A stretch of 64,000 nucleotides of DNA, taken from contig OZ020303.1 of assembly GCA_963971305.1 (NCBI GenBank), positions 33,096,106 to 33,160,105 on the forward strand, in the 5' to 3' direction. How positions within the stretch are numbered: the first letter of the stretch is position 1; each line of letters opens with the position of its first letter. Origin of the DNA: Arcuatula senhousia (Eukaryota > Mollusca > Bivalvia > Mytilida > Mytilidae). This document shows, piece after piece, positions 1-64,000 of this stretch. The position numbers and the translations under genes are program-made. The notes under the pieces are model-generated. The model saw nothing but the letters and a program-made list of their open reading frames with translations, was not told where the DNA came from and made no database searches.

Positions 1-515
1 GCAAAAAAAGCTCAAAATGTATGCAGTAGAAAACCAATACAAAATTATTATTCCTCGGCACAATTTTGACGTTTATAAGACATTTATTCCATATAAATTA
101 AAATGAACAAATAAAATATTTTACGTTACAGCAAAGTTTAAGGCGAATGGTTATACCCTTGTGTGTAGTGGGATGTCTGTCCATGTCCCGCTGGTGTCTG
201 AAGAAAAAACCTTATCTGAACAGAAGGGAGCTGGTTGCCAGCTTACTCGTCTTCTTATCCACAACCCCTCAATGTTTTTTTTTATGAAACTTTAACACAA
301 TCTTAGTGACATAGATCTACTACACTTCCTATTTGATAAGAATTTGATTGGATTTACTCTTGGTTTCCCTTTGCAAATATAGACTTAAATTGAACTTTTA
401 GATGACAAGGAGGGTAACCCCCTTCTTATCCGCACCTATCAATAAATTTTCATGAAATTCATTGTGATATGATGCAGATAAATGCGCAAAACCAAATTAA
501 AAAAATTTTACTGGA
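1..515. other. AT-rich sequence without a recognisable gene
   Basis: No open frame of note and no family I recognise. A short phrase, cttcttatcc followed by rcammcc, occurs near 250-265 and again near 420-437. This suggests decayed dispersed repeat. Confidence 0.5.
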
Positions 516-660
516 TTGATCTGTGGGTGTTTCAAACACAAAAGCAGCCTCCAAAGGCACAAAAAATTTCATGATCCCAAGGAGCTGCAACACTCTTGCC
601 AGGCATGTAGTATATATTTTGCTAGAAAGTACCAGTCAGCAAAGCATAAAGCTGATGCCT

Positions 661-748
661 ATAAACACCCCGGACATAAATGTGATAGATGTCATAAGGT
701 ACTCATAAACACCCCGGACATAAATGTGATAGATGTCATAAGGTACTG
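661..748 (+). repeat. 44-bp tandem duplication inside the zinc-finger sequence
   Basis: Positions 661-704 and 705-748 are the same 44-base segment, starting ataaacaccccggacataaa. The period is not divisible by three. The second copy restores the finger frame that the first copy leaves, so the duplication breaks the original reading frame. Confidence 0.9.
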
Positions 749-1022
749 CGGTCAAAGGTGGCGCTAAAACTTCATGTTAAACGCCACACAGAAAAGCAAA
801 CTCATATTTGCGATGTATGCGGTAGAGGTTTTTATGAGTAGCAAAATGTAACCGCCCATTTAGAAAGCCATGGCGGTTAAGCTCCATTTCAATGTGAAAT
901 TTGATTGAAAATGCAGATACAGCTAGCTAAGAAGTCACCATCAGAATTGAAACCCCTCCCTGTTCAAGTGTGGTACATGTCATAAATCCTTCTCTAAGAA
1001 GCGTCATTTGTTGCAACACGAA

Positions 1023-1850
1023 ACAAGAGGCTCCCAGAAGCCTGAATCGCTCACCTGGTCTTGATGTCAACCCTGTGAAGAACTTTGTAGAACTTAATAA
1101 GCTGAACATTTAAGCAAGCAACAGCTTTTCTCTTTCAGCAATAGTTTTCATTCTGTAGGCCAAACAATGCAAAATGTTATTTAAAGGGCTGACTGACAAC
1201 TTTGACGTTATAGAGACTTTTGTTAATAGCTTAATAAACTAAACATTTAAGCAAGCAACCACTTTTCTTTATCTGCTATAGTTTTCATTATACAAGCCAA
1301 AAACATGAAAACATGTTAATTTAGGGACTGTATTTCCTATAAGGGGTTATCTGACAACTTCAACCCTATGAATGCTTTTGTAGAGCTAAATGAGTTGAAC
1401 ATTAAAGCAAGCATCAGCTTTTCTCTATCTGCAATAGTTTTCATTCTATAAGCCAAAGACATGAAAATACGCTATTTATCACCTTTAAGGGCTGTAACCC
1501 CTATAAGGGATCATATGTCAACTTCGACCCAATGGAGACTTGAGTAGGACTTTTGATGCTGAAGCAGTAGGGTGGCATCAGATTTCACCTATCTCTTATA
1601 CTTTTTGATTTACAGATCAAAGACAGTAGTCTTACCCCTGGTCTATTTTTAGTAACGGCAGCCATTTTTTCTGACGAATCAAAAATCGAAACACACGTTT
1701 GGTGCAGGCCATCCTAAGGATCATTAAATTCTGATCAGTAGTTTCAGAGGAGAAGATTTTTATAAAAATGTTAACGGACGACATACGCCGACAGACGACG
1801 ACGATGGACGCCAAGTGATGGCAATATCTCGCATGGACTAAAAAAAGAAG
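1023..1850 (-). repeat. Dispersed GTCGTC / GCTCACCTGG family repeat inserted in the zinc-finger sequence
   Basis: It begins with aagaggctcccagaagcc and caccTGGTCTTGATGTCAAC, the reverse complement of the end of the copy at 52.0-53.03 kb. It contains three degenerate internal copies of a block with aagcaagca and gcaatagttttcat. It ends near a (cga)n-rich stretch and gccaagtgatgg. Related copies lie at 38.1-40.8, 42.4-42.5, 48.7-49.9 and 51.5-53.03 kb. No coding capacity was seen. Confidence 0.7.
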
Positions 1851-1936
1851 GAGAGCCAAGATATATCTGCCAAGTGTGTGGTAAGGGTTTCTTCTAGCTG
1901 ATATCGTTTCAGAGGCACCAGAAGAAATGCTCATAA

Positions 1937-4039
1937 ATTTTGTCAAAACAAATATTGAGGAGATAAATTATACAAGTTTCAATGAAAATGTATGTGTTGT
2001 CTTCCATGTCCGCCAATTCTTTTGCACGCCCCTTACAATACTGGTTATCTACATATATCGTTAAAAGGGAGGTTTGAAGCTGTAATACCTGGTTTAAACT
2101 ATTTCTTTTGAAATGTCTATACCAATTCAGGACCATTCAGATCTTCAACTTTTTGGGGAGTATGTCTTCCTTGTATTGTCTTTTCTCTTGAACCTCAAAC
2201 TTCGGTATTTTGATTATTACCTTTATTATATACAATACCATTTGACGTTTCTATCGCTTTTCATGAAATATTTCACAATTTTGGTGACAAATGTTAGATG
2301 TGTACTTTTTTTAAAATCTAAGATCTGGTGCATAATTTTGGAATGGCGTTATATATTTGTGAACTAAAGCAGTTGTGTTTCTTCTATTTATCGAGTAGTT
2401 TAACCCCAAATCATTACAATATTTAAAAGGGGAATTCAATGATACACTCATGTATATTACAATAATGAAGCATAACATACTCACAATATATAGTCTTAGC
2501 AAAACATAACTTATGCAAAGTTGGCTTATAATAGAAAATGTCGTTAAACAATCTAATTTGAACTACCTTGCTTTCTAGATGCGATACATGATGTGTGTTT
2601 ATTTCTTAATAACGCCTAAAAGCGCTGCTTTTATGCAAGAATAAGCATTATTGGCCGAACTTGGGCTAGAATTTGCTGTTTGAAAATAGGGGTACTGGTA
2701 CTTTGACACGAATCACTCATTACTCATCAGTTCCATGCTTATTTGGGAAAATTGTCCACTTTCCGGAAAGATTTTTTCTTCGAATAGGCATCTCAGAACT
2801 TACCTTGAAGTCTTTGATTCTTAAATATCAGCAATAACAGCTCTCAACATCTAGATTATTATTAAAATTACGTTCTAATTCCTGACCTTTTAGTTAAAGA
2901 AGCAGTTTTTACGCTTATAATTTAGCATAATACAACTTTGATACGCGATAAAAAGCATAATACAACAGCCTCTTTACTTTCCGATCTGACCCCGTGCTGT
3001 CCTAAACCAGGAATCCTTGTCAAAGCCAAAGCTTTTGTTTGTCCCTGTCAACTATCTGTTTTTGTTGTATGTCCAGAAATGTGTCTTTCGTTGATAATCT
3101 AGGGATTTGTTTGAATCTTATGCATTGAATTTTTAGTATTTGGCCAATGCAGGACAGCGAGCGGTGACCTCTGGTCATTTTGAAGACTGCTTGCTGTTTT
3201 CTATTGTGATTTTTTTAAATTTAACACAGAATGCTAGTGTTTACAAATAAAACAGACCAGAAGTCTTAAATTAAGCTGTCTGACAAAGCAACGAAAACAG
3301 TATCAAAATAATAATGTGAATTTTTCATTTATTTAAAGAATGTTTTTATTTTTTTTTGTAAATGACAACCTTTCTTGAATGTTGTGGTCTTGTTGAGTCT
3401 AACGTGTATTCTGTGTTGAGTACTTTCAATTAATCTGTCATTTTCACTTTCTTTTTATTCAACCTTGTTTTTTGTGTTATTATGAGCTACTTTGTATACA
3501 GCTAGTTTATGCTTCTGTAGGTGAGCGATAGACCTGAAATTGAAACCTAAGGCATGGTACCAAAATACTGATGCTGTATACCAAATATCAAGAATATGCT
3601 ATAGTGATCATGATTGGCTGCTGTGAAAAAATATCTGTCCCTGCAATCTCACCTCCCACTGCAAGGGAATTAAAATCACTTCGGACATAAAGTAAGTCAT
3701 ATCAAATTTCAGGTCATTTTCATGTACAGAGTCTGAGAAAAGCTGAATTGAAATTTTTATATGGATGGTTTTTTAATTCCATCTGAGCAGTCATTGTTAA
3801 AGTAAAAAATAATAAAGGGACTAAAAATCAGCTTTTTAACTACAGCTAGCTAACATGTAGCTCTTATTGTTGTATTTAGTCATTTGCTAATATATTTAAT
3901 AAATTCGGAACACTGAACAGACACATATGGTCTACATCTTTTTCACTAGTTTAGACAGGGGTTTTAAGAACACACAATTTTTAAATCAAATATGGATTCT
4001 CAATATCAAATGTGGATTCTCAAAAATTCTAAAGAACTG
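1937..4039. other. Non-coding AT-rich region with decayed repeats
   Basis: Short open frames here have no recognisable motif. About 2985-3065 (cctaaaccaggaatccttgt) resembles, inverted, the repeat at 20.69-20.74 kb. About 3145-3215 (gcgagcggtgacctctggtc, then ttttctattgtga) resembles 18.71-18.79 kb. Otherwise I see nothing. Confidence 0.5.
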
Positions 4040-4495
4040 ATGAAAGAAGAAAGGAGGCACCAATGGGGCATTCGAGTGTCAAAAGACCGAAAGGGCAACG
4101 GAAAACCAGGTAGACTAGAACAAGAACAGCACAAAGAAGCACAAAAATCATCGGAACGTAAATCAACAACAACAACGCGAACTTAAGTCGTAACAAAAGT
4201 GAACTCAGGTGCTCCGGATCGTGCTGTTAATTTTTCAATTCAGTGCGTCAAATCTGGTAAAAGAAGACAAAACAAAATTCTACGACAAACCAACATCTGA
4301 AATTATTAGAGAGATAGATATCCCATATTTGTCTACGATTGCACGGTGACTTCCGTTAAATTTCTTGAGTGAAGACAGCAGCCATGGAGCAACATAATCC
4401 TGTGTTAGAAATTCCTGTGTCAAATGTGATGCTCTCCCAAGGAAATCGATGTCATTCCCACAAGCTCTGGAGTAACGAATCAACTATGATACGAA
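4040..4495 (-). pseudogene. Penelope-like RT, C-terminal fragment plus 3' trailer
   Basis: On the minus strand, 4483 to 4280 encodes a thumb/C-terminal RT segment, including IRYSRACGNDIDFLGRA and LLSSLKKFNGSHRAIVDKYG. This segment recurs through the window downstream of RT motifs. Below it, 4040-4270 holds the 3' trailer of the same family, read on the plus strand as gaggcaccaatggggcattc and gtgaactcaggtgctccgga. The RT core and N-terminus are missing, so this is a 3' piece of a retroelement. Family assignment rests on the DFSTLYT, MGTNCA and YIDD-like motifs in sibling copies and the GIY-YIG domain at the window end. Confidence 0.7.
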
Positions 4496-4730
4496 AACTC
4501 CATAAGTCTCCATTCTAAGTCATTTTCATCTTGTAAATGCATTAAAACCTTTGACTTCTCTACATTATATACTTCAATTCAACATTCACAATTAAAATCT
4601 CGTTTGGCACAATTGATTAAATGTAGCTCTATCAAAAAGATCGGAAAACGTATTTACAAGTATATGCAATGGTAGTTGATTTTAATGAGACCCATTTTGT
4701 CATCCTTGGGTCTAGTAAGAAAAAAAACTT

Positions 4731-4846
4731 AACGTTTGGCTATTTCTTTAAAAATCTGTAACGTTTGGCTATTTCTTTAAAAATCTGTAACGTTTGGCTA
4801 TTTCTTTAAAAATCTGTAACGTTTGGCTATTTCTTCAAAAATCTGT
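4731..4846 (+). repeat. Four-copy 29-bp tandem repeat
   Basis: Units start at 4731, 4760, 4789 and 4818, each reading aacgtttggctatttctt followed by taaaaatctgt. The first three are identical and the fourth differs by one base. Little divergence suggests recent expansion. Confidence 0.95.
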
Positions 4847-6570
4847 TTGGTCATTGTTGAAATATTTTTTGGCTTTTGTTTTGGTTTTATCAAATCTAAT
4901 ATACTACCAGTTTTCCAAGTTTTCTACTCCTAGCGTGTCTGATGAAGGCGCTTCACACGCAGTGAAATTTTGCATTTTACATTTATCAAAATCATTTCAA
5001 TATGTGGATCGTGTCTTTCTGGCACATATTCCATTTCGTATTTAATATAAACAGAAGATCAATTAATACAAATGCGCAACTTTCTTATCAACAACATACT
5101 TTTACAGTTTGTTGAGCCTGTTTTTTAGAAGACTATTAATATCCCAAATGGGAACAAATTGTGCACTGTTGCTTGGCGATTTGCTTCTTCATTCATATAA
5201 AGCGGAATTCTTACAATCCCTTGTAGACAAAAAGGAACGCAGACTTGCTTTATCCTTTGATTTCACATTTCGTTATATCGATTATGTCCTTTTAATAACA
5301 AATCCTAAATTTGGTGACTATTTACATCTCATATATCCCAAGACACTTGACACAAAGGTCATTACAGATTTTAGGAGGTCTGCTTCAAATCACAGGCGTT
5401 TGGGTCCAGGATTTTATTTTATTATAAATAACGCGTATATAAAAATTTTCATCTCGTCTGTATATACTATTTCGACAAGGCAAGAATGATTGAAAGTTCT
5501 AAAAATAGAACAAAATTTACTCGCGGAAAACCCCCATATTTTCTCATAAAATCAAATGTTTTACATGAAATATTGGTGATTCTCTAAATCCTTTCAGTTT
5601 AATCTCACAATTGGGAACACATTTATCGTGAAACAATTCGCAATGACTTTGAATCTAATCTTTTTTCCACTGAAACGAGCCAAACAAACCACCACGGACG
5701 GAAGTAGTTTAAAATTTTAAAGGGAGACAATATTCTTCTATTTTTTCCAATTTTATCATTGAAATGAAATAAACACGTATTTATTATCCTTGAACGTCTT
5801 TTTGAAAATTTATGGAACACCCATCGAGTCCTAGTTTGTATGTACGTTTTATTATACTACCAACTCGTCAGTAAAAATATTTCAAATAAGATTGAGTCCA
5901 CATTTTCCACCAAATAATTTGTTCGAACTCGCCCAGATTTTACCTTACTGTAGTGTCACTCGGAAGTCCTTTTATTTGGCGGAATATTGTTTCCCTTGAA
6001 AATCTTTGGCCACTTCCGTCCGTGGTGATCTTTTGTTTCGCTTCGTAGGAAAAAAGACCCGATGTGAGATTTATACATACTGACATGCTTTACTTTTGCT
6101 TCCTAAAGAGAGTTACAGCTAAAAGGAGTTATAGAATGTTCTTGTTGTTTATGGTAAATCATATTTCTACAAGAAAAAAGGGAGTGTCCGTCAGTTCTAT
6201 TATTAGAACTTTCAAACATTCTTGCCTTGTGGAAATAGTATATACAGACGAAATGAAAATTTTTATATACGCGTTATTTATAATAAAATAAAATCCTGGA
6301 CCCTGTGGAAATAGTATATCAGACGAGATGAAAATTTTTATATACGCGTTATTTATAATAAAATGAAATCCTGGACCCAAACGCCTGTGCTTCAAATTTG
6401 AAATTATTTCTCGAAATTGACACACTAGTTAGGCTATGTACAAAGCTCTATGACAAACTTGATGACTTCAACTTTCTAATAGTCAACTTTCCCTTTCTGT
6501 GTAGCACGTTCCATCGGCTATATGCAGTTTCCAGGTTGTTACTGAAACGCGGAGACGGAACGTGGAACGG
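4847..6570 (+). pseudogene. Penelope-like RT fragment, split by a 999-bp insertion
   Basis: From about 5100 to 5390 the plus strand encodes RT palm sequence. MGTNCALLLGDLLLHSYKAE is the MGTNCAPLLADL block (motif B region). It is followed by FTFRYIDYVL, where the usual YIDD has become YIDY, losing a catalytic aspartate. The frame stops at an inserted element (5391-6389). It resumes at 6398 with LEIDTLVRLCTKLYDKLDD and IVNFPFLCS, the next conserved block. A one-base frameshift lies just before the MGTNC block. The mutated catalytic site and the insertion show a dead copy. 4847-5100 contains no recognisable domain. Confidence 0.8.
5391..6389. mobile_element. 999-bp TIR element with 8-bp target duplication (hAT-like by TSD size)
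   Basis: Ends are CACAGGCGTTTGGGTCCAGG on the left and its reverse complement on the right, and inverted similarity continues for about 70 bp. CTTCAAAT occurs just outside both ends (5383-5390 and 6390-6397), an 8-bp duplication as made by hAT-type transposases. The right terminal segment is partly duplicated in tandem (about 6228-6300 and 6303-6378). A second inner inverted pair, accacggacggaagt at about 5690-5705 and its complement at about 6012-6027, adds to the foldback character. There is no transposase frame, so the copy is non-autonomous. Superfamily is inferred from TSD length only. Confidence 0.8.
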
Positions 6571-6780
6571 AACAAAACGAAAAAAAGATTTTCTAATACA
6601 ATCAGCAATGAATAAAAACATATATAGATATTTTGACATAATAATCATGACTGTCTAACTGTTTTTAAAAAGGCAAGTGACATTACATCTTGTCACTTAA
6701 AAAAATGCAACCAGGGGTGGACTTCCTATGAATTACACATGTAGTAAATTAGGACGTGCGGCACGAATTGGTCTACATTT
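6571..6780. other. Short spacer, no feature
   Basis: AT-rich sequence between the RT fragment and the duplicated 2.4-kb unit. No motif recognised. Confidence 0.4.
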
Positions 6781-9177
6781 TCGTTTCAAAAGATAAAAAA
6801 ATTGCGTGCCTTTTAATTGAAGCATAGTTTGGGGCATTGAATTAACAATGAATCTACATGAATTAGTACATTTACACAAAATGATACCGGTGTAAATCTT
6901 TCTTCATGTTTTTAAGATGATAACTTATTCAGATGGAGCTAATAAAATTTCCCTATTTTGAATTTGTTATTGGCCAAGATAAAAGAATATGAATGGATTG
7001 TTATCCTAATTCTTCGTTGGATGCGTTTGCATTTTCTTTAAAATATAATGAAAAACTTTTAAGGAATGCCATAAAACCCACCGAAATGGTTCAAATTTCG
7101 GAAAATTTTCTCGGACAATGACCAATATGCCCTTTTAATTTTACTTTATATTGTCTGGCACCTAGTGAGTCACATTGAAGACAACGTGAAATATAGGATT
7201 GTTATATTGTTTTTTTTCATATTACTTCGATACTTTCCCCTTTGGCATTATGCATACCCAGCTTAGAGGTGATAATTGTTTGTCTCGACGATTTGCCAAA
7301 AAGTCCTGTCTGGTGAATTTTTAGTATTGATTAATTCATTTAAAATTTAAAATTTATTTGATATATTGATATATCAAAAATACATTTTACATTCATACAT
7401 TTATAATCTGTGATGAAAGAATCAGCAAAACACATTCCCATGGTTGCCCCGCAGTCCTAAGTGTTAATGTTTTAACGAGTAGTTATTATTTAACACTGTA
7501 CAACGATGGACTAGTACGTATAAAAGAAACTAGCAGATATTTTCAGTGTTTTCAGGATTCGGGCTTCCTGTTTAGGCGAAAATGTCCTCTAAAAACTTAA
7601 TTATCAGGAACTTTTTACTTAGATTGACAAAATGTAAATGCTTTGAGTTAAATCATCTCGAGTTGCATTGCAAAGCATGTTGTATCCTATTGGTGTTGGG
7701 GGACAAAGGTGAATTAGTTTTTTCCTGTGATGGTTTCCAAGTGATAAAATATAAAAAAATGAGGAAATTAAAAATGATATATCTTCTCTTACTGATGCGC
7801 AAGATTATCTATTTCTCTCGTGGTGGGCTAATTTTGCCTAATTCACTCCACACGATTAGATATTTAAACACTCATTAGATATTTGTCAAAGAAAACTCAC
7901 AAATGCTCGTTTCCTAATTTGACAAAAAATAACTCTATTTTATAAAGATCCGTATCTCATCACTCATTGTTGTGTGTCCTGTATTTTTTCAACTTGTCCT
8001 CTTCTTTGATACCTTTCACAGTCCTAAAAGTACCCTTTCCAATTCATTAGGGCGAAAGTTTTGATCTGGAGAAGCCCTCAGTCATTCACGTATATTGAGG
8101 ATGGAATGGTAAACCTACGTGTATATTTTATGCTAGCCATATTATTTTCCTGTTCATTTTTGATTTTGCTATTTAATCTTGATTGGCAAAACACATGATA
8201 TTTTTCTTCAAAGACCAGTTATAATTTCTAAAAATCTAAAATAAGAAATATTGTATAGACTCAAGCAAGAACTACCCAGGCCATATATAACTATTTAGTT
8301 TGACTTCTATCGTTTCAGTCCCACTAATGTATAGAAACACATGCATATGTTAAAATTGTATAAAAAACAAGTATACCAAGTCAACCTAACAATCTCTGGA
8401 CTATTTTGTTCCGACACAACATTCTTGACTATTTAACAAAAGTACCAATTTGTGTATACATGAACCTCATTATCTAATAAATTTCCTTTTATGTGTTGAT
8501 CTTTGCCATGATTAAATCTAAACATGGAAAGAAATTCTTAAAATTTTAAGGAGCAATATTGCTTTTTGAATTGTCAAAACAATAAAAACAACAATAATTT
8601 GTCCAAAATACATCTAAGAACTCTGGAAAGAAGGAAAATCAAAATACATCCTCGTTAAGAAATCGCTTGGTTGAACAAATATGAATCCAACTACGTTAAA
8701 CGAACATATGAGGAGAAATAAAAAGGAAAATAAAAAACATTCAAACAAGGGACATAGGAACAAAATACGAATCCTAATCGCCAATTAAAAAGGGGAAATC
8801 TTAAACAGGAAGTCTTTCACCTAAAGTCCCATCATATGCGGGAATTGTGGCACAACCTAAGAAAGTTCGAGAAAAGACTTTAGCCAAACACAGGTCAAAC
8901 CCAATTATTTAATCAAAATAATACGAGTCCTGATTTTCAAGATTATCCCGGCTACATGAACTTTTAGTATTTTGATTTTTAGACATGACGCTCTGCTTAA
9001 GAAATCGATGTTATTCCCGCAACCTCTGAAGTAACGAATCAATTGTGATACGTTAAGTACATAATCTGGAGTGGAAGGAATGTTGCTACAAACGAAGCGA
9101 AAGTTGATGATTGGAAAGTTGAAGGAATGTTGCTACACGAGAAGGGAAAGTTGATGATTGGAAAGCTGAAGTCCTAG
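6781..9177 (+). repeat. 2.4-kb unit, first copy of a tandem segmental duplication
   Basis: Long stretches match the second copy at 9178-11768 almost base for base, for example aaggaatgccataaaaccca at 7060 and 9460. The unit includes a 98-codon open frame (7582-7878) present in both copies with a few substitutions. The inverted relative at 17.0-17.5 kb has stops there, so I do not call it a gene. The right part (about 8960-9177) contains a minus-strand Penelope-like RT C-terminal fragment and a short internal tandem duplication of ggaaagttgatgattggaaa. Confidence 0.9.
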
Positions 9178-11768
9178 TTCGTTTCTAAAGATATATAACT
9201 GCGTGTCTTTTTTAATTGAAGCATAGTTTGAGGCATTGAATTAACAATGAATCTACATGAATTAGTACATTTCCACAAAATTGATACTGGTGTAAATCTT
9301 TCTTCATGTTTTTAAGATAATGAATAATTTAGACGGAGCTAATAAAATTTCCATATTCTAAATTTGTTATTGGCTAAGATAAAAGAATATGAATGGATTG
9401 TCATCCTAATTCTTCGTTGGATGCGTTTGCATTTTTTTTAAAATATAATGAAAAACTTTTAAGGAATGCCATAAAACCCACCGAAATGGTTCAAATTTCG
9501 GAAAATTTTCTCGGACAATGACCAATATGCCCTTTTAATTTTACTTTATATTGTCTGGCACCTAGTGAGTCACATTAAAGACAACGTGAAATATAGAATT
9601 GTTATATTGTTTTTTCATATTACTTCGATTCTTTCTCCTTTGGCATTATGCATACACAGCTTAGAGGTGATAATTGTTTGTCTTGACGATTTGCCAAAAG
9701 TTCTGTCTGGTTAATTTTTAGTATTGATTAATTCATTTAAAATTTAAAATTTATTTGATATATTGATATATCAAAAATACATTTTACATTTATACCTTTA
9801 TAATCTGTGATGAAAGAATCAGCAAAACACATTCCCATGGTTGCCCCGCAGTCCTAAGTGTTAATGTTTTAACTAGTAGTTATTTTTTAACACTGTACAA
9901 CGATGGACTAGTACGTATAAAAGAAAGTAGTAGATATTTTCAGTGGTTTCAGGATTCGGGCTTCCTGTTTAGGCGAAAATGTCATCTAAAAACTTAATTA
10001 TCAGGAACTTTTTACTTAGATTGACAAAATGTAAATGCTTTGAGTTAAATCATCTCGAGTTGCATTGTAAAGCATGTTGTATCCTATTGGTGTTGGGGGA
10101 CAAAGGTGAATTAGTTTTTTCCTGTGATGGTTTCCAAGTGATAAAATATAACAATATGAAGAAATTAAAAATGATATATCTTCTCTTACTGATGCACAAG
10201 ATTATCTATTTCTCACGTGGTGGGCTAATTTTGCCTAATTCACTCCACACGATTAGATATTTAAACACTCATTAGATATTTGTCAAAGGAAACTACTCGC
10301 AAATGGTCGTTTCCCAATTTGACAAAAAATTAACTCGATTTGATAAAGATCCGTATTTCATCACTCATTGGTATGTGTCCAATATTTCTTCAACTTGTAA
10401 CATCCTCTTCTTTGATACCTTTCACAGTCCTAAAAGTACCCTTTCCAATTCATTAGGGCGAAAGTTTTGATCTGGAGAAGCCCTCAGTCATTCACGTATA
10501 TTGAGGATGCTGCTCGTACCATTTTTTCAGAAACTTAGCTTTTTATCATGTATTAATCATACACATTGGATCAATAGATCACAAATGTTTGTTTAGATTT
10601 TTAAAGTTTTTAAAGATATATCTAGAAGTAAAGATATATCTAAAATTAAAACATAGATGCTAAACCTACGTGTATATTTTATGCTAGCCATATTATTTTC
10701 CTGTTCATTTTTGATTTTGCTATTTAATCTTGATTGGCAAAACATATGATATTTTTCTTCAAAGACCAGTTATAATTTCTAAAAATCTAAAATAAAAAAT
10801 ATTGTGTAGACTCAAGCAAGAACTACCAAGGCCATATATCGATTTAGTTTGACTTCTATCGCTGAAATAAACAGGTATATCAATAAAGAGGGAGCTATTC
10901 TTTTTTTATTTAAGTCAGTCCCACTAATGTATAGAAACACATGCATATGTTAAAATTGTATAAAAAACAAGTATACCAAGTCAACCTAACAATCTCTGGA
11001 CTATTTTGTTCCTACACAACATTCTTGACTATTTAACAAAAGTACCAATTTGTGTATACATGAACCTCATTATCTAATAAATTTCCTTTTATGTGTTGAT
11101 CTTTGATTAAATTTAAACATGGAAAGAAATTCTTAAAATTTTTAAGGAGCCAATATTGCTTTTTGAATTGTCAAAACAATAAAAACAACAATAATTTGTC
11201 CAAAATGCATCTAAGAACTCTGGAAAGAAGGAAAATCAAAATACATCCTCGTTAAGAAATCGCTTGGTTGAACAAATATGAATCCAACTACGTTAAACGA
11301 ACATATGAGGAAAAATAAAAAGAAAAATAAACATTCAAACAAGGGACATAGGAACAAAATACGAATCCTAATCGCCAATTAAAAAGGGGAAATCTTAAAC
11401 AGGAAGTCTTTCACCTGAAGTCCCATCCTATGCAGGAATTGTAGCACTACCTAAGAAAGTTCGAGAAAAGACTTTAGCCAAAGACAGGTCAAACCCAATT
11501 ATTTAATCAAAATAATACGAGTCCTGATTTGCAAGATTATCCCGGCTACAAGAACTTTTAGTACTTTGATTTTTAGACATGACGCTCTGCTTAAGAAATC
11601 GATGTTATTCCCGCAACCTCTGAAGTAACGAATCAATTGTGATACGTTAAGTACATAATCTGGAGTGGAAGGAATGTTGCTACACACGAAGGGAAAGTTG
11701 ATGATTGGAAAGTTGAAGGAATGTTGCTACATGGGAAGGGAAAGTTGATGATTGGAAAGCTGAAGTCC
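9178..11768 (+). repeat. 2.4-kb unit, second tandem copy with two insertions
   Basis: This copy repeats 6781-9177 head to tail. It differs by about 145 extra bases at about 10508-10655 (containing two ttaaagatatatct-like blocks) and about 55 extra bases at about 10861-10915. The rest is near-identical, including the matching 98-codon frame at 9979-10275. The two extras are either insertions here or deletions in copy 1. Confidence 0.9.
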
Positions 11769-12060
11769 TCAAATTTGTCAGAGAGCTTTTTGGAAGCTTT
11801 CCTTGGGAGTCTGTTTCGAGATGTAGATCTAAATATGAAGCAGGTATCCTTTAAATCGTTGTGTCCTTAAAGTAGAAAAATCGTAACTATCAACGTTATG
11901 GGGGAAGCAGATATACCAATAGGGCATCGGAATGTCAAAGTCCGAATTGGGCAGAGACAAAACCAGTAAACACAAATAAGTACAGGACGAAAAAAAACCC
12001 AGACAACATAAGGAACACGGAAACACAAAAACAACTGAATATCAATTAACAACGCTAACT
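11499..12060 (-). pseudogene. Penelope-like RT fragments and 3' trailer
   Basis: The minus strand of 11687-11499 reads CSNIPSTPDY, SQLIRYFRGCGNNIDFLSRA, the conserved region after the RT palm. At about 11760-11870 a second fragment reads ASYLDLHLETDSQGKL. At 11880-12060 comes the family trailer (plus strand ccaatagggcatcggaatgt). Pieces are out of order and interrupted, so these are remnants. Confidence 0.65.
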
Positions 12061-13829
12061 CTTGTCATAATGAGAGTGAACTTAGGATGCATGAAGCTTG
12101 TCAAAAACATCAAAATATTTGTACGCCTTAAAAATTATCTATTCCATTGTTTTCGAATACCCTTTCACAGTATCCAAATATATTTTCCTTCATTCTGATT
12201 AAGGAAAGAGAGAGAACTTTGGAAATGTAGATTAGAGAAGCAGAGATAAAACGAGATACGATGGATTTTTTGTTAATTTGGGTATCCAGTACATTCATGA
12301 ATAATGTAACTTATAGTGTGTCGGGGCAACTCGAAGTGCTGTGGTCGCTATGATATGATCGCTAATAATACCGATCAGTAGATTGCACGTGAACGAAAGT
12401 GTTCGAACTTTTTATTTCGTGCATTAAAACCTCAAGGTAATACTTTCGTCATAACACTGCAACAATGTTGGTAGCTTTATCGGCGGGAACAAACACATAT
12501 CACGAATCAAGTAAACATATTTTTTACTTTATTAATTTAGGTAAGTATTGGATCTAAAAATGTGACATTGTTGCTGATTCTGAGCTGAACAAATGTCATA
12601 ACTTTATTATTGAAATGGTCTGGAAGTTTAGAGTCTGCCCCTTCTTCTTATCCAAATTTTGCAATAAGAGAGAATGGAAATTTTGATGCAGTTTAGGCAG
12701 GAATTCCAATTAATTTTTGTAGGTGGTAGAAATTTTGGTCATTTTTCAAGAAATTCATGTTTCTTGGGTCGCTGACGGTTGTAAGGTCCTCAGTAACAAC
12801 CTGATAACAAGGAGCATATCTGAAACCAGATTAAGCTTACCCTGGCAGGACAACAGAATATTCGTGTCTAGTTCTTCAACAGTGGTAGTGCAGGCATTGT
12901 TAAAAATAATGCTTCGTGTAAGTTTTTTTTATATTTATTAGATACAATAGACGGTCAAGTATTAAGATGAGATTTTTAATATTCGAATCCATAAATTTAC
13001 TAGATATATATTATGAAGTCAAATCATCTATTAATGTATGTTTATTTTATAAAATGTCCAACGGTTGAACCTTATGTCTTATGGGTGGTCAAATTAGGGA
13101 AACAGTTTACAGTAACAAAAAGAAGTGATAATGAGTGTACCTTTGTGTAATGAACTTGCATGAAATATTGTATTACGTTTCAAACGGATACTATTTTATC
13201 TAGATTTTGGTATAGAACATTAATTACACTACAGATGATGCCGTCCATTTCTTTTAAAGATTTTGATAAAATCAGTAAAACTTAAGTCATGGCGATGTTA
13301 TTTTCTGACAATACGGTTTATTCGTTTACTATGCGACCGTTTGTTCTGTCTACGAGGAATTGTTAAATTCATTACATTTATATTAGCTAGATATGTTTCC
13401 CTGTCCCATGATGATATCGTTAAGACCAAGAAATTATTACGTCTGTTAATTTGTGATCCTATCAAGTTCAGCAAGTCGTCATTCCCTACGAAACTGCTTA
13501 AATTTGAATTTCTATAAATAGTTTCAAGAGTCTGAACTTTAATATATTTTAAGTTGTGGTGATCATGGTTATGTTTGTTTTAATGTTGATAAAGATAGCA
13601 TTTATACCTTTTAAAGCGACGAAAAGGATGTTCCCTTCGACAAGTTCCTACCAGTCATGCCAGTCTCAACAACAAAATGTTACAATTAGGTAGGGATCAA
13701 GTTATTAGATAAGTTTTATTTGTTGTTTGTCAATCTTAATTAGTTTTGTAGAGAAATTTCGTCCATTTGTACTCGATGTAATCAATATCCACGCTCGTTT
13801 GGAAGATAGAAATTCCAAATTTGTTTACA
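12061..13829. other. Non-coding upstream region of the bHLH gene
   Basis: No coding domain seen; the 84-codon frame at 13263-13517 is not recognised. A perfect CACGTG E-box lies at 12386-12391, about 3.8 kb upstream of the bHLH start codon. One hexamer in this much sequence may be chance. Confidence 0.4.
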
Positions 13830-14075
13830 AACTGAAATTTTCTAGACAGCACTTTTTATACGTCGAGACAAACAATTAACACTTCCAAGTCAGGTATACA
13901 TTATGCATCGAAAAAAATAAAGGTGTTAAAGATCAAAGTTCTACTTAAGAAAAATAAAGTAACCATCTCTTATAATTTCACGTTATTAACAATGTGAGAC
14001 CCAGGGTGTGACACAACCTGAAATTAAAAATAAATGCATATTTGTCAGTATCTGAAATATTCCCATGAGGAATAG
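13830..14075 (-). repeat. Partial inverted copy of the 2.4-kb unit
   Basis: The reverse complement matches about 7100-7300 of the first unit: cgtcgagacaaacaatta, then a tcacgtt/caatgtga junction, then the region around a ctgaaat block. Divergence is clearly higher than between the tandem copies, so this is an older copy. Confidence 0.7.
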
Positions 14076-14800
14076 GCCAAAATGTTCGACCTTAATAGTG
14101 ATGGAAGCAAAGAGGCACCAATTGGGGCTTTCGAGTGTCAAAAGTCTGAAAGGGCAACGACAAAACCAGAAAAAAACAATAGAGTACGAAAAACACAAAA
14201 CAACCGAACAGAAATCAAGAAAGCAAAATCAAGTCGTAACGAGAGTGAACTCGAGTGCTCCAGGAGAGTAAGCAGCTCCTGCTTGCTATAACACACTTGG
14301 TCTGCCAATTGTCATTCCAGTTAAGGAAGACAAAACAAAAGCATATGACTAAATACCATAATTGTCCATGAGCGCATTATGTCTTCCGTAAAATTTCTTC
14401 AACGAAGACAGCAACTGAGGAGCAATATAACCCTGTGTTAGCATTTTTTTGTCAGATGTGACGCTCTGCCAAGGATATCAATGTAATTCTTGCAACTCTG
14501 GAGTAACGAATAAATTGTGAGACGTGAACTCCATTAGCTGGAGCGGACGGAGTGTTGCTACACAAGAAGGGATAATTGACAATTGGAATGCTGAAGTCAT
14601 GACGTTTGTCATAGAGTCTTGTTGAAGGTTTTCCTTGCGAGCTTATTACCGAATGTAGATCTAAGTAAATATGAAGCAGACATCCAAGAATTCGTATTGT
14701 CCTTTATCTCAAGTTCCCAAAGATATATGAAATGTAGAAAATCCACAAATTGAGAATTATTCAGTGAAAGGAAATGTAAAAATGACAGTGAAAGCAATGT
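14076..14800 (-). pseudogene. Penelope-like RT fragment with 3' trailer
   Basis: Read on the minus strand, 14797-14609 includes LSLNNSQFVDFLHFIY, LEIKDNTNSWMSASYL, the segment after the catalytic YIDD. About 14540-14370 continues with YIDILGRASHLT, then LLSSLKKFYGRH. 14300-14076 is the family trailer (plus strand aggcaccaattggggctttc). The palm upstream of this is absent, so the copy is 5'-truncated and has frame breaks. Confidence 0.75.
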
Positions 14801-16121
14801 CAGATTTTGTAAGTAAGACCTTTTAAATCCCCTGAGATAAAGGTCAAACCCTCCATATACCTCCTTTTTCTAGTGGTGGTCAAAATCGTTAAAATTCTAA
14901 AACTACTCATTCTACTACTTATCCCAGTCTTTATTCGAATATTTGCCTTTGCCTGAGTCCCTGTATGTGTTGCAAAGACTCTATGTCTAATTGAATACTT
15001 TAAGGAATATTTCAAAGGTTTGCCTTTTATATGACAAACTTAAGAGTACTTTCTGGTGACTTTTTTCTATAAAGATACTGGAAGGTCCATATTTTTGCTC
15101 CCACCATTAAGATGTTGGTTGAGGGGCAATACGAGTAGACATATACACACATTTGGTTCAAAATAAATATATAAAAGGTCCCCATATTATTTTTTTTTAC
15201 GATTTTGTGAAGCTGTTACTCTCAGTTGTGGATTCTTTCTAACGATAAGAAAAAGAAGATAGTTCATCAGTTGCTGTGATTTGCCGATATAAAGCTAATT
15301 TTCTCGGTATATTTATTTTTAATTGCGCGTGTTAGTCGTTTTGATAACTTGAAAATTAGGACGGATCCAAAGCATCAAGCTGATTTTAAAAATTGGAGAA
15401 GGTAAAAGTACCCACTACAGGTCGCTTTAAAGACAGAAATAAAAAGGGACCAATTGACCAAACCAGTTTTAATATCAAATTGGTTAATAAGGATACTTAT
15501 CATTTGCATATTATAGTTTTGTTTTTCAAAGAAGCAGAGGAACAAACGGGGAATCCGTGTGTCGAAAGTCCAAAATGACAGAGACAAGACCAGTAAACAT
15601 CAATGAGGACAGGAGGAAAAAACAGAGAACACAAACACAAATATTGAAAACCAACTGAATAGCAATCAACAACGCGAACTCAAGTCGAAACGAGACTAAC
15701 TCGGGTGATCCGGAAGAGTAAGTAGTTCCTGAAAACTATAAAAAAATCAAATATTTTGGAATTTTGAAAGGGTTATATCTCTCTACTTTCTTTAAATATT
15801 CTGATCAAGCAGTATTTCCCGATTAAAGTAGTCGTCCACTGTCCCCCGATGCAATTTTCAGCTTCTTGAAAAATTAGGAAAAAGAAAAATAATGATGCCA
15901 ATGTATAAAACAAGAATGCATTAGTATGTCACATAGTAATTTATTATTAACTTTCACCCTAACTAACTTTCACAAAAATCTAAAAATATCCTAAAAGTAA
16001 TGAAAATAATACTCACAACAAAATAGTTTTCTTTGACACAAAAGTATGAAACGAAATAATAATTTTGTACGAATACCCGCACGGCTACTCGTGACAAACT
16101 GTTTGTTCTCGGAAATATCAC
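14801..16121. other. Non-coding; contains one more PLE trailer fragment
   Basis: 15515-15730 is another minus-strand copy of the PLE 3' trailer (plus strand cagtaaacatcaatgaggac, then cgcgaactcaagtcgaaac). Upstream, 14801-15400 shows no recognised family. 15770-16121 is AT-rich sequence leading into the bHLH promoter. Confidence 0.55.
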
Positions 16122-16144
16122 TACGTCACATGAATGTATTTAAA
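16122..16144 (+). promoter_or_regulatory. Putative core promoter of the bHLH gene
   Basis: TACGTCA (16122-16128) is a CRE-like site. TATTTAAA (16137-16144) is TATA-like and would place transcription start near 16170, about 60 bp before the ATG at 16229. CREB sites are common in clock-gene promoters. Assignment is by motif and distance only. Confidence 0.4.
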
Positions 16145-16228
16145 GGCCGTGATATTCATTTACAAATATACTAGTTTGCAACTGCAGTGAAGTAAACTTG
16201 TATTGGATTCAAGTAGTCAATAGCTAAA

Positions 16229-19200
16229 ATGAATACTAGTGGAAATATACAAAATGATGTTGTTATGGAAGAAAGTGCAGCTAAGAAGATAAAATTGGAA
16301 ATTGCTGAACGGTAAGCCAAACAAACAGGTTGGGCAAAACCCACCAAATGGCAAGTACTTGCCCAAATGGAATACAACCTCTCAAATGAGTTACTGTTTC
16401 ATTATGATAAAACAATAAATTATTTAGTAAAAAGGTGAGTTTTTGTTTAAGATGGCATTTCCAAATGAAATATGTGTTTATTTCGAAGTTGTAAGATTCT
16501 ATAGCATATGAAATGTGGAATTTAAGTCAATGTCAATAGTAGTGCCACTTTTTTCAAACAAGACATTTTTGAACACATTAATTTTCGTAGTAGAAAAATT
16601 ACTCCATTTCATATAGACATGTGCCATCTTGAACATGTTGAGTCAAAATGATCGTTTTGAAAAAAATATTTTTTAAGGGTATACGTAGTAACTTATTTTG
16701 GTCAATGCTCCCCGTTTGGAGATTTATGCCAAACCTGCCAAATATACAATATATATTTATTTTGTTTTATGCTTGATATTACAAGTTGAAAAATAATCGA
16801 GCTTCGATTGTTAATTTGACGTTAAAGTTTAACCATTGACGTTGCATTACTCAACAGGAAAATTAACGTTAAAAAGTTAACATTCAATTAAAATAAATGT
16901 TAAACGTTAAATTAACGTTATTTTTTTTTAACGTTAAACTTACGTGAATGAATATTAAATAAGTGTTACATTAACGTTGAATAAGTTTTTATGGAGTTTA
17001 ACATTAATTAAACGTTAAGACAATTTTCCTGTGTTTCACGTCTGTGAGTGATGAGATACGGATTTTTATCGCATCAAGTTCGATTTTGTCAAATTTGGAA
17101 ACGAGCATCTGCGACTTTCAAATGAAATCAAAACTTTCAAATGAAAAAAATATCTAATGAGTATCTAATATCTAATCGTGTGAAGTGGAATACCCAAAAT
17201 CATCCCACCACGTGAGAAAAAGATAATCTTGCGCAACAGTTTCAAAAGATGAAATAATCTTTTTTAATTTCTTCATATCTACATATTTTAAGTAATCACT
17301 TGGATACCATCACAGGAAAAAACTAATCACCTTTGTCCCCCAACACCATAAGGATTCAACATGCTCTGCAACTCGAGATGATTTCACTTAAAGCATTCAA
17401 AGTCAAGAAGTCATGATAATTGAGTATTTTTAGGGAGAAGTACAACAGATATAATCCTAGAACCACTAAAATATCTTCTAGTGAATTCGGGCTACCTGTT
17501 TAATTTTTTTGACAAATAACCGAGGGGACAACAGGTGTGTTTTGCTGATGTCTATTGAATTTTGCTTGTGTGAATTATATTCTGTATGCTTTGTTTTTTA
17601 TTTTAGGCCTCTCAATTTTGCCACATCACCAGAGGAGTATGATACAATAAAGAAGGAGCAAGTCTCAAGGGTAAGTTAAATTATTGATACTGACATTAAA
17701 CCTGCATTAAATTTCTTATGAATTAAAAATATATATATATATATTTTAAATTAATAAATCAATGCTAAAATTTGCCAGACAAGAATTTTGACACGTCGTC
17801 GAGATAAACAATTATCACTTAAAGTAGTATAATGCATAGGGAGAAATAGAAATGTAAAAGATCAAAGTTATATATCATTCTATATTTCACGTTGTCTTCA
17901 ACGTGACTCCAAGTAAGCCAGTCAATATAAAATAGTAAATAGCCATATTTATCCAATTTCTGAAATATTTGGTCCTTGTAATGAAAGTTTGGGCAGGGTT
18001 TGCTGTTTTTACCCTCGTAGATTATTGCTCTGTTGTTTGAAGATTCCTACATCATTATGATATTTTATGTGCAGGATTTAAGAATCTGGATGCGTTTTTT
18101 TCAAATATTTGATTCATTATTGACAACATTATAATTTTCAGTATCCTTTGTCCCATAAAATTATTGAAAAGAGGAGAAGAGATCGAATGAACAATGCCAT
18201 TGCAGACCTAAGTAGACTTATCCCACCCAGCTATCTGAAACATGTAAGTGACAGTAGACTTATCCCACCAAGTTATCTGAAACATGTAAGTGACAGAGGT
18301 CATTTTTTATGCTTCTTAGCTAGCTGCCAGTTCTTCTTCTTCCCGTCTAGAGAGTACTCAGTACTGAGTGTTATATCTCTGTGCATGCGTCAAACTGTAC
18401 AGTTAAAAGCAATCGTATTACTTCGAGTGTTCTCTACGTCCCGTTAATTTCTTGTTGTCCTTTTGTCTCAGGTTCTCTCTTGTTGAATTGGACTTCTATC
18501 GATTTGATTTTTACTGTGTGTTAGTTTATGCTTTGTTATTGATTATCATATGCATGGGGGAAGATTGGCGCCAAAAAATAGTTCAAATATTTTAAATGTG
18601 CTTATGTTTGTATTTTGTCGAATTTATGTTAATTGGTTTTTTTTAAGAAGTGAGTCTTTCATTGCACTTTAGGATTGGGCTTGAATCATATGTAGTTTAT
18701 TTTCAATCCAGGGCCAATTGAAAAACAGCTAGCAAGCAGCGAACACTGGTCACATTGATGGCTGCTGGCTGTTTTCCATTGTGGATTTTTAAATTGTCGT
18801 TTATATTGTAGGTTGTGTCATGTACACTTATTCCACATCTCATTATCTTCAATAGTGTACTTTTGTGTAAAAACAATTTTTACTCATAAAACATTTAACA
18901 ACTTACATATTTTTAATTAAAATTTTTACACCCAGTCTTGTGGATAAAGGTTAAGGAAATACTTGCTCTTTTATAATATTTGTATGTTTATTTATTTACA
19001 TGCATCACAATTTGTAAAACAAGTTTGCTAACTGTTTTGAATACATTTGCTATTTATCTATAATACGATTGGCGTCAAAAATATGTTAAATCCTAACATT
19101 CTTATTTTTATTACAGAGTCAAGGTCGTATTGGAACGACAGAGATCATAGAGACGGCATCAAAATTGATCAGAAATTTGCTCAACTTGCTTAATTGTACA

Positions 19201-22200
19201 GGTACAGTAATTTTTAGTTTCCCGTGATTCTTGCATGGTCATTCTGTCTACCAAATTACAGATAATTCGTTCAAATCCTCCATTTTTCCTTGGGAAAAGT
19301 ATGTTATCTTCATAAAAATTTTCAGCCAAATTTATATGGAAACCTCTTTCTGCCTCGGTTGCTGTCGTTTGAAACTTCCTCTTTTGGAAATTTTGTATCC
19401 ACCCCTGTTGGTTTACAATTTGTACACTTGCACCAACCATTCCCAGAAGTGAAATTCAAACCTGTACAGGTGTGTAGTGACTCTTCCCTTTATCATGTTG
19501 TTATGATAACGATGAGAAAGTAAATTGAAGGTGGTCATTTAAAAGCAGAAATGTTCGTTTGTCTTCGTAGTGTTAATCTGGGGATTGTCACAAAATAGAT
19601 ATTCCAGTCAGGTAAATTCTTGCATGCATGTTCAAATTTGGAATCTGGTCTCTATAGCATAACTTTTGAAGGCCTAAATATATTCTAATTTAAGTAGCAT
19701 ATATTAAATCTTATGCGACAAAATCAAATAAACAATATAACAGTAGAAATACCTGATGAACATATTTTTTTACTTGGATAATGTATGTTTTGGCTTTGAA
19801 TATATCTAATTAGGAGTCCTTTACCGTTAATACTATCGATTGTTTTGAAAAGTAACTTATAACAATAACTTGTTTTGGAAATATTTTCAATTTTTGTTGT
19901 CATTTAATTGTTCGTAGTGATCAGTATGTTGACAAAATTCTTCAAGTTATGTTTTTCGAAAAGACTCGCACGTCTTGCTACAGAGCAGAAAATGAGCCTC
20001 ATCCTCTTTTGACGAATACTTAACGTTTTATATAAAATGTTCATATGCCAAATTTTCGTCGCACTTTTTCAGGCAACTACATGCCACAGCCTTTTGATAT
20101 TTGGTATGTAGCTTCATCGCATAGTTCTATAAGATGTAAAGGGATTTTATGCCCGAAAAATAACTACTTCTTGTTTGACGAATACTTAACGTTTTATATA
20201 TAATGGACATAGATGCCAAATTTTCGTCACAGTTTTCCAGGCAACTACATGCCACAGCCTGTTGATATTTGGTATGTAGCTTCATCGCATAGTACTATAA
20301 GGTGTAAAGGGATTTTATGCCCGAAAAATAACTACTTCTTGTTTGACGAATACTTAACGTTTTATATATAATGGACATAGATGCCAAATTTTCGTCACAG
20401 TTTTCCAGGCAACTACATGCCACAGCCTCTTGATATTTGGTATGAAGCTTCATTGCATAGAACTATAACAGAAAATAATGAGATGTGGAATAAGTGTACG
20501 CGACACAGCCCACAACTTAACGGCAATTCAGAAAAACCACAATGGACAACCGCCAGCAGCCTTCAACGAGGCCACTTGGCACTGCTCGCGGTTCTGCGAT
20601 TGGCCCATGGTCTAAATGAAATGCATATAATTCAAATCCGGCCCTGAAATAGTCACGGATAGACCCCCTTCTTAAACAAGGAACAGAAAACATTAAATAG
20701 ACAAATACAAACGAAAGCTTTGTCAAAGATTCCTGGCTTAGGACAGGCACATGTAATATGTGGCGGGGTTAAACTAGTTTTTTGGGCCCAACCTTCCCCC
20801 TATCAATATTCTTAGACAAAGCAAAAAAACGAAACACACAATAAAAATCAAATCGATCAAAGTCCAATTCCACTAGAGAGAACCTAAGACAAAAACAAGA
20901 ACAAACAAAAGGACGGTAAAGGAACTCTCTATAGAACACTCGCTGTTACTGACAGCTAGCTGAGAATCATCAATCGACTGATGTAAAAAAAATCAAACGT
21001 ATCGATTTCAAATCCGACACAACACTTCAAACAATAATGATTTAGTGAAGTGTCATCACACAAAATCGACATGCTTGATCTCTATAATGCTTAAAAATGA
21101 CAATAGTAAATACGTTTATGGAAGTTTTAAAGTAAGTATCAAACTATCAATATTTCTGCCAAAAAAACACTAAATTTAAAGATTTAACCAAAATATTAAA
21201 TTCATATCCTTTCCGTAATAAATTTTGAAGCCAATAAGGTGTAAGGCGATTTTATGCTCGAAAATTAATCAGTGCCTGTTTGGCGAACAAACATAGATAC
21301 GCAGGCGACATATGCCTTCCGGTGAAGGCTCCATCTAGTTTTCTAAGAGTTTTTAAGGCATTTTAAGGAAATCTTAACATGGCAAAAAAGGAAAAACAAG
21401 GTAATGTTTGGTTGGTAAACGATCTTTGCAGAGCTCATGATTTTCTTGCCAGAGTCATCTCTCTTTCAGTGTCTGACAGATTTAAAAAAAATAAAAATGT
21501 TTTATTAGTATTGTTATTCTTGAAAGGGAAAAAATTAGTAAATAGAGAGTACTCATTTGTATGTTTTATAAGTAAATTCCATCATTTATTCTTATCATAT
21601 TTTCATGGTATTTATTCTTTGGATTTCATACAGCACAAAATAAAGTAAGATAAAATAAATACAGTTGTATAACCTTTCCCTAACGACTACATACAAGACA
21701 TTGACTATTCTTCTAAAAATGTTAAATGAGCAGTGATAAAACAATTCATAGTTAAAAAAAAAAGAATTAAATTCAAATTATATTTTTTGAACTGTGCATT
21801 CTGGTAAGCAAAATAGAAAAAAAAAGGATTGTTTTTCTACATTCAAGTTTAAATTGTGTCCTAATAATACATTGATAAGCTTTTTATAAAATCTAGATTT
21901 AAAGCATGTATAAGAGGTTGCATCTTAAATATTTTGATTGAGAAGGAATTATTTTTTTGTGTCAAATAAATATGAATAATTGTAAAGTTTTATCTGGACT
22001 GAACAGTATTGAACAGTTCATTAGTAGCTCTAACATTAAAAATAAATATAGTAGTAGTTTCTATACTAAAGTAAAGTTAAGCATTCGATTAATAGATTTT
22101 ATATGTTTTCTATTTAAGATTGTGGTGATTTTTGGTTATAAAGTCATCAATTTCTGGCCACTTTAAATATCTTACATGTACATTTTCCGAACATAAAGTA

Positions 22201-25200
22201 ATTTCAAAGAAAGTAACTTGAAGCAAGACAAGCAATTTATAATGGATGCACAGCGATTATTCGTCATTGATATGTGGTCGTCAATTTTTGTGTCTGAATA
22301 AAATAAAACCAGACTATTTGAACAATGAAAAGAACATTTCTCAAATGAACATACTAAAATAGTGTATAAGATGTCTAGATATATACAAGCCCAAAAAAGA
22401 AACGATACCCAGTTACTTTTAAAAATTTAGTTCATATCTGAAAGGGAAATATAATGTACAAAATAAACATGTATAAACATTATTTTAACAATGCTTTGAA
22501 GGAAAACAAGTTTTGGAAAATAATCGAGTATGACGTCATAAGACGTCTTTAAAATTTTGTTGATTTTTAAAAAAAAAAGACAATCACCATAGAATTACTG
22601 GGAAAATCGTAAACATTTTGACATAAAGTTATTCTTGCAATGATGGATGTCGAATGGTGAAAGAGAATAATTTTCCCAAATGCCTTAAAAACATTTTAAT
22701 TTTTTATTGCAAAAATGCAATTTTTTTACCAATTTTTGTTTGAAAGTTTAAATCATCAATAGCTGGATTGATTGGCAGACAAAATCATCCAAAACATTTC
22801 CAATAAATTTTTGTAACCTTTAATTTTCAAAAATTTGAAATAACGTGCAAAAAACCTTAATTTTGCACAAAAAGTGCAATAAACAGAAAGGAGGAAATTT
22901 CGGTTATTATTGGTTTGTTAAATGACTTTTTTTTATTTTTTTCTCTTGTTTTTGTCATCTTCTAGGTCTTTGCGTCAAAACGTTTTTGTTTTAATCCTCT
23001 GACAATCAGTTTCAGCTCCGTACTGAACCTTCAACATCAATGTGTTAGCGATTTTTACCAAATTTTCAACTTTCAATTTCTACAGACCTTAACTCGCAAG
23101 CTCCCAACACCATTTGTCCTGGTTTGTATTCATCATTTTTTCTGCAGATGTAGTCCAATATGTTATTCCCTCGTTATGTGCAAAATATTGTACGACAATT
23201 ATCTATTGTTTTGAAAAGATGACATTTTTATTTTGGTATCGTTTCTTGTTTTGGCCAGTATATTTTTTCTTCTTCAAATTTCTTGTGAGAAATGTGAATC
23301 TCTTTTCAGATCAGGTCTTACTCCAACCATTATGTTAAATGATAGGTTATGTCTGTCCTCTGTGAGCCTAAATGATTTTTATTTTATTTTGATGTGGTAT
23401 AATTTTTGTTTGATATAATGATAGGAACGTGTTGTCTTTGTTGGTCATAAATTTCAGCCATTTTCAGCCCAAGAATAAGGTTTGTTGATCTTGATGTATT
23501 TTTCAGGTTTATCTGTTTGTTTTATTTTTTGTTTTACTTCTTTTATAGTTTACCCTAAACGCTCATACGTAGGAAGCTTGGATGAGTTTACATTAATTTG
23601 TGCATCTTTAAACGATCAGTAATTTTTCTAAAGATTTTTATTTTATATTTTAAGTTTAATAATTTTACTTATTACTTTTTTATTTAAATAGATTTTTCCT
23701 GACTATTTATTTGCTTGTATTTTTTATCAATTTTTGTTGACGTGTCTTAAGTTTCCATTTTACCTCTATCAAAGATTTTAATCATTTTTTTTTCGTAATT
23801 TGATTTAAAAATAACACATATTTCTATATTTATATTCTATTGACGATGTCGTTTCACTTGACAATTTTTGATTTTTATATCCTAAGGGACTTGAGATAAA
23901 GGACAAAACGGATTCGAGGAAGTCATATTTAGGTTTGCATCTCAAAATAGACTCTCAATGAAAACTTTCAACAAAGCTATATGGCAGACCTGATGGCTGA
24001 GGCTTTCCAGTTGTCAACTTTCCCTTCTTGTGCAGCAACGTGTCACAATTGATTCTTTGCTACAAAGCTTGCGGGAAATACATCGATTTCCTTGGCAGAG
24101 CGTCACGTTTGACGCAAAAATTGCTGACACAGGGTTATATTGCTCCTCAGTTGCTGTCTTCACTCAAGAAAATTACGGTAGACACCTTTCACTCGTAGAC
24201 AAATGTAGGGTTTCTGTCTCGCGGATGTGCTGGTGTTGATTTGTTACCGGTATATAGTTTTGTTTTGTTTTCTTTTACCGGATTTGATACACTGGATTTG
24301 ACTTTAGCAGTGCGACGAGTGTGCTATAACAGGAAGGAACCGCTTACTCCTCTGGAGCATATTAGTTCATTCTTATTTCGATTTGAGTTCGCGTTGTTGA
24401 TTTCTGTAAGATTGATTTTGTGTTTTGTGTTTCCTCGTGCTGTTCTTGTTTGTGTTAACCGGTTTTGTCTCTGCCTATTTGGACTTTTGACAACCGAATG
24501 CCCAATTGGTGCCTCTTTTCTTTTTTATTTTTTCATTCATATTTTTCTGTGATAAATGTAATTTTCCCATGCCATTTTCTCATTAACCTTTTTTTCTTTA
24601 TAATTTTAGGGAACAATGTCCCTGAGTGTGAGAAAATTATGATTGATGAGGCCACATCAATTTCAGGAGCCCCAACAAGCTTTAATGGACAGGGATGCAA
24701 TCAATTTCAGTCCATCGGCATCTCAGAAAATAACATGGCCATGCTCAATCAAGATGATCAACTACGTACGCTGTTGTGTCCTATAGAGCAATCGTCAAGT
24801 TTGACATCAGGATACAGCAGTTCCAGTGCCCACTCTATGTCCGAATCATCGTACATCACAGTACAGTCTATACAGAGAGATATACCGGTATCTGAGAAAG
24901 AAGATTCATCAGGATCAAGAGGTAGCCCATGCTCAAGTGAGCAAAATTCATCATCAGAGTCTGAACAAAGCTGGAATCAAAGATGTCCAAAAAAGGCAGT
25001 CTACAAATTTAAACATTTCATTCAGAAAAGGTTTAACCAAGAAGAAAAGCCACATATCAAGAGTGAGTCTCCATCAACAGATTTACGGGAAGACGACAGG
25101 GAACAAGGATGTAAGAAGATAAAAGTGTTTGGATTAGAAAGTCTAGAATCGGACTCTTCCTGTTACTTGAGTTCCGAAAACAGTTCTACAAATAGTTTTT

Positions 25201-25517
25201 GCAGTGGTATGAATAAGAGTACAAAACACAAGATCATAAACAGTCGGGAGGATAATTTTGATGGCGAACATGCCCCTCTTCCTGCATTTGTATTGCATCC
25301 ATTAGGCACACACTATGTGCCAGTAACAATACATCCGAATCCTTTTCGTCATGCTTTCAAAGATGAGTCCAAGGGATCAACAGCATATCATCCAATCAGT
25401 ATCCCTGTCAGTTTCTGTGGACCAAGCATCTCCATCGAAACACAAGTTGATCAGCACCTTCTGTTTGGAGCAGATTATGAGAAGTCCGTATCGTACACAG
25501 ACAGCTGCACGGGATGA
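16229..25517 (+). CDS. cwo: bHLH transcriptional repressor, clockwork orange type, five coding exons
   Basis: Exons join in phase: 16229-16311, 17607-17670, 18142-18243, 19117-19201 and 24610-25517, all with GT/AG introns, giving 413 residues. Exon 3 holds the basic region and helix 1 ([29 protein letters not shown]). Exon 4 holds helix 2 ([16 protein letters not shown]). His, Glu and Arg at the E-box contact positions are present, and the proline of Hes basic regions is absent, as in cwo. Exon 5 is Ser-rich with [11 protein letters not shown] and a C-terminal block [15 protein letters not shown], resembling conserved blocks in cwo proteins as I recall them. CWO binds E-boxes and represses CLK/CYC targets in the insect clock; the same role here is inferred. 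No Orange domain is evident. Helix 2 has GTT where relatives usually have EKT. HELT or another Hes-related member is the alternative identity. Confidence 0.82.
16855..17031. mobile_element. 177-bp MITE-like element rich in AACGTTAA, in cwo intron 1
   Basis: It starts CAGGAAAATTAACGTTAA and ends in the imperfect inverse (TTAAACGTTAAGACAATT, then TTCCTG). The interior is built of repeated AACGTT and GTTAAAC words, largely self-complementary. I see no clear target duplication. Confidence 0.55.
17040..17960 (-). repeat. Inverted copy of the 2.4-kb unit, with cwo exon 2 inside it
   Basis: 17040-17520 matches the reverse complement of about 7985-7500. 17700-17960 matches the reverse complement of about 7370-7100, for example gccagacaagaattttga then cgtcgagataaacaatta. 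Between these flanks, where units 1 and 2 have under 100 bases, lie about 150 bases containing exon 2 (17607-17670) and its splice sites. A CACGTG E-box at 17209-17214 also lies in this copy. Confidence 0.7.
18211..18294 (+). repeat. cwo: 42-bp in-frame tandem duplication of the exon 3 end and its splice donor
   Basis: Copy 1 is 18211-18252 and copy 2 is 18253-18294, differing at two positions. Each copy contains codons for [11 protein letters not shown] followed by GTAAGT. Donors are therefore at 18244 and 18286. Use of the second adds 14 residues ([14 protein letters not shown]) in frame inside the bHLH loop. Confidence 0.92.
18300..19090. other. cwo intron 3, repeat-derived
   Basis: 18465-18610 belongs to a dispersed family (ggttctctcttgttgaattg, then gggggaagattggcgcc) whose inverted relative lies at 20780-20905 in intron 4. 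18700-18790 resembles 3145-3215. No extra exon is visible. Confidence 0.55.
20009..20470 (+). repeat. Tandem repeat of about 165-169 bp, 2.7 copies, in cwo intron 4
   Basis: Units start with ttgacgaatacttaacgttt at about 20009, 20174 and 20343. Each contains aggcaactacatgccacag and gatatttggtatg. The third is cut off near 20470. Its missing tail (aaggtgtaaggcgattttat) appears at about 21236, so about 760 bp have been inserted into the third unit. Confidence 0.85.
20471..21235 (-). mobile_element. Dispersed repeat inserted in the third tandem unit
   Basis: It contains the family seen at 18.46-18.61 kb, inverted (20780-20905), and a segment related to 2985-3065 (attcctggcttaggacagg, then cacatgtaatatgtggcggg). 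The 77-codon minus-strand frame at 20517-20750 is not recognised. Boundaries come from interruption of the 165-bp unit and are approximate. Confidence 0.55.
21236..23934. other. AT-rich part of cwo intron 4, no exon seen
   Basis: Searched for a phase-compatible exon coding an Orange domain and found none. 22680-22880 has repeated tttgcaaaaatgcaa-type words. The rest is unremarkable AT-rich sequence. Confidence 0.5.
23935..24545 (+). pseudogene. Penelope-like 3' fragment in cwo intron 4
   Basis: In sense orientation, 23935-24200 is decayed RT C-terminus (cttggcagagcgtcacg, then agttgctgtcttcactcaag). It is followed by the family trailer to about 24510 (tgcccaattggtgcctcttt). It ends about 60 bp before exon 5. 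Multiple stops break the frame. Confidence 0.7.
24610..25517 (+). CDS. cwo: Last exon of the cwo-type bHLH gene
   Basis: The acceptor is taattttag before 24610; the first two bases complete a glycine codon begun at 19201. The exon encodes about 301 residues and ends at TGA 25515-25517. Most of it is low-complexity Ser/Glu-rich and probably disordered. Two islands look conserved: a basic [11 protein letters not shown] at about 25004-25036, and [15 protein letters not shown] at about 25288-25332. The open frame runs upstream of 24610 through a PLE trailer, which is intron and not coding. Confidence 0.85.
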
Positions 25518-25658
25518 TCAGGGCATTTTAATCATCAAACAGATCGTTGAACATCTACAAACATGTACATTTGTTGGTTTTTTCTGTGCTATTGTTGTCT
25601 CATCATTGTTGACATTAATTGATTGATGTTTGTTTATGTTGACTGTTAACAGAAGATT

Positions 25659-25664
25659 AATAAA
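25659..25664 (+). terminator. cwo: Polyadenylation signal of the cwo-type gene
   Basis: AATAAA occurs 142 bp after the stop codon, followed by a T/G-containing stretch. It gives a short 3' UTR. It is the first canonical signal after the stop. Confidence 0.6.
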
Positions 25665-25877
25665 GAGACCTTTAAGTGACAATCATGATTTTCATAGTTC
25701 AAAACTTTCTTTTTCATTAATACATGAGTGTATTCATTTAAGAAAAACATTAATCTTGACAGAGAATGCAGTTTAAATAATAAGGTCATTTATAGGAAAG
25801 AAAACTATGTTTGCTAACAACATTTAGGTACTATATGTACTAGAAGCAAATAATTCCAAAGAACATTATTAAGGTGA

Positions 25878-25917
25878 CCACAATACTCAATCTAATGATT
25901 ATATAAAGCACCAATGC
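25878..25917 (-). repeat. Ngaro split direct repeat B2 (outer 3' end)
   Basis: ccacaatactcaatctaatg followed by attatataaagcaccaatgc repeats B1. It marks the 3' edge of the element. Confidence 0.85.
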
Positions 25918-25980
25918 AAAAAAAAATTATATATATAGTTATAATGCAAGACTGACAAATCAATAAAAGAGAGAAAAAAA

Positions 25981-26104
25981 AATTTAACCGCGCCAACCAT
26001 GTGTTGGGGAATGAAACATATACAAATAAACCTTCACAAAGGAGAGCATAATTTTACTACCGTTCAATTAGGGACAATTGGAGTTATCTCCCATTCTCCA
26101 CAAT
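25981..26104 (-). repeat. Ngaro split direct repeat A2
   Basis: Near-identical to 34681-34804. It lies between B1 and B2, as expected for this class. The near-identity of A1 and A2 implies fairly recent insertion, although the ORFs are already damaged. Confidence 0.92.
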
Positions 26105-26209
26105 TGAGACTCTAGTGTTTGGAGAAGGGTGCTTTATTAATAATAATCAAATTAGTATCATATCATACATGTAACATGCACAATGCATAACATATTAAGT
26201 CTAATTAAT

Positions 26210-26249
26210 CCACAATACTCAATCTAATGATAATAGAAAGCACCAATGC
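26210..26249 (-). repeat. Ngaro split direct repeat B1
   Basis: ccacaatactcaatctaatg followed by ataatagaaagcaccaatgc matches B2 at 25878-25917 except for three positions. Confidence 0.85.
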
Positions 26250-26333
26250 CAAGAATGAGCCAAACACTAGAGTAAAAAAAAAGAAGAAAAGGGGGGCCTT
26301 TTAGGTCAAGTCTAATAAAAAGACAGTGAGAAA

Positions 26334-26486
26334 ATGAAAATAACACTGGTATATGTGTCAGTGAAAGTAGTAAATTTATGAAAATAACACTGGTAATGTT
26401 TCAGTGAAAAGCAATATAAAGTTTCATGAAAATAACGCTTGGGACAAGTATTCGTGGAAAGCAATAAGTTTTATGAAAATAACACT
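26334..26486 (+). repeat. Four-copy tandem repeat of 44-48 bp at the recombinase 3' end
   Basis: atgaaaataac occurs at 26334, 26378, 26425 and 26473, with related cagtgaaa-rich spacers. The last unit overlaps the recombinase stop codon. Confidence 0.85.
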
Positions 26487-26618
26487 TTGTACATCTCTTT
26501 GGTCACAGCAAATGATGAGGCTTTAGCATTTTTGATATAAGTTTCATAACAATTACTTCTCCAGTCACCATGTGACTTTAACATCAGTTCTGAAACACCT
26601 GCTTTAGCTGCAAGAGTA

Positions 26619-29600
26619 CAGTACTTGAACCGATCAATGCAACAGTTTTTGCGATCCGTCACGCGTCATCAATCAGTCACCAATCAGTCATCGATCCGGT
26701 CTCAATCATTCACCGATCCGTCATCAATCAGTCACCAATCCGTCATCGATCAGTCACCAATCCGTCCGATCCTATCCGTCAAATGCATCCCATGATGCAA
26801 TTTACCAATCCGTCACGCGTCAATTCAATCTAAAATACGGAATTTTTAAGTTCGTTTCGTTTATTGTATCACGTGACTCCTAGATCGAATGCATAAAATA
26901 GAAATCTATATAAATAAATGTAAGAGCGGGATATTTGACAAGTTTTATATTATAATAAAAAAAAATAGAATATTACAAAGCACAGCCAAATTGTGCTTTA
27001 ATAAATATTAAAGTCAAACTTTAATGTAAATTAAGACATAACACATTTCTGTTTTAAAATGCGAAAATTCATACGATTTTTGATGTCAAATATATTATAT
27101 TTTGAAATAAATCATTTAAAATCTTGTCAGAAAGTTATTTTGAAAACATTTTTTTATGATTGTTTTAAAACCATCATATAATATTAAGCTCAAACATCAT
27201 ATTTTAATTTCTCATACATTTGTAGCTTGCATAAGAAATGTTTGGTCTTAACATTTCTATAATGGAAATAAATTTTCTTCATAATCTCTTAAAAATGGTT
27301 AAATAACCTTATTTTTCAAGTGAAAGATATGAAGTTATTCAAGTTTTCAAAAAAACTATAGCATTTATGTGTCAGATCTGATGAAAATAGTTGTTTCGCA
27401 AACAATTTCATGTCAACTTTATTCAACTGTCATATAATTTTAAGCTAAAATATAATTTTACTAAGTTTTATATATTTTATATAAGATATTTGCAAATGTG
27501 ATCTATATTCCTTTGCGAACAAATTTTCTTTTTTATCTCTTAACTATATGAACTTTATTTTTTAAGTCAGCAATATGTTGTTATGCAACTTTTCAACTTA
27601 TCTTAGCATTAAGGTGTCAAACCTGATGAAAAAAGTTGTTTCACAAACATTTTCTTGGCAATTTTATTAAACCATCATATAATTTTATGCTCAAATATAA
27701 GATTTTACTAAAGTTTCATATATTTTACATAAGAAATTTGCAAATGTGATCTATATTACTTTGCAAACAAATTTTCTTCATAATCTCTTAACTTTATGAA
27801 CCTTATTTTTTAAGGCGCCAATATGTACTTATGCAAATTTTCAACTGAACATGCCATTAATGTGTCAAATCTGATGAAAAAAGTTGTTTTGCAAACAATT
27901 TCTTGTCAATTTTATTTAACCGTCATATAATTTTAAGCTAAAATATAAGATTTAACGAACGTTTCATATATTTTACATCAGATATTTGCAAATGTGATCT
28001 ATATTCCTTTGCGAACAGATTTTCTTCATAATCTCTTAACTTTATGAACCTTATTTTTTAAGGCGCCAATATGTACTTATGCAAATTTTCAACTGAACAT
28101 GCCATTAATGTGTCAAATCTGATGAAAAAAGTTGTTTTGCAAACAATTTCTTGTCAATTTTATTTAACCGTCATATAATTTTAAGCTAAAATATAAGATT
28201 TAACGAACGTTTCATATATTTTACATCAGATATTTGCAAATGTGATCTATATTCCTTTGCGAACAGATTTTCTTCATAATCTCTTAACTTTATGAACCTT
28301 ATTTTTTAAGGCGCCAATATGTACTTATGCAAATTTTCAACTGAACATGCCATTAATGTGTCAAATTTGATGAAAAAAGTTGTTTCGCAAACATTTTCTT
28401 GTCAATTTTATTAAACCGTCATATAATTTTATGCTCAAATATAAGATTTTACTAAAGTTTCATATATCTTACATAAGAAATTTGCAAATGTGATCTATAT
28501 TTATATGCAAACAAATTTTCTTTATAATCTCTTAACTTAATTAACCTTACTTTTTAAAGGCAGCAATATGAATTTATGCAACTTTGCAACTTAACATACC
28601 ATTTATGTGTCAAACCTGATGAAAAAATTTGTTTCGCAAACATTTTCTTGTCAATTTTATTAAACCGTCATATAATTTTATGCTCAAATATAAGATTTTA
28701 CTAAAGTTTCATATATTTTACATAAGATATTTTCAAATGTGATCTATATTGGTTTGCGAACAATTTTTTTCATAATCCTCCTAACTTTATGAGCCATATT
28801 TTTTAAGGCGCCAATATGTACTTATGCAAATTTTCAACTGAACATAGCATTTATGTGTCAAATCTAATGAAAAAAGTTGTTTTGCAAACAATTTCTTGTC
28901 AATTTTATTGAACCATCATATAATTTTAAGCTAAAATATAAGATTTAACTAAAGTTTCATATATTTTACATCAGAAATTTGCAAATGTGATCTATATTCT
29001 TTTGCGAACAAATTTTCTTTATTATCTCTTAACTTTATTAACCTTACTTTTTAAGGCAGCATTATGTATTTATGCAACTTTTCAACTTAACATACCATTA
29101 ATGTGTCAAACCTGATAAAAAAAAAATTTGTTTCGCAAACATTTTCTTGTCAATTTTATTAAACCGTCATATAATTTTATGCTCAAATATAAGATTTTAC
29201 TAAAGTTTCATATATTTTACATAAGAAATTTGCAAATGTGGTCTATATTCCTATGCGAACAAATTTAACACAGTGAATTAAAAGAAAATTGAAATAAAAT
29301 TTACTAGATTATTGATATCTCCTGAATATTTTGTTGTTGAATATATGTTACAAATTGTTGAAATAATCATTCTAAGCAGAACCCTTTAACATTTCAAAGA
29401 TTTTTTCAGTACAGTTTCTGTTTTTGTATTTAAAAATCAGAACAAATAAAATAAAATTATATTATTATTATTTTTATGGAAGAAAAGAACACGAACTTTG
29501 CCTATTTAGATTAAAGGAAGTACTATGTAAACGATTATTAAATTCATTAGATTAATAATATTAACATATTTAAATAGAAAATGTAGGTCTTATTTAACAC

Positions 29601-29952
29601 TATAGCATAATTTATTTAAAACAAATTAAATTAACGCCGTCACTGGTTTGTCACGTTGCGTTATACATGTTATAAACGTATAGGTAAAAACGATAACTTC
29701 GTTTCACAGAAGAGTTTTCTAATTATACCGATCGATCGTATCAGTCAAAATAACGGATCGATAGCCCGGTTACCTATGGTATCCGTCATCCGTCCAATCC
29801 GTCCGATCCGTCATCAATCAGTCAACAACCAGTCACCAATCAGTCACCAATCCGTCATCAATCAGTCATCAATCCGGTCCAAACGCGTCATCAATCCGTC
29901 ACCGATCAGTCTTCGATCCGTCAAAGTGTTGCATTGATCGGTTCAAGTACTG
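26619..29952. mobile_element. 3334-bp non-autonomous TIR element carrying a satellite array, TA target duplication
   Basis: Ends are CAGTACTTGAACCGATCAAT (left, 26-bp inverted match continuing GCAACA) and its reverse complement on the right. TA flanks both sides (26617-26618, 29953-29954). Removing the element and one TA brings the two recombinase halves into one frame, which shows precise insertion. CAGT ends with a TA target suggest the Tc1/mariner group. No transposase is encoded. Subterminal blocks (about 26653-26830 and 29775-29925) consist of short gatccgtcatcaatcagtca-type repeats. The centre is a 248-bp tandem array. Confidence 0.88.
27130..29265 (+). repeat. 248-bp satellite array, about 8.6 copies, inside the TIR element
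   Basis: Marker gcgccaatatgtacttatgc occurs at 27815, 28063 and 28311, spaced exactly 248 bp, and again near 28807. Units between 27830 and 28326 look identical, while outer units are more divergent. This pattern fits unequal exchange with homogenisation in the middle. Each unit has a cttaactttatgaacctta block and an aaatgtgatctatatt block. No coding frame. Confidence 0.93.
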
Positions 29953-30577
29953 TAGCACCACCATGTCTTAAAGAATGTAGACTGTAAAGGCCTGGCTCCA
30001 TATCACATTTAATCAATAATTAACTGTTTAAACATAGAATAAATTTGGTATTTACACAAGGGAATTAAAATTAATTTATCTGATCTAGATGGAAGACCTA
30101 AAACTGGGTTATTAGGAAGACCAGGAATAACTTCTAACAGATTAAGGTAGGCCTGAACAGGGCAGAGCTTCCTATCTTGACATTTTGCCAAAGGAATAAC
30201 ATGTAAAAATTCATGTGTTTGCCTGGTTTTGGACCATTTAACGTTCAGATTTAAGCCCTCAGAAGAAAAATGTACATCACATCTAGTTAATTGTTCATAG
30301 TCTCTGTAACTTTACACAGAAGTACATAATAAATTAGAGGCTCTTAGCATTCCAAAAAAGGCAAAGGTCAAAAAGACCCACATACAAGCATGTAAGGGAT
30401 TTTTTACATCTAAATAGTTAATTAACAATTTCAACTCTACGCTAGAAATAGGTAACTTTGACTTTGGTAGGTGTGTAGACAATTTACATATACCCTGAAT
30501 AGTAAGTTTTAAATCAACACTTTCAAAAACTGCCAATTCATGACCCAAAAGTTTGCAAAATGTCTTGACTCCTGATA

Positions 30578-30785
30578 CTGTAAACCGGGAAATTTTCGCG
30601 GCAGTTTTATTTTCGCGATTTTCGCGATGATGTTGCTAGCGCGAAAATTAGACGGCGCGAATAAACTTGTCTTCTATTGTAGTCTATTGACAATAACATT
30701 TCAGCGCGAATTTAAAACTTCGTGAACTTAAATTCAGTCGTGATACCGCGAAAATAAGACGGCGCGAAAATTTCCCGGTTTACAG
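30578..30785. mobile_element. 208-bp MITE with CG-rich TIRs in the recombinase gene
   Basis: Left end CTGTAAACCGGGAAATTTTC and right end its reverse complement, with TA on both sides (30576-30577, 30786-30787). The interior is rich in ttcgcg words. Excision at TA rejoins the recombinase frame exactly. Confidence 0.92.
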
Positions 30786-31071
30786 TAAGTAATTTTTAAT
30801 GGAGGATGTACTATCAAAACTAAGAGATAAGAAATAGGCAAATCCACAAAGAGCATCTGTTTCACAAGGGAATGGTTGAAATCCATAGAATGCACAAAAA
30901 CGTAAATAACTGTCTATCTGGGTTTGGAGATTCTTTCTAGTTCCTGGCCGAAAGGCAGCTCGATTAACAGATCTAACGCCAGTATCTATTGGAAGTCTTC
31001 TGGAGTGTAAATCTGCAATAACAAAATAATGTCAACTTATACTTCATAAATATCATCAAACAAGATGTTGC

Positions 31072-33519
31072 TTATGACACACTCTCTGTAATCATTTTTT
31101 GAGTAGAAAGAAAGTCTGAAAAGTCTCTTCTGTACCTAAGTCCAAGATTCCAACGGGATAAAGAATCTGCAAGCCAATTATCAGCACTGGGAATATAAAG
31201 AAGTCTTATTTCCGCATTAGTGAACGCACATAGCCTTGCAATATGCAACATTTTATGATCTCTACCCTTTCCGCTGTTTAAAATACTAATAACACTTTGA
31301 TTGTCACAATATAATTGTAATCGTCTATTAGTAATGGTCTTGCACCACAATCTAAGCGATATATTGATGGCCAACATTTCGAGTACTCCTATGTGGTCTT
31401 CCACATATTCTTTGGGAATGTCACAGTGGAAGTATTCTAAAGAGTCAGAGTTTGTGCCTCCTAAGCCACTCAAGCAGGCATCGGTTGAAATAATTGTATC
31501 AGGATGGCTCCAAATTACATCTGGAATTATAGTAACTCCATTAAAAGTTTCAAAAAAAGAAATCCACCACTTAATATCAGTTCGCAATTCTTTATCTAAA
31601 GAAATTCTGTAATGAGTGTACTTATACTTTCTCAACGTGGCAAGAAGTCTAGAGATGAATAACCTGCCTCCTCTTACACATTCTGCTGCAAATGCTAACT
31701 TGCCTACGAGTTGTTGAAATTGTCGTTTAGTGCACTTTTTCCGTTTTGAAAATAGAGTCACAAAATCAATTATTTCTCTTAACTTTTGGATAGGAATTTC
31801 AACTGTCATTAGCTCTGTATTGTATTCTTTTCCTAAGAAAACCATTATATGGTAAGGGGGTGCACATTTAGCCTCACTAATCTTAAGACCTAATTCCTTG
31901 AATATATAAAGTGTTTTATGGTATAGGGTAGAAGCATGTTCAGGGGAGGCAACCCCTCCAAAATCATCGAGATAATTGATGAAATCGATGTCATGTCTAC
32001 TAAGAATAAAATTTACTAAATTGGTAATTCTTTGACACGCTTGTGGCGATGAGCGCATCCCAAAGATCAGTCTTTTATCAACATACATAAAGTCTTTCCA
32101 ACGAAAACACTGTAAAAAGTAATCATGAGGATCAATAGCAAACTGACGGAAAGCTTTCGCAAGATCAATCTTAAACATGTGGCAGCCTCGACCGTATTTT
32201 ACCAGCAATTCAATGAATTTTTCATGACGAGGGTATTGTAAAGTTAATTCTTCCCCTAAAAAATAGTCTTTATCGATCCCAGCATTAACTGACTGTTGGC
32301 CTCCATATGAACAATCTACAATTACTCTACGGCCACCCTCCTTTTTAGGCACAGAGAAGATGGGGGCCACTGACGGAGTTAAACGAAACGGGTTATCAAG
32401 GAAAGGACCAGCAATATGTCCTGTAGCTAACTCAGCAAGGATAAACTTTTCAATGTCACTGTCAAATTCTGATCGTACTTGATTCCTAATTGGCGGATTT
32501 GGCAAAAAATTACTAGTAAAATTTATAGGCCAACCAAATTCTAAAAACTGCAAAACTTTGGAGTCATGAAAATCTGAAGCATATTCATACCATTTAGAAA
32601 TATTTAAATCTGTTTCAACCTTAAGCTTACAATGAACATAATTAGGGTTTCCTGATAATAACACTCTGTCATGTAATAAAATATCAGCATTGGTTGTATA
32701 CAAATTATCAGTAACATCAAACAAAAAATATTTGGTTATATCAGCATATTCATAAAAGGATGGTCCAGCTGGCTTAGTGAACCATGAAAATTTACACATA
32801 CAATTATAAACTTTACAATTTTTACAATACCCAGAATCTGTATTTTCGATAAAAAAATTATCAGGGTAAAACTCATGAAAGATATCTTTCTCATTAGAAG
32901 TATCTTGATGATCAAGAGGAGGTAAGTCTTGAACCAGTAGATCTGCACTGAGAGGTGGGGCTACTTCAGGATTCATGGAAATGGGGGGCACACCTGCATT
33001 TTCAGAGGGAAGCACATCTAAAGTACTGATAGGTAAAACAAAAGGCACACCTGCATTTTCAGGGGAAAGCACATCTAACATACAAGAGATTTTAGGCACA
33101 CCTGCATCTTTAGGGGCAGTAAAAACTGTCTCAACTTCCATAGGCACACCTGCACTAAGCGGGGGGAGATCTTTAATGTCCATCTTATTGGGGGACACAT
33201 CTGCATAATCAGAGGGAAGCACATCTAATGTGGATAAAACTTTAGGCACACCTGAAACAACAGGGGAAGAGACTTCTGACTGTTCTAATTTACAAAGGGC
33301 CAGGTTATCTGCACAAAAAGGGGAACACACGTTCGTCTCTTTAAGGAAGGACACACCTGAATTCTCAGAGGAAAACACACCTAACCTCGTAGGGAGGGTT
33401 AAATCTAACTCAGCTAATTTCTCTTTGCTGGTATCTACAATAACAGATATTTTAGAATCAATATTTACATGTACAGTTTCATCACATGAATTAAAATAAC
33501 TAAAAATACATATGTTCAA
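31072..33519 (-). CDS. Reverse transcriptase-RNase H polyprotein of the Ngaro-like element
   Basis: An uninterrupted 815-codon frame. Residues about 45-200 form a Pro/Ser-rich region with a degenerate repeat around NAGVP and LDVLPSE. Residues about 225-245 hold a Cys cluster (CKNCKVYNCMC). RT spans about 370-570: GGRRVIVDCSY, FKIDLAKAFRQFAI (motif A aspartate), FGMRSSPQACQR, and INYLDDFGG, the catalytic YLDD. RNase H follows at about 665-795 with STDACLSGLGG, LEMLAINISLRLW, YCDNQSVISIL and ADNWLADSLSRW, carrying the expected acidic residues. It would copy element RNA and remove the RNA strand. The first 35 residues may not be native, since ORF1 ends only 19 bp upstream and an upstream frame fusion is possible. 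It is the only intact ORF of this copy. Confidence 0.92.
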   Translation of the reverse strand: MNICIFSYFNSCDETVHVNIDSKISVIVDTSKEKLAELDLTLPTRLGVFSSENSGVSFLKETNVCSPFCADNLALCKLEQSEVSSPVVSGVPKVLSTLDVLPSDYADVSPNKMDIKDLPPLSAGVPMEVETVFTAPKDAGVPKISCMLDVLSPENAGVPFVLPISTLDVLPSENAGVPPISMNPEVAPPLSADLLVQDLPPLDHQDTSNEKDIFHEFYPDNFFIENTDSGYCKNCKVYNCMCKFSWFTKPAGPSFYEYADITKYFLFDVTDNLYTTNADILLHDRVLLSGNPNYVHCKLKVETDLNISKWYEYASDFHDSKVLQFLEFGWPINFTSNFLPNPPIRNQVRSEFDSDIEKFILAELATGHIAGPFLDNPFRLTPSVAPIFSVPKKEGGRRVIVDCSYGGQQSVNAGIDKDYFLGEELTLQYPRHEKFIELLVKYGRGCHMFKIDLAKAFRQFAIDPHDYFLQCFRWKDFMYVDKRLIFGMRSSPQACQRITNLVNFILSRHDIDFINYLDDFGGVASPEHASTLYHKTLYIFKELGLKISEAKCAPPYHIMVFLGKEYNTELMTVEIPIQKLREIIDFVTLFSKRKKCTKRQFQQLVGKLAFAAECVRGGRLFISRLLATLRKYKYTHYRISLDKELRTDIKWWISFFETFNGVTIIPDVIWSHPDTIISTDACLSGLGGTNSDSLEYFHCDIPKEYVEDHIGVLEMLAINISLRLWCKTITNRRLQLYCDNQSVISILNSGKGRDHKMLHIARLCAFTNAEIRLLYIPSADNWLADSLSRWNLGLRYRRDFSDFLSTQKMITESVS

Positions 33520-33537
33520 AGATTGAAATACTATTAG

Positions 33538-34664
33538 TCAACTCTGACTTTCCACAGAATTTTCTACCACAGTACAAGATTTTGCGGGGTGTCTGCAGGC
33601 GGAATCAAACGGGTTTCTTCCTCTACGCACACATTTTCGACAGGAATGATACAACTTTTTATCACCAAATTTCCCGAGGTGATCACATGAAGTTTGACAA
33701 TTTCCAGTTTGGTAAGAACCACAGACGAGGTAACGATTATCACGGTTTGAAGATGATATAGGTGTTACCAATGTATTATATTTCTCATCTGCGAACGAGT
33801 CGTTCCAGGATTTTAAACCTCTCTCAATAGCACGGAGAACCTCTGCATGATAAGCTTTAATTTCATAGAATGAAAATTTCTCAGCCAAATACAGTAAATT
33901 TAGTAAGTGTGATTGTCTACATTGAATAAACTTCTTTCCACGTTCAAAAGAATAAATATTTCACCTCTAATCAACTGAATCAATCCAAATTGTTTATCAT
34001 TGTAATATACCGAAGAATTTTGAGCAAATTCATGAGGCCAGGGAACATCCAGAGTAACTTGATCTTTTGAAGCCCTTGCTTCCCCAGATATGGCTTTGTT
34101 TTTTGTTTTAGGTGTGAAGGGTTCATTAAATTTATTACATGTACCTTTACATTGTCCACTCTCTTCCGTGAGTGAATCCCCAGAAGAATCACTATCAGTT
34201 GCCTGTAGCTGGAATGCAGCAAAATTATTCTTTAACTGTTCCACTTTTTTGGATAAATTATCATCAGCACGAAGAGTTTTTAATGAGGGAATGTCTTGTT
34301 TAATGGTTTTATAAATAGATTTTGACCGGGCCTCTTTCTGAATTGGCAAGTCTTGTGATTTGGTAAGCATACGCTTTTTAAGTTCTGTATTCTTTTTTGT
34401 CAGTTAATCTAACTTCATTTTTAACTCTAAGTTTCTATTTTCTTCTTCAAGCAATGAAATGCTGCGTAATAGTTCGTCGTTCGTTCCAATAGGGGTAGAA
34501 GCTATCACTCGTGGAGTCGGAACTTTTTGCTTGGCACCGACACCCACTTCAGGTGCTTTAGGAGTAGAAGGAATGTCATTCTCAGAATTGATTGACATTT
34601 CGTGCACTGTAAAGTCTTTAAGATGATCTGGTAATCTTCTACCTTTAGCTGATCTTGTCTCCAT
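33538..34664 (-). pseudogene. Gag-like ORF1 of the Ngaro-like element, one stop and one frameshift
   Basis: The start METRSAKGRRLPDH (34664) sits just inside repeat A1. A predicted coiled coil (LLEEENRNLELKMK) is cut by an in-frame TAA at 34406-34404. The frame continues with LTKKNTELKK and SIYKTIKQDIPSLK to 33900. A one-base shift then leads to LAEKFSFYEIKAYHAEVL and a Cys/His-rich segment, CGSYQTGNCQTSCDH and CRKCVRRGRNPFDSACRH, ending at 33538. Coiled coil plus a terminal Cys/His cluster suits a nucleic-acid-packaging role as in ORF1 of related elements. That is inference; I recognise no specific family. Confidence 0.75.
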
Positions 34665-34680
34665 CGAGCAAGGAAAAAAA

Positions 34681-34804
34681 ATTTTAACCGCGCCAACCAT
34701 GTGTTGGGGAATGAAACATATACAAATAAACCTCCACAAAGGAGAGCATAATTTTACTACCGTTCAATTAGGGACAATTGGAGTTATCTCCCATTCTCCA
34801 CAAT
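34681..34804 (-). repeat. Ngaro split direct repeat A1
   Basis: It matches 25981-26104 with about one difference (aaacctccac versus aaaccttcac). Identity begins at the attttaaccgcgccaaccat block and stops after ctccacaat. The ORF1 start codon (34664-34662) lies just inside it. Confidence 0.92.
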
Positions 34805-35325
34805 GTGACCAAAAAAGTAATATTAGTTTAGATGGTGATTTTTATTGTACATTAAGTTTTATAAATGTCCGATCATTTAAAGCATTTCTATTAAAAAACC
34901 AAGTCAGTTTTCCTGATTATGACAAAGTGGCATTTTATAAGTTAGAAAATCTGTCTTTTTGATACAAAGTTGACCTAAAAACAAACCATGACAACATAAC
35001 GTAATCAAAGCCTGGATAAAAGCAAATAATAACAAGAAAGTCTTTACTTCTTGAAAACTTTAGTGAAATCCCGACTATAGCTCAGACTTTCTTTAGAGCT
35101 TTTAATGAAATCTTAAATAAAAGCCTCAACTTTCTTTTAAATTTGATTAAAACAAACTTAAGCGGCATATTAAGATCTCGTATAAAATCCTTAATAAGAA
35201 CCAATACATGGGCTAAACTTTCTTAAGAACTTAAAGAAACCCCAGTAAGGACATGTTGGTAGTATGAAATTCAACTACGTGTATTATACAAATGAATTAA
35301 AAATGGTCTTACAATATAATGCTTC
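34805..35325. other. Non-coding flank between the Ngaro element and a PLE fragment
   Basis: No coding motif. Repeated ctttctt(t/a)aa words near 35085-35225 suggest a degenerate short repeat. Confidence 0.45.
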
Positions 35326-36215
35326 TTGGAAAATGCATTTTCTGTGAAACTCTTTAATAAAGTATTTGATTGTTGTTATTCCAGAAATGATGATCCTGAA
35401 GAATTCGAAAAAAAACTGTTTGAGATTCTTAGCTCCAAATCAGTTTATTCCTGCAACAGCATCAAAACTTCCGATTTCTCAACTCTTTACACTTCTAATC
35501 CGCATGAACAACTGAAGTCACGATTACATGTAGCACAGCTGATAAACGCACTTTTCTTTTCAATAGTAAACGCAGGTTCAAATATCTGGTAGTCAGTAGG
35601 ACTCACTTTGTCATCAATGAGTCTAAGAAAAAGAACAAATATACAGAAGACCAAATAATCGACATGCTCAATTTTCTTTTCGACAACATATTTGTTCAGT
35701 TGGTGACGTGTTTTTCAGCAAACAATAGGGATTCCCATGGGCAATTGGCACTGATTGCTCACCTTTGTATGAGCAGACTTTATACAATCTCTTCTAGACA
35801 AAAAAATAGTAGACTTGTTTTCTCTCGTTTGACCTCACGTTCCATGGTATTGGTTGTGTCCTTTCACTTCAACAATTCTGGATTTGGTGACTTTCTTCCT
35901 CCCATATATCCTAAGAATTTGGGGTGAAAAACACAACAGATTCTAGGAAGTCTGCTTCATATTTAGATTTACATTTCGAAATTGACTTTTAATGAAGACT
36001 TTAAACAAAGCTGATGTCACGTTTGACACAGATATTGCTTACACAGGGTAATGTTGCTCCACGGTTGCTGTCTTCACTAATGAAATTTTACGCTAGACAC
36101 CGTGCACTCGTAGACAAATAAGGGATTTCTATCTCTCAAATGAGTGCAGGTGTTGGTTTGTCGTGGAGATTTGTTTTGTTTTCCTTTAAATCTCTAGTTT
36201 TTTAATGTATTGTGC
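35326..36215 (+). pseudogene. Penelope-like RT fragment with C-terminus and trailer
   Basis: At 35390-35540 the plus strand reads SIKTSDFSTLYTSNPHEQLK, the DFSTLYT motif A with its catalytic aspartate. 35640-35730 gives MLNFLFDNIFVQ. A damaged motif B follows near 35725-35760 (GIPMGTNCAP decayed to GFPWAIGTDCSP). Then come LPPIYPKNLG (35895-35925) and a C-terminal piece to about 36180. Several frameshifts and stops. This is the longest RT stretch of the family here and links motif A to the C-terminal pieces seen elsewhere. Confidence 0.75.
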
Positions 36216-37380
36216 AAAATTCAACAAAAATAAAGACTTAATATGGGTTGTTGGATCTTCTTCAAAATTTCAGAGCTGATAAATCTTGAGATGCTGTTCC
36301 CCAATCAGAATTTAAAAATCTGTCACCGTTTTTGAGTTATAAGTAAAAAATACTATAATTTTACCATATGCTCTATTTTTAGCCACGGTGGCCATGTTTT
36401 ACAACCGATCAACTTTATCTAAAAATCCCAGCATCAGATATATCCATCAAATGCTAGTAAATACCTATACCAAATAGGAATTGGACCTAAGTTGTCAGAG
36501 GAGTTAACGTTTTAAATGTTATGAGGAAATGTTGTAAAAATTACCGATTTCAACATTCTAAGGGGAATAACTTCTCACAGGAAATGCCCTACAATGTTGC
36601 CTCTATTAAATATTTTGTAGATCATGATGTGCTTAAAACAATATACAATTGTAAATTTCTTAAAATATCTTATATGGTTTTAAACAATATATCTAGTCAA
36701 GCTGTCTGATACATTCAAAGGCAAAAACTGTGACTGCATGTGTCTTTTGGTGACAGGAAAAAAAATATTTATTAGTTTCAATGAATGAAGTTAAAAATAC
36801 ACGTGAAATTATTGTTTATCAAGCCACAGCGCAATACATTTTGAAAAATTGCATCGTTTTGTATAAACAGTGAGACCATCAACATGATCAAGTGTGCCAT
36901 GCCCGACGTCTTAGGGTGGGACGATACCAAATGGCATATATCCAGATTTTAATGAAAATTGGTAGACACATAGTTCTTACTGATATACATCCATATATGA
37001 AATAAAAAATGGGGGTGACGGACCTCGTTTTTTAAATAGATGCATTTGAAAAGTGCATTTTTGGCGGGAACTTAACCAAGACATATAGGAAAAAAGAGTT
37101 TTAACACTAATTATTTTTACTTTTTATACACAAAAATGAACTCACGATATCCAAATTTTGACCAAAAACTATTATAATATTCCTAAAAAAATTCGCGATG
37201 CATTGATGTAAAATAAAGGATATGTCACGGACTTCGTTTTTAAGGTACAGGCTCGTGAACATTGTCTATACGTGAAAAACGCAATAGAATCTAACTAAAA
37301 TTGATGTTGCTTTTCACGACGTTCAGACGGACTTTTCAGTGTACAGGTCGGTAACGTCGTTTTTAACGTAACGTCCTACC
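36216..37380. other. Non-coding; possible degraded TIR element
   Basis: gtcttagggtgggacgatac near 36908 is an imperfect inverse of taacgtcctaccttaagg near 37368, which could bound a decayed element of about 475 bp. Inside, variants of tcacggacttcgttttt recur three times. Upstream, 36216-36520 resembles the GTCGTC-family interior (gccacggtggccatgtttt). Confidence 0.35.
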
Positions 37381-37384
37381 TTAA

Positions 37385-37923
37385 GGGGGTACTTGCACCA
37401 AAGATCAAAAATTTCCTGTCAATAGATTTTCTTTAAAATTCGAGATAACTGGTTCTGAAGGTTGGCTTTTTTACATTGAAACGTTAAAGAAAGTGCATAA
37501 TTTTAAAGTAAAATTCTGATTTTTGAAAAATCTGATCAATAGAATTTTGTAATTTTTTTTATATTATATTGGGTTGTTATATTGCTTTAAAATGATATGA
37601 AGAAAAGGGGGTGCTTCTGGGTTAGTTTTTCAAATAAATACAAAAATACATGTATGTCAAAAAGTGGTCAAAATTATCTCCCTATGTCAAAATGCAGAAA
37701 TATGAGAATCCGTTAGGTTGGAATAATATTTTATAAAATGAAACTATCATAATAAAGAAAAAATAGTTTTAATGCTTTAAATATCAAAACAAAAATAAGA
37801 ATATATCATTATAATATTCTTTAAATGGAATTTTCAAAATCTTGAACATCTTTTATTATTAAGTTAAATGGCAAGTTTAAATTAATTTTTGGCTAGTCAT
37901 GTGATCACCTGCAAAGTTCCCCC
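37385..37923. mobile_element. MITE candidate with TTAA target duplication
   Basis: GGGGGTACTTGCACC after TTAA (37381-37384) faces ACCTGCAAAGTTCCCCC before TTAA (37924-37927), an imperfect inverted pair. TTAA duplication is typical of piggyBac-type elements. No coding capacity. TTAA is frequent in AT-rich DNA, so some caution applies. Confidence 0.55.
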
Positions 37924-38137
37924 TTAAACACGGGCACATAACAAAAATCTTGGACATCCTATGTGTGCTATATTGTCAATGACCTTTGCACTACAAATAT
38001 TAAGTAACGAACTAGGAAGCAAACTGAAAGCACATTCTTGAAATATTTGTTTTTACATGCTATCGATGGCTTTAAAGATTTTATCTTTACCCGATTCTTA
38101 ATTTTTTTTTCCCAAATTCATTAAAAACGTCATTTTT

Positions 38138-40830
38138 TAGCTCACCTGGCCAAAGGCCACGTGAGCTAACGCCATCACGTTGCGTCCGTCGTCTGTCGTC
38201 GTCCGTCGTCTGTCGTTCATCGTCTGTCATCCGTCGTTCGCTAACAATTTTAAAAATCTTTTTTTTCTGAAACCACTTAACCAATTTAACTGAAACTTTG
38301 CAGGGATGATATATGACATGTTGGCAAGAAACGATCCTTATTTAAAATGATTCGATAAAAAAAACATGGACGTTGTTCCGAAAAATAGAACATAGGGTAA
38401 AATCACTTAAATGGCTTAAAACTCAGCAACCATAAAAGATAGAAAAAATCCGAAGGATCTTAGGCTCTTCAGAATCAAAAGTTTTACATAAGTCTCCATT
38501 GAGTGGAAGTTGTCAGATGACCCTTGATAGGAGTTATGGCCCTTTAACCGTAAAATATAGCGGTTTTTTTTCATGTTTTTGGCCTATAGAATGAAAACTA
38601 TTGCAGATAGGGAAAAACTGTTGCTTGCTAAAAATGTTCAGCTTACTAGTATTAAGCTCTACAAAAGTCTCCATAAGGTCAAAGTTGTCAGATGACCTCT
38701 AATAGGGGTTACACTCACTTAAAGGTGAAAAATAGCGTTTATTTAGCTCAGGTGAGCTATTGTTCCTCACTTGGCGTCCGTCCATAAACTTTTTAAAACA
38801 TTAAATCCTCTGACACCATAAGTCCAACTTGGTATGGTTGTTTATTAGCATTCGGTGCTTAGAACTGATGTGGGGATTTATGAATCGTCGTAAAACATGG
38901 CCGCCGTTGCTAAAAATAGAACATCGGGGTAAATTGCAGTTTTTTTTTGCAAATACCTCAAAAACGGTTACAGATATCAAAATTCTGGCATATGTTAAAA
39001 GTGATCAGCACCTCAAGATCTACCTGCCCTGAAATTTTGAAGAAGATGTAGGAGATATTGCCCTTTTTCTGGATTTTTTTGCAAATTTCGCACTTATTAA
39101 GATCTAAAAAATTTATGATTAGGTCAACGTTGTAGGACCATTCCATTTAGGAGTTATTCCCCTTAGAACGTCTAAAAGTATCCATTTTGACACGATTACT
39201 CCTCTGACACCTTAAGTCCAATTGGAACAAAATTTGGTACAAATGTTTAATAAGCTCCCGCAGAGCGGGAGCTAAGTTGACTGAGTATGATGCCTTAAAC
39301 CGGAAGACGTATAAGCTAGTCAGAAATCCGCACCCAATAACACGGAATGCAAAATTAAATTCCTTTTTTGTAATTTTCAATTCAAAAAAATAATAAACAT
39401 AGTTATTGTATTAATATAATTATTTAAAGTATTCCCAGCTATGAAATGTTTTAAACGTAAAGAATTTGTATTAAAAAATTAGGACTTCGGGCATATTTTA
39501 ATTATTGGCGTCCATATGCATTCTATCACTAGAGGTCGCGTCCATCAAAACAATATGACAGAAGCGCGGGAACCTGTCATTCTAATTTTCGCGAAGCAAG
39601 CCCCCACAAAAAAGCGGTGTATTGTCATCCAAACAAATAACTTGATCCCTGCAGTCATTAGATTTACTATGTCCTCAATAAACAAACTGTGTTTGTTATT
39701 TTCCCTCCAGCCGGCTGTGCATTCGAAAATGAAAGTAGAAGGTGACTTCGGCGAGGTCCGCAGAATATAACTTCCTTGTTCTGTTTGCAGCGCGTTCTTT
39801 TTTTCAAAATCATGTAAATGATTGCCTTTCTTGATTATAAAGATAATGAAAAGTATGAGGCACCATATATTTATATATAAGAAATTTACTTGATCTGCGG
39901 GAGCTTTTCAGGTTTAACCTGCATCATATTAGCATTAGGTGTATAGAACTAATGTGGGCCAGGGGATTTATGATTGGTTGTTAAACATGGCCACTGTGGC
40001 TGAAAATAGAACACAAGGGTAAAATGTAGTTTTTTTGCAAAAAAACTGTAAAATGGTGACAGGTTTTTAAATTCTGATTAAAACAAAAGTGATCTGCACC
40101 TCAAGATCTACCTGCCCTGAAATTTTGGAGAAGATCCAACAACCCGTGTAGGAGTTATTCCCCTTTTCCTTGATTTTCTATAGATTTTGCACATCTTTAA
40201 AACTATATGAAATTAAAATTGCATATTGTTAAGCACATAAAGATCTACAAAATATGTAATAGGGTCAATGTTGTAGGGCCATTCCTTTTAGGAGTTATTC
40301 CCCTTAGAACGTCGAATTTGACCATTTTCACAGCTTTTACTCATTACATTTAAACGTTCACTCCTCTGACACCTTAAGATCAATTGGAACTAAACTTGTT
40401 TGTTTATTAGAATAAAATGTTTAAAACTGATATGGGGATTTTTGATTGGATGTAAAACATGGCTGTAGAAAATAGAACATAAGGGTAAATTGCTGTTTAT
40501 ACCGCTTTGAAAAGGATCAATGTTAAACAGTACTTGCCTACTAGCCTACCAATGTTAAATAGTATTTGCCTAATAGCCTATAGTTTAGGCAAATAAAAAT
40601 GTTCAGGTCAATTAGCTCTTCAAGTCTCCATAGGGTCGAAGTTGTCAGATGCCACTTCAAAGTTGAATAATAGTGTTTTTGCATATTTAGAATGAAAACT
40701 ATTGCAGATAAAAAAAAAGCTTTTTCTTGCTTAAACATTCAGCTCATTTAGCTATACAAAAGTCTTAATAGGGTTGACATCAAGACCAGGTGAGCAATTC
40801 AGACTCGATTCAGGCTCATAGGTCCCTCTT
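38138..40830 (+). repeat. Nested copies of the GTCGTC / GCTCACCTGG dispersed family
   Basis: It opens with tagctcacctggccaaagg, then a gtc(c/t)gtcgt microsatellite (38186-38240). It carries the recurring phrases gacccttgataggagttat, aatgaaaactattgcagata and aagaccaggtgagcaattca (end, about 40772-40791). A second start (gctcaggtgagctattgttc, 38744) shows nesting. Within it, about 39272-39900 is foreign: flanked by gctcccgcagagcgggagct and ctgcgggagctttt, it may be an inserted element. Confidence 0.7.
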
Positions 40831-42007
40831 GTTTACGATCGTAACAAAGTGATTAGACATCGTGTTTTTTTTTTCGCTCAAGACAATAGAAACTTTCATT
40901 GTGCTTAGATGTTTGAACTTCTCTTGTAATGCACATTTCAAATTTCTTATTTACTTCAAAGCATTAAAATAACTATTACGGTTTTTTTTCTTATTCTGCC
41001 TTTTACGTCTTTGATGGCAACAATTATATTAAACATGTTACGCACGGCGGAAGCAACTTCTGTAACTTGGGCGTTGGTCATTTTTCATCATTTTCACTTT
41101 GAATTTTGCATAGTCACAGTGAAAAAAATTCTAAAATCTGCATTCAAAATTTGAAGTGCATCCAATGAATTTTCAAGAAATTTTGAAATGAAAACTATAT
41201 CTTCTTTTTTCTCAATGTTACAAGTTACACATGCATATTTTGCACTTCATGGCATATTAACCTTGCAATGTAGATCTATTTTGTGAAAAAATAACTCAAT
41301 TTTATATAGATTTTATTGATGATAATTATTTCAGCACGAAACAATTGTCTTTTGAAATAATATCAATGATAAGACATTATTTTTTATCATGTTTAGTCCG
41401 ACATATTGGATGCCGTCAACTCTGTGCGCGCCGTCTGCAATTTGAATTTTATTAAATGTCTTGCCCATTTTTTAAATTTGTGGCTAATACATAAGTGCAA
41501 AATTTGTATCCTACCATGTTTGGATATATTTGGCCAAGTGAATTTGGAGCAGAATATTTTTGAAAAGTTGAACTAAAAGCTGTAAAAATTGTCATATTTT
41601 ACGTTCTAAGGGGTATATCAATAAACTTCTAAAAGAAACAGTCCTACAACTTTGACTTTCTTACAAAAAAAGTAGATGTTGATGTGCTCTTAAACCACAT
41701 CATATGCAGCTTTAAATTTTTAAATATCTGGATTAGTTTTCAAGATATAAGGCTAAACAAGTGAAAAATTTGGAAAACAAAATTAAGAAAAAGGACAATA
41801 ACTTCTACAATCGAATTTTCTTCAAAATTTCAGACCAGGTAAATCTTGATGTGCTGAACACTATCATCTTATACCAGAATTTTGATATTTGTTGCCGTTT
41901 TTGGAGTATTGGCAATAAAACCTGTAATTAACCCCTACGTTCTATTTTATGCCATGGTGGTCATGTTTTTCGTCGAATCAAACATTCGAACGACAGATTT
42001 GTAGAGG
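40831..42007. other. Non-coding AT-rich sequence and dispersed-repeat interior
   Basis: No gene. 41590-42000 again contains the GTCGTC-family interior phrases (cctacaactttgactttctt, ttgatgtgct, gccatggtggtcatgttttt). Confidence 0.5.
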
Positions 42008-42368
42008 ACATACAAAATACAAATGACAACAAAGTTCCAGACAATAAATTTTGCTACGCCTGACGCGCGTTTCGTCTATTCAAGACTCATCAGAGGCGCT
42101 CTACCAAAAATATTGAAAATGCCAAACACTATATGAATTTGAAGAGCATAGAACAGTACAAACCAAAAACTAAACTTGGGAACCAAATTATTACTAAGAT
42201 AATCAACCTATGTCTGGGGTAGGAAGAACCTTAGGGTTTAGACAATTTTGAAATTTAGACGGATAATTTAAAGCTTTGATGTTTTCACCAACTCAAAAGT
42301 GTTGGTGCCGGAGCGGGCTAACCTCGGGGAATTAAAACTCCACCAGCAGTGCTAACCTTCACGTGTGA
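42008..42368 (-). ncRNA. Single retrozyme-like hammerhead monomer
   Basis: This is the reverse complement of the repeat arrayed at 53.6-58.2 kb. It runs in sense from gtgaaggttagcactgctgg (about 42364) to gttgtcatttgtattt (about 42010). It stands alone and carries one complete hammerhead motif (42057-42098). One unit with defined ends, away from the array, looks like an independent insertion. Confidence 0.75.
42057..42098 (-). ncRNA. Type I hammerhead ribozyme, consensus sequence
   Basis: In sense: stem I strand CGCCT, core CTGATGA, stem II GTCT/AGAC with loop TGAAT, GAAA, minimal stem III in CGCGCG, cleavage triplet GTC, and the pairing strand AGGCG. All core residues are present. Confidence 0.85.
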
Positions 42369-42429
42369 CAACCTTATTAAGTTTTGTTAGTTACTTACAT
42401 TTCGCTTAGTGATTTCAGGGAAGAAACTT

Positions 42430-43010
42430 TTTGAAAAGTTGAACGACAGACGGACGACGGAAGCCAAGCGATGACAAAGACTCACATGGCCTTCAGCCAG
42501 GTGACCTAAAAAGGTCACAGATATCACATTCTGGCATGCGTAAAATGATCAGTACCTAAAGATCTACCCGCCCTGAAATTTTGAAAAAGATCCTACGACT
42601 TTTCTTTTTCATCTTTTTTCCCAAATTTTGCACTTTTAAGTGCAATATCTTAAAACTTTAAGAAATAATTGAGTTTATATGTATTTTAAGCGTATCAAGA
42701 TCTACTATTGACGTTACATGGTCAAACATGTAGGACCTTCCTTTTAGGAGTAATTTCCCTTAGAACGTCGAATAAAGGTAATAACAAAGCTACCGAACTT
42801 GAATGATCAATCTCATAGTCCAGAGAAAATGACAAAAACGAATCGGTCATACCGGAGAATTTGTAGATCGCAATGGTCCTGACTTGGTACAGGCATTCCA
42901 AATGAAATGGTGGGTTAAACCAGGTTTTATGGCGCCAAACCTCCCTCTTCCATTGCGATCTTAGGATCCGGTAATGACCATAGAACACAACATAGTTGTG
43001 AGACACAACA
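42430..43010 (-). repeat. Dispersed repeats: GTCGTC family end and a second family
   Basis: 42430-42780 ends a GTCGTC-family copy (aagccaagcgatgacaaaga). 42779-43000 is the inverse of 61195-61330 (ctccggtatgactgattcg, then gactatgagattgatcattc). It continues with taaaccaggttttatggcgc, a family also seen in the cwo introns. Confidence 0.7.
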
Positions 43011-45379
43011 GGGATATTGAGGTGATCATCTCAGTACAGCAGACCAGTCAAACACTTATTAAAACAATTAACCAAAATTGACCATTTTATTTTCAGTCTT
43101 GTCTAATCATATTCTAATCGTTAAGTCCTTGAACACCAAAGATTTAATTGTAATCAACTTTTGTACAGTTGTTTATTAGCATGTGTGGAAGAAAATTATT
43201 GTTGCGCCATAACTTGTTCACAAACAAATATAGGATTAGATTGAAATAAAGTAAACATGTGTGAATTGTGCCCGATAGTGGCACCTTTATTATCATATTC
43301 AGCCACAGCTTTACTAACGAGTCTTTCAATGAAACGTAGACCATCATTTTGACCTAATCAAAAATTTGCTTAGACTAATTTAAACTTCATCTCACCCTTT
43401 AAATGTCCATAACGCATAACTCCAATTTTCAAATAAAACAAATAATAATGCAACAACTTTATTCACAAATATACAGTACAAAGGAAACGGCAAAACTATC
43501 AGTCAATATTTCTTGTCCCCGGGTTATCGTTCGCAATATTGAAAATAAGCCCAGTTTTATATCACCAAAACGGTGATAGCAATTAACCGATATCCCAGGC
43601 TAAATCCAAAACCCTACTTATAAATATATGGCCACCACAAAATAAAGTTGAGAAAAGGCTTGTCCCTATCTATGAAAATAAATTTGCAAACTTTCGGCAT
43701 TCAGAATCGAAATTTCACCGAGAATTTCATGCACATTAACATAACAAAAGATTTAGCCTGACGTGTATAATAACATTTTAATCGATCTAACTAAAAGGCT
43801 TCTTCCTTAGAGTTTCCAAATTTCAACATTTCAACAATGATTTAATTGATTAATATGAACGTTTGTCCCCCAATACTGTTACTTTTCACAGGAAATTATT
43901 CTTGTTAATAAGAATTATAGCTTTCAGAAACATTCTCTGCTTTGTAAAACCAATTAGGAGGTTGAAGAACTTCTCCTTTGTAGTTTCAACAAAAAATTCA
44001 TCACTCGGTTTTAAATTCACGGTCAACAAAAAGTAGGATCAAAAGAAAATCTCAACTTCAATTGATTGACTAATTTTAGTATGATCAGTTTACAATAAAA
44101 ATGTTATAAATATATCATTGTATAAAGAGATAGATGTAAAATTTTCAAAAGGAAATTACAGAGAAAAAGCTCTCCAACCTCCATTCCGCGTGACATAAGC
44201 CACTAAGGATTAGATTCCCTGGAATGGAAATTAGAAAACTATCTCAAGTCAATTATTCTTTGAGTAAACGTAGCACTTGAATTTTCTGAGTATACAACAA
44301 GGTCCTTAAAGTTTAACATAAGTTACAAGTATCATCATGCGTTTCACTGCAAAGCTATAGAACTCAATTTCCGGATGATTCGTTTAATGATCGAGCACTA
44401 AGCTATATAACCTTCAAGGCGGTATCAAGGACATATAGGTCTTCCAGTCATAGCTCTGACGTTTTTACGATCCTGCCTATCATCCAAATCCTTTTCCAAT
44501 TACTGATGTCTCCTTTCGAGATCCCAATACTATAATTACTTGCAGACGTTATATAGTTACATCTGTGTTAATAACCGAAACTGGCTCCGATCTTTCAATG
44601 CCTACAAAACGACATAATATGCTACTAAATATATATAACTCAATATACCTATAAGAAACGCAGACCCTATGTCACATACATGTATCTGTTACTAAATCAT
44701 TTAAACATACTAGAAATGCAACTGTAACTTCCAATTTGTACAACACACATGACATACATGACAATTTGGGACGAGATAATGCCCCGACGCAAAAACATGA
44801 AATATTTATTACTAGAACATAAAAGTTCATAAAGTCCCTCAAAGAGCCGGTTTTTTCTTTATCTTTCCCGCCATGAGAAAACGTACATGAAACTATAGAT
44901 TGTGTTCAACAATATCTTAAACTAAAATATAAATTACAAACTTTAAAAAAGCCTTCTCTCTAAACACAATATGCATTGCTCTTCAGCATCTAAATATTAC
45001 CCTTTCGATCCTCCAACTAAATTAACCATTAAAGAGCCAACTGCTCAGATTTTCCAAGGTGATGTTCAACCATCTACAAGTAAATTAAAATAAACTGCAT
45101 AAACATAATTGATCCAAGCATGTCGTGAGTCATTTTATTACTGGACGAGAACATGTTTTTTTTTGTTTTGTTTTTTTAAATTTAAGCCGCGTCAGAATAT
45201 ACATAAAGAATATAACCGATAAAATCAGTATCCATTCTGACCACAAGAATACAACAAAAATTGTACCAGGTTAAACCCCAATCACATCAAACAGCGGTGG
45301 CACAATCCACTCTTATTTCGAGGTCCATACTCCGAAAAGTATATCAATAACCGAGGCGACAATATCCGCTAAATGATTT
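43011..45379. other. Non-coding, unrecognised
   Basis: No domain in any frame. 43440-45370 leads without a sharp border into the minisatellite and may be one larger unrecognised element with it. I see no terminal repeats. Confidence 0.4.
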
Positions 45380-46990
45380 TAAAATTTATAAACAAACGGA
45401 CGACGGCATCCGCACTTCAAAATATAAGTTGCCAAGCTACGTATATTACACCATCCGTACTAAAATATCAAAAAATGAACCAAACGAGCAACAACATCCG
45501 TACATCCAACTGGACAACATGCTCGTACTTCAAAGGGAAAAATAAACAAAACGGACGACACCATCCATGCTTCTGAAATTATAAATTACCAAGACACCCT
45601 GTGCTTACTTTAGTCAAAATTAAAAATTCACCAAAGCAAGTCCTTGCTCCAAAATTATTGAATTTACCAAACAGACACCATGCTCGTACTTCAAAATCAA
45701 AAATTAATAATACAGACACCATGCTCGTACTTCAAAATCAAAAATTAATCATACAGACACCATGATCGTACTTCAAAATCAAATATTAATCATACAGACA
45801 CCATGCTCGTACTTCAAAATCAAAAATTAATCATACAGAGACCATGCTCGTACTTCAAAATCAAAAATTAATCAGACACCATGCTCTTACTTCAAAATAA
45901 AAAATTAATCATACAGAAACCAAGCTCGTATTTCAAAATCAAAAACAGACACCATGCTCGTACTTCAAAATCAAAACGCCATGCTCGTACTTCAAAATCA
46001 AAACGCAATGCTCGTACTTCAAAATCACAACACCATGCTCGTACTTCAATATCAAAAATTAATCATACAGACACCATGCTCGTACTTCGAAATCAAAAAT
46101 TAATCATACAGACACCATGCTCGTACTTCAAAATCAAAAATTAATCAGACACCATACTCGTACTTCAAAATCAAAAATTAATCAGACACCAAGCTCGTAC
46201 TTCAAAAACAAAAAAGTTTACCAACTGGACATAAAGTCCTTGGTCTTGCTTCAAAATTAAAAATCAACAAAACGGACACCAGGTCATTTATACTGCTATA
46301 AAATTAAAATTAACCAAACGGACACCATGCCCGTGCTTCAAAATGAAAAATTAATCATACAGACACTATGCCCGTGCTTCAATTTAAAAAATTAACCAAA
46401 CGGACAATGTCCGTGCTTCACAATTAAAAAATTAACCAAACGGATCCATGTCCAGGCTTCAAAATCAAATATTTACCAAATGGACCCATTTTCGTGCCTT
46501 ATTATTGAAAAATTAACCAAACAGACCCATGTCTTTGCTTCAAAATAAAAAATTAACCAAACGGACCCATGTCATAGCTTCAAAATTAAAAATTAACTAA
46601 ACGGACCCATGTCCGCTTTATCATTAAAAAATTAACCAAACGGACCCATGTCCGCTTCATCATTAAAAAATTAACCAAACGGACCAATGTCCGTGCTTCA
46701 TAATTAAAAATTAACCAAACGGACCCATGTCCGTGCTTCAAAGTTAAAAATTAACCAAACGGACTCATGTCCGCTTCATCATTAAAAAATTAAACAAACG
46801 GACCCATGTCCGCTTCATCATTAAAAAATTAACCAAACGGACCCATGTCCGTTTCATCATTAAAAAGTTAACCAAACGGACCCATGTCCGTTTCATCATT
46901 AAAAGTTAACCAAACGGACCCATGTCCGTGCTACAAAATTAAAAATTAACAAAACGGACCCATGTCCGTACTAAAATCTCTCAAAAGGAC
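45380..46990 (+). repeat. Minisatellite array of about 41-bp units, two subfamilies
   Basis: Subfamily 1 (about 45670-46220): accatgctcgtacttcaaaa recurs at exact 41-bp steps (tgctcg at 45681, 45722, 45804, 45845). Subfamily 2 (about 46300-46990): aaccaaacggacccatgtcc, with CGGAC-CCAT-GTCCG forming a 5-bp hairpin in most units. 45380-45670 is a degenerate start (aacggacgacggcatccgc). About 38 units in all. The open frame at 45881-46144 is a by-product. Confidence 0.92.
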
Positions 46991-47214
46991 CATAATGTCC
47001 TCACAAGCATGCAAATAAAAAGAAAAATATACTTACATAAAAGCAATGGATAATTTCCGAAGCCGTGTAATACAAGGCAACGACTTGCACGTGCTCAAAA
47101 ATACCGCGAAAAGGAGAGGTCAGGCGAGCGTCTGTCCTCGCCGACTGCGTTTCGAAGAATTATTTGAATTGATAGATCTCGTGACTTCTCGTGTGATGTC
47201 GCTTAGGATATAAA

Positions 47215-47375
47215 ATTTGTTCTAACGGATTAATAAATCGTTCAAACGAATTAATAAACTGTTCTAACGGATTCCCGGATTATTAAATCGTACAAACGGT
47301 AAAATAAATCGTACAAGCTATTTAATAAACCGTTCAAACGGATTAATAAATATTAAACCGCTCTAACGTATTAAA
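47215..47375 (+). repeat. Short repeat of gattaataaatcgttcaaac
   Basis: About eight variants of a 19-24 base unit, (t/a)aacggattaataaatcgtt, in a row. It lies 220 bp after the minisatellite. Confidence 0.8.
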
Positions 47376-49934
47376 GGCATATTGTCTACGAAAAAATATT
47401 TTTTTGTAAAACCAAAAAATTGTCGTCAGACTATTTGTTTTCTTTATTTAGAAAGATACAAACTTTCAAAATACCACTAGGGTTCTTTATTACTTCAAAA
47501 ATTGAAAAATAAATAATATTTGTAAAGCTTTACAAAAATTCATATTCATGAGATGTAGATGAGCTGTAAGCATGCGCACTATACTTTCTTTGATTGAAAA
47601 CTTCAATAGTTCTTGCACGTGGTGCATAATCTGTTTCTCGAAGTTTTAGCTCGGAAGAAAATTTAAACGGCAACCGAATATTAGAGCTACTTAATGAATA
47701 AAACTGACTATTATTGCCTGTATTAATTTTTGAATGTTATTTAAAAGGTAAACACGAAAATTATCGGTATTTTTTCAACATATCAATGTATTCGGGGACA
47801 AAACTCGAGATTCCGCTTAGTGTCCGTGTTAAAACTACTCAGTCTAAATCTGTGTCAATGTGACGTAGTGCAGGTAAATAAAATATCAATCAATATTGTC
47901 GAGCTATTTTGATCAAAATAAACTACTTTTGAGGCAAAATTTGTAGCAAATTTGTTTTTCAATATTCATTTTATTGCATTTCGGTCTAATTGACACCAAA
48001 AAATTGAGGGGTAAAAAAAATGAGTTTGCCGTAGACAATATGCCTTTAATAAATTGTACAAAGTTATTTTTTTTCTTTTTGTTGTTTGGCACGAACAAGC
48101 CGTCATATATTAGGGTCAAAGTTATAGGACCATACCTTGTAGGAGTTAGCCCCCTTAGATTATCAAAATTGACCATTTTCACTGCCTTGTACCATTGTAT
48201 TGCACAACAGTCTATGCATTAAAGCTGACAAACTGTAGAAAATAATAAAAAGCTTTTGATTGCTTCCCTTTTCAGAGAATCAATTCTACACTTTAATGCA
48301 TTAGTTGAATCGAGCTTGTCAGAAGATCCCTATACACGCGTTGCGCATTTGCGGGATTGGTCACTAATTTAGCCAAAAGAGGAGGAACTGGTAAAAAACT
48401 GGTTCCAACATGCTTATGGACGAAGAAAGTAATTTCTTTATTTCCGTTCAAGATTGATTTTTTATGGGTTGGAAATGTTGATGGTTGGTTTATTTGTCAG
48501 TTGCAAAATGATTTTTAACCTATATGTTGAATAATTACAGAAGAATCGTTGATAAAAAATACTGTTCCCTATGTTGAATGACGTCGTTTTTCCTCCCCGT
48601 GACCCCTGATGACCTCGTCTAAATGACGAGTCAAATCCGGAACGGATATATTGTGCAACCCTAGTATTACACTTAAGGCCCTACAACAAAAATATTTATC
48701 ATTTAAAAAGTTGTTTTGCCTTTTCGCCTAAATCAGGCATTGAAGTCATGTGAACAATTCAGGCTCCTAGGAGTTCATGCTTTGTGTTTCTTCGTGCTGT
48801 TCTCGTCATGTTTATTTGTTTTTTTTTCGATGCCCTGTCGGCTTTTTGACGCTCAAATGCACCATTGGTACCTCTTTGCTTTTTAATAATAAAAGGTAAC
48901 AATTACACTAATTTATAAAAGGAATATGATGGAAAGTGAATAAACCTAGCAGATTTTCACTTATTCATACATCAAACTTCTTACAGCCTCAAATACATGT
49001 ACTCTGTGTGTGTACCTTTTAATGTATAAAATTTTTAACATCAATAAAATTAATTCAATTTTTTATCTTTATTTTTGATTTTTCAAAAGTATTGAGTTGT
49101 TCGCCATGAAATATGAACTATTGAGTAGTTCAGCATATTTTTAGAGGCATCAAGTTCCTCCGTTTCGCCAGTTTACCTCGAACTGACTAAACCATTCGCT
49201 TATTTCCAGTGAGCTGCTGTAAAAAAGAGACAAATACCAGCAAAACGGGTAATTTGTTTATGCTGTATATGCATATTTCAAGAAGCAAAATCTCATCAGC
49301 AGCTTTTGAATCAAAATATTGGAAGGTCTAAAACCAAAAGTATTGAACGAAAAGTACTCAACTCCCCTTCACCCCCACCTCTTCTTCTATGAAACCACTG
49401 GTGGGATTACTTTGAAACTTTGTACACTTGATCTTTAGAATGTCCTCTACCACGTTTGTGAAATTTGTGAACGTCCACCAACCAACATGGCCGCCGTTTC
49501 TAAAATAGAACAGGGTGTCAAACCATAGTATTTAGCTTATAGCTCAAAAAGTATAGAGAAAGAGAAAATCCGAAGCAACCTTCCTCCTTCAGCATGAAAA
49601 GCTCTACAAAACTCTCCATTGAGTCAAAGTTGTGGACGACCCCTTATAGGAGTTATTTCCCCTTAATCTTCAAAATTGACCATTTTCACAGTTTTTTGAC
49701 TTTATCTTGAAAACTGTAAGTGCTAGAGAAAAAGTTAGCATTGCAAAATTGTCAGATCAACTGTTTTAGAGTTTTTAACTGATTTGTCTATCAATTTTAA
49801 ATGATTCTTAAAAATCTTCTTCTCTAAAACCACTGGTGGAATTACTTTGAAACTTGATCTTTAGGATGCCATCTACCAAGTTTGTGAAATTTGGCCACCG
49901 TTACTAAAAATAGAACAGGGGGGTCAGACCATAG
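47376..49934. repeat. Dispersed-repeat mosaic without genes
   Basis: Phrases of the GTCGTC family occur at 48080-48190 (aggagttagccccctt, attgaccattttcac), 48690-48770 and 49400-49930 (aacatggccgccgtttct). 48775-48885 is a PLE trailer fragment (tttgtgtttcttcgtgctgt, tgcaccattggtacctcttt). 47376-48070 is not recognised. Confidence 0.5.
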
Positions 49935-49941
49935 TTTTTAT

Positions 49942-51535
49942 ACGACCGCAAAATTTTTGCGATCGTATAATGTTATGGCGATGTCGTCGTTGTCGTTGTC
50001 GTCGTCGTTGTCTGGGGACATTTGGTTTCCGTGTGATAATGTGAGTAAATATTGACCATTTTGATATGATGTTTGTTACCACTAGAGGAAGGTTCCTATT
50101 GTATTTGGGGTTGGTGGCCCTTACCGTTTTGGAAAAAAGGGCCAAAAGGGGCTAAAACGGGTATATTGACAAAACTGTTGTAGAATGTTTATAATTCATT
50201 TGATTTTGAAAATTCTTTTTTTTATTGAATTTCTCATTAAATTCTGTCAACAAAATGTGTCAATGGTTTTGATGTATATTCAACCGTTACTTTGCTTCAG
50301 GGGGCCAAAGAAGGGCCTCACCCAAAAAATCAACTTTTTTATTTGTGGTCCGATTTACAAAATCTTTTTTTTTCATTGGAATCCTTGTGAAAATCCCTGC
50401 CTGCATTTTTCAATCAGATTTGCAATATTTCTTACTGTTTTTTTTAGATATAAGGGGTCGAAGTGGCAAAAAACGCCATTTTTAAAGACATAGAACCTAT
50501 CAATTTCGCAATTTTTTACATTGAATAAAAAGTACAAATATTAAAAATATACTATCTAAAACTTACCTTTACCAACATAAAAACTCAATGTTTTGCAGTT
50601 TTCTATAGAATAATCTTATTTTAATTATTCGCTTTGATTAAGTATTGTCCAGCATCAATATTTACTTTTGGTAAACTGGGTACTGTTAAACTGAGAAACG
50701 AAATGTAACCAAACGAGGCGAAGAGAAAATGAAATCGGTAAATTAAAAAAAACGATGGTGTCGGCTAAAATCGATTCAATTTTCCTTTTTACCAGTTTAG
50801 CTTGATTTCGTTTCCTTTCTAAATACAGTTTTAGGTTGCTAATTTTACTGTTTACGTTTCCTTCTTTACCGATATCGTTTTTGTGCAGCCCCGTTTCGTT
50901 TGGTTACTTTTTGTTTCTCAGTTTACAAGTACCCGCAAGTGTTTACATTCTATAATTAGTTTGTCCTCTTTTTTGACACTGCGTTTTTTTCATCAGTTTT
51001 CCGTCAAAAAGAATACTTTCTGGCAGGTTTTTTTGAAAATTTAACAGTTTCTTCAAAGGTTTTACAATGTATTCTTCAAATAGTGTGAATTTTAGTATTT
51101 TTTAAAAATTGCCAAAATGATAGGTTCTATGTCTTTAAAGTTGGTCAAGGCAAATGGTTTTACACAAGAAATTTAGCTGTAGTGGGCCAGCAAATTGTTA
51201 TGAAGTTAAAATATAGTGATTATATGCACTGAAGAAAGATTTTTATTGCATTTGGGGTATGTGGTCCTAATCTTTTTAAAAGAAAGCCCAAAAGGGGCAT
51301 AATCGTGTCAAAAATGTCAATGAATATAGAAATAATATTTTTTCTATTTAAATGTTGTTGTAAATATATATGTTTCAAATATGCATTTTAAAGTCCACCA
51401 TAGGATGCATGTGTAAAAAAGCTTTGTAAGTCCACCATGGGCTGCAAGTGACCAAAGCAATAGACTATCCATATTGGGCCTCCAATGAACAGGGTTCAAT
51501 TTGTTGCGGTCGTATAATGCTGCGCTCGGTGTAGC
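49942..51535. mobile_element. 1.6-kb insertion in a dispersed repeat, with further nested inverted repeats
   Basis: TTTTTAT flanks both sides (49935-49941 and 51536-51542), and the surrounding repeat reads on across it. The left end is a hairpin (atacgaccgcaaaa facing ttttgcgatcgtat). The right end has gcggtcgtataatgc in direct orientation. Inside, 50481-51139 is a second candidate element with 22-bp perfect inverted ends, tttaaagacatagaacctat plus ca. Inside that, 50688-50716 and 50896-50924 form a third inverted pair (aaactgagaaacg / cgtttctcagttt). No coding frame. Confidence 0.6.
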
Positions 51536-51542
51536 TTTTTAT

Positions 51543-53034
51543 TAGCTTATAGCTCAAAAAGTATAAGAGATAGAGAAAATCCGAAGCAACTTTTCTTCTT
51601 CAGCATCGAAAGCTTTACAAAACTCTCCATTGAGTCAAAGTTATGGGACAACTCCTTATAGGAGTTATTTCCCCTTAATCGTCAAAATTGACCATTTTCA
51701 CAGTTTTTGTTACTCAGTATTCTTGGTCTTGAAAGTGTTTTCTATCTTAACAAGTTTCTTTAATGTTACTTACCAATTACATGTAGACCATGTTGCACAC
51801 TAGTTAAGAGGCTTTAGCAAAAGAGATCAGGTGAGCGGATTCAGGCTCCTGGGAGCCTCTAGTTTTTTAGAAGATTTGTATTGATTTTCGATTTAATGAA
51901 TGTTTTTGTTTTGACGTAACGTATAGGATAATTAATTGGGTCGAGTGGATAACAAAAATTTGATCACGAGTCGGTGAACGCATCATGATTTATTAACTGT
52001 AATAGTTATACCATGAGGTAAAGGTGTTTCTGGAAAAGAAACCCCGAGGACCGGAGGTCGTCGTCGTCTGTCGTCGTCGTCTGTTAACAATTTTTCAAAA
52101 ATCTTCTCCTCTGAAACTACTGAACAGAATTTAATGAAACTTGGTATGAATAATCCTTAGGGAGTTCTGCACCAAACTTGTGTTTCTATTCTTGATCCGT
52201 CAAAAAACATGGCCACCGTTACTAAAAATAAACCAGGGAGGTCAGACTACTGATTTTGGTTTGTAAATCAAAAAGTATAAGAGATAGATGAAATCTGATG
52301 CAACCCTACTGCTTCAGCATCAAAAGTTCTACAAAAGTCTCCATTTGGTCGAAGTTGTCAGATGATCCCTTATAAGGGGTTACAGCCCCTTAAAGGTGAA
52401 AAATAGCGTTTTTGCATGTTTTTGGCCTATGGAATGAAAACTATTGTAGATAGAGAAAAGATGTTGCTTGCTTAAATGTTCAGCTCATTTAGCTCTACAA
52501 AAGTCTTCATAGGGTCGAAGTTGTCAGATGAGCCCTTATAGGTGTTACAGCCCCTTAAAGGCGAAAAATAGTGTTTTTGGCCTAAAGAATGAAAACTATT
52601 GCAGATAGAGAAAACCTGTTGCTTGCTTAAATGTTCAGCTCATTTAGCTCTACTAAAGTCTTCATAGTGTCGAAGTTGTCAGATGACCCCTTATAAGGGC
52701 TACAGCCCCTTAAAGGCAAAAATAGTGTTTTTGGCTTAAAGAATGAAAACTATTGCAGATAAAGAAAAGCTGTTGCTTGCTGAAATGTTCAGCTCATTTA
52801 GCGCTACAATAGTCTTCATAGGGTCGAAGTTGTCTGATAACCCCTTATAGGGGTTACAGCCCCTTAAAAGTTGAATAATAGTGTCTTTTGCTTATTTAGA
52901 ATGAAAACTATTTCAGATGGAGAAAAGCTTTTTCATGCTTAAACATTCACTTCATTTAGCTATACAAAAGTCTTCATAGGGTTGACATCAAGACCAGGTG
53001 AGCGATTCAGGCTCCTGGGAGCCTCTTGTTGTTG
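51543..53034 (+). repeat. GTCGTC-family copies with internal duplications
   Basis: 51543-51865 completes the copy interrupted at 49.9 kb (ending gagcggattcaggctcctgg). 52015-53034 is a fuller copy: gtcgtcgtcgtctgtcgtcg start, then about four internal tandem blocks with gttgcttgcttaaatgttca and ccccttataggggttacagc, ending gattcaggctcctgggagcc. Confidence 0.8.
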
Positions 53035-53654
53035 TTCATGAGACCTAACTGATTATCGTATTTATTACATAGATAAAAACGCCTTAACGTCATAATTTAA
53101 TTGAAAGTTTGGCGTCACAAATGACATTTAATTTGCGGTAAATGACACAAAGAGTGAAAATATCTATGTAATGAAAAAAAAACTTATTGAAATTAATTGG
53201 TTTATTAAAACAAATTGAGAAATGAATCTTGTTTTTTTTTCTATAAATCTAATCGTGCTTTTGGTATAACAGACGTGACTGAAATTCGGAATATTCTCAT
53301 TACAAGTCTAAGCTGTCAATTTCAGAAATGCTTAATCATGGTCAAGCTGTTATCAGTGACAAAACAGAACTTTTAATTGACACGATTCTTTCTTAGAAAT
53401 ATAAAGTAATACTAGAAGTTCACTTTATTAACTTTTATTGCTTACCCCGCCCTGTAAAAAGACAAGTCTTGTCCCATCCTCGCCAATATCATACAAATAA
53501 AAGCAATCATTGAGAATTTTTCATTTATTTAGTTGTGTAAAAGAAACCTTTAGATGGTTAAACCTATACAACAGTCCTCTTTTAACGTGTGACGAACTTG
53601 TTGCATTCCAAACATGGGTGCACAACTCAATATATGCGGCGAGGCTTACATTAA
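53035..53654. other. Non-coding spacer before the hammerhead array
   Basis: AT-rich, no motif recognised. The frame at 53510 runs into the repeat and has no coding meaning. Confidence 0.45.
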
Positions 53655-53663
53655 ATTTTGCTA

Positions 53664-53705
53664 CGCCTGACGCGCGTTTCGTCTATTCAAGAGTCATCAG
53701 AGGCG
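53664..53705 (-). ncRNA. Hammerhead motif 1 of array, stem II damaged
   Basis: Stem II position 10.1 is C instead of G, giving C opposite C at the core boundary. Probably weak or inactive. Confidence 0.75.
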
Positions 53706-54210
53706 CTCTACCAAAAATATTGAAAATCCAAAAACATATGATTATGAAGAGCATAGAACAATGAAACCAAAAATACCGAAATGGGGAACCAAATTGAAAC
53801 TAAGATGGTCAACCTATGTCTGGGGTAGGAAGAACCTTAGGTTTAAACCATTTTGAAATTTAAACGGATAATTTAAAGCTTTGATGTGTTCTCCAACACA
53901 AAAGTGTTTGTGCCGGAGCGGGCTAACCTCGGGGAATTAAAACTCCACCAGCAGCGCTAACCTTCACGGGTGTAAGAAATTCAAATGACAACTAAGATGG
54001 TCAACCTATGTCTGGGGTAGGAAGAACCTTAGGTTTAAACCATTTTGAAATTTAAACGGATAATTTAAAGCTTTGATGTGTTCTCCAACACAAAAGTGTT
54101 TGTGCCGGAGCGGGCTAACCTCGGGGAATCAAAACTCCACCAGCAGCGCTAACCTTCACGGGTGTAAGAAATTCAAATGACAACAAAGTTCCAGACATTA
54201 AATTTTGCTA

Positions 54211-54252
54211 CGCCTGACGCGAGTTTCGTCTATTCAAGACTAATCAGAGGCG
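54211..54252 (-). ncRNA. Hammerhead motif 2 of array, core mutated
   Basis: CTGATGA has become CTGATTA, losing G8, the catalytic guanine. Stem III also has a substitution. Expected inactive. Confidence 0.78.
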
Positions 54253-54565
54253 CTCTACCAAAAATATTGAAAAGCCACAAACATATGATTATGAAGAGCA
54301 TAAAACAATGAAACAAAAAATACCGAAATGGGGAACCAAATTGAAACTAAGATGGTCAACCTATGTCTGGGGTAGGAAGAACCTTAGGTTTAGACAATTT
54401 TGAAATTTAAACGGATAATTTAAAGCTTTGATGTGTTCGCAAACATAAAAGTGTTGGTGCCGGAGCGGGCTAACCTCGGGGAATTAAAACTCCACCAGCA
54501 GCGCGAACCCTCACGGGTGTTAGAAATTCAAATGACAACAAAGTTCCAGACATTAAATTTTGCTA

Positions 54566-54607
54566 CGCCTGACGCGCGTTTCGTCTATTCAAGTCTCATC
54601 AGAGGCG
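54566..54607 (-). ncRNA. Hammerhead motif 3 of array, stem II mismatch (type A monomer)
   Basis: Stem II GTCT is GACT, so A faces A at 10.2/11.2. The core is intact. Confidence 0.78.
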
Positions 54608-54918
54608 CTCTACCAAAAATATTGATAAGCCAAAAACATATGATTATGAAGAGCATAGAACAATGAAACCAAAAATACCGAAATGGGGAACCAAATTGAA
54701 ACTAAGATGGTCAACCTATGTCTGGGGTGGAAGAACCTTAGGTTTAGACAATTTTGAAATTTAAACGGAAATTTAAAGCTTTGATGTGTTCTCCAACACA
54801 AAAGTGTTGGTGCCAGAGCGGGCTAACCTCGTGGAATTAAAACTCCACCAGCAGCGCTAACCTTCACGGGTGTTAGAAATTCAAATGACAACCAAGTTCC
54901 AGACATTAAATTTTGCTA

Positions 54919-54960
54919 CGCCTGACGCGCGTTTCGTCTATTCAAGACTCATCAGAGGCG
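54919..54960 (-). ncRNA. Hammerhead motif 4 of array, consensus
   Basis: All core, stem and cleavage-site positions match the consensus. Confidence 0.85.
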
Positions 54961-55273
54961 CTCTACCAAAAATATTGAAAAGCCAAAAACATATGAATAT
55001 GAAGAGCATAGAACAATGAAACAAAAAATACCGAAATGGGGAACCAAATTGAAACTAAGATGGTCAACCTATGTCTGGGGTAGGAAGAACCTTAGGTTTA
55101 GACAATTTTGAAATTTAAACGGATAATTAAAAGCTTTGATGTGTTCGCAAACATAAAAGTGTTGGTGCCGGAGCGGGCTAACCTCGGGGAATTAAAACTC
55201 CACCAGCAGCGCGAACCCTCACGGGTGTTAGAAATTCAAATGACAACAAAGTTCCAGACATTAAATTTTGCTT

Positions 55274-55315
55274 CGCCTGACGCGCGTTTCGTCTATTCAA
55301 GTCTCATCAGAGGCG
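55274..55315 (-). ncRNA. Hammerhead motif 5 of array, stem II mismatch (type A monomer)
   Basis: Same GACT stem II variant as motif 3, 708 bp away. Confidence 0.78.
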
Positions 55316-55627
55316 CTCTACCAAAAATATTGATAAGCCAAAAACATATAATTATGAAGAGCATAGAACAATGAAACCAAAAATACCGAAATGGGGAACC
55401 AAATTGAAACTAAGATGGTCAACCTATGTCTGGGGTAGGAAGAACCTTAGGTTTAGACAATTTTGAAATTTAAACGGAAATTTAAAGCTTTGATGTGTTC
55501 TCCAACAGAAAAGTGTTGGTGCCGGAGCGGGCTAACCTCGTGGAATTAAAACTCCACCAGCAGCGCTAACCTTCACGGGTGTTAGAAATTCAAATGACAA
55601 CCAAGTTCCAGACATTAAATTTTGCTA

Positions 55628-55669
55628 CGCCTGACGCGCATTTCGTCTATTCAAGACTCATCAGAGGCG
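55628..55669 (-). ncRNA. Hammerhead motif 6 of array, near consensus
   Basis: One change makes the stem III closing pair U-G instead of C-G. The core is intact. Confidence 0.8.
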
Positions 55670-55982
55670 CTCTACCAAAAATATTGAAAAGCCAAAAACA
55701 TATGATTATGAAGAGCATAGAACAATGAAACAAAAAATACCGAAATGGGGAACCAAATTGAAACTAAGATGGTCAACATATGTCTGGGGTAGGAAGAACC
55801 TTAGGTTTAGACAATTTTGAAATTTAAACGGATAATTTAAAGCTTTGATGTGTTCGCAAACATAAAAGTGTTGGTGCCGGAGCGGGCTAACCTCGGGGAA
55901 TTAAAACTCCACCAGCAGCGCGAACCCTCACGGGTGTTAGAAATTCAAATGACAACAAAGTTCCAGACATTAAATTTTGCTA

Positions 55983-56024
55983 CGCCTGACGCGCGTTTCG
56001 TCTATTCAAGTCTCATCAGAGGCG
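55983..56024 (-). ncRNA. Hammerhead motif 7 of array, stem II mismatch (type A monomer)
   Basis: Same GACT stem II variant as motifs 3 and 5, 709 bp from motif 5. Confidence 0.78.
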
Positions 56025-56337
56025 CTCTACCAAAAATATTGATAAGCCAAAAACATATGATTATGAAGAGCATAGAACAATGAAACCAAAAACACCGAAA
56101 TGGGGAACCAAATTGAAACTAAGATGGTCAACCTATGTCTGGGGTAGGAAGAACCTTAGGTTTAGACGATTTTGAAATTTAAACGGATAATTTAAAGCTT
56201 TGATGTGTTCTCCAACACAAAAGTGTTGGTGCCGGAGCGGGCTAACCTCGTGGAATTAAAACTCCACCAGCAGCGCTAACCTTCACGGGTGTCAGAAATC
56301 TAAATGACAACCAAGTTCCAGACATTAAATTTTGCTA

Positions 56338-56379
56338 CGCCTGACGCGCGTTTCGTCTATTCAAGACTAATCAGAGGCG
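56338..56379 (-). ncRNA. Hammerhead motif 8 of array, core mutated
   Basis: CTGATTA, G8 lost as in motif 2. Expected inactive. Confidence 0.78.
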
Positions 56380-56667
56380 CTCTACCAAAAATATTGAAAA
56401 GCCAAAAACATATGATTATAAGCATAGAACAATGAAACCAAAAATACCGAAATTGGGAATCAAATTGAAACTAAGATGGTCAACCTATGTCTGGGGTAGG
56501 AAGAACCTTAGGTTTAGACAATTTTGAAATTAAGACGGATAATTTAAAGCTTTAATGTGTGCTGGAGCGGGCTAACCTCGGGGAATAAAAACTCCACCAG
56601 CAGCGCTAACCTTCACGGGTGTTAGAAATTCAAATGACAACAAAGTTCCAGACATCAAATTTTGCTA

Positions 56668-56709
56668 CGCCTGACGCGCGTTTCGTCTATTCAAGACTCA
56701 TCAGAGGCG
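56668..56709 (-). ncRNA. Hammerhead motif 9 of array, consensus
   Basis: Full consensus match. It is the sense-most upstream motif of the array. Confidence 0.85.
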
Positions 56710-56880
56710 CTCTACCAAAAATATTGAAAAGCCAAAAACATATGATTATGAAGAGCATAGAACAATGAAACAAAAAATACCGAAATGGGGAACCAAATTG
56801 AAACTAAGATGGTCAACATATGTCTGGGGTAGGAAGAACCTTAGGTTTAGACAATTTTGAATTTAAACGGAAATTTAAAG

Positions 56881-57460
56881 TTATTGATAGTTTTACTGTA
56901 TTAAGACGGTTTGTATGTAATGGGTGATAAATGAAAATGAAATGCTGACGAAGTGAAAGGGTAGGCAAATGTGATATGATTGCAGTTTGAAAAAGAAAAA
57001 AATAGAAATTTTGCCACCCTTGATCCACCCGGGATGACTTTGTCAGTTCAACATTCCATTCATGCGTCTTTATTTAAGCTTAAACTATTTTACTCAATCA
57101 AAGGTTGTCTAACATACAAAATATGCTTTTTATTGTACTGAATCTGAGAGGCAGAGATATCAATAGGGCATTCGAATTTCAAAATTCTGAAAGGGCAAAA
57201 CAAAACCAGCAAATACCAACCAGAACAGGACAACAACAACAAAAACGGACAACATATAAAACACGGAAAGTCAACAACTACTGAATATCAATTAACAACG
57301 CGAACTTAAGTTGTAACGAGAGTGAACTCAGATGCTCCGGAAGAGTAATCAGTTCCTGCTTGCTATTACAAATTCGTTGCGTTGCCAGCTGTCAGTTTAG
57401 TGTGTCAAATCTTATAAAGGAAGACAAAACAAAACCCTATGACAAACCATATCTTATAGT
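56881..57460 (-). pseudogene. Penelope-like 3' trailer between the two hammerhead arrays
   Basis: 57135-57460 is the minus-strand PLE trailer (plus strand atcaatagggcattcgaatt, gtgaactcagatgctccgga, then gacaaaacaaaaccctatga). It lies directly against the plus-strand hammerhead pair. 56881-57134 is not recognised. Confidence 0.65.
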
Positions 57461-57783
57461 CAGGCGTAGCAAAATTTATTGTCTGGAACTTTGTTGTCAT
57501 TTGTATTTCGAACAGACGTGAAGGTTAGCACTGCTGGTGGAGTTTAAATTCCCCGAGGTTAGCCCGCTCCGGCACCAACACTTTTTGAGTTGGAGAATAC
57601 ATCAAAGCTTTAAATTACCCGTCTAAATTTCAAAATTGTCTAAACCCTAAGGTTCTTCCTACCCCAGACATAGGTTGAATATCTTAGTAATAATTTGGTT
57701 CCCCAGTTTGGTATTTTTGGCTATACTTTTCTATGCTCTTCATATTCATACAGTGTTTGGCATTTTCAATATTTTTGGTAGAG

Positions 57784-57825
57784 CGCCTCTGATGAGTCTT
57801 GAATAGACGAAACGCGCGTCAGGCG
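57784..57825 (+). ncRNA. Hammerhead motif, plus strand, consensus
   Basis: CGCCT, CTGATGA, GTCT-TGAAT-AGAC, GAAA, CGCGCG, TC, AGGCG in order. Cleavage is expected after the C of GTC (about 57820). Confidence 0.87.
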
Positions 57826-58142
57826 TAGCAAAATTTATTGTCTGGAACTTTGTTGTCATTTGTATTTCGAACAGACGTGAAGGTTAGCACTGCTGGTGGA
57901 GTTTAAATTCCCCGAGGTTAGCCCGCTCCGGCACCAACACTTTTTGAGTTGGAGAATACATCAAAGCTTTAAATTACCCGTCTAAATTTCAAAATTGTCT
58001 AAACCCTAAGGTTCTTCCTACCCCAGACATAGGTTGAATATCTTAGTAATAATTTGGTTCCCCAGTTTGGTATTTTTGGCTATACTGTTCTATGCTCTTC
58101 ATATTCATACAGTGTTTGGCATTTTCAATATTTTTGGTAGAG

Positions 58143-58184
58143 CGCCTCTGATGAGTCTTGAATAGACGAAACGCGCGTCAGGCG
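58143..58184 (+). ncRNA. Hammerhead motif, plus strand, consensus
   Basis: Identical to the motif at 57784, 359 bp downstream. Cleavage at both sites would release one 359-nt monomer. Confidence 0.87.
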
Positions 58185-58225
58185 TAGCAAAATTTATTGT
58201 CTGGAACTTTGTTGTCATTTGTATT

Positions 58226-58794
58226 TATATCTAAGCATGGGGTTAAGATATATCATGACTCCATAATCTAAGCGACTTGGCTTTGTAAGTATTTCTGCCT
58301 TTCTTGTTATTTTTTTCTTTGTGGCGATGAATTAATCACTGTGAAGGTTCTTTTTTCACAATATTAGCAGCCCATCCGAACATTAAATACTAGATAGATG
58401 AGCGTATTTCATCTTTATTTCTGGAATATGAATGTCAGAAACAATTCTCAAGAGGTGATGGTTGATTTTTATACCCCGCCACACGAAGTGGCGAGGTATT
58501 ATGCTATACGTGCGGTATCTGTCCGTCCGTCCGTCCCCCGAAGGTTTCCAGATGATAACTTGAAAATCCGCTAAGGGATTTGAATTATATTTTGCACCAC
58601 TGTTAAGCGCAATTAAATAAAGATTGAGTTCAATTTTCAGGATATTCAACAACAAAATTGAGATACATGTAGCCCACTTTGAAAAATTTAATTTCATTGC
58701 ATGTTGAGATTTTCTGATGTAAGAAAGATAACTCGATCTTTATTTTTAAGGTAACTCAATATCTAATTTTTATGTTTTTCTAAATAGGTCAAAA
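58226..58794. repeat. Non-coding; dispersed repeat with gtccgtccgtcc
   Basis: 58470-58560 (accccgccacacgaagtggc, ggtatctgtccgtccgtcc) looks like the head of a dispersed family with a short hairpin cacgaagtg. Otherwise nothing. Confidence 0.45.
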
Positions 58795-59160
58795 ATAGTT
58801 TACATTCTTACCCTTTAACCATATATATAATTACTCCATATGATAAGACAACTCATTTGGTATCTTGGGGGGGGGTCATGCCCCGACCCCTCAAATAACA
58901 AAATAGCTAATATATGGAAACCATTTATATCCCTACCCTTTAATCATATATATTATTACTCCTTAAGATAAGACGAATCATTTTGTACCATAGCAGGGTC
59001 TGGGGGGGTCATTCCCCACCCCTCCAATGATAAAATACTAGATATTCTGAAAAAGATTGAGATCCCCACCTTATAACCATATATAATTACCTTTTATGAT
59101 AAGATTAATCAACGGGTACTGAACGGGGTCATGCCCCACTCCTTCAAATGACAAAATATT
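58795..59160 (+). repeat. Tandem repeat of about 130 bp, three degenerate units
   Basis: Each unit has ccctttaaccatatatat-like sequence, atgataagac, a (g)n tract and gtcatgccccgacccctcaa-like sequence. Confidence 0.75.
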
Positions 59161-60060
59161 TATCGTTGCGGGATTTCATTTAATGTCCCATAAGATGCCA
59201 TATTTTCCATTTAGTTGTCACGAATTTAGCCATATCTAAGTGATGAATATGAAAAGGACAATAAAATGAAAATGAGATCAATCGGGGATGAAAGTCTTGA
59301 CTGACACTGGAAAAGATGGAATGGGTAGGATCAGGCAATTTCGCCTCATGCATGGGAGGCCACTCTTATCGACACCAGAAACAGAGGGGTTTTTTTTAAC
59401 CTGCGAGGATGGTTACATATTTCCAACCCACAATGTACCCTTATGGTTAGCGTGCAGGTTTTCCTTTCCACACTATAGCCGGATGACCCCGGCATTCATT
59501 ATGATTATCCGTTTGCCTACCTTGGGACATTATTCCAGTCGCTCTATGGTTAAAGGGTCTGACTGATGGATTTTATTAGTCGTGACTATAGGCTGAAGAG
59601 CCTCTGCAGCGACTTTGTGCCATGGGTCGGCCAGCCAATGACACACCACCGCCAGTGTTAGCTGCTCCGGAGTTCCTTTGTTATCGCTGAAGCAGGGCCC
59701 GTCTTCCATCAAAGGGAGGTACTGATAGGAATTCTGGTTTAAGGGGCTTGATTGGACAGCTCAAATACAGCGAAGCCGAGTACGGGATTTCATGAAGTAA
59801 AAATCAGGATTATAAAATGGTGAATGAAAAGCAGGAAAATTTATGAAACAGTACAATGGTTTCTTTTTATTCCAACCACTGATATTTGGAATGGAGCACC
59901 AGCATGGGTCCAATATCGCTTATCGTGGTGTTCGATGTCAAGATTTTCGCCTACCTACTCATTTTTAAGGTCTGACCTTTATTATTTTGACCTAATTTAC
60001 ATTTTTGTTTTTAAGCTTCAACAAAAAATAACTTAGGTTATATATCGATTAGTAAGTTGA
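59161..60060. other. Non-coding; unusually GC-rich patch of unknown origin
   Basis: 59280-59760 is richer in G+C than its surroundings. It has short open frames on both strands (plus 59288-59566, minus 59712-59530) without recognised motifs. It could be part of an unknown repeat or decayed coding sequence. Confidence 0.35.
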
Positions 60061-61170
60061 TCGTTACACAGTTTTGTCAATAAGCGGGAATGGACTTTCA
60101 ACATTTTCAAATTTGTAAGTGATAACCCATCCTTATATTAAGAAACACGGCCAGCATCCAAAGCATGCATTGTGCTAAGCATTACTTGGTGGACTTTCCA
60201 TTCCAATGAGGTTGATTTGGCACTTGTCTTTAAGTGGGAGTTGACATAAAATTCTTCTGTAAGTGGTCACCCATACGGAAAGTATGGCCACAACCAGCAA
60301 CTGAAGCATACATTGTGCTAAGCCTCACTAGGTGCACCTACCATACCAATATGATCGAATGGGCACATGTCTGTAAGCGGGTATGGACTTAAAGATGTCT
60401 TCTGTATGGGGCCATTCTTGTGGTAAATGTTGGTAACAGCCAAAATGCGTTGTGATAAGCATGTCTAGGTGCACTTTCTAGTACAATATGTTAAAGTGAC
60501 ACCTGTCTGTACGTGAACATGGTATGGACTTTAAGCATTCTTCTGTAAGTTGTCATCTATGCAGAAAAACAGGTCACAGACAGTATTCGAAGCATGCATT
60601 TGTGCTAGGTATCACTAGGTGCACGTTCCATATCAATAAAGTTGATGTGGCACTTGTCTGTTAGCGGAAATGGACTTTTTTTCTATTTTTCTATAAGTAG
60701 CCATTCATGCCATTTATGCCAAAAATGAAGGTCAAAACCAGCATTCAAAGCATGTGTTGTGCTAAGCATTACTAGGAGCACCTACCATACCACTATGGTT
60801 GGTGTGACACTTGTCTGTAAGCGGGAATAGACTTTAACCATTCATCTGTAGGTGGGGTACTATGCTTAGCATCACTAGGTTCACTTACAATACCAATGTA
60901 GTTGATGTAAGCGGGAATTGATTTTGACCATTCTTAGTTGGGCACTCTACATAGAATCGCTAGGTGTACCTATTATTGTGGCACTTGTGGACTCTAACCA
61001 TTCTTTTGTAACATCCATTCATGTGGATTATGTAGGTCACAGTCAGCATCTGAAACATGCGTTGTGTTTAGCATCATTAGAGATCCTCTACCATACCAAT
61101 TTGGTTGATGTAGCACTTGTCTGGTCTGTACTTGCGGGTATGGACCTTAACCAATCTTCTGTAAGTGGAT
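60061..61170 (+). repeat. Degenerate tandem array of about 140-bp units
   Basis: Markers gcgggaatggactttcaac, catgcattgtgctaagcat and ccataccaatatggttgatg recur in the same order about eight times. Later units are shortened (near 60860 and 60950). Confidence 0.8.
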
Positions 61171-61194
61171 TTGTACACCGACGCCGACGCACGG

Positions 61195-61400
61195 GGTATC
61201 ACATTCCTGTACCAAGTCAGGACCATTGCGATCCACAAATTCTCCGGTATGACTGATTCGTTTTTGTCATTTTCTCTGGACTATGAGATTGATCATTCAA
61301 GTTCGGTAGTTTTGTTATTACCTTTAATTTACTACAACCAAGCCAATGTCGCTGCTGGTGGAGTGATAATTCCCCGAGGGCATTGCAACTTGGTAGCTTT
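61195..61400 (+). repeat. Dispersed repeat and a scrap of the hammerhead repeat
   Basis: 61195-61325 is the inverse of 42779-42895. 61345-61382 (gctgctggtggagtgataat, tccccgagg) resembles the retrozyme segment without its ribozyme. Confidence 0.65.
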
Positions 61401-61542
61401 TTTTAGCAATTATGAAAAATTACAAAATTCAGAACTCGATGCCGACTAGGACGTCTCCCGGATTACCAAGGTCCTCCTTTGCTACATCTAGGAACAAGGT
61501 AGCAAATGAAGTTGTTGTTCTTATGAATATCCTTAAGGATAC

Positions 61543-62066
61543 TGTGATGCTGGTATTTTTCTTGTGCGAGAGGTTTTTAATGAATTTTGTTACGGCGAAC
61601 GTTTTCCGATAGTAAAAAGTTCCTAATATGGTTTTAAATGTTTAGTGGCAACGGTGCAAGACTTTCCACAACAAAACAATATTAAATTCCAACAATAAAT
61701 TTATTTACGAATTCGGATGCGTCAGGTCAAAGCGCTGACTCCAAAACTGCCACATTCAATATTACAAAAAAATATATATCTTTTTTACAACTTAATCATG
61801 GATTAATTCACAACTTACGTACTTTGATATTCAAACAAGATTATATCTATGACACAATAAAGACTAATGGAAATTGAGTAACATTACAAGTATACATCTA
61901 ATCTTAATCTAACCTCAGAGAAAATATCTTATTATTTTAAAAGGTGACAAGAATTTTAACTTGATTTTGAACAAAAAGTGAAATAAGAATATTTAAAGTC
62001 CATAAAAGAACAAAAAAGTTTAAACATAAAAATATCACAAATTTTAAGTCCATTTCCGGCATGACA
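61543..62066 (-). repeat. 3' LTR
   Basis: Matches 63032-63567 except for small indels (for example, gtaaacaattt is absent here) and a few substitutions. High similarity indicates a young insertion. Confidence 0.92.
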
Positions 62067-62156
62067 GATTCCTCCCGGGTTAAATTGAGACGCGTCCCGC
62101 GTCTCCCGGTTATTATTGTCAATTTGGTATTATGTATGTCAATTTATAATTTGAAG

Positions 62157-62945
62157 CTATCTATAAAAACGATTCCGATGATTTCTTGTCCGTCTTACAG
62201 GTTGATGGAAATGTGCTTCTGGAATCCAACTTTGCTCCTCGGACAACTCTTCGATCTTTTTATTTAAAACATCAACTTGCTGAACTTGCAGTTTTAAGTC
62301 CTGGATTAATTGTTCTGCTTTTGACAATTTACCTTGTAGTGCGACATTTTCCTTTTTGAACTTTTCACTCTCTTTATACACTTCTTCATATCTTAGTTTG
62401 GCTATAACAAACAATGTGTCCTTTCCGATGTTTTCCTGTTCTAATTGTAAGACTTTGGATTGGGCTTCTTGTAACTGTTGACGCAGATTCAACACGGACT
62501 GGTTTAGCAATTTGTTTGCCTTTTCGGCTTTAATAACTTTATTTTCCATCACTTTGTTGTACTTTTTCAATTTTTCTTTTATACTTTTTAATTCAGCTTT
62601 CAGTCCTTCTGATGTGCTTATACAGTTCAAGAACGCCGATCCACGAAATCCATTAAATGGCATTTCTCTTAACCCACGTTTTGCTTCATTGTACTCCTTC
62701 ATCCGACGGGAATCGCGATCTTTTTTCTTCTGTGATTTGGTCGGTTTTCGAGCTGTTAAAGTGTTCTTTGGCGCAGACCAGCATCGGTTCGCAAAATGTC
62801 CGAACTTGTGACAATTAAAACACTGTTTCATGTTAGCTTTGCACTGTCCAAATATATGATGTTGTCCACATTTTCTACACAACGGTCCGTGCATAGCTGG
62901 ATAGTTATTCCATAAGCTCCATTGTGGTCTAAAATTAAAGTCCAT
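62157..62945 (-). CDS. Gag-like protein with two zinc knuckles and a long coiled coil
   Basis: 262 codons, intact, the only gene of the LTR element. Near residues 24-36 is CRKCGQHHIFGQC, a knuckle with one residue fewer than usual before the histidine. Near 42-55 is CFNCHKFGHFANRC, a canonical CX2CX4HX4C knuckle. A basic stretch follows (KPTKSQKKKDRDSRR). Residues about 110-235 are heptad-rich (LKSIKEKLKKYNK, LRQQLQEAQSKVLQLEQEN) and should form a coiled coil. A basic tail ends RRTRNHRNRFYR. Zinc knuckles at the N-terminus, before the coiled coil, reverse the usual Gag order. Function is probably RNA binding and assembly of particles supplied by another element. Start: first ATG, 86 bp inside the 5' LTR edge. 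Confidence 0.8.
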   Translation of the reverse strand: MDFNFRPQWSLWNNYPAMHGPLCRKCGQHHIFGQCKANMKQCFNCHKFGHFANRCWSAPKNTLTARKPTKSQKKKDRDSRRMKEYNEAKRGLREMPFNGFRGSAFLNCISTSEGLKAELKSIKEKLKKYNKVMENKVIKAEKANKLLNQSVLNLRQQLQEAQSKVLQLEQENIGKDTLFVIAKLRYEEVYKESEKFKKENVALQGKLSKAEQLIQDLKLQVQQVDVLNKKIEELSEEQSWIPEAHFHQPVRRTRNHRNRFYR

Positions 62946-63031
62946 ATTAAATTGGGGAATTCTTCACTTAAATGCAAACGGGATCGTGTGTTGTGCTAAA
63001 AAGACAACACGCCTCGGGTTACTCCGCCAAA

Positions 63032-63567
63032 TGTGATGCTGGTATTTTTCTTGTGCGAGAGGTTTTTAATGAATTTTGTTACGGCGAACGTTTTCCGATA
63101 GTAAAAAGTTCCTAATATGGTTTTAAATGTTTAGTGGCAACGGTGCAAGACTTTCCACAACAAAACAATATGTAAACAATTTTAAATTCCAACAATAAAT
63201 TTATTTACGAATTCGGATGCGTCAGGTCAAAGCGCTGACTCCAAAACTGCTACATTCAATATTACAAAAAAAATATATATCGTTTTTACAACTTAATCAT
63301 GAATTAATTCACAACTTACGTACTTTGTTATTCAAACAAGATTATATCTATGACACAATAAAGACTAATGGAAATTGAGTAACATTACAAGTATACATCT
63401 AATCTTAATCTAACCTCAGAGAAAATATCTTATTATTTTAAAAGGTGACAAGAATTTTAACTTGATTTTGAACAAAAAGTGAAATAAGAATATTTAAAGT
63501 CCATAAAAGAACAAAAAAGTTTAAACATAAAAATATCACAAATTTTAAGTCCATTTCCGGCATGACA
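63032..63567 (-). repeat. 5' LTR
   Basis: Partner of 61543-62066. An AATAAA-like aacaataaattt block is present in both LTRs on the plus strand. Confidence 0.92.
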
Positions 63568-64000
63568 ATACCACCAATTTGACTTTTGTTCAGCCAGAGG
63601 GTAACTCATTTCAAAAACATCAAAACATCAGATTCATTTCAAATTATCAAACCATGTTCTATTAAACTCAATGACGTTCTAAAATCATCCTCACTACCTA
63701 CTATTTCGACATGCAGATCTAAAACCGGTAAAAAATCAACTTGCAAGACCTGTGATATGCTTATTATTTCTCCTGAATTTTCCAGTAACTTAAACGGTAA
63801 AGCTTACCAAACCCTTTCTCACGACCCTCTGGACTGTTCTACCGGAAAAGTCATTTACGGAATTGAGTGTACTTTATGTGGACTGTTGTATGTCGGTGAA
63901 ACCAAAAATTCATTGCGTTCTCGCATGTATGGTCATATGTATGACACCAAAAATTCTGATTATCGGGTTTTGTATAACCACTTTAATCAACCTAACCATG

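Follow-up and report, generated by a model that had tools for sequence, protein, structure and literature searches.

Probable mussel-type non-LTR retrozymes in a 64-kb window and the conserved bulged hairpin they carry

Metazoan retrozymes supply animal cells with plentiful circular RNA made by ribozymes, and their route back into the genome is an open question. As described in the available parts of the sources, Mytilus galloprovincialis has about 5000 type I hammerheads of two similar families, lying in repeats of about 350–390 bp that are expressed as circular RNAs, and both in vitro cleavage and ring closure of the Mytilus element have been demonstrated (PMC7229834). In axolotl and newt, retrozymes or satellite DNA consist of tandem repeats of 330–353 bp that contain type I hammerheads whose stem III loop is palindromic; a stem II mismatch occurs in one of these families, which retains slow cleavage (PMC7229834). 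Penelope-like elements with minimal hammerheads are the suspected helper of metazoan retrozymes, and the discoverers' review, in its accessible part, reports no conserved motif in retrozyme repeats that would indicate a helper (PMC7761336). The bivalve satellites BIV160 and Cg170 are reported to have two conserved motifs in common and to be related to pearl-element repeats (PMC5139131, PMC6934838).

The window (the whole stretch of DNA analysed, 64 kb) holds three insertions of one non-coding unit, mostly 353–359 bp long, designated E1, E2 and E3 (Table 1). Taken with their conserved hairpin, they very probably represent a metazoan non-LTR retrozyme of the mussel type, a retroelement that is short, carries no genes of its own and is non-autonomous. 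Features of this group that are visible in sequence are present, in agreement with the identity proposed by the first-pass annotation: a type I hammerhead with a short stem III, short tandem units (the arrays of two and nine and the monomer fit the usual units of about 150–450 bp), low GC, and no coding capacity. In the two units checked, GC content was 0.396 and 0.393 and the longest stop-free stretch was 66 aa. The plant LTR retrozyme, with type III hammerheads in LTRs and circles of about 600–800 nt, does not match the type I motifs and units near 355 bp found here. Nor do the units fit the viroid-like RNAs that have a ribozyme on each polarity: the structural scan gave no hammerhead on the opposite strand of a unit. 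No tRNA gene was found in the window by ARAGORN, and the retrozyme unit had no match among phages.

The range first annotated, 53655–58225, does contain homology, which runs over the intervals of E1 and E2 given in Table 1 and reaches a few bases past the range at both ends. E3 lies outside it on the minus strand. Unit lengths of 355–359 bp had been proposed, and TRF returned tandem periods of 355 (8.3 copies) and 359 (2.1 copies); most units span 353–359 bp, but the gaps between E1 cleavage points, taken from the matches, are 330, 355, 355, 354, 355, 353, 355 and 547, the last of which spans a unit together with a partial duplication of 192 bp that lacks a ribozyme. E1 is a two-unit higher-order repeat in which sound and damaged ribozymes alternate (diagnostic columns 9/9). 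The counts of nine minus-strand units and a plus-strand pair were correct, but the plus-strand copies do not form an inverted half of the minus-strand array: units of E1 and E2 are 83–90% identical and represent separate subfamilies, and therefore the presence of copies on both strands reflects separate insertions. The flanks of E1, E2 and E3 are also unlike one another, and a single palindrome of E1 and E2 was rejected on both grounds. Target-site duplications of metazoan retrozymes, when present, are longer than 4 bp. No clean one was found here: a 6 bp candidate (ATATCT) occurs near E2, not directly abutting the element on the 5′ side, and the flanks of E1 and E3 gave no clear duplication.

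Table 1. Positions of the retrozyme insertions, type I hammerheads and bulged hairpins in the window.
Feature	Positions	Strand	Details
E1 retrozyme array	53648..56888	-	higher-order repeat of two units, decayed; nine each of hammerheads and hairpins, with a partial duplication of 192 bp
E2 retrozyme dimer	57459..58226	+	359-bp units + 48 nt; 5′ end ≤3 nt from hammerhead cleavage point
E3 retrozyme monomer, permuted	42015..42370	-	3′ end base identical to E2; 5′ end approximate
Hammerhead, E2 unit 1	57783..57826	+	36.5 bits; predicted cut after C57820
Hammerhead, E2 unit 2	58142..58185	+	36.5 bits; predicted cut after C58179
Hammerhead, E3	42056..42099	-	36.5 bits
Hammerhead, E1, sound	56667..56710	-	36.5 bits
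Hammerhead, E1, sound	54918..54961	-	36.5 bits
Hammerhead, E1, stem III wobble only	55627..55670	-	32.8 bits; complete by separate structural scan
Hammerhead, E1, stem II A-A mismatch	54565..54608	-	28.9 bits
Hammerhead, E1, stem II A-A mismatch	55982..56025	-	28.9 bits
Hammerhead, E1, stem II A-A mismatch	55273..55316	-	24.6 bits
Hammerhead, E1, core CTGATTA	56337..56380	-	28.8 bits
Hammerhead, E1, stem II C-C mismatch	53663..53706	-	26.0 bits
Degenerate hammerhead, E1, core CTGATTA, stem III changed	54210..54253	-	no Rfam match; bounds by analogy
Bulged hairpin, E2 unit 1	57523..57564	+	32.1 bits
Bulged hairpin, E2 unit 2	57882..57923	+	32.1 bits
Bulged hairpin, E3	42316..42357	-	34.6 bits
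Bulged hairpins, E1, four of nine	53921-53962, 54113-54154, 54468-54509, 54821-54862	-	nine at 25.8-35.4 bits
Bulged hairpins, E1, other five	55176-55217, 55530-55571, 55885-55926, 56240-56281, 56570-56611	-	nine at 25.8-35.4 bits
Solitary hairpin, outer stem different	61344..61385	+	40.1 bits

Twelve type I hammerhead motifs are present in the window. A search of both strands with the Rfam Hammerhead_1 model (RF00163, gathering cut-off 34 bits) gave matches on plus and minus: five at gathering level (36.5 bits each), just as five of the twelve had been annotated as fitting the consensus fully, and six more when the search was relaxed to E ≤ 1, every one on the minus strand. The remaining motif (about 54210) was missed, so that Rfam supports 11 of the 12. 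The description of a hammerhead in every unit is upheld, with the correction that seven of the nine in E1 fall below gathering. Six of the twelve are complete by structural scan. The gapped core pattern matched 18 times in the window, whereas 100 shuffles gave 0.27 matches on average and 2 at most; the 18 include alternatives that overlap and a match at 4037 that is unrelated. The Python shuffles of this analysis permute two-base blocks and do not shuffle dinucleotides strictly. Stem III consists of two pairs and is palindromic (ACGCGCGU). The native three-stem fold was the plain MFE structure in none of five hammerhead pieces.

Judging from sequence and by analogy, we infer that cleavage and circle formation take place at this locus. 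Tandem units would be transcribed by read-through into oligomeric RNA, and the type I hammerheads would cut after GUC, either alone or paired via the palindromic stem III. A host RtcB-type ligase would circularise the unit-length RNA (about 355–359 nt), and the circle or oligomer would then be copied into DNA by a borrowed reverse transcriptase, encoded by some autonomous element. The earlier suggestion that such retrozymes give small circular RNAs agrees with the circRNA expression of the Mytilus repeats, as described in the available text (PMC7229834).

About 61 nt past the cleavage point begins a bulged hairpin of 42 nt. Each of the 12 copies that the window holds of this segment of the unit retains it, and a solitary copy with a different outer stem occurs at 61344, near which the structural scan found no hammerhead. 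A covariance model (R1), built only from three loci in the DNA of other organisms (L005, L010 and L023), recovered all 12 retrozyme hairpins and that at 61344 with E values of 2.9e-9 to 6.1e-5, the next match having an E of 1.8. Outside its three source loci, in a search of 97 of 217 loci, R1 gave 15 matches at E ≤ 0.05 (12 bacterial, 3 viral) among decoys that had been selected by hairpin letters; the best of these scored 27.4 bits (L041), above six decayed E1 hairpins (25.8–26.4 bits). In L005 the hairpin forms a 74-bp tandem array. L010 and L023 represent a second retrozyme-like family that has little in common with E2 besides the hairpin and hammerhead. The hammerhead of L010, with the cleavage triplet GTA, was the sole match of the structural scan in the 217 loci (1.88 Mb), is missed by Rfam, and was found by a scan that gave no matches in 40 block-shuffled windows. 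L023, in which the stem I strand is different, escapes the scan that detects it; its unit had no phage or plasmid match. Searches of viral contigs with seven patterns gave 0, 0, 18, 38, at least 120, 0 and 0 stretches, and none of the 176 viral loci among the matches listed passed the structural scan. The BIV160 and Cg170 satellites may show a likeness to the hairpin.

The outer stem varies among four lineages yet pairs. In alignment A1, 94.0% of cells were paired (84.0 when shuffled) and 14 cells had changed on both sides (4.2 when shuffled), with none of 500 shuffles as high, and pairing dropped to 25–62% with slid partners. RNAalifold yielded the identical structure. In alignment A2, which has four distinct rows, covariation was weak (25 to 62 of 500 shuffles were as high). 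Between E2 and E1 units, the difference is 0.05–0.07 in the hairpin and 0.02–0.035 in the hammerhead, against 0.14–0.24 in the rest. Folded singly, hairpins had only a moderate advantage over shuffles (z −1.69 to −2.65). When folded as circles, E2 and the E1 unit E1u4 were no more stable than shuffles (z 0.65, 1.29) and other units were weakly more stable (z −0.95, −1.2, −2.23); the hairpin and its outer stem were present in the circle MFE of E2u1, E1u3 and L023, and absent from that of E1u4 and L010.

The hairpin also lies beside the ends of the insertions. In four of five cases the retrozyme 3′ junction is 8–14 nt upstream of it: E2 and E3 end at the identical base, 14 nt ahead of the hairpin, and L023 and L010 end 12 and 8 nt ahead. 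E1 is the exception, ending 40 nt ahead. The explanation that we favour, though tentatively, is that the hairpin serves as docking site for the borrowed reverse transcriptase and sets the start site of copying. The enzyme would bind the hairpin and begin copying 8–17 nt upstream in a T-rich stretch, and an RNA circle without ends would thus be copied from a fixed point. It is similarly no better than possible that one family of reverse transcriptases, in molluscs and perhaps in other animals or organisms, recognises the hairpin as a portable signal; solitary repeats and satellites, like the retrozyme circles, would then carry it to hitch a ride. If true, this would account for both unit-length and tandem insertions and lead to the helper of metazoan retrozymes. 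A corollary, more speculative than the portable signal, follows from the alternation of sound and mismatched ribozymes in E1, namely that its moving form may be a dimer circle of about 709 nt. A division of labour in E1 between a ribozyme unit type and a hairpin unit type was dropped, since damaged hairpins occur in both types (26.4 and 25.8 bits).

As plausible as a recognition signal, though still doubtful, is another role of the hairpin on RNA. It could bind a protein, and this protein might make the circle more stable, bring in the ligase or block reopening by the ribozyme. Something besides self-pairing must block the ribozyme of metazoan circles, according to the available account (PMC7229834), and conservation with compensating changes fits such a role; however, the hairpin adjoins insertion ends, occurs at 61344 with no hammerhead found nearby, and is present as a tandem array in L005. 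Somewhat less probably, the hairpin has no RNA function and is a shared piece inherited from ancient bivalve repeats, which descent and DNA-level exchange have preserved. The two motifs shared by BIV160 and Cg170 and the kinship of these satellites with pearl repeats, as far as described (PMC5139131, PMC6934838), point this way, as do their possible likeness to the hairpin and the L005 array, whereas the outer-stem letters change on both sides with pairing kept while the single-strand letters stay fixed, and L010/L023 and E2 share little else. For Nin-SINE, the accessible part of PMC11121367 gives no sequence letters for comparison.

It is improbable that the whole element is ordinary satellite DNA spread by unequal exchange, its hammerheads being relics with no role in spread. 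The higher-order repeat of E1 is typical of exchange among DNA copies, and the many sub-gathering hammerheads of that array are in keeping with relics, but E2 and E3 are short insertions at dispersed sites whose hammerheads are sound and which have a common 3′ end, the best-kept parts are the hammerhead and hairpin, and related Mytilus repeats are described as expressed circles (PMC7229834). The two processes can be compatible, retrotransposition seeding insertions and exchange amplifying E1. A second self-cleaving ribozyme is very unlikely: variable stems on either side of conserved bulged bases are reminiscent of a ribozyme, but the hairpin has no Rfam match at E ≤ 1 in the window, L010, L023 or L005, nor at E ≤ 10 in L010:780–1290. 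By eye, its loop letters are unlike the twister-sister-like (lantern) core, an internal loop with a CA cleavage site and a conserved partner strand, as given in the available text of PMC11620745, and that candidate was set aside.

Kept about as well as the ribozyme, common to other repeats and placed beside insertion ends, the hairpin offers a handle on the helper. It may show how such elements return to DNA, and could link old bivalve satellites to ribozyme-bearing circles.

Going by the available descriptions, the hammerheads here have full stems, unlike the minimal hammerheads of Penelope-like elements (PMC7761336); the window has a weak GIY-YIG match at 63583–63999, but a reverse transcriptase of the Penelope type was not identified there. 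BIV160/Cg170 and the pearl (Helentron) repeats are also tandem repeats of bivalves that are old and dispersed and have conserved motifs, but the satellites have monomers of about 160–170 bp and no hammerhead named in the accessible text, the comparison being by description (PMC5139131, PMC6934838). The axolotl and newt repeats come from other organisms and have another sequence; stem III of the present units has two pairs, and along E1 a sound stem II alternates with a mismatched one. A search of the openly licensed literature found no published description of the hairpin in retrozymes. Likeness to the Mytilus non-LTR retrozymes lies in type I hammerhead, unit size, low GC, tandem copies and two similar ribozyme families, while the second conserved hairpin is unnamed in the available part of that account, the comparison being by description and not by letters (PMC7229834). 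This kind of retrozyme is already known from mussels, and the conserved hairpin is the addition of the present analysis.

Rfam models matched five hammerheads in the window at the gathering score, bearing out the count of the first-pass annotation (5 of 12 motifs fully fitting), with six further matches at E ≤ 1; the twelfth motif, near 54210, reads as degenerate. A core pattern search gave 18 matches against 0.27 expected, the 18 including overlaps and one unrelated match. The sound hammerhead (GCGCCT CTGATGA GTCT-TGAAT-AGAC GAAA CGCGCG TC^AGGCGT) has six pairs in stem I, four in stem II and two in stem III, which carries a GCGC loop, and its ACGCGCGU could self-pair between two molecules. 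Our own scan of the window found no hammerhead on the opposite polarity of the retrozyme units.

The retrozyme copies lie in three insertions, E1 to E3. E2 and E3 are 94–95% identical and the units of E1 and E2 83–90%, so two subfamilies are present. The flanks of E1, E2 and E3 are dissimilar, and the previously noted inverted layout of a minus-strand array and a plus-strand pair is therefore best read as separate arrivals.

Coordinates of features in the window and in outside loci (L-prefixed)
Feature	Position	Strand	Details
E1, retrozyme insertion	53648-56888	minus	nine hammerheads; begins within a unit
E2, retrozyme insertion	57459-58226	plus	two complete units + 48 nt
E3, retrozyme insertion	42015-42370	minus	single permuted unit
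Solitary hairpin	61344-61385		
Repeat X, first copy	61203-61326	plus	124 bp; copies 96.8% identical
Repeat X, second copy	42896-42773	minus	
LTR-like element	61543-63567		direct repeats 61543-62066 and 63032-63567, 97% identical
ORF between these direct repeats	62157-62963	minus	cysteine-knuckle look; no Pfam match
ORF open at window edge	63583-63999	plus	weak similarity to GIY-YIG, 20.9 bits against a Pfam cut-off of 22.6 (E 4.4e-4); cysteines as in Penelope-like endonucleases
Stop-to-stop frame, 821 aa	31072-33537	minus	RVT_1 reverse transcriptase domain (E 6.4e-11); looks DIRS-like by eye
248-bp tandem array	27270-29266		8 copies
Similar 11/22-bp arrays flanking it	26665-26766, 29806-29923		
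Overlapping 40/41/82-bp tandem arrays	45661-46969		strong strand skew
Retrozyme-like units	L010:796-1290, L023:1-496		401/402-bp unit, repeated about 1.2 times in each contig; 96% identical
Hairpin tandem array	L005:4551-6307		74-bp period, 23.5 copies, each organised around the hairpin
Degenerate hammerhead-like core	L005:4497		immediately upstream of the array

E1 repeats in pairs of units. In a comparison of six successive units (u3–u8), nine columns split u3, u5 and u7 from u4, u6 and u8, and the other nine three-three splits had no supporting columns. One diagnostic column changes stem II from GTCT to GACT in u3, u5 and u7, so that sound and mismatched ribozymes alternate along the array, except that u8 breaks the alternation, its hammerhead core also being changed. 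Another converts the conserved 3′ strand of the hairpin described below from CCGAG to ACGAG in u3, u5 and u7, and one alters its outer stem in u4, u6 and u8. An axolotl family with a stem II U-U mismatch retains slow cleavage (PMC7229834), suggesting that the mismatched E1 ribozymes would be weaker, not surely dead.

The second conserved part of the unit is a 42-nt bulged hairpin. The retrozyme and 61350–61379 match over 28–30 nt, which defined the pattern CTGCTGGTGGA-N5-10-TCCCCGAGG (10 window matches, 0 in 100 shuffles). Its parts are, in order, an outer stem of 5–7 pairs, one unpaired base, CU/AG, a GC bulge, UGG/CCG, a U bulge and a GGA../..UCC hairpin. This was the minimum fold of all five copies folded (those of E2 and E3 being related), with an extra inner-stem bulge in L023, and also the RNAalifold consensus. 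As outer stem the retrozyme has GGTTAGC/GTTAGCC, the 61344 copy CAATGTC/GGCATTG, L005 GATACC/GGTATC and L023 GTGTC/GACAC. An alignment of 10 rows from four independent lineages (six of the twelve retrozyme hairpins, the solitary one at 61344, two from L005 and that of L023) had 94.0% of cells paired, both-side changes in 6 of 17 pairs, and 14 cells changed on both sides versus 4.2 when shuffled. The covariation signal of a second alignment, of L005, L010 and L023 (4 distinct rows), was weak. A covariance model built from the latter alone recovered 13 window sites (E 2.9e-9 to 6.1e-5; next match E 1.8); decoys in the 97 of 217 letter-picked loci searched reached 27.4 bits, above six decayed E1 hairpins. 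Counting gap columns as differences, E2 differs from seven other units by 0–0.035 in the hammerhead, 0.024–0.071 in the hairpin and 0.109–0.238 in the remainder.

A looser-stem filter passed 9 of 12 retrozyme hairpins and 61352, and none in 5 block shuffles. The strict filter (≤1 mismatch in conserved strands, outer stem ≥5 pairs, inner ≥4) passed 4 of 217 loci: L005, with 7 copies, L010, L023 and L036, the last of them GC-rich. A single scan of genome contigs for the pattern gave 41 stretches, three of them AT-rich (L005, L010 and L023). L005, a contig from a Bathymodiolus symbiont bin, is taken for putative host DNA. The L010 and L023 units, which form a second retrozyme-like family (37% GC in L023), sit at contig ends in bins bin9s and bin125s, and the remaining contig sequence has long ORFs and looks bacterial by eye. 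Host DNA was probably fused to bacterial contigs during assembly; alternatively, the units may truly have inserted into bacterial DNA. Our scan identified a hammerhead in L010 (GGGCTA CTGACGA GGGT-TTGTT-ACCC GAAA CGATCG TA^TAGCCC), which the Rfam search of L010 did not report and whose L023 copy fails the same scan. Between this family and E2 the hairpin is the longest common stretch (29 bases), the remaining similarity being limited to short scraps.

The 5′ end of E2 lies ≤3 nt from the hammerhead cut, consistent with copying from a cleaved oligomer. E3, a single unit, would fit one round of copying along a circle; its 5′ end is at unit position ~34 with a deletion or at 53–57, a 7-nt match upstream allowing both. 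E2 and E3 end 3′ on the identical base (TTTGTATTT), 14 nt upstream of the hairpin outer stem (12 nt in L023, 8 nt in L010), a spacing of 8–14 nt recognised post hoc, not predicted, in four of few junctions (n = 5, two families). We propose that the hairpin may be a docking signal for a borrowed reverse transcriptase. Against docking count the 3′ end of E1, 40 nt upstream of the outer stem, circle folds of E1 unit u4 and L010 that lack the hairpin, and its modest folding z-scores. In X, treated as a repeat and not as a retrozyme, the solitary hairpin comes after the first copy; the second copy lacks it and stops 17 nt short of the corresponding position, this end being the point at which similarity is lost.

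We found no description of the hairpin within retrozymes in the literature searched. A review of metazoan retrozymes states that no conserved motif that could identify their helper is seen in the repeats (PMC7761336). The hairpin may resemble a motif of the BIV160/Cg170 satellites, and may be one of their two conserved motifs. Two such motifs are reported for these satellites (PMC5139131). In Mytilus, retrozyme circRNA is present in tissues, the hammerhead cleaves at ~0.1 per minute and RtcB closes ~30% of rings in vitro (PMC7229834). Agreement with published features suggests that the present copies are mussel-like; the element adds a new set of copies to a known kind.
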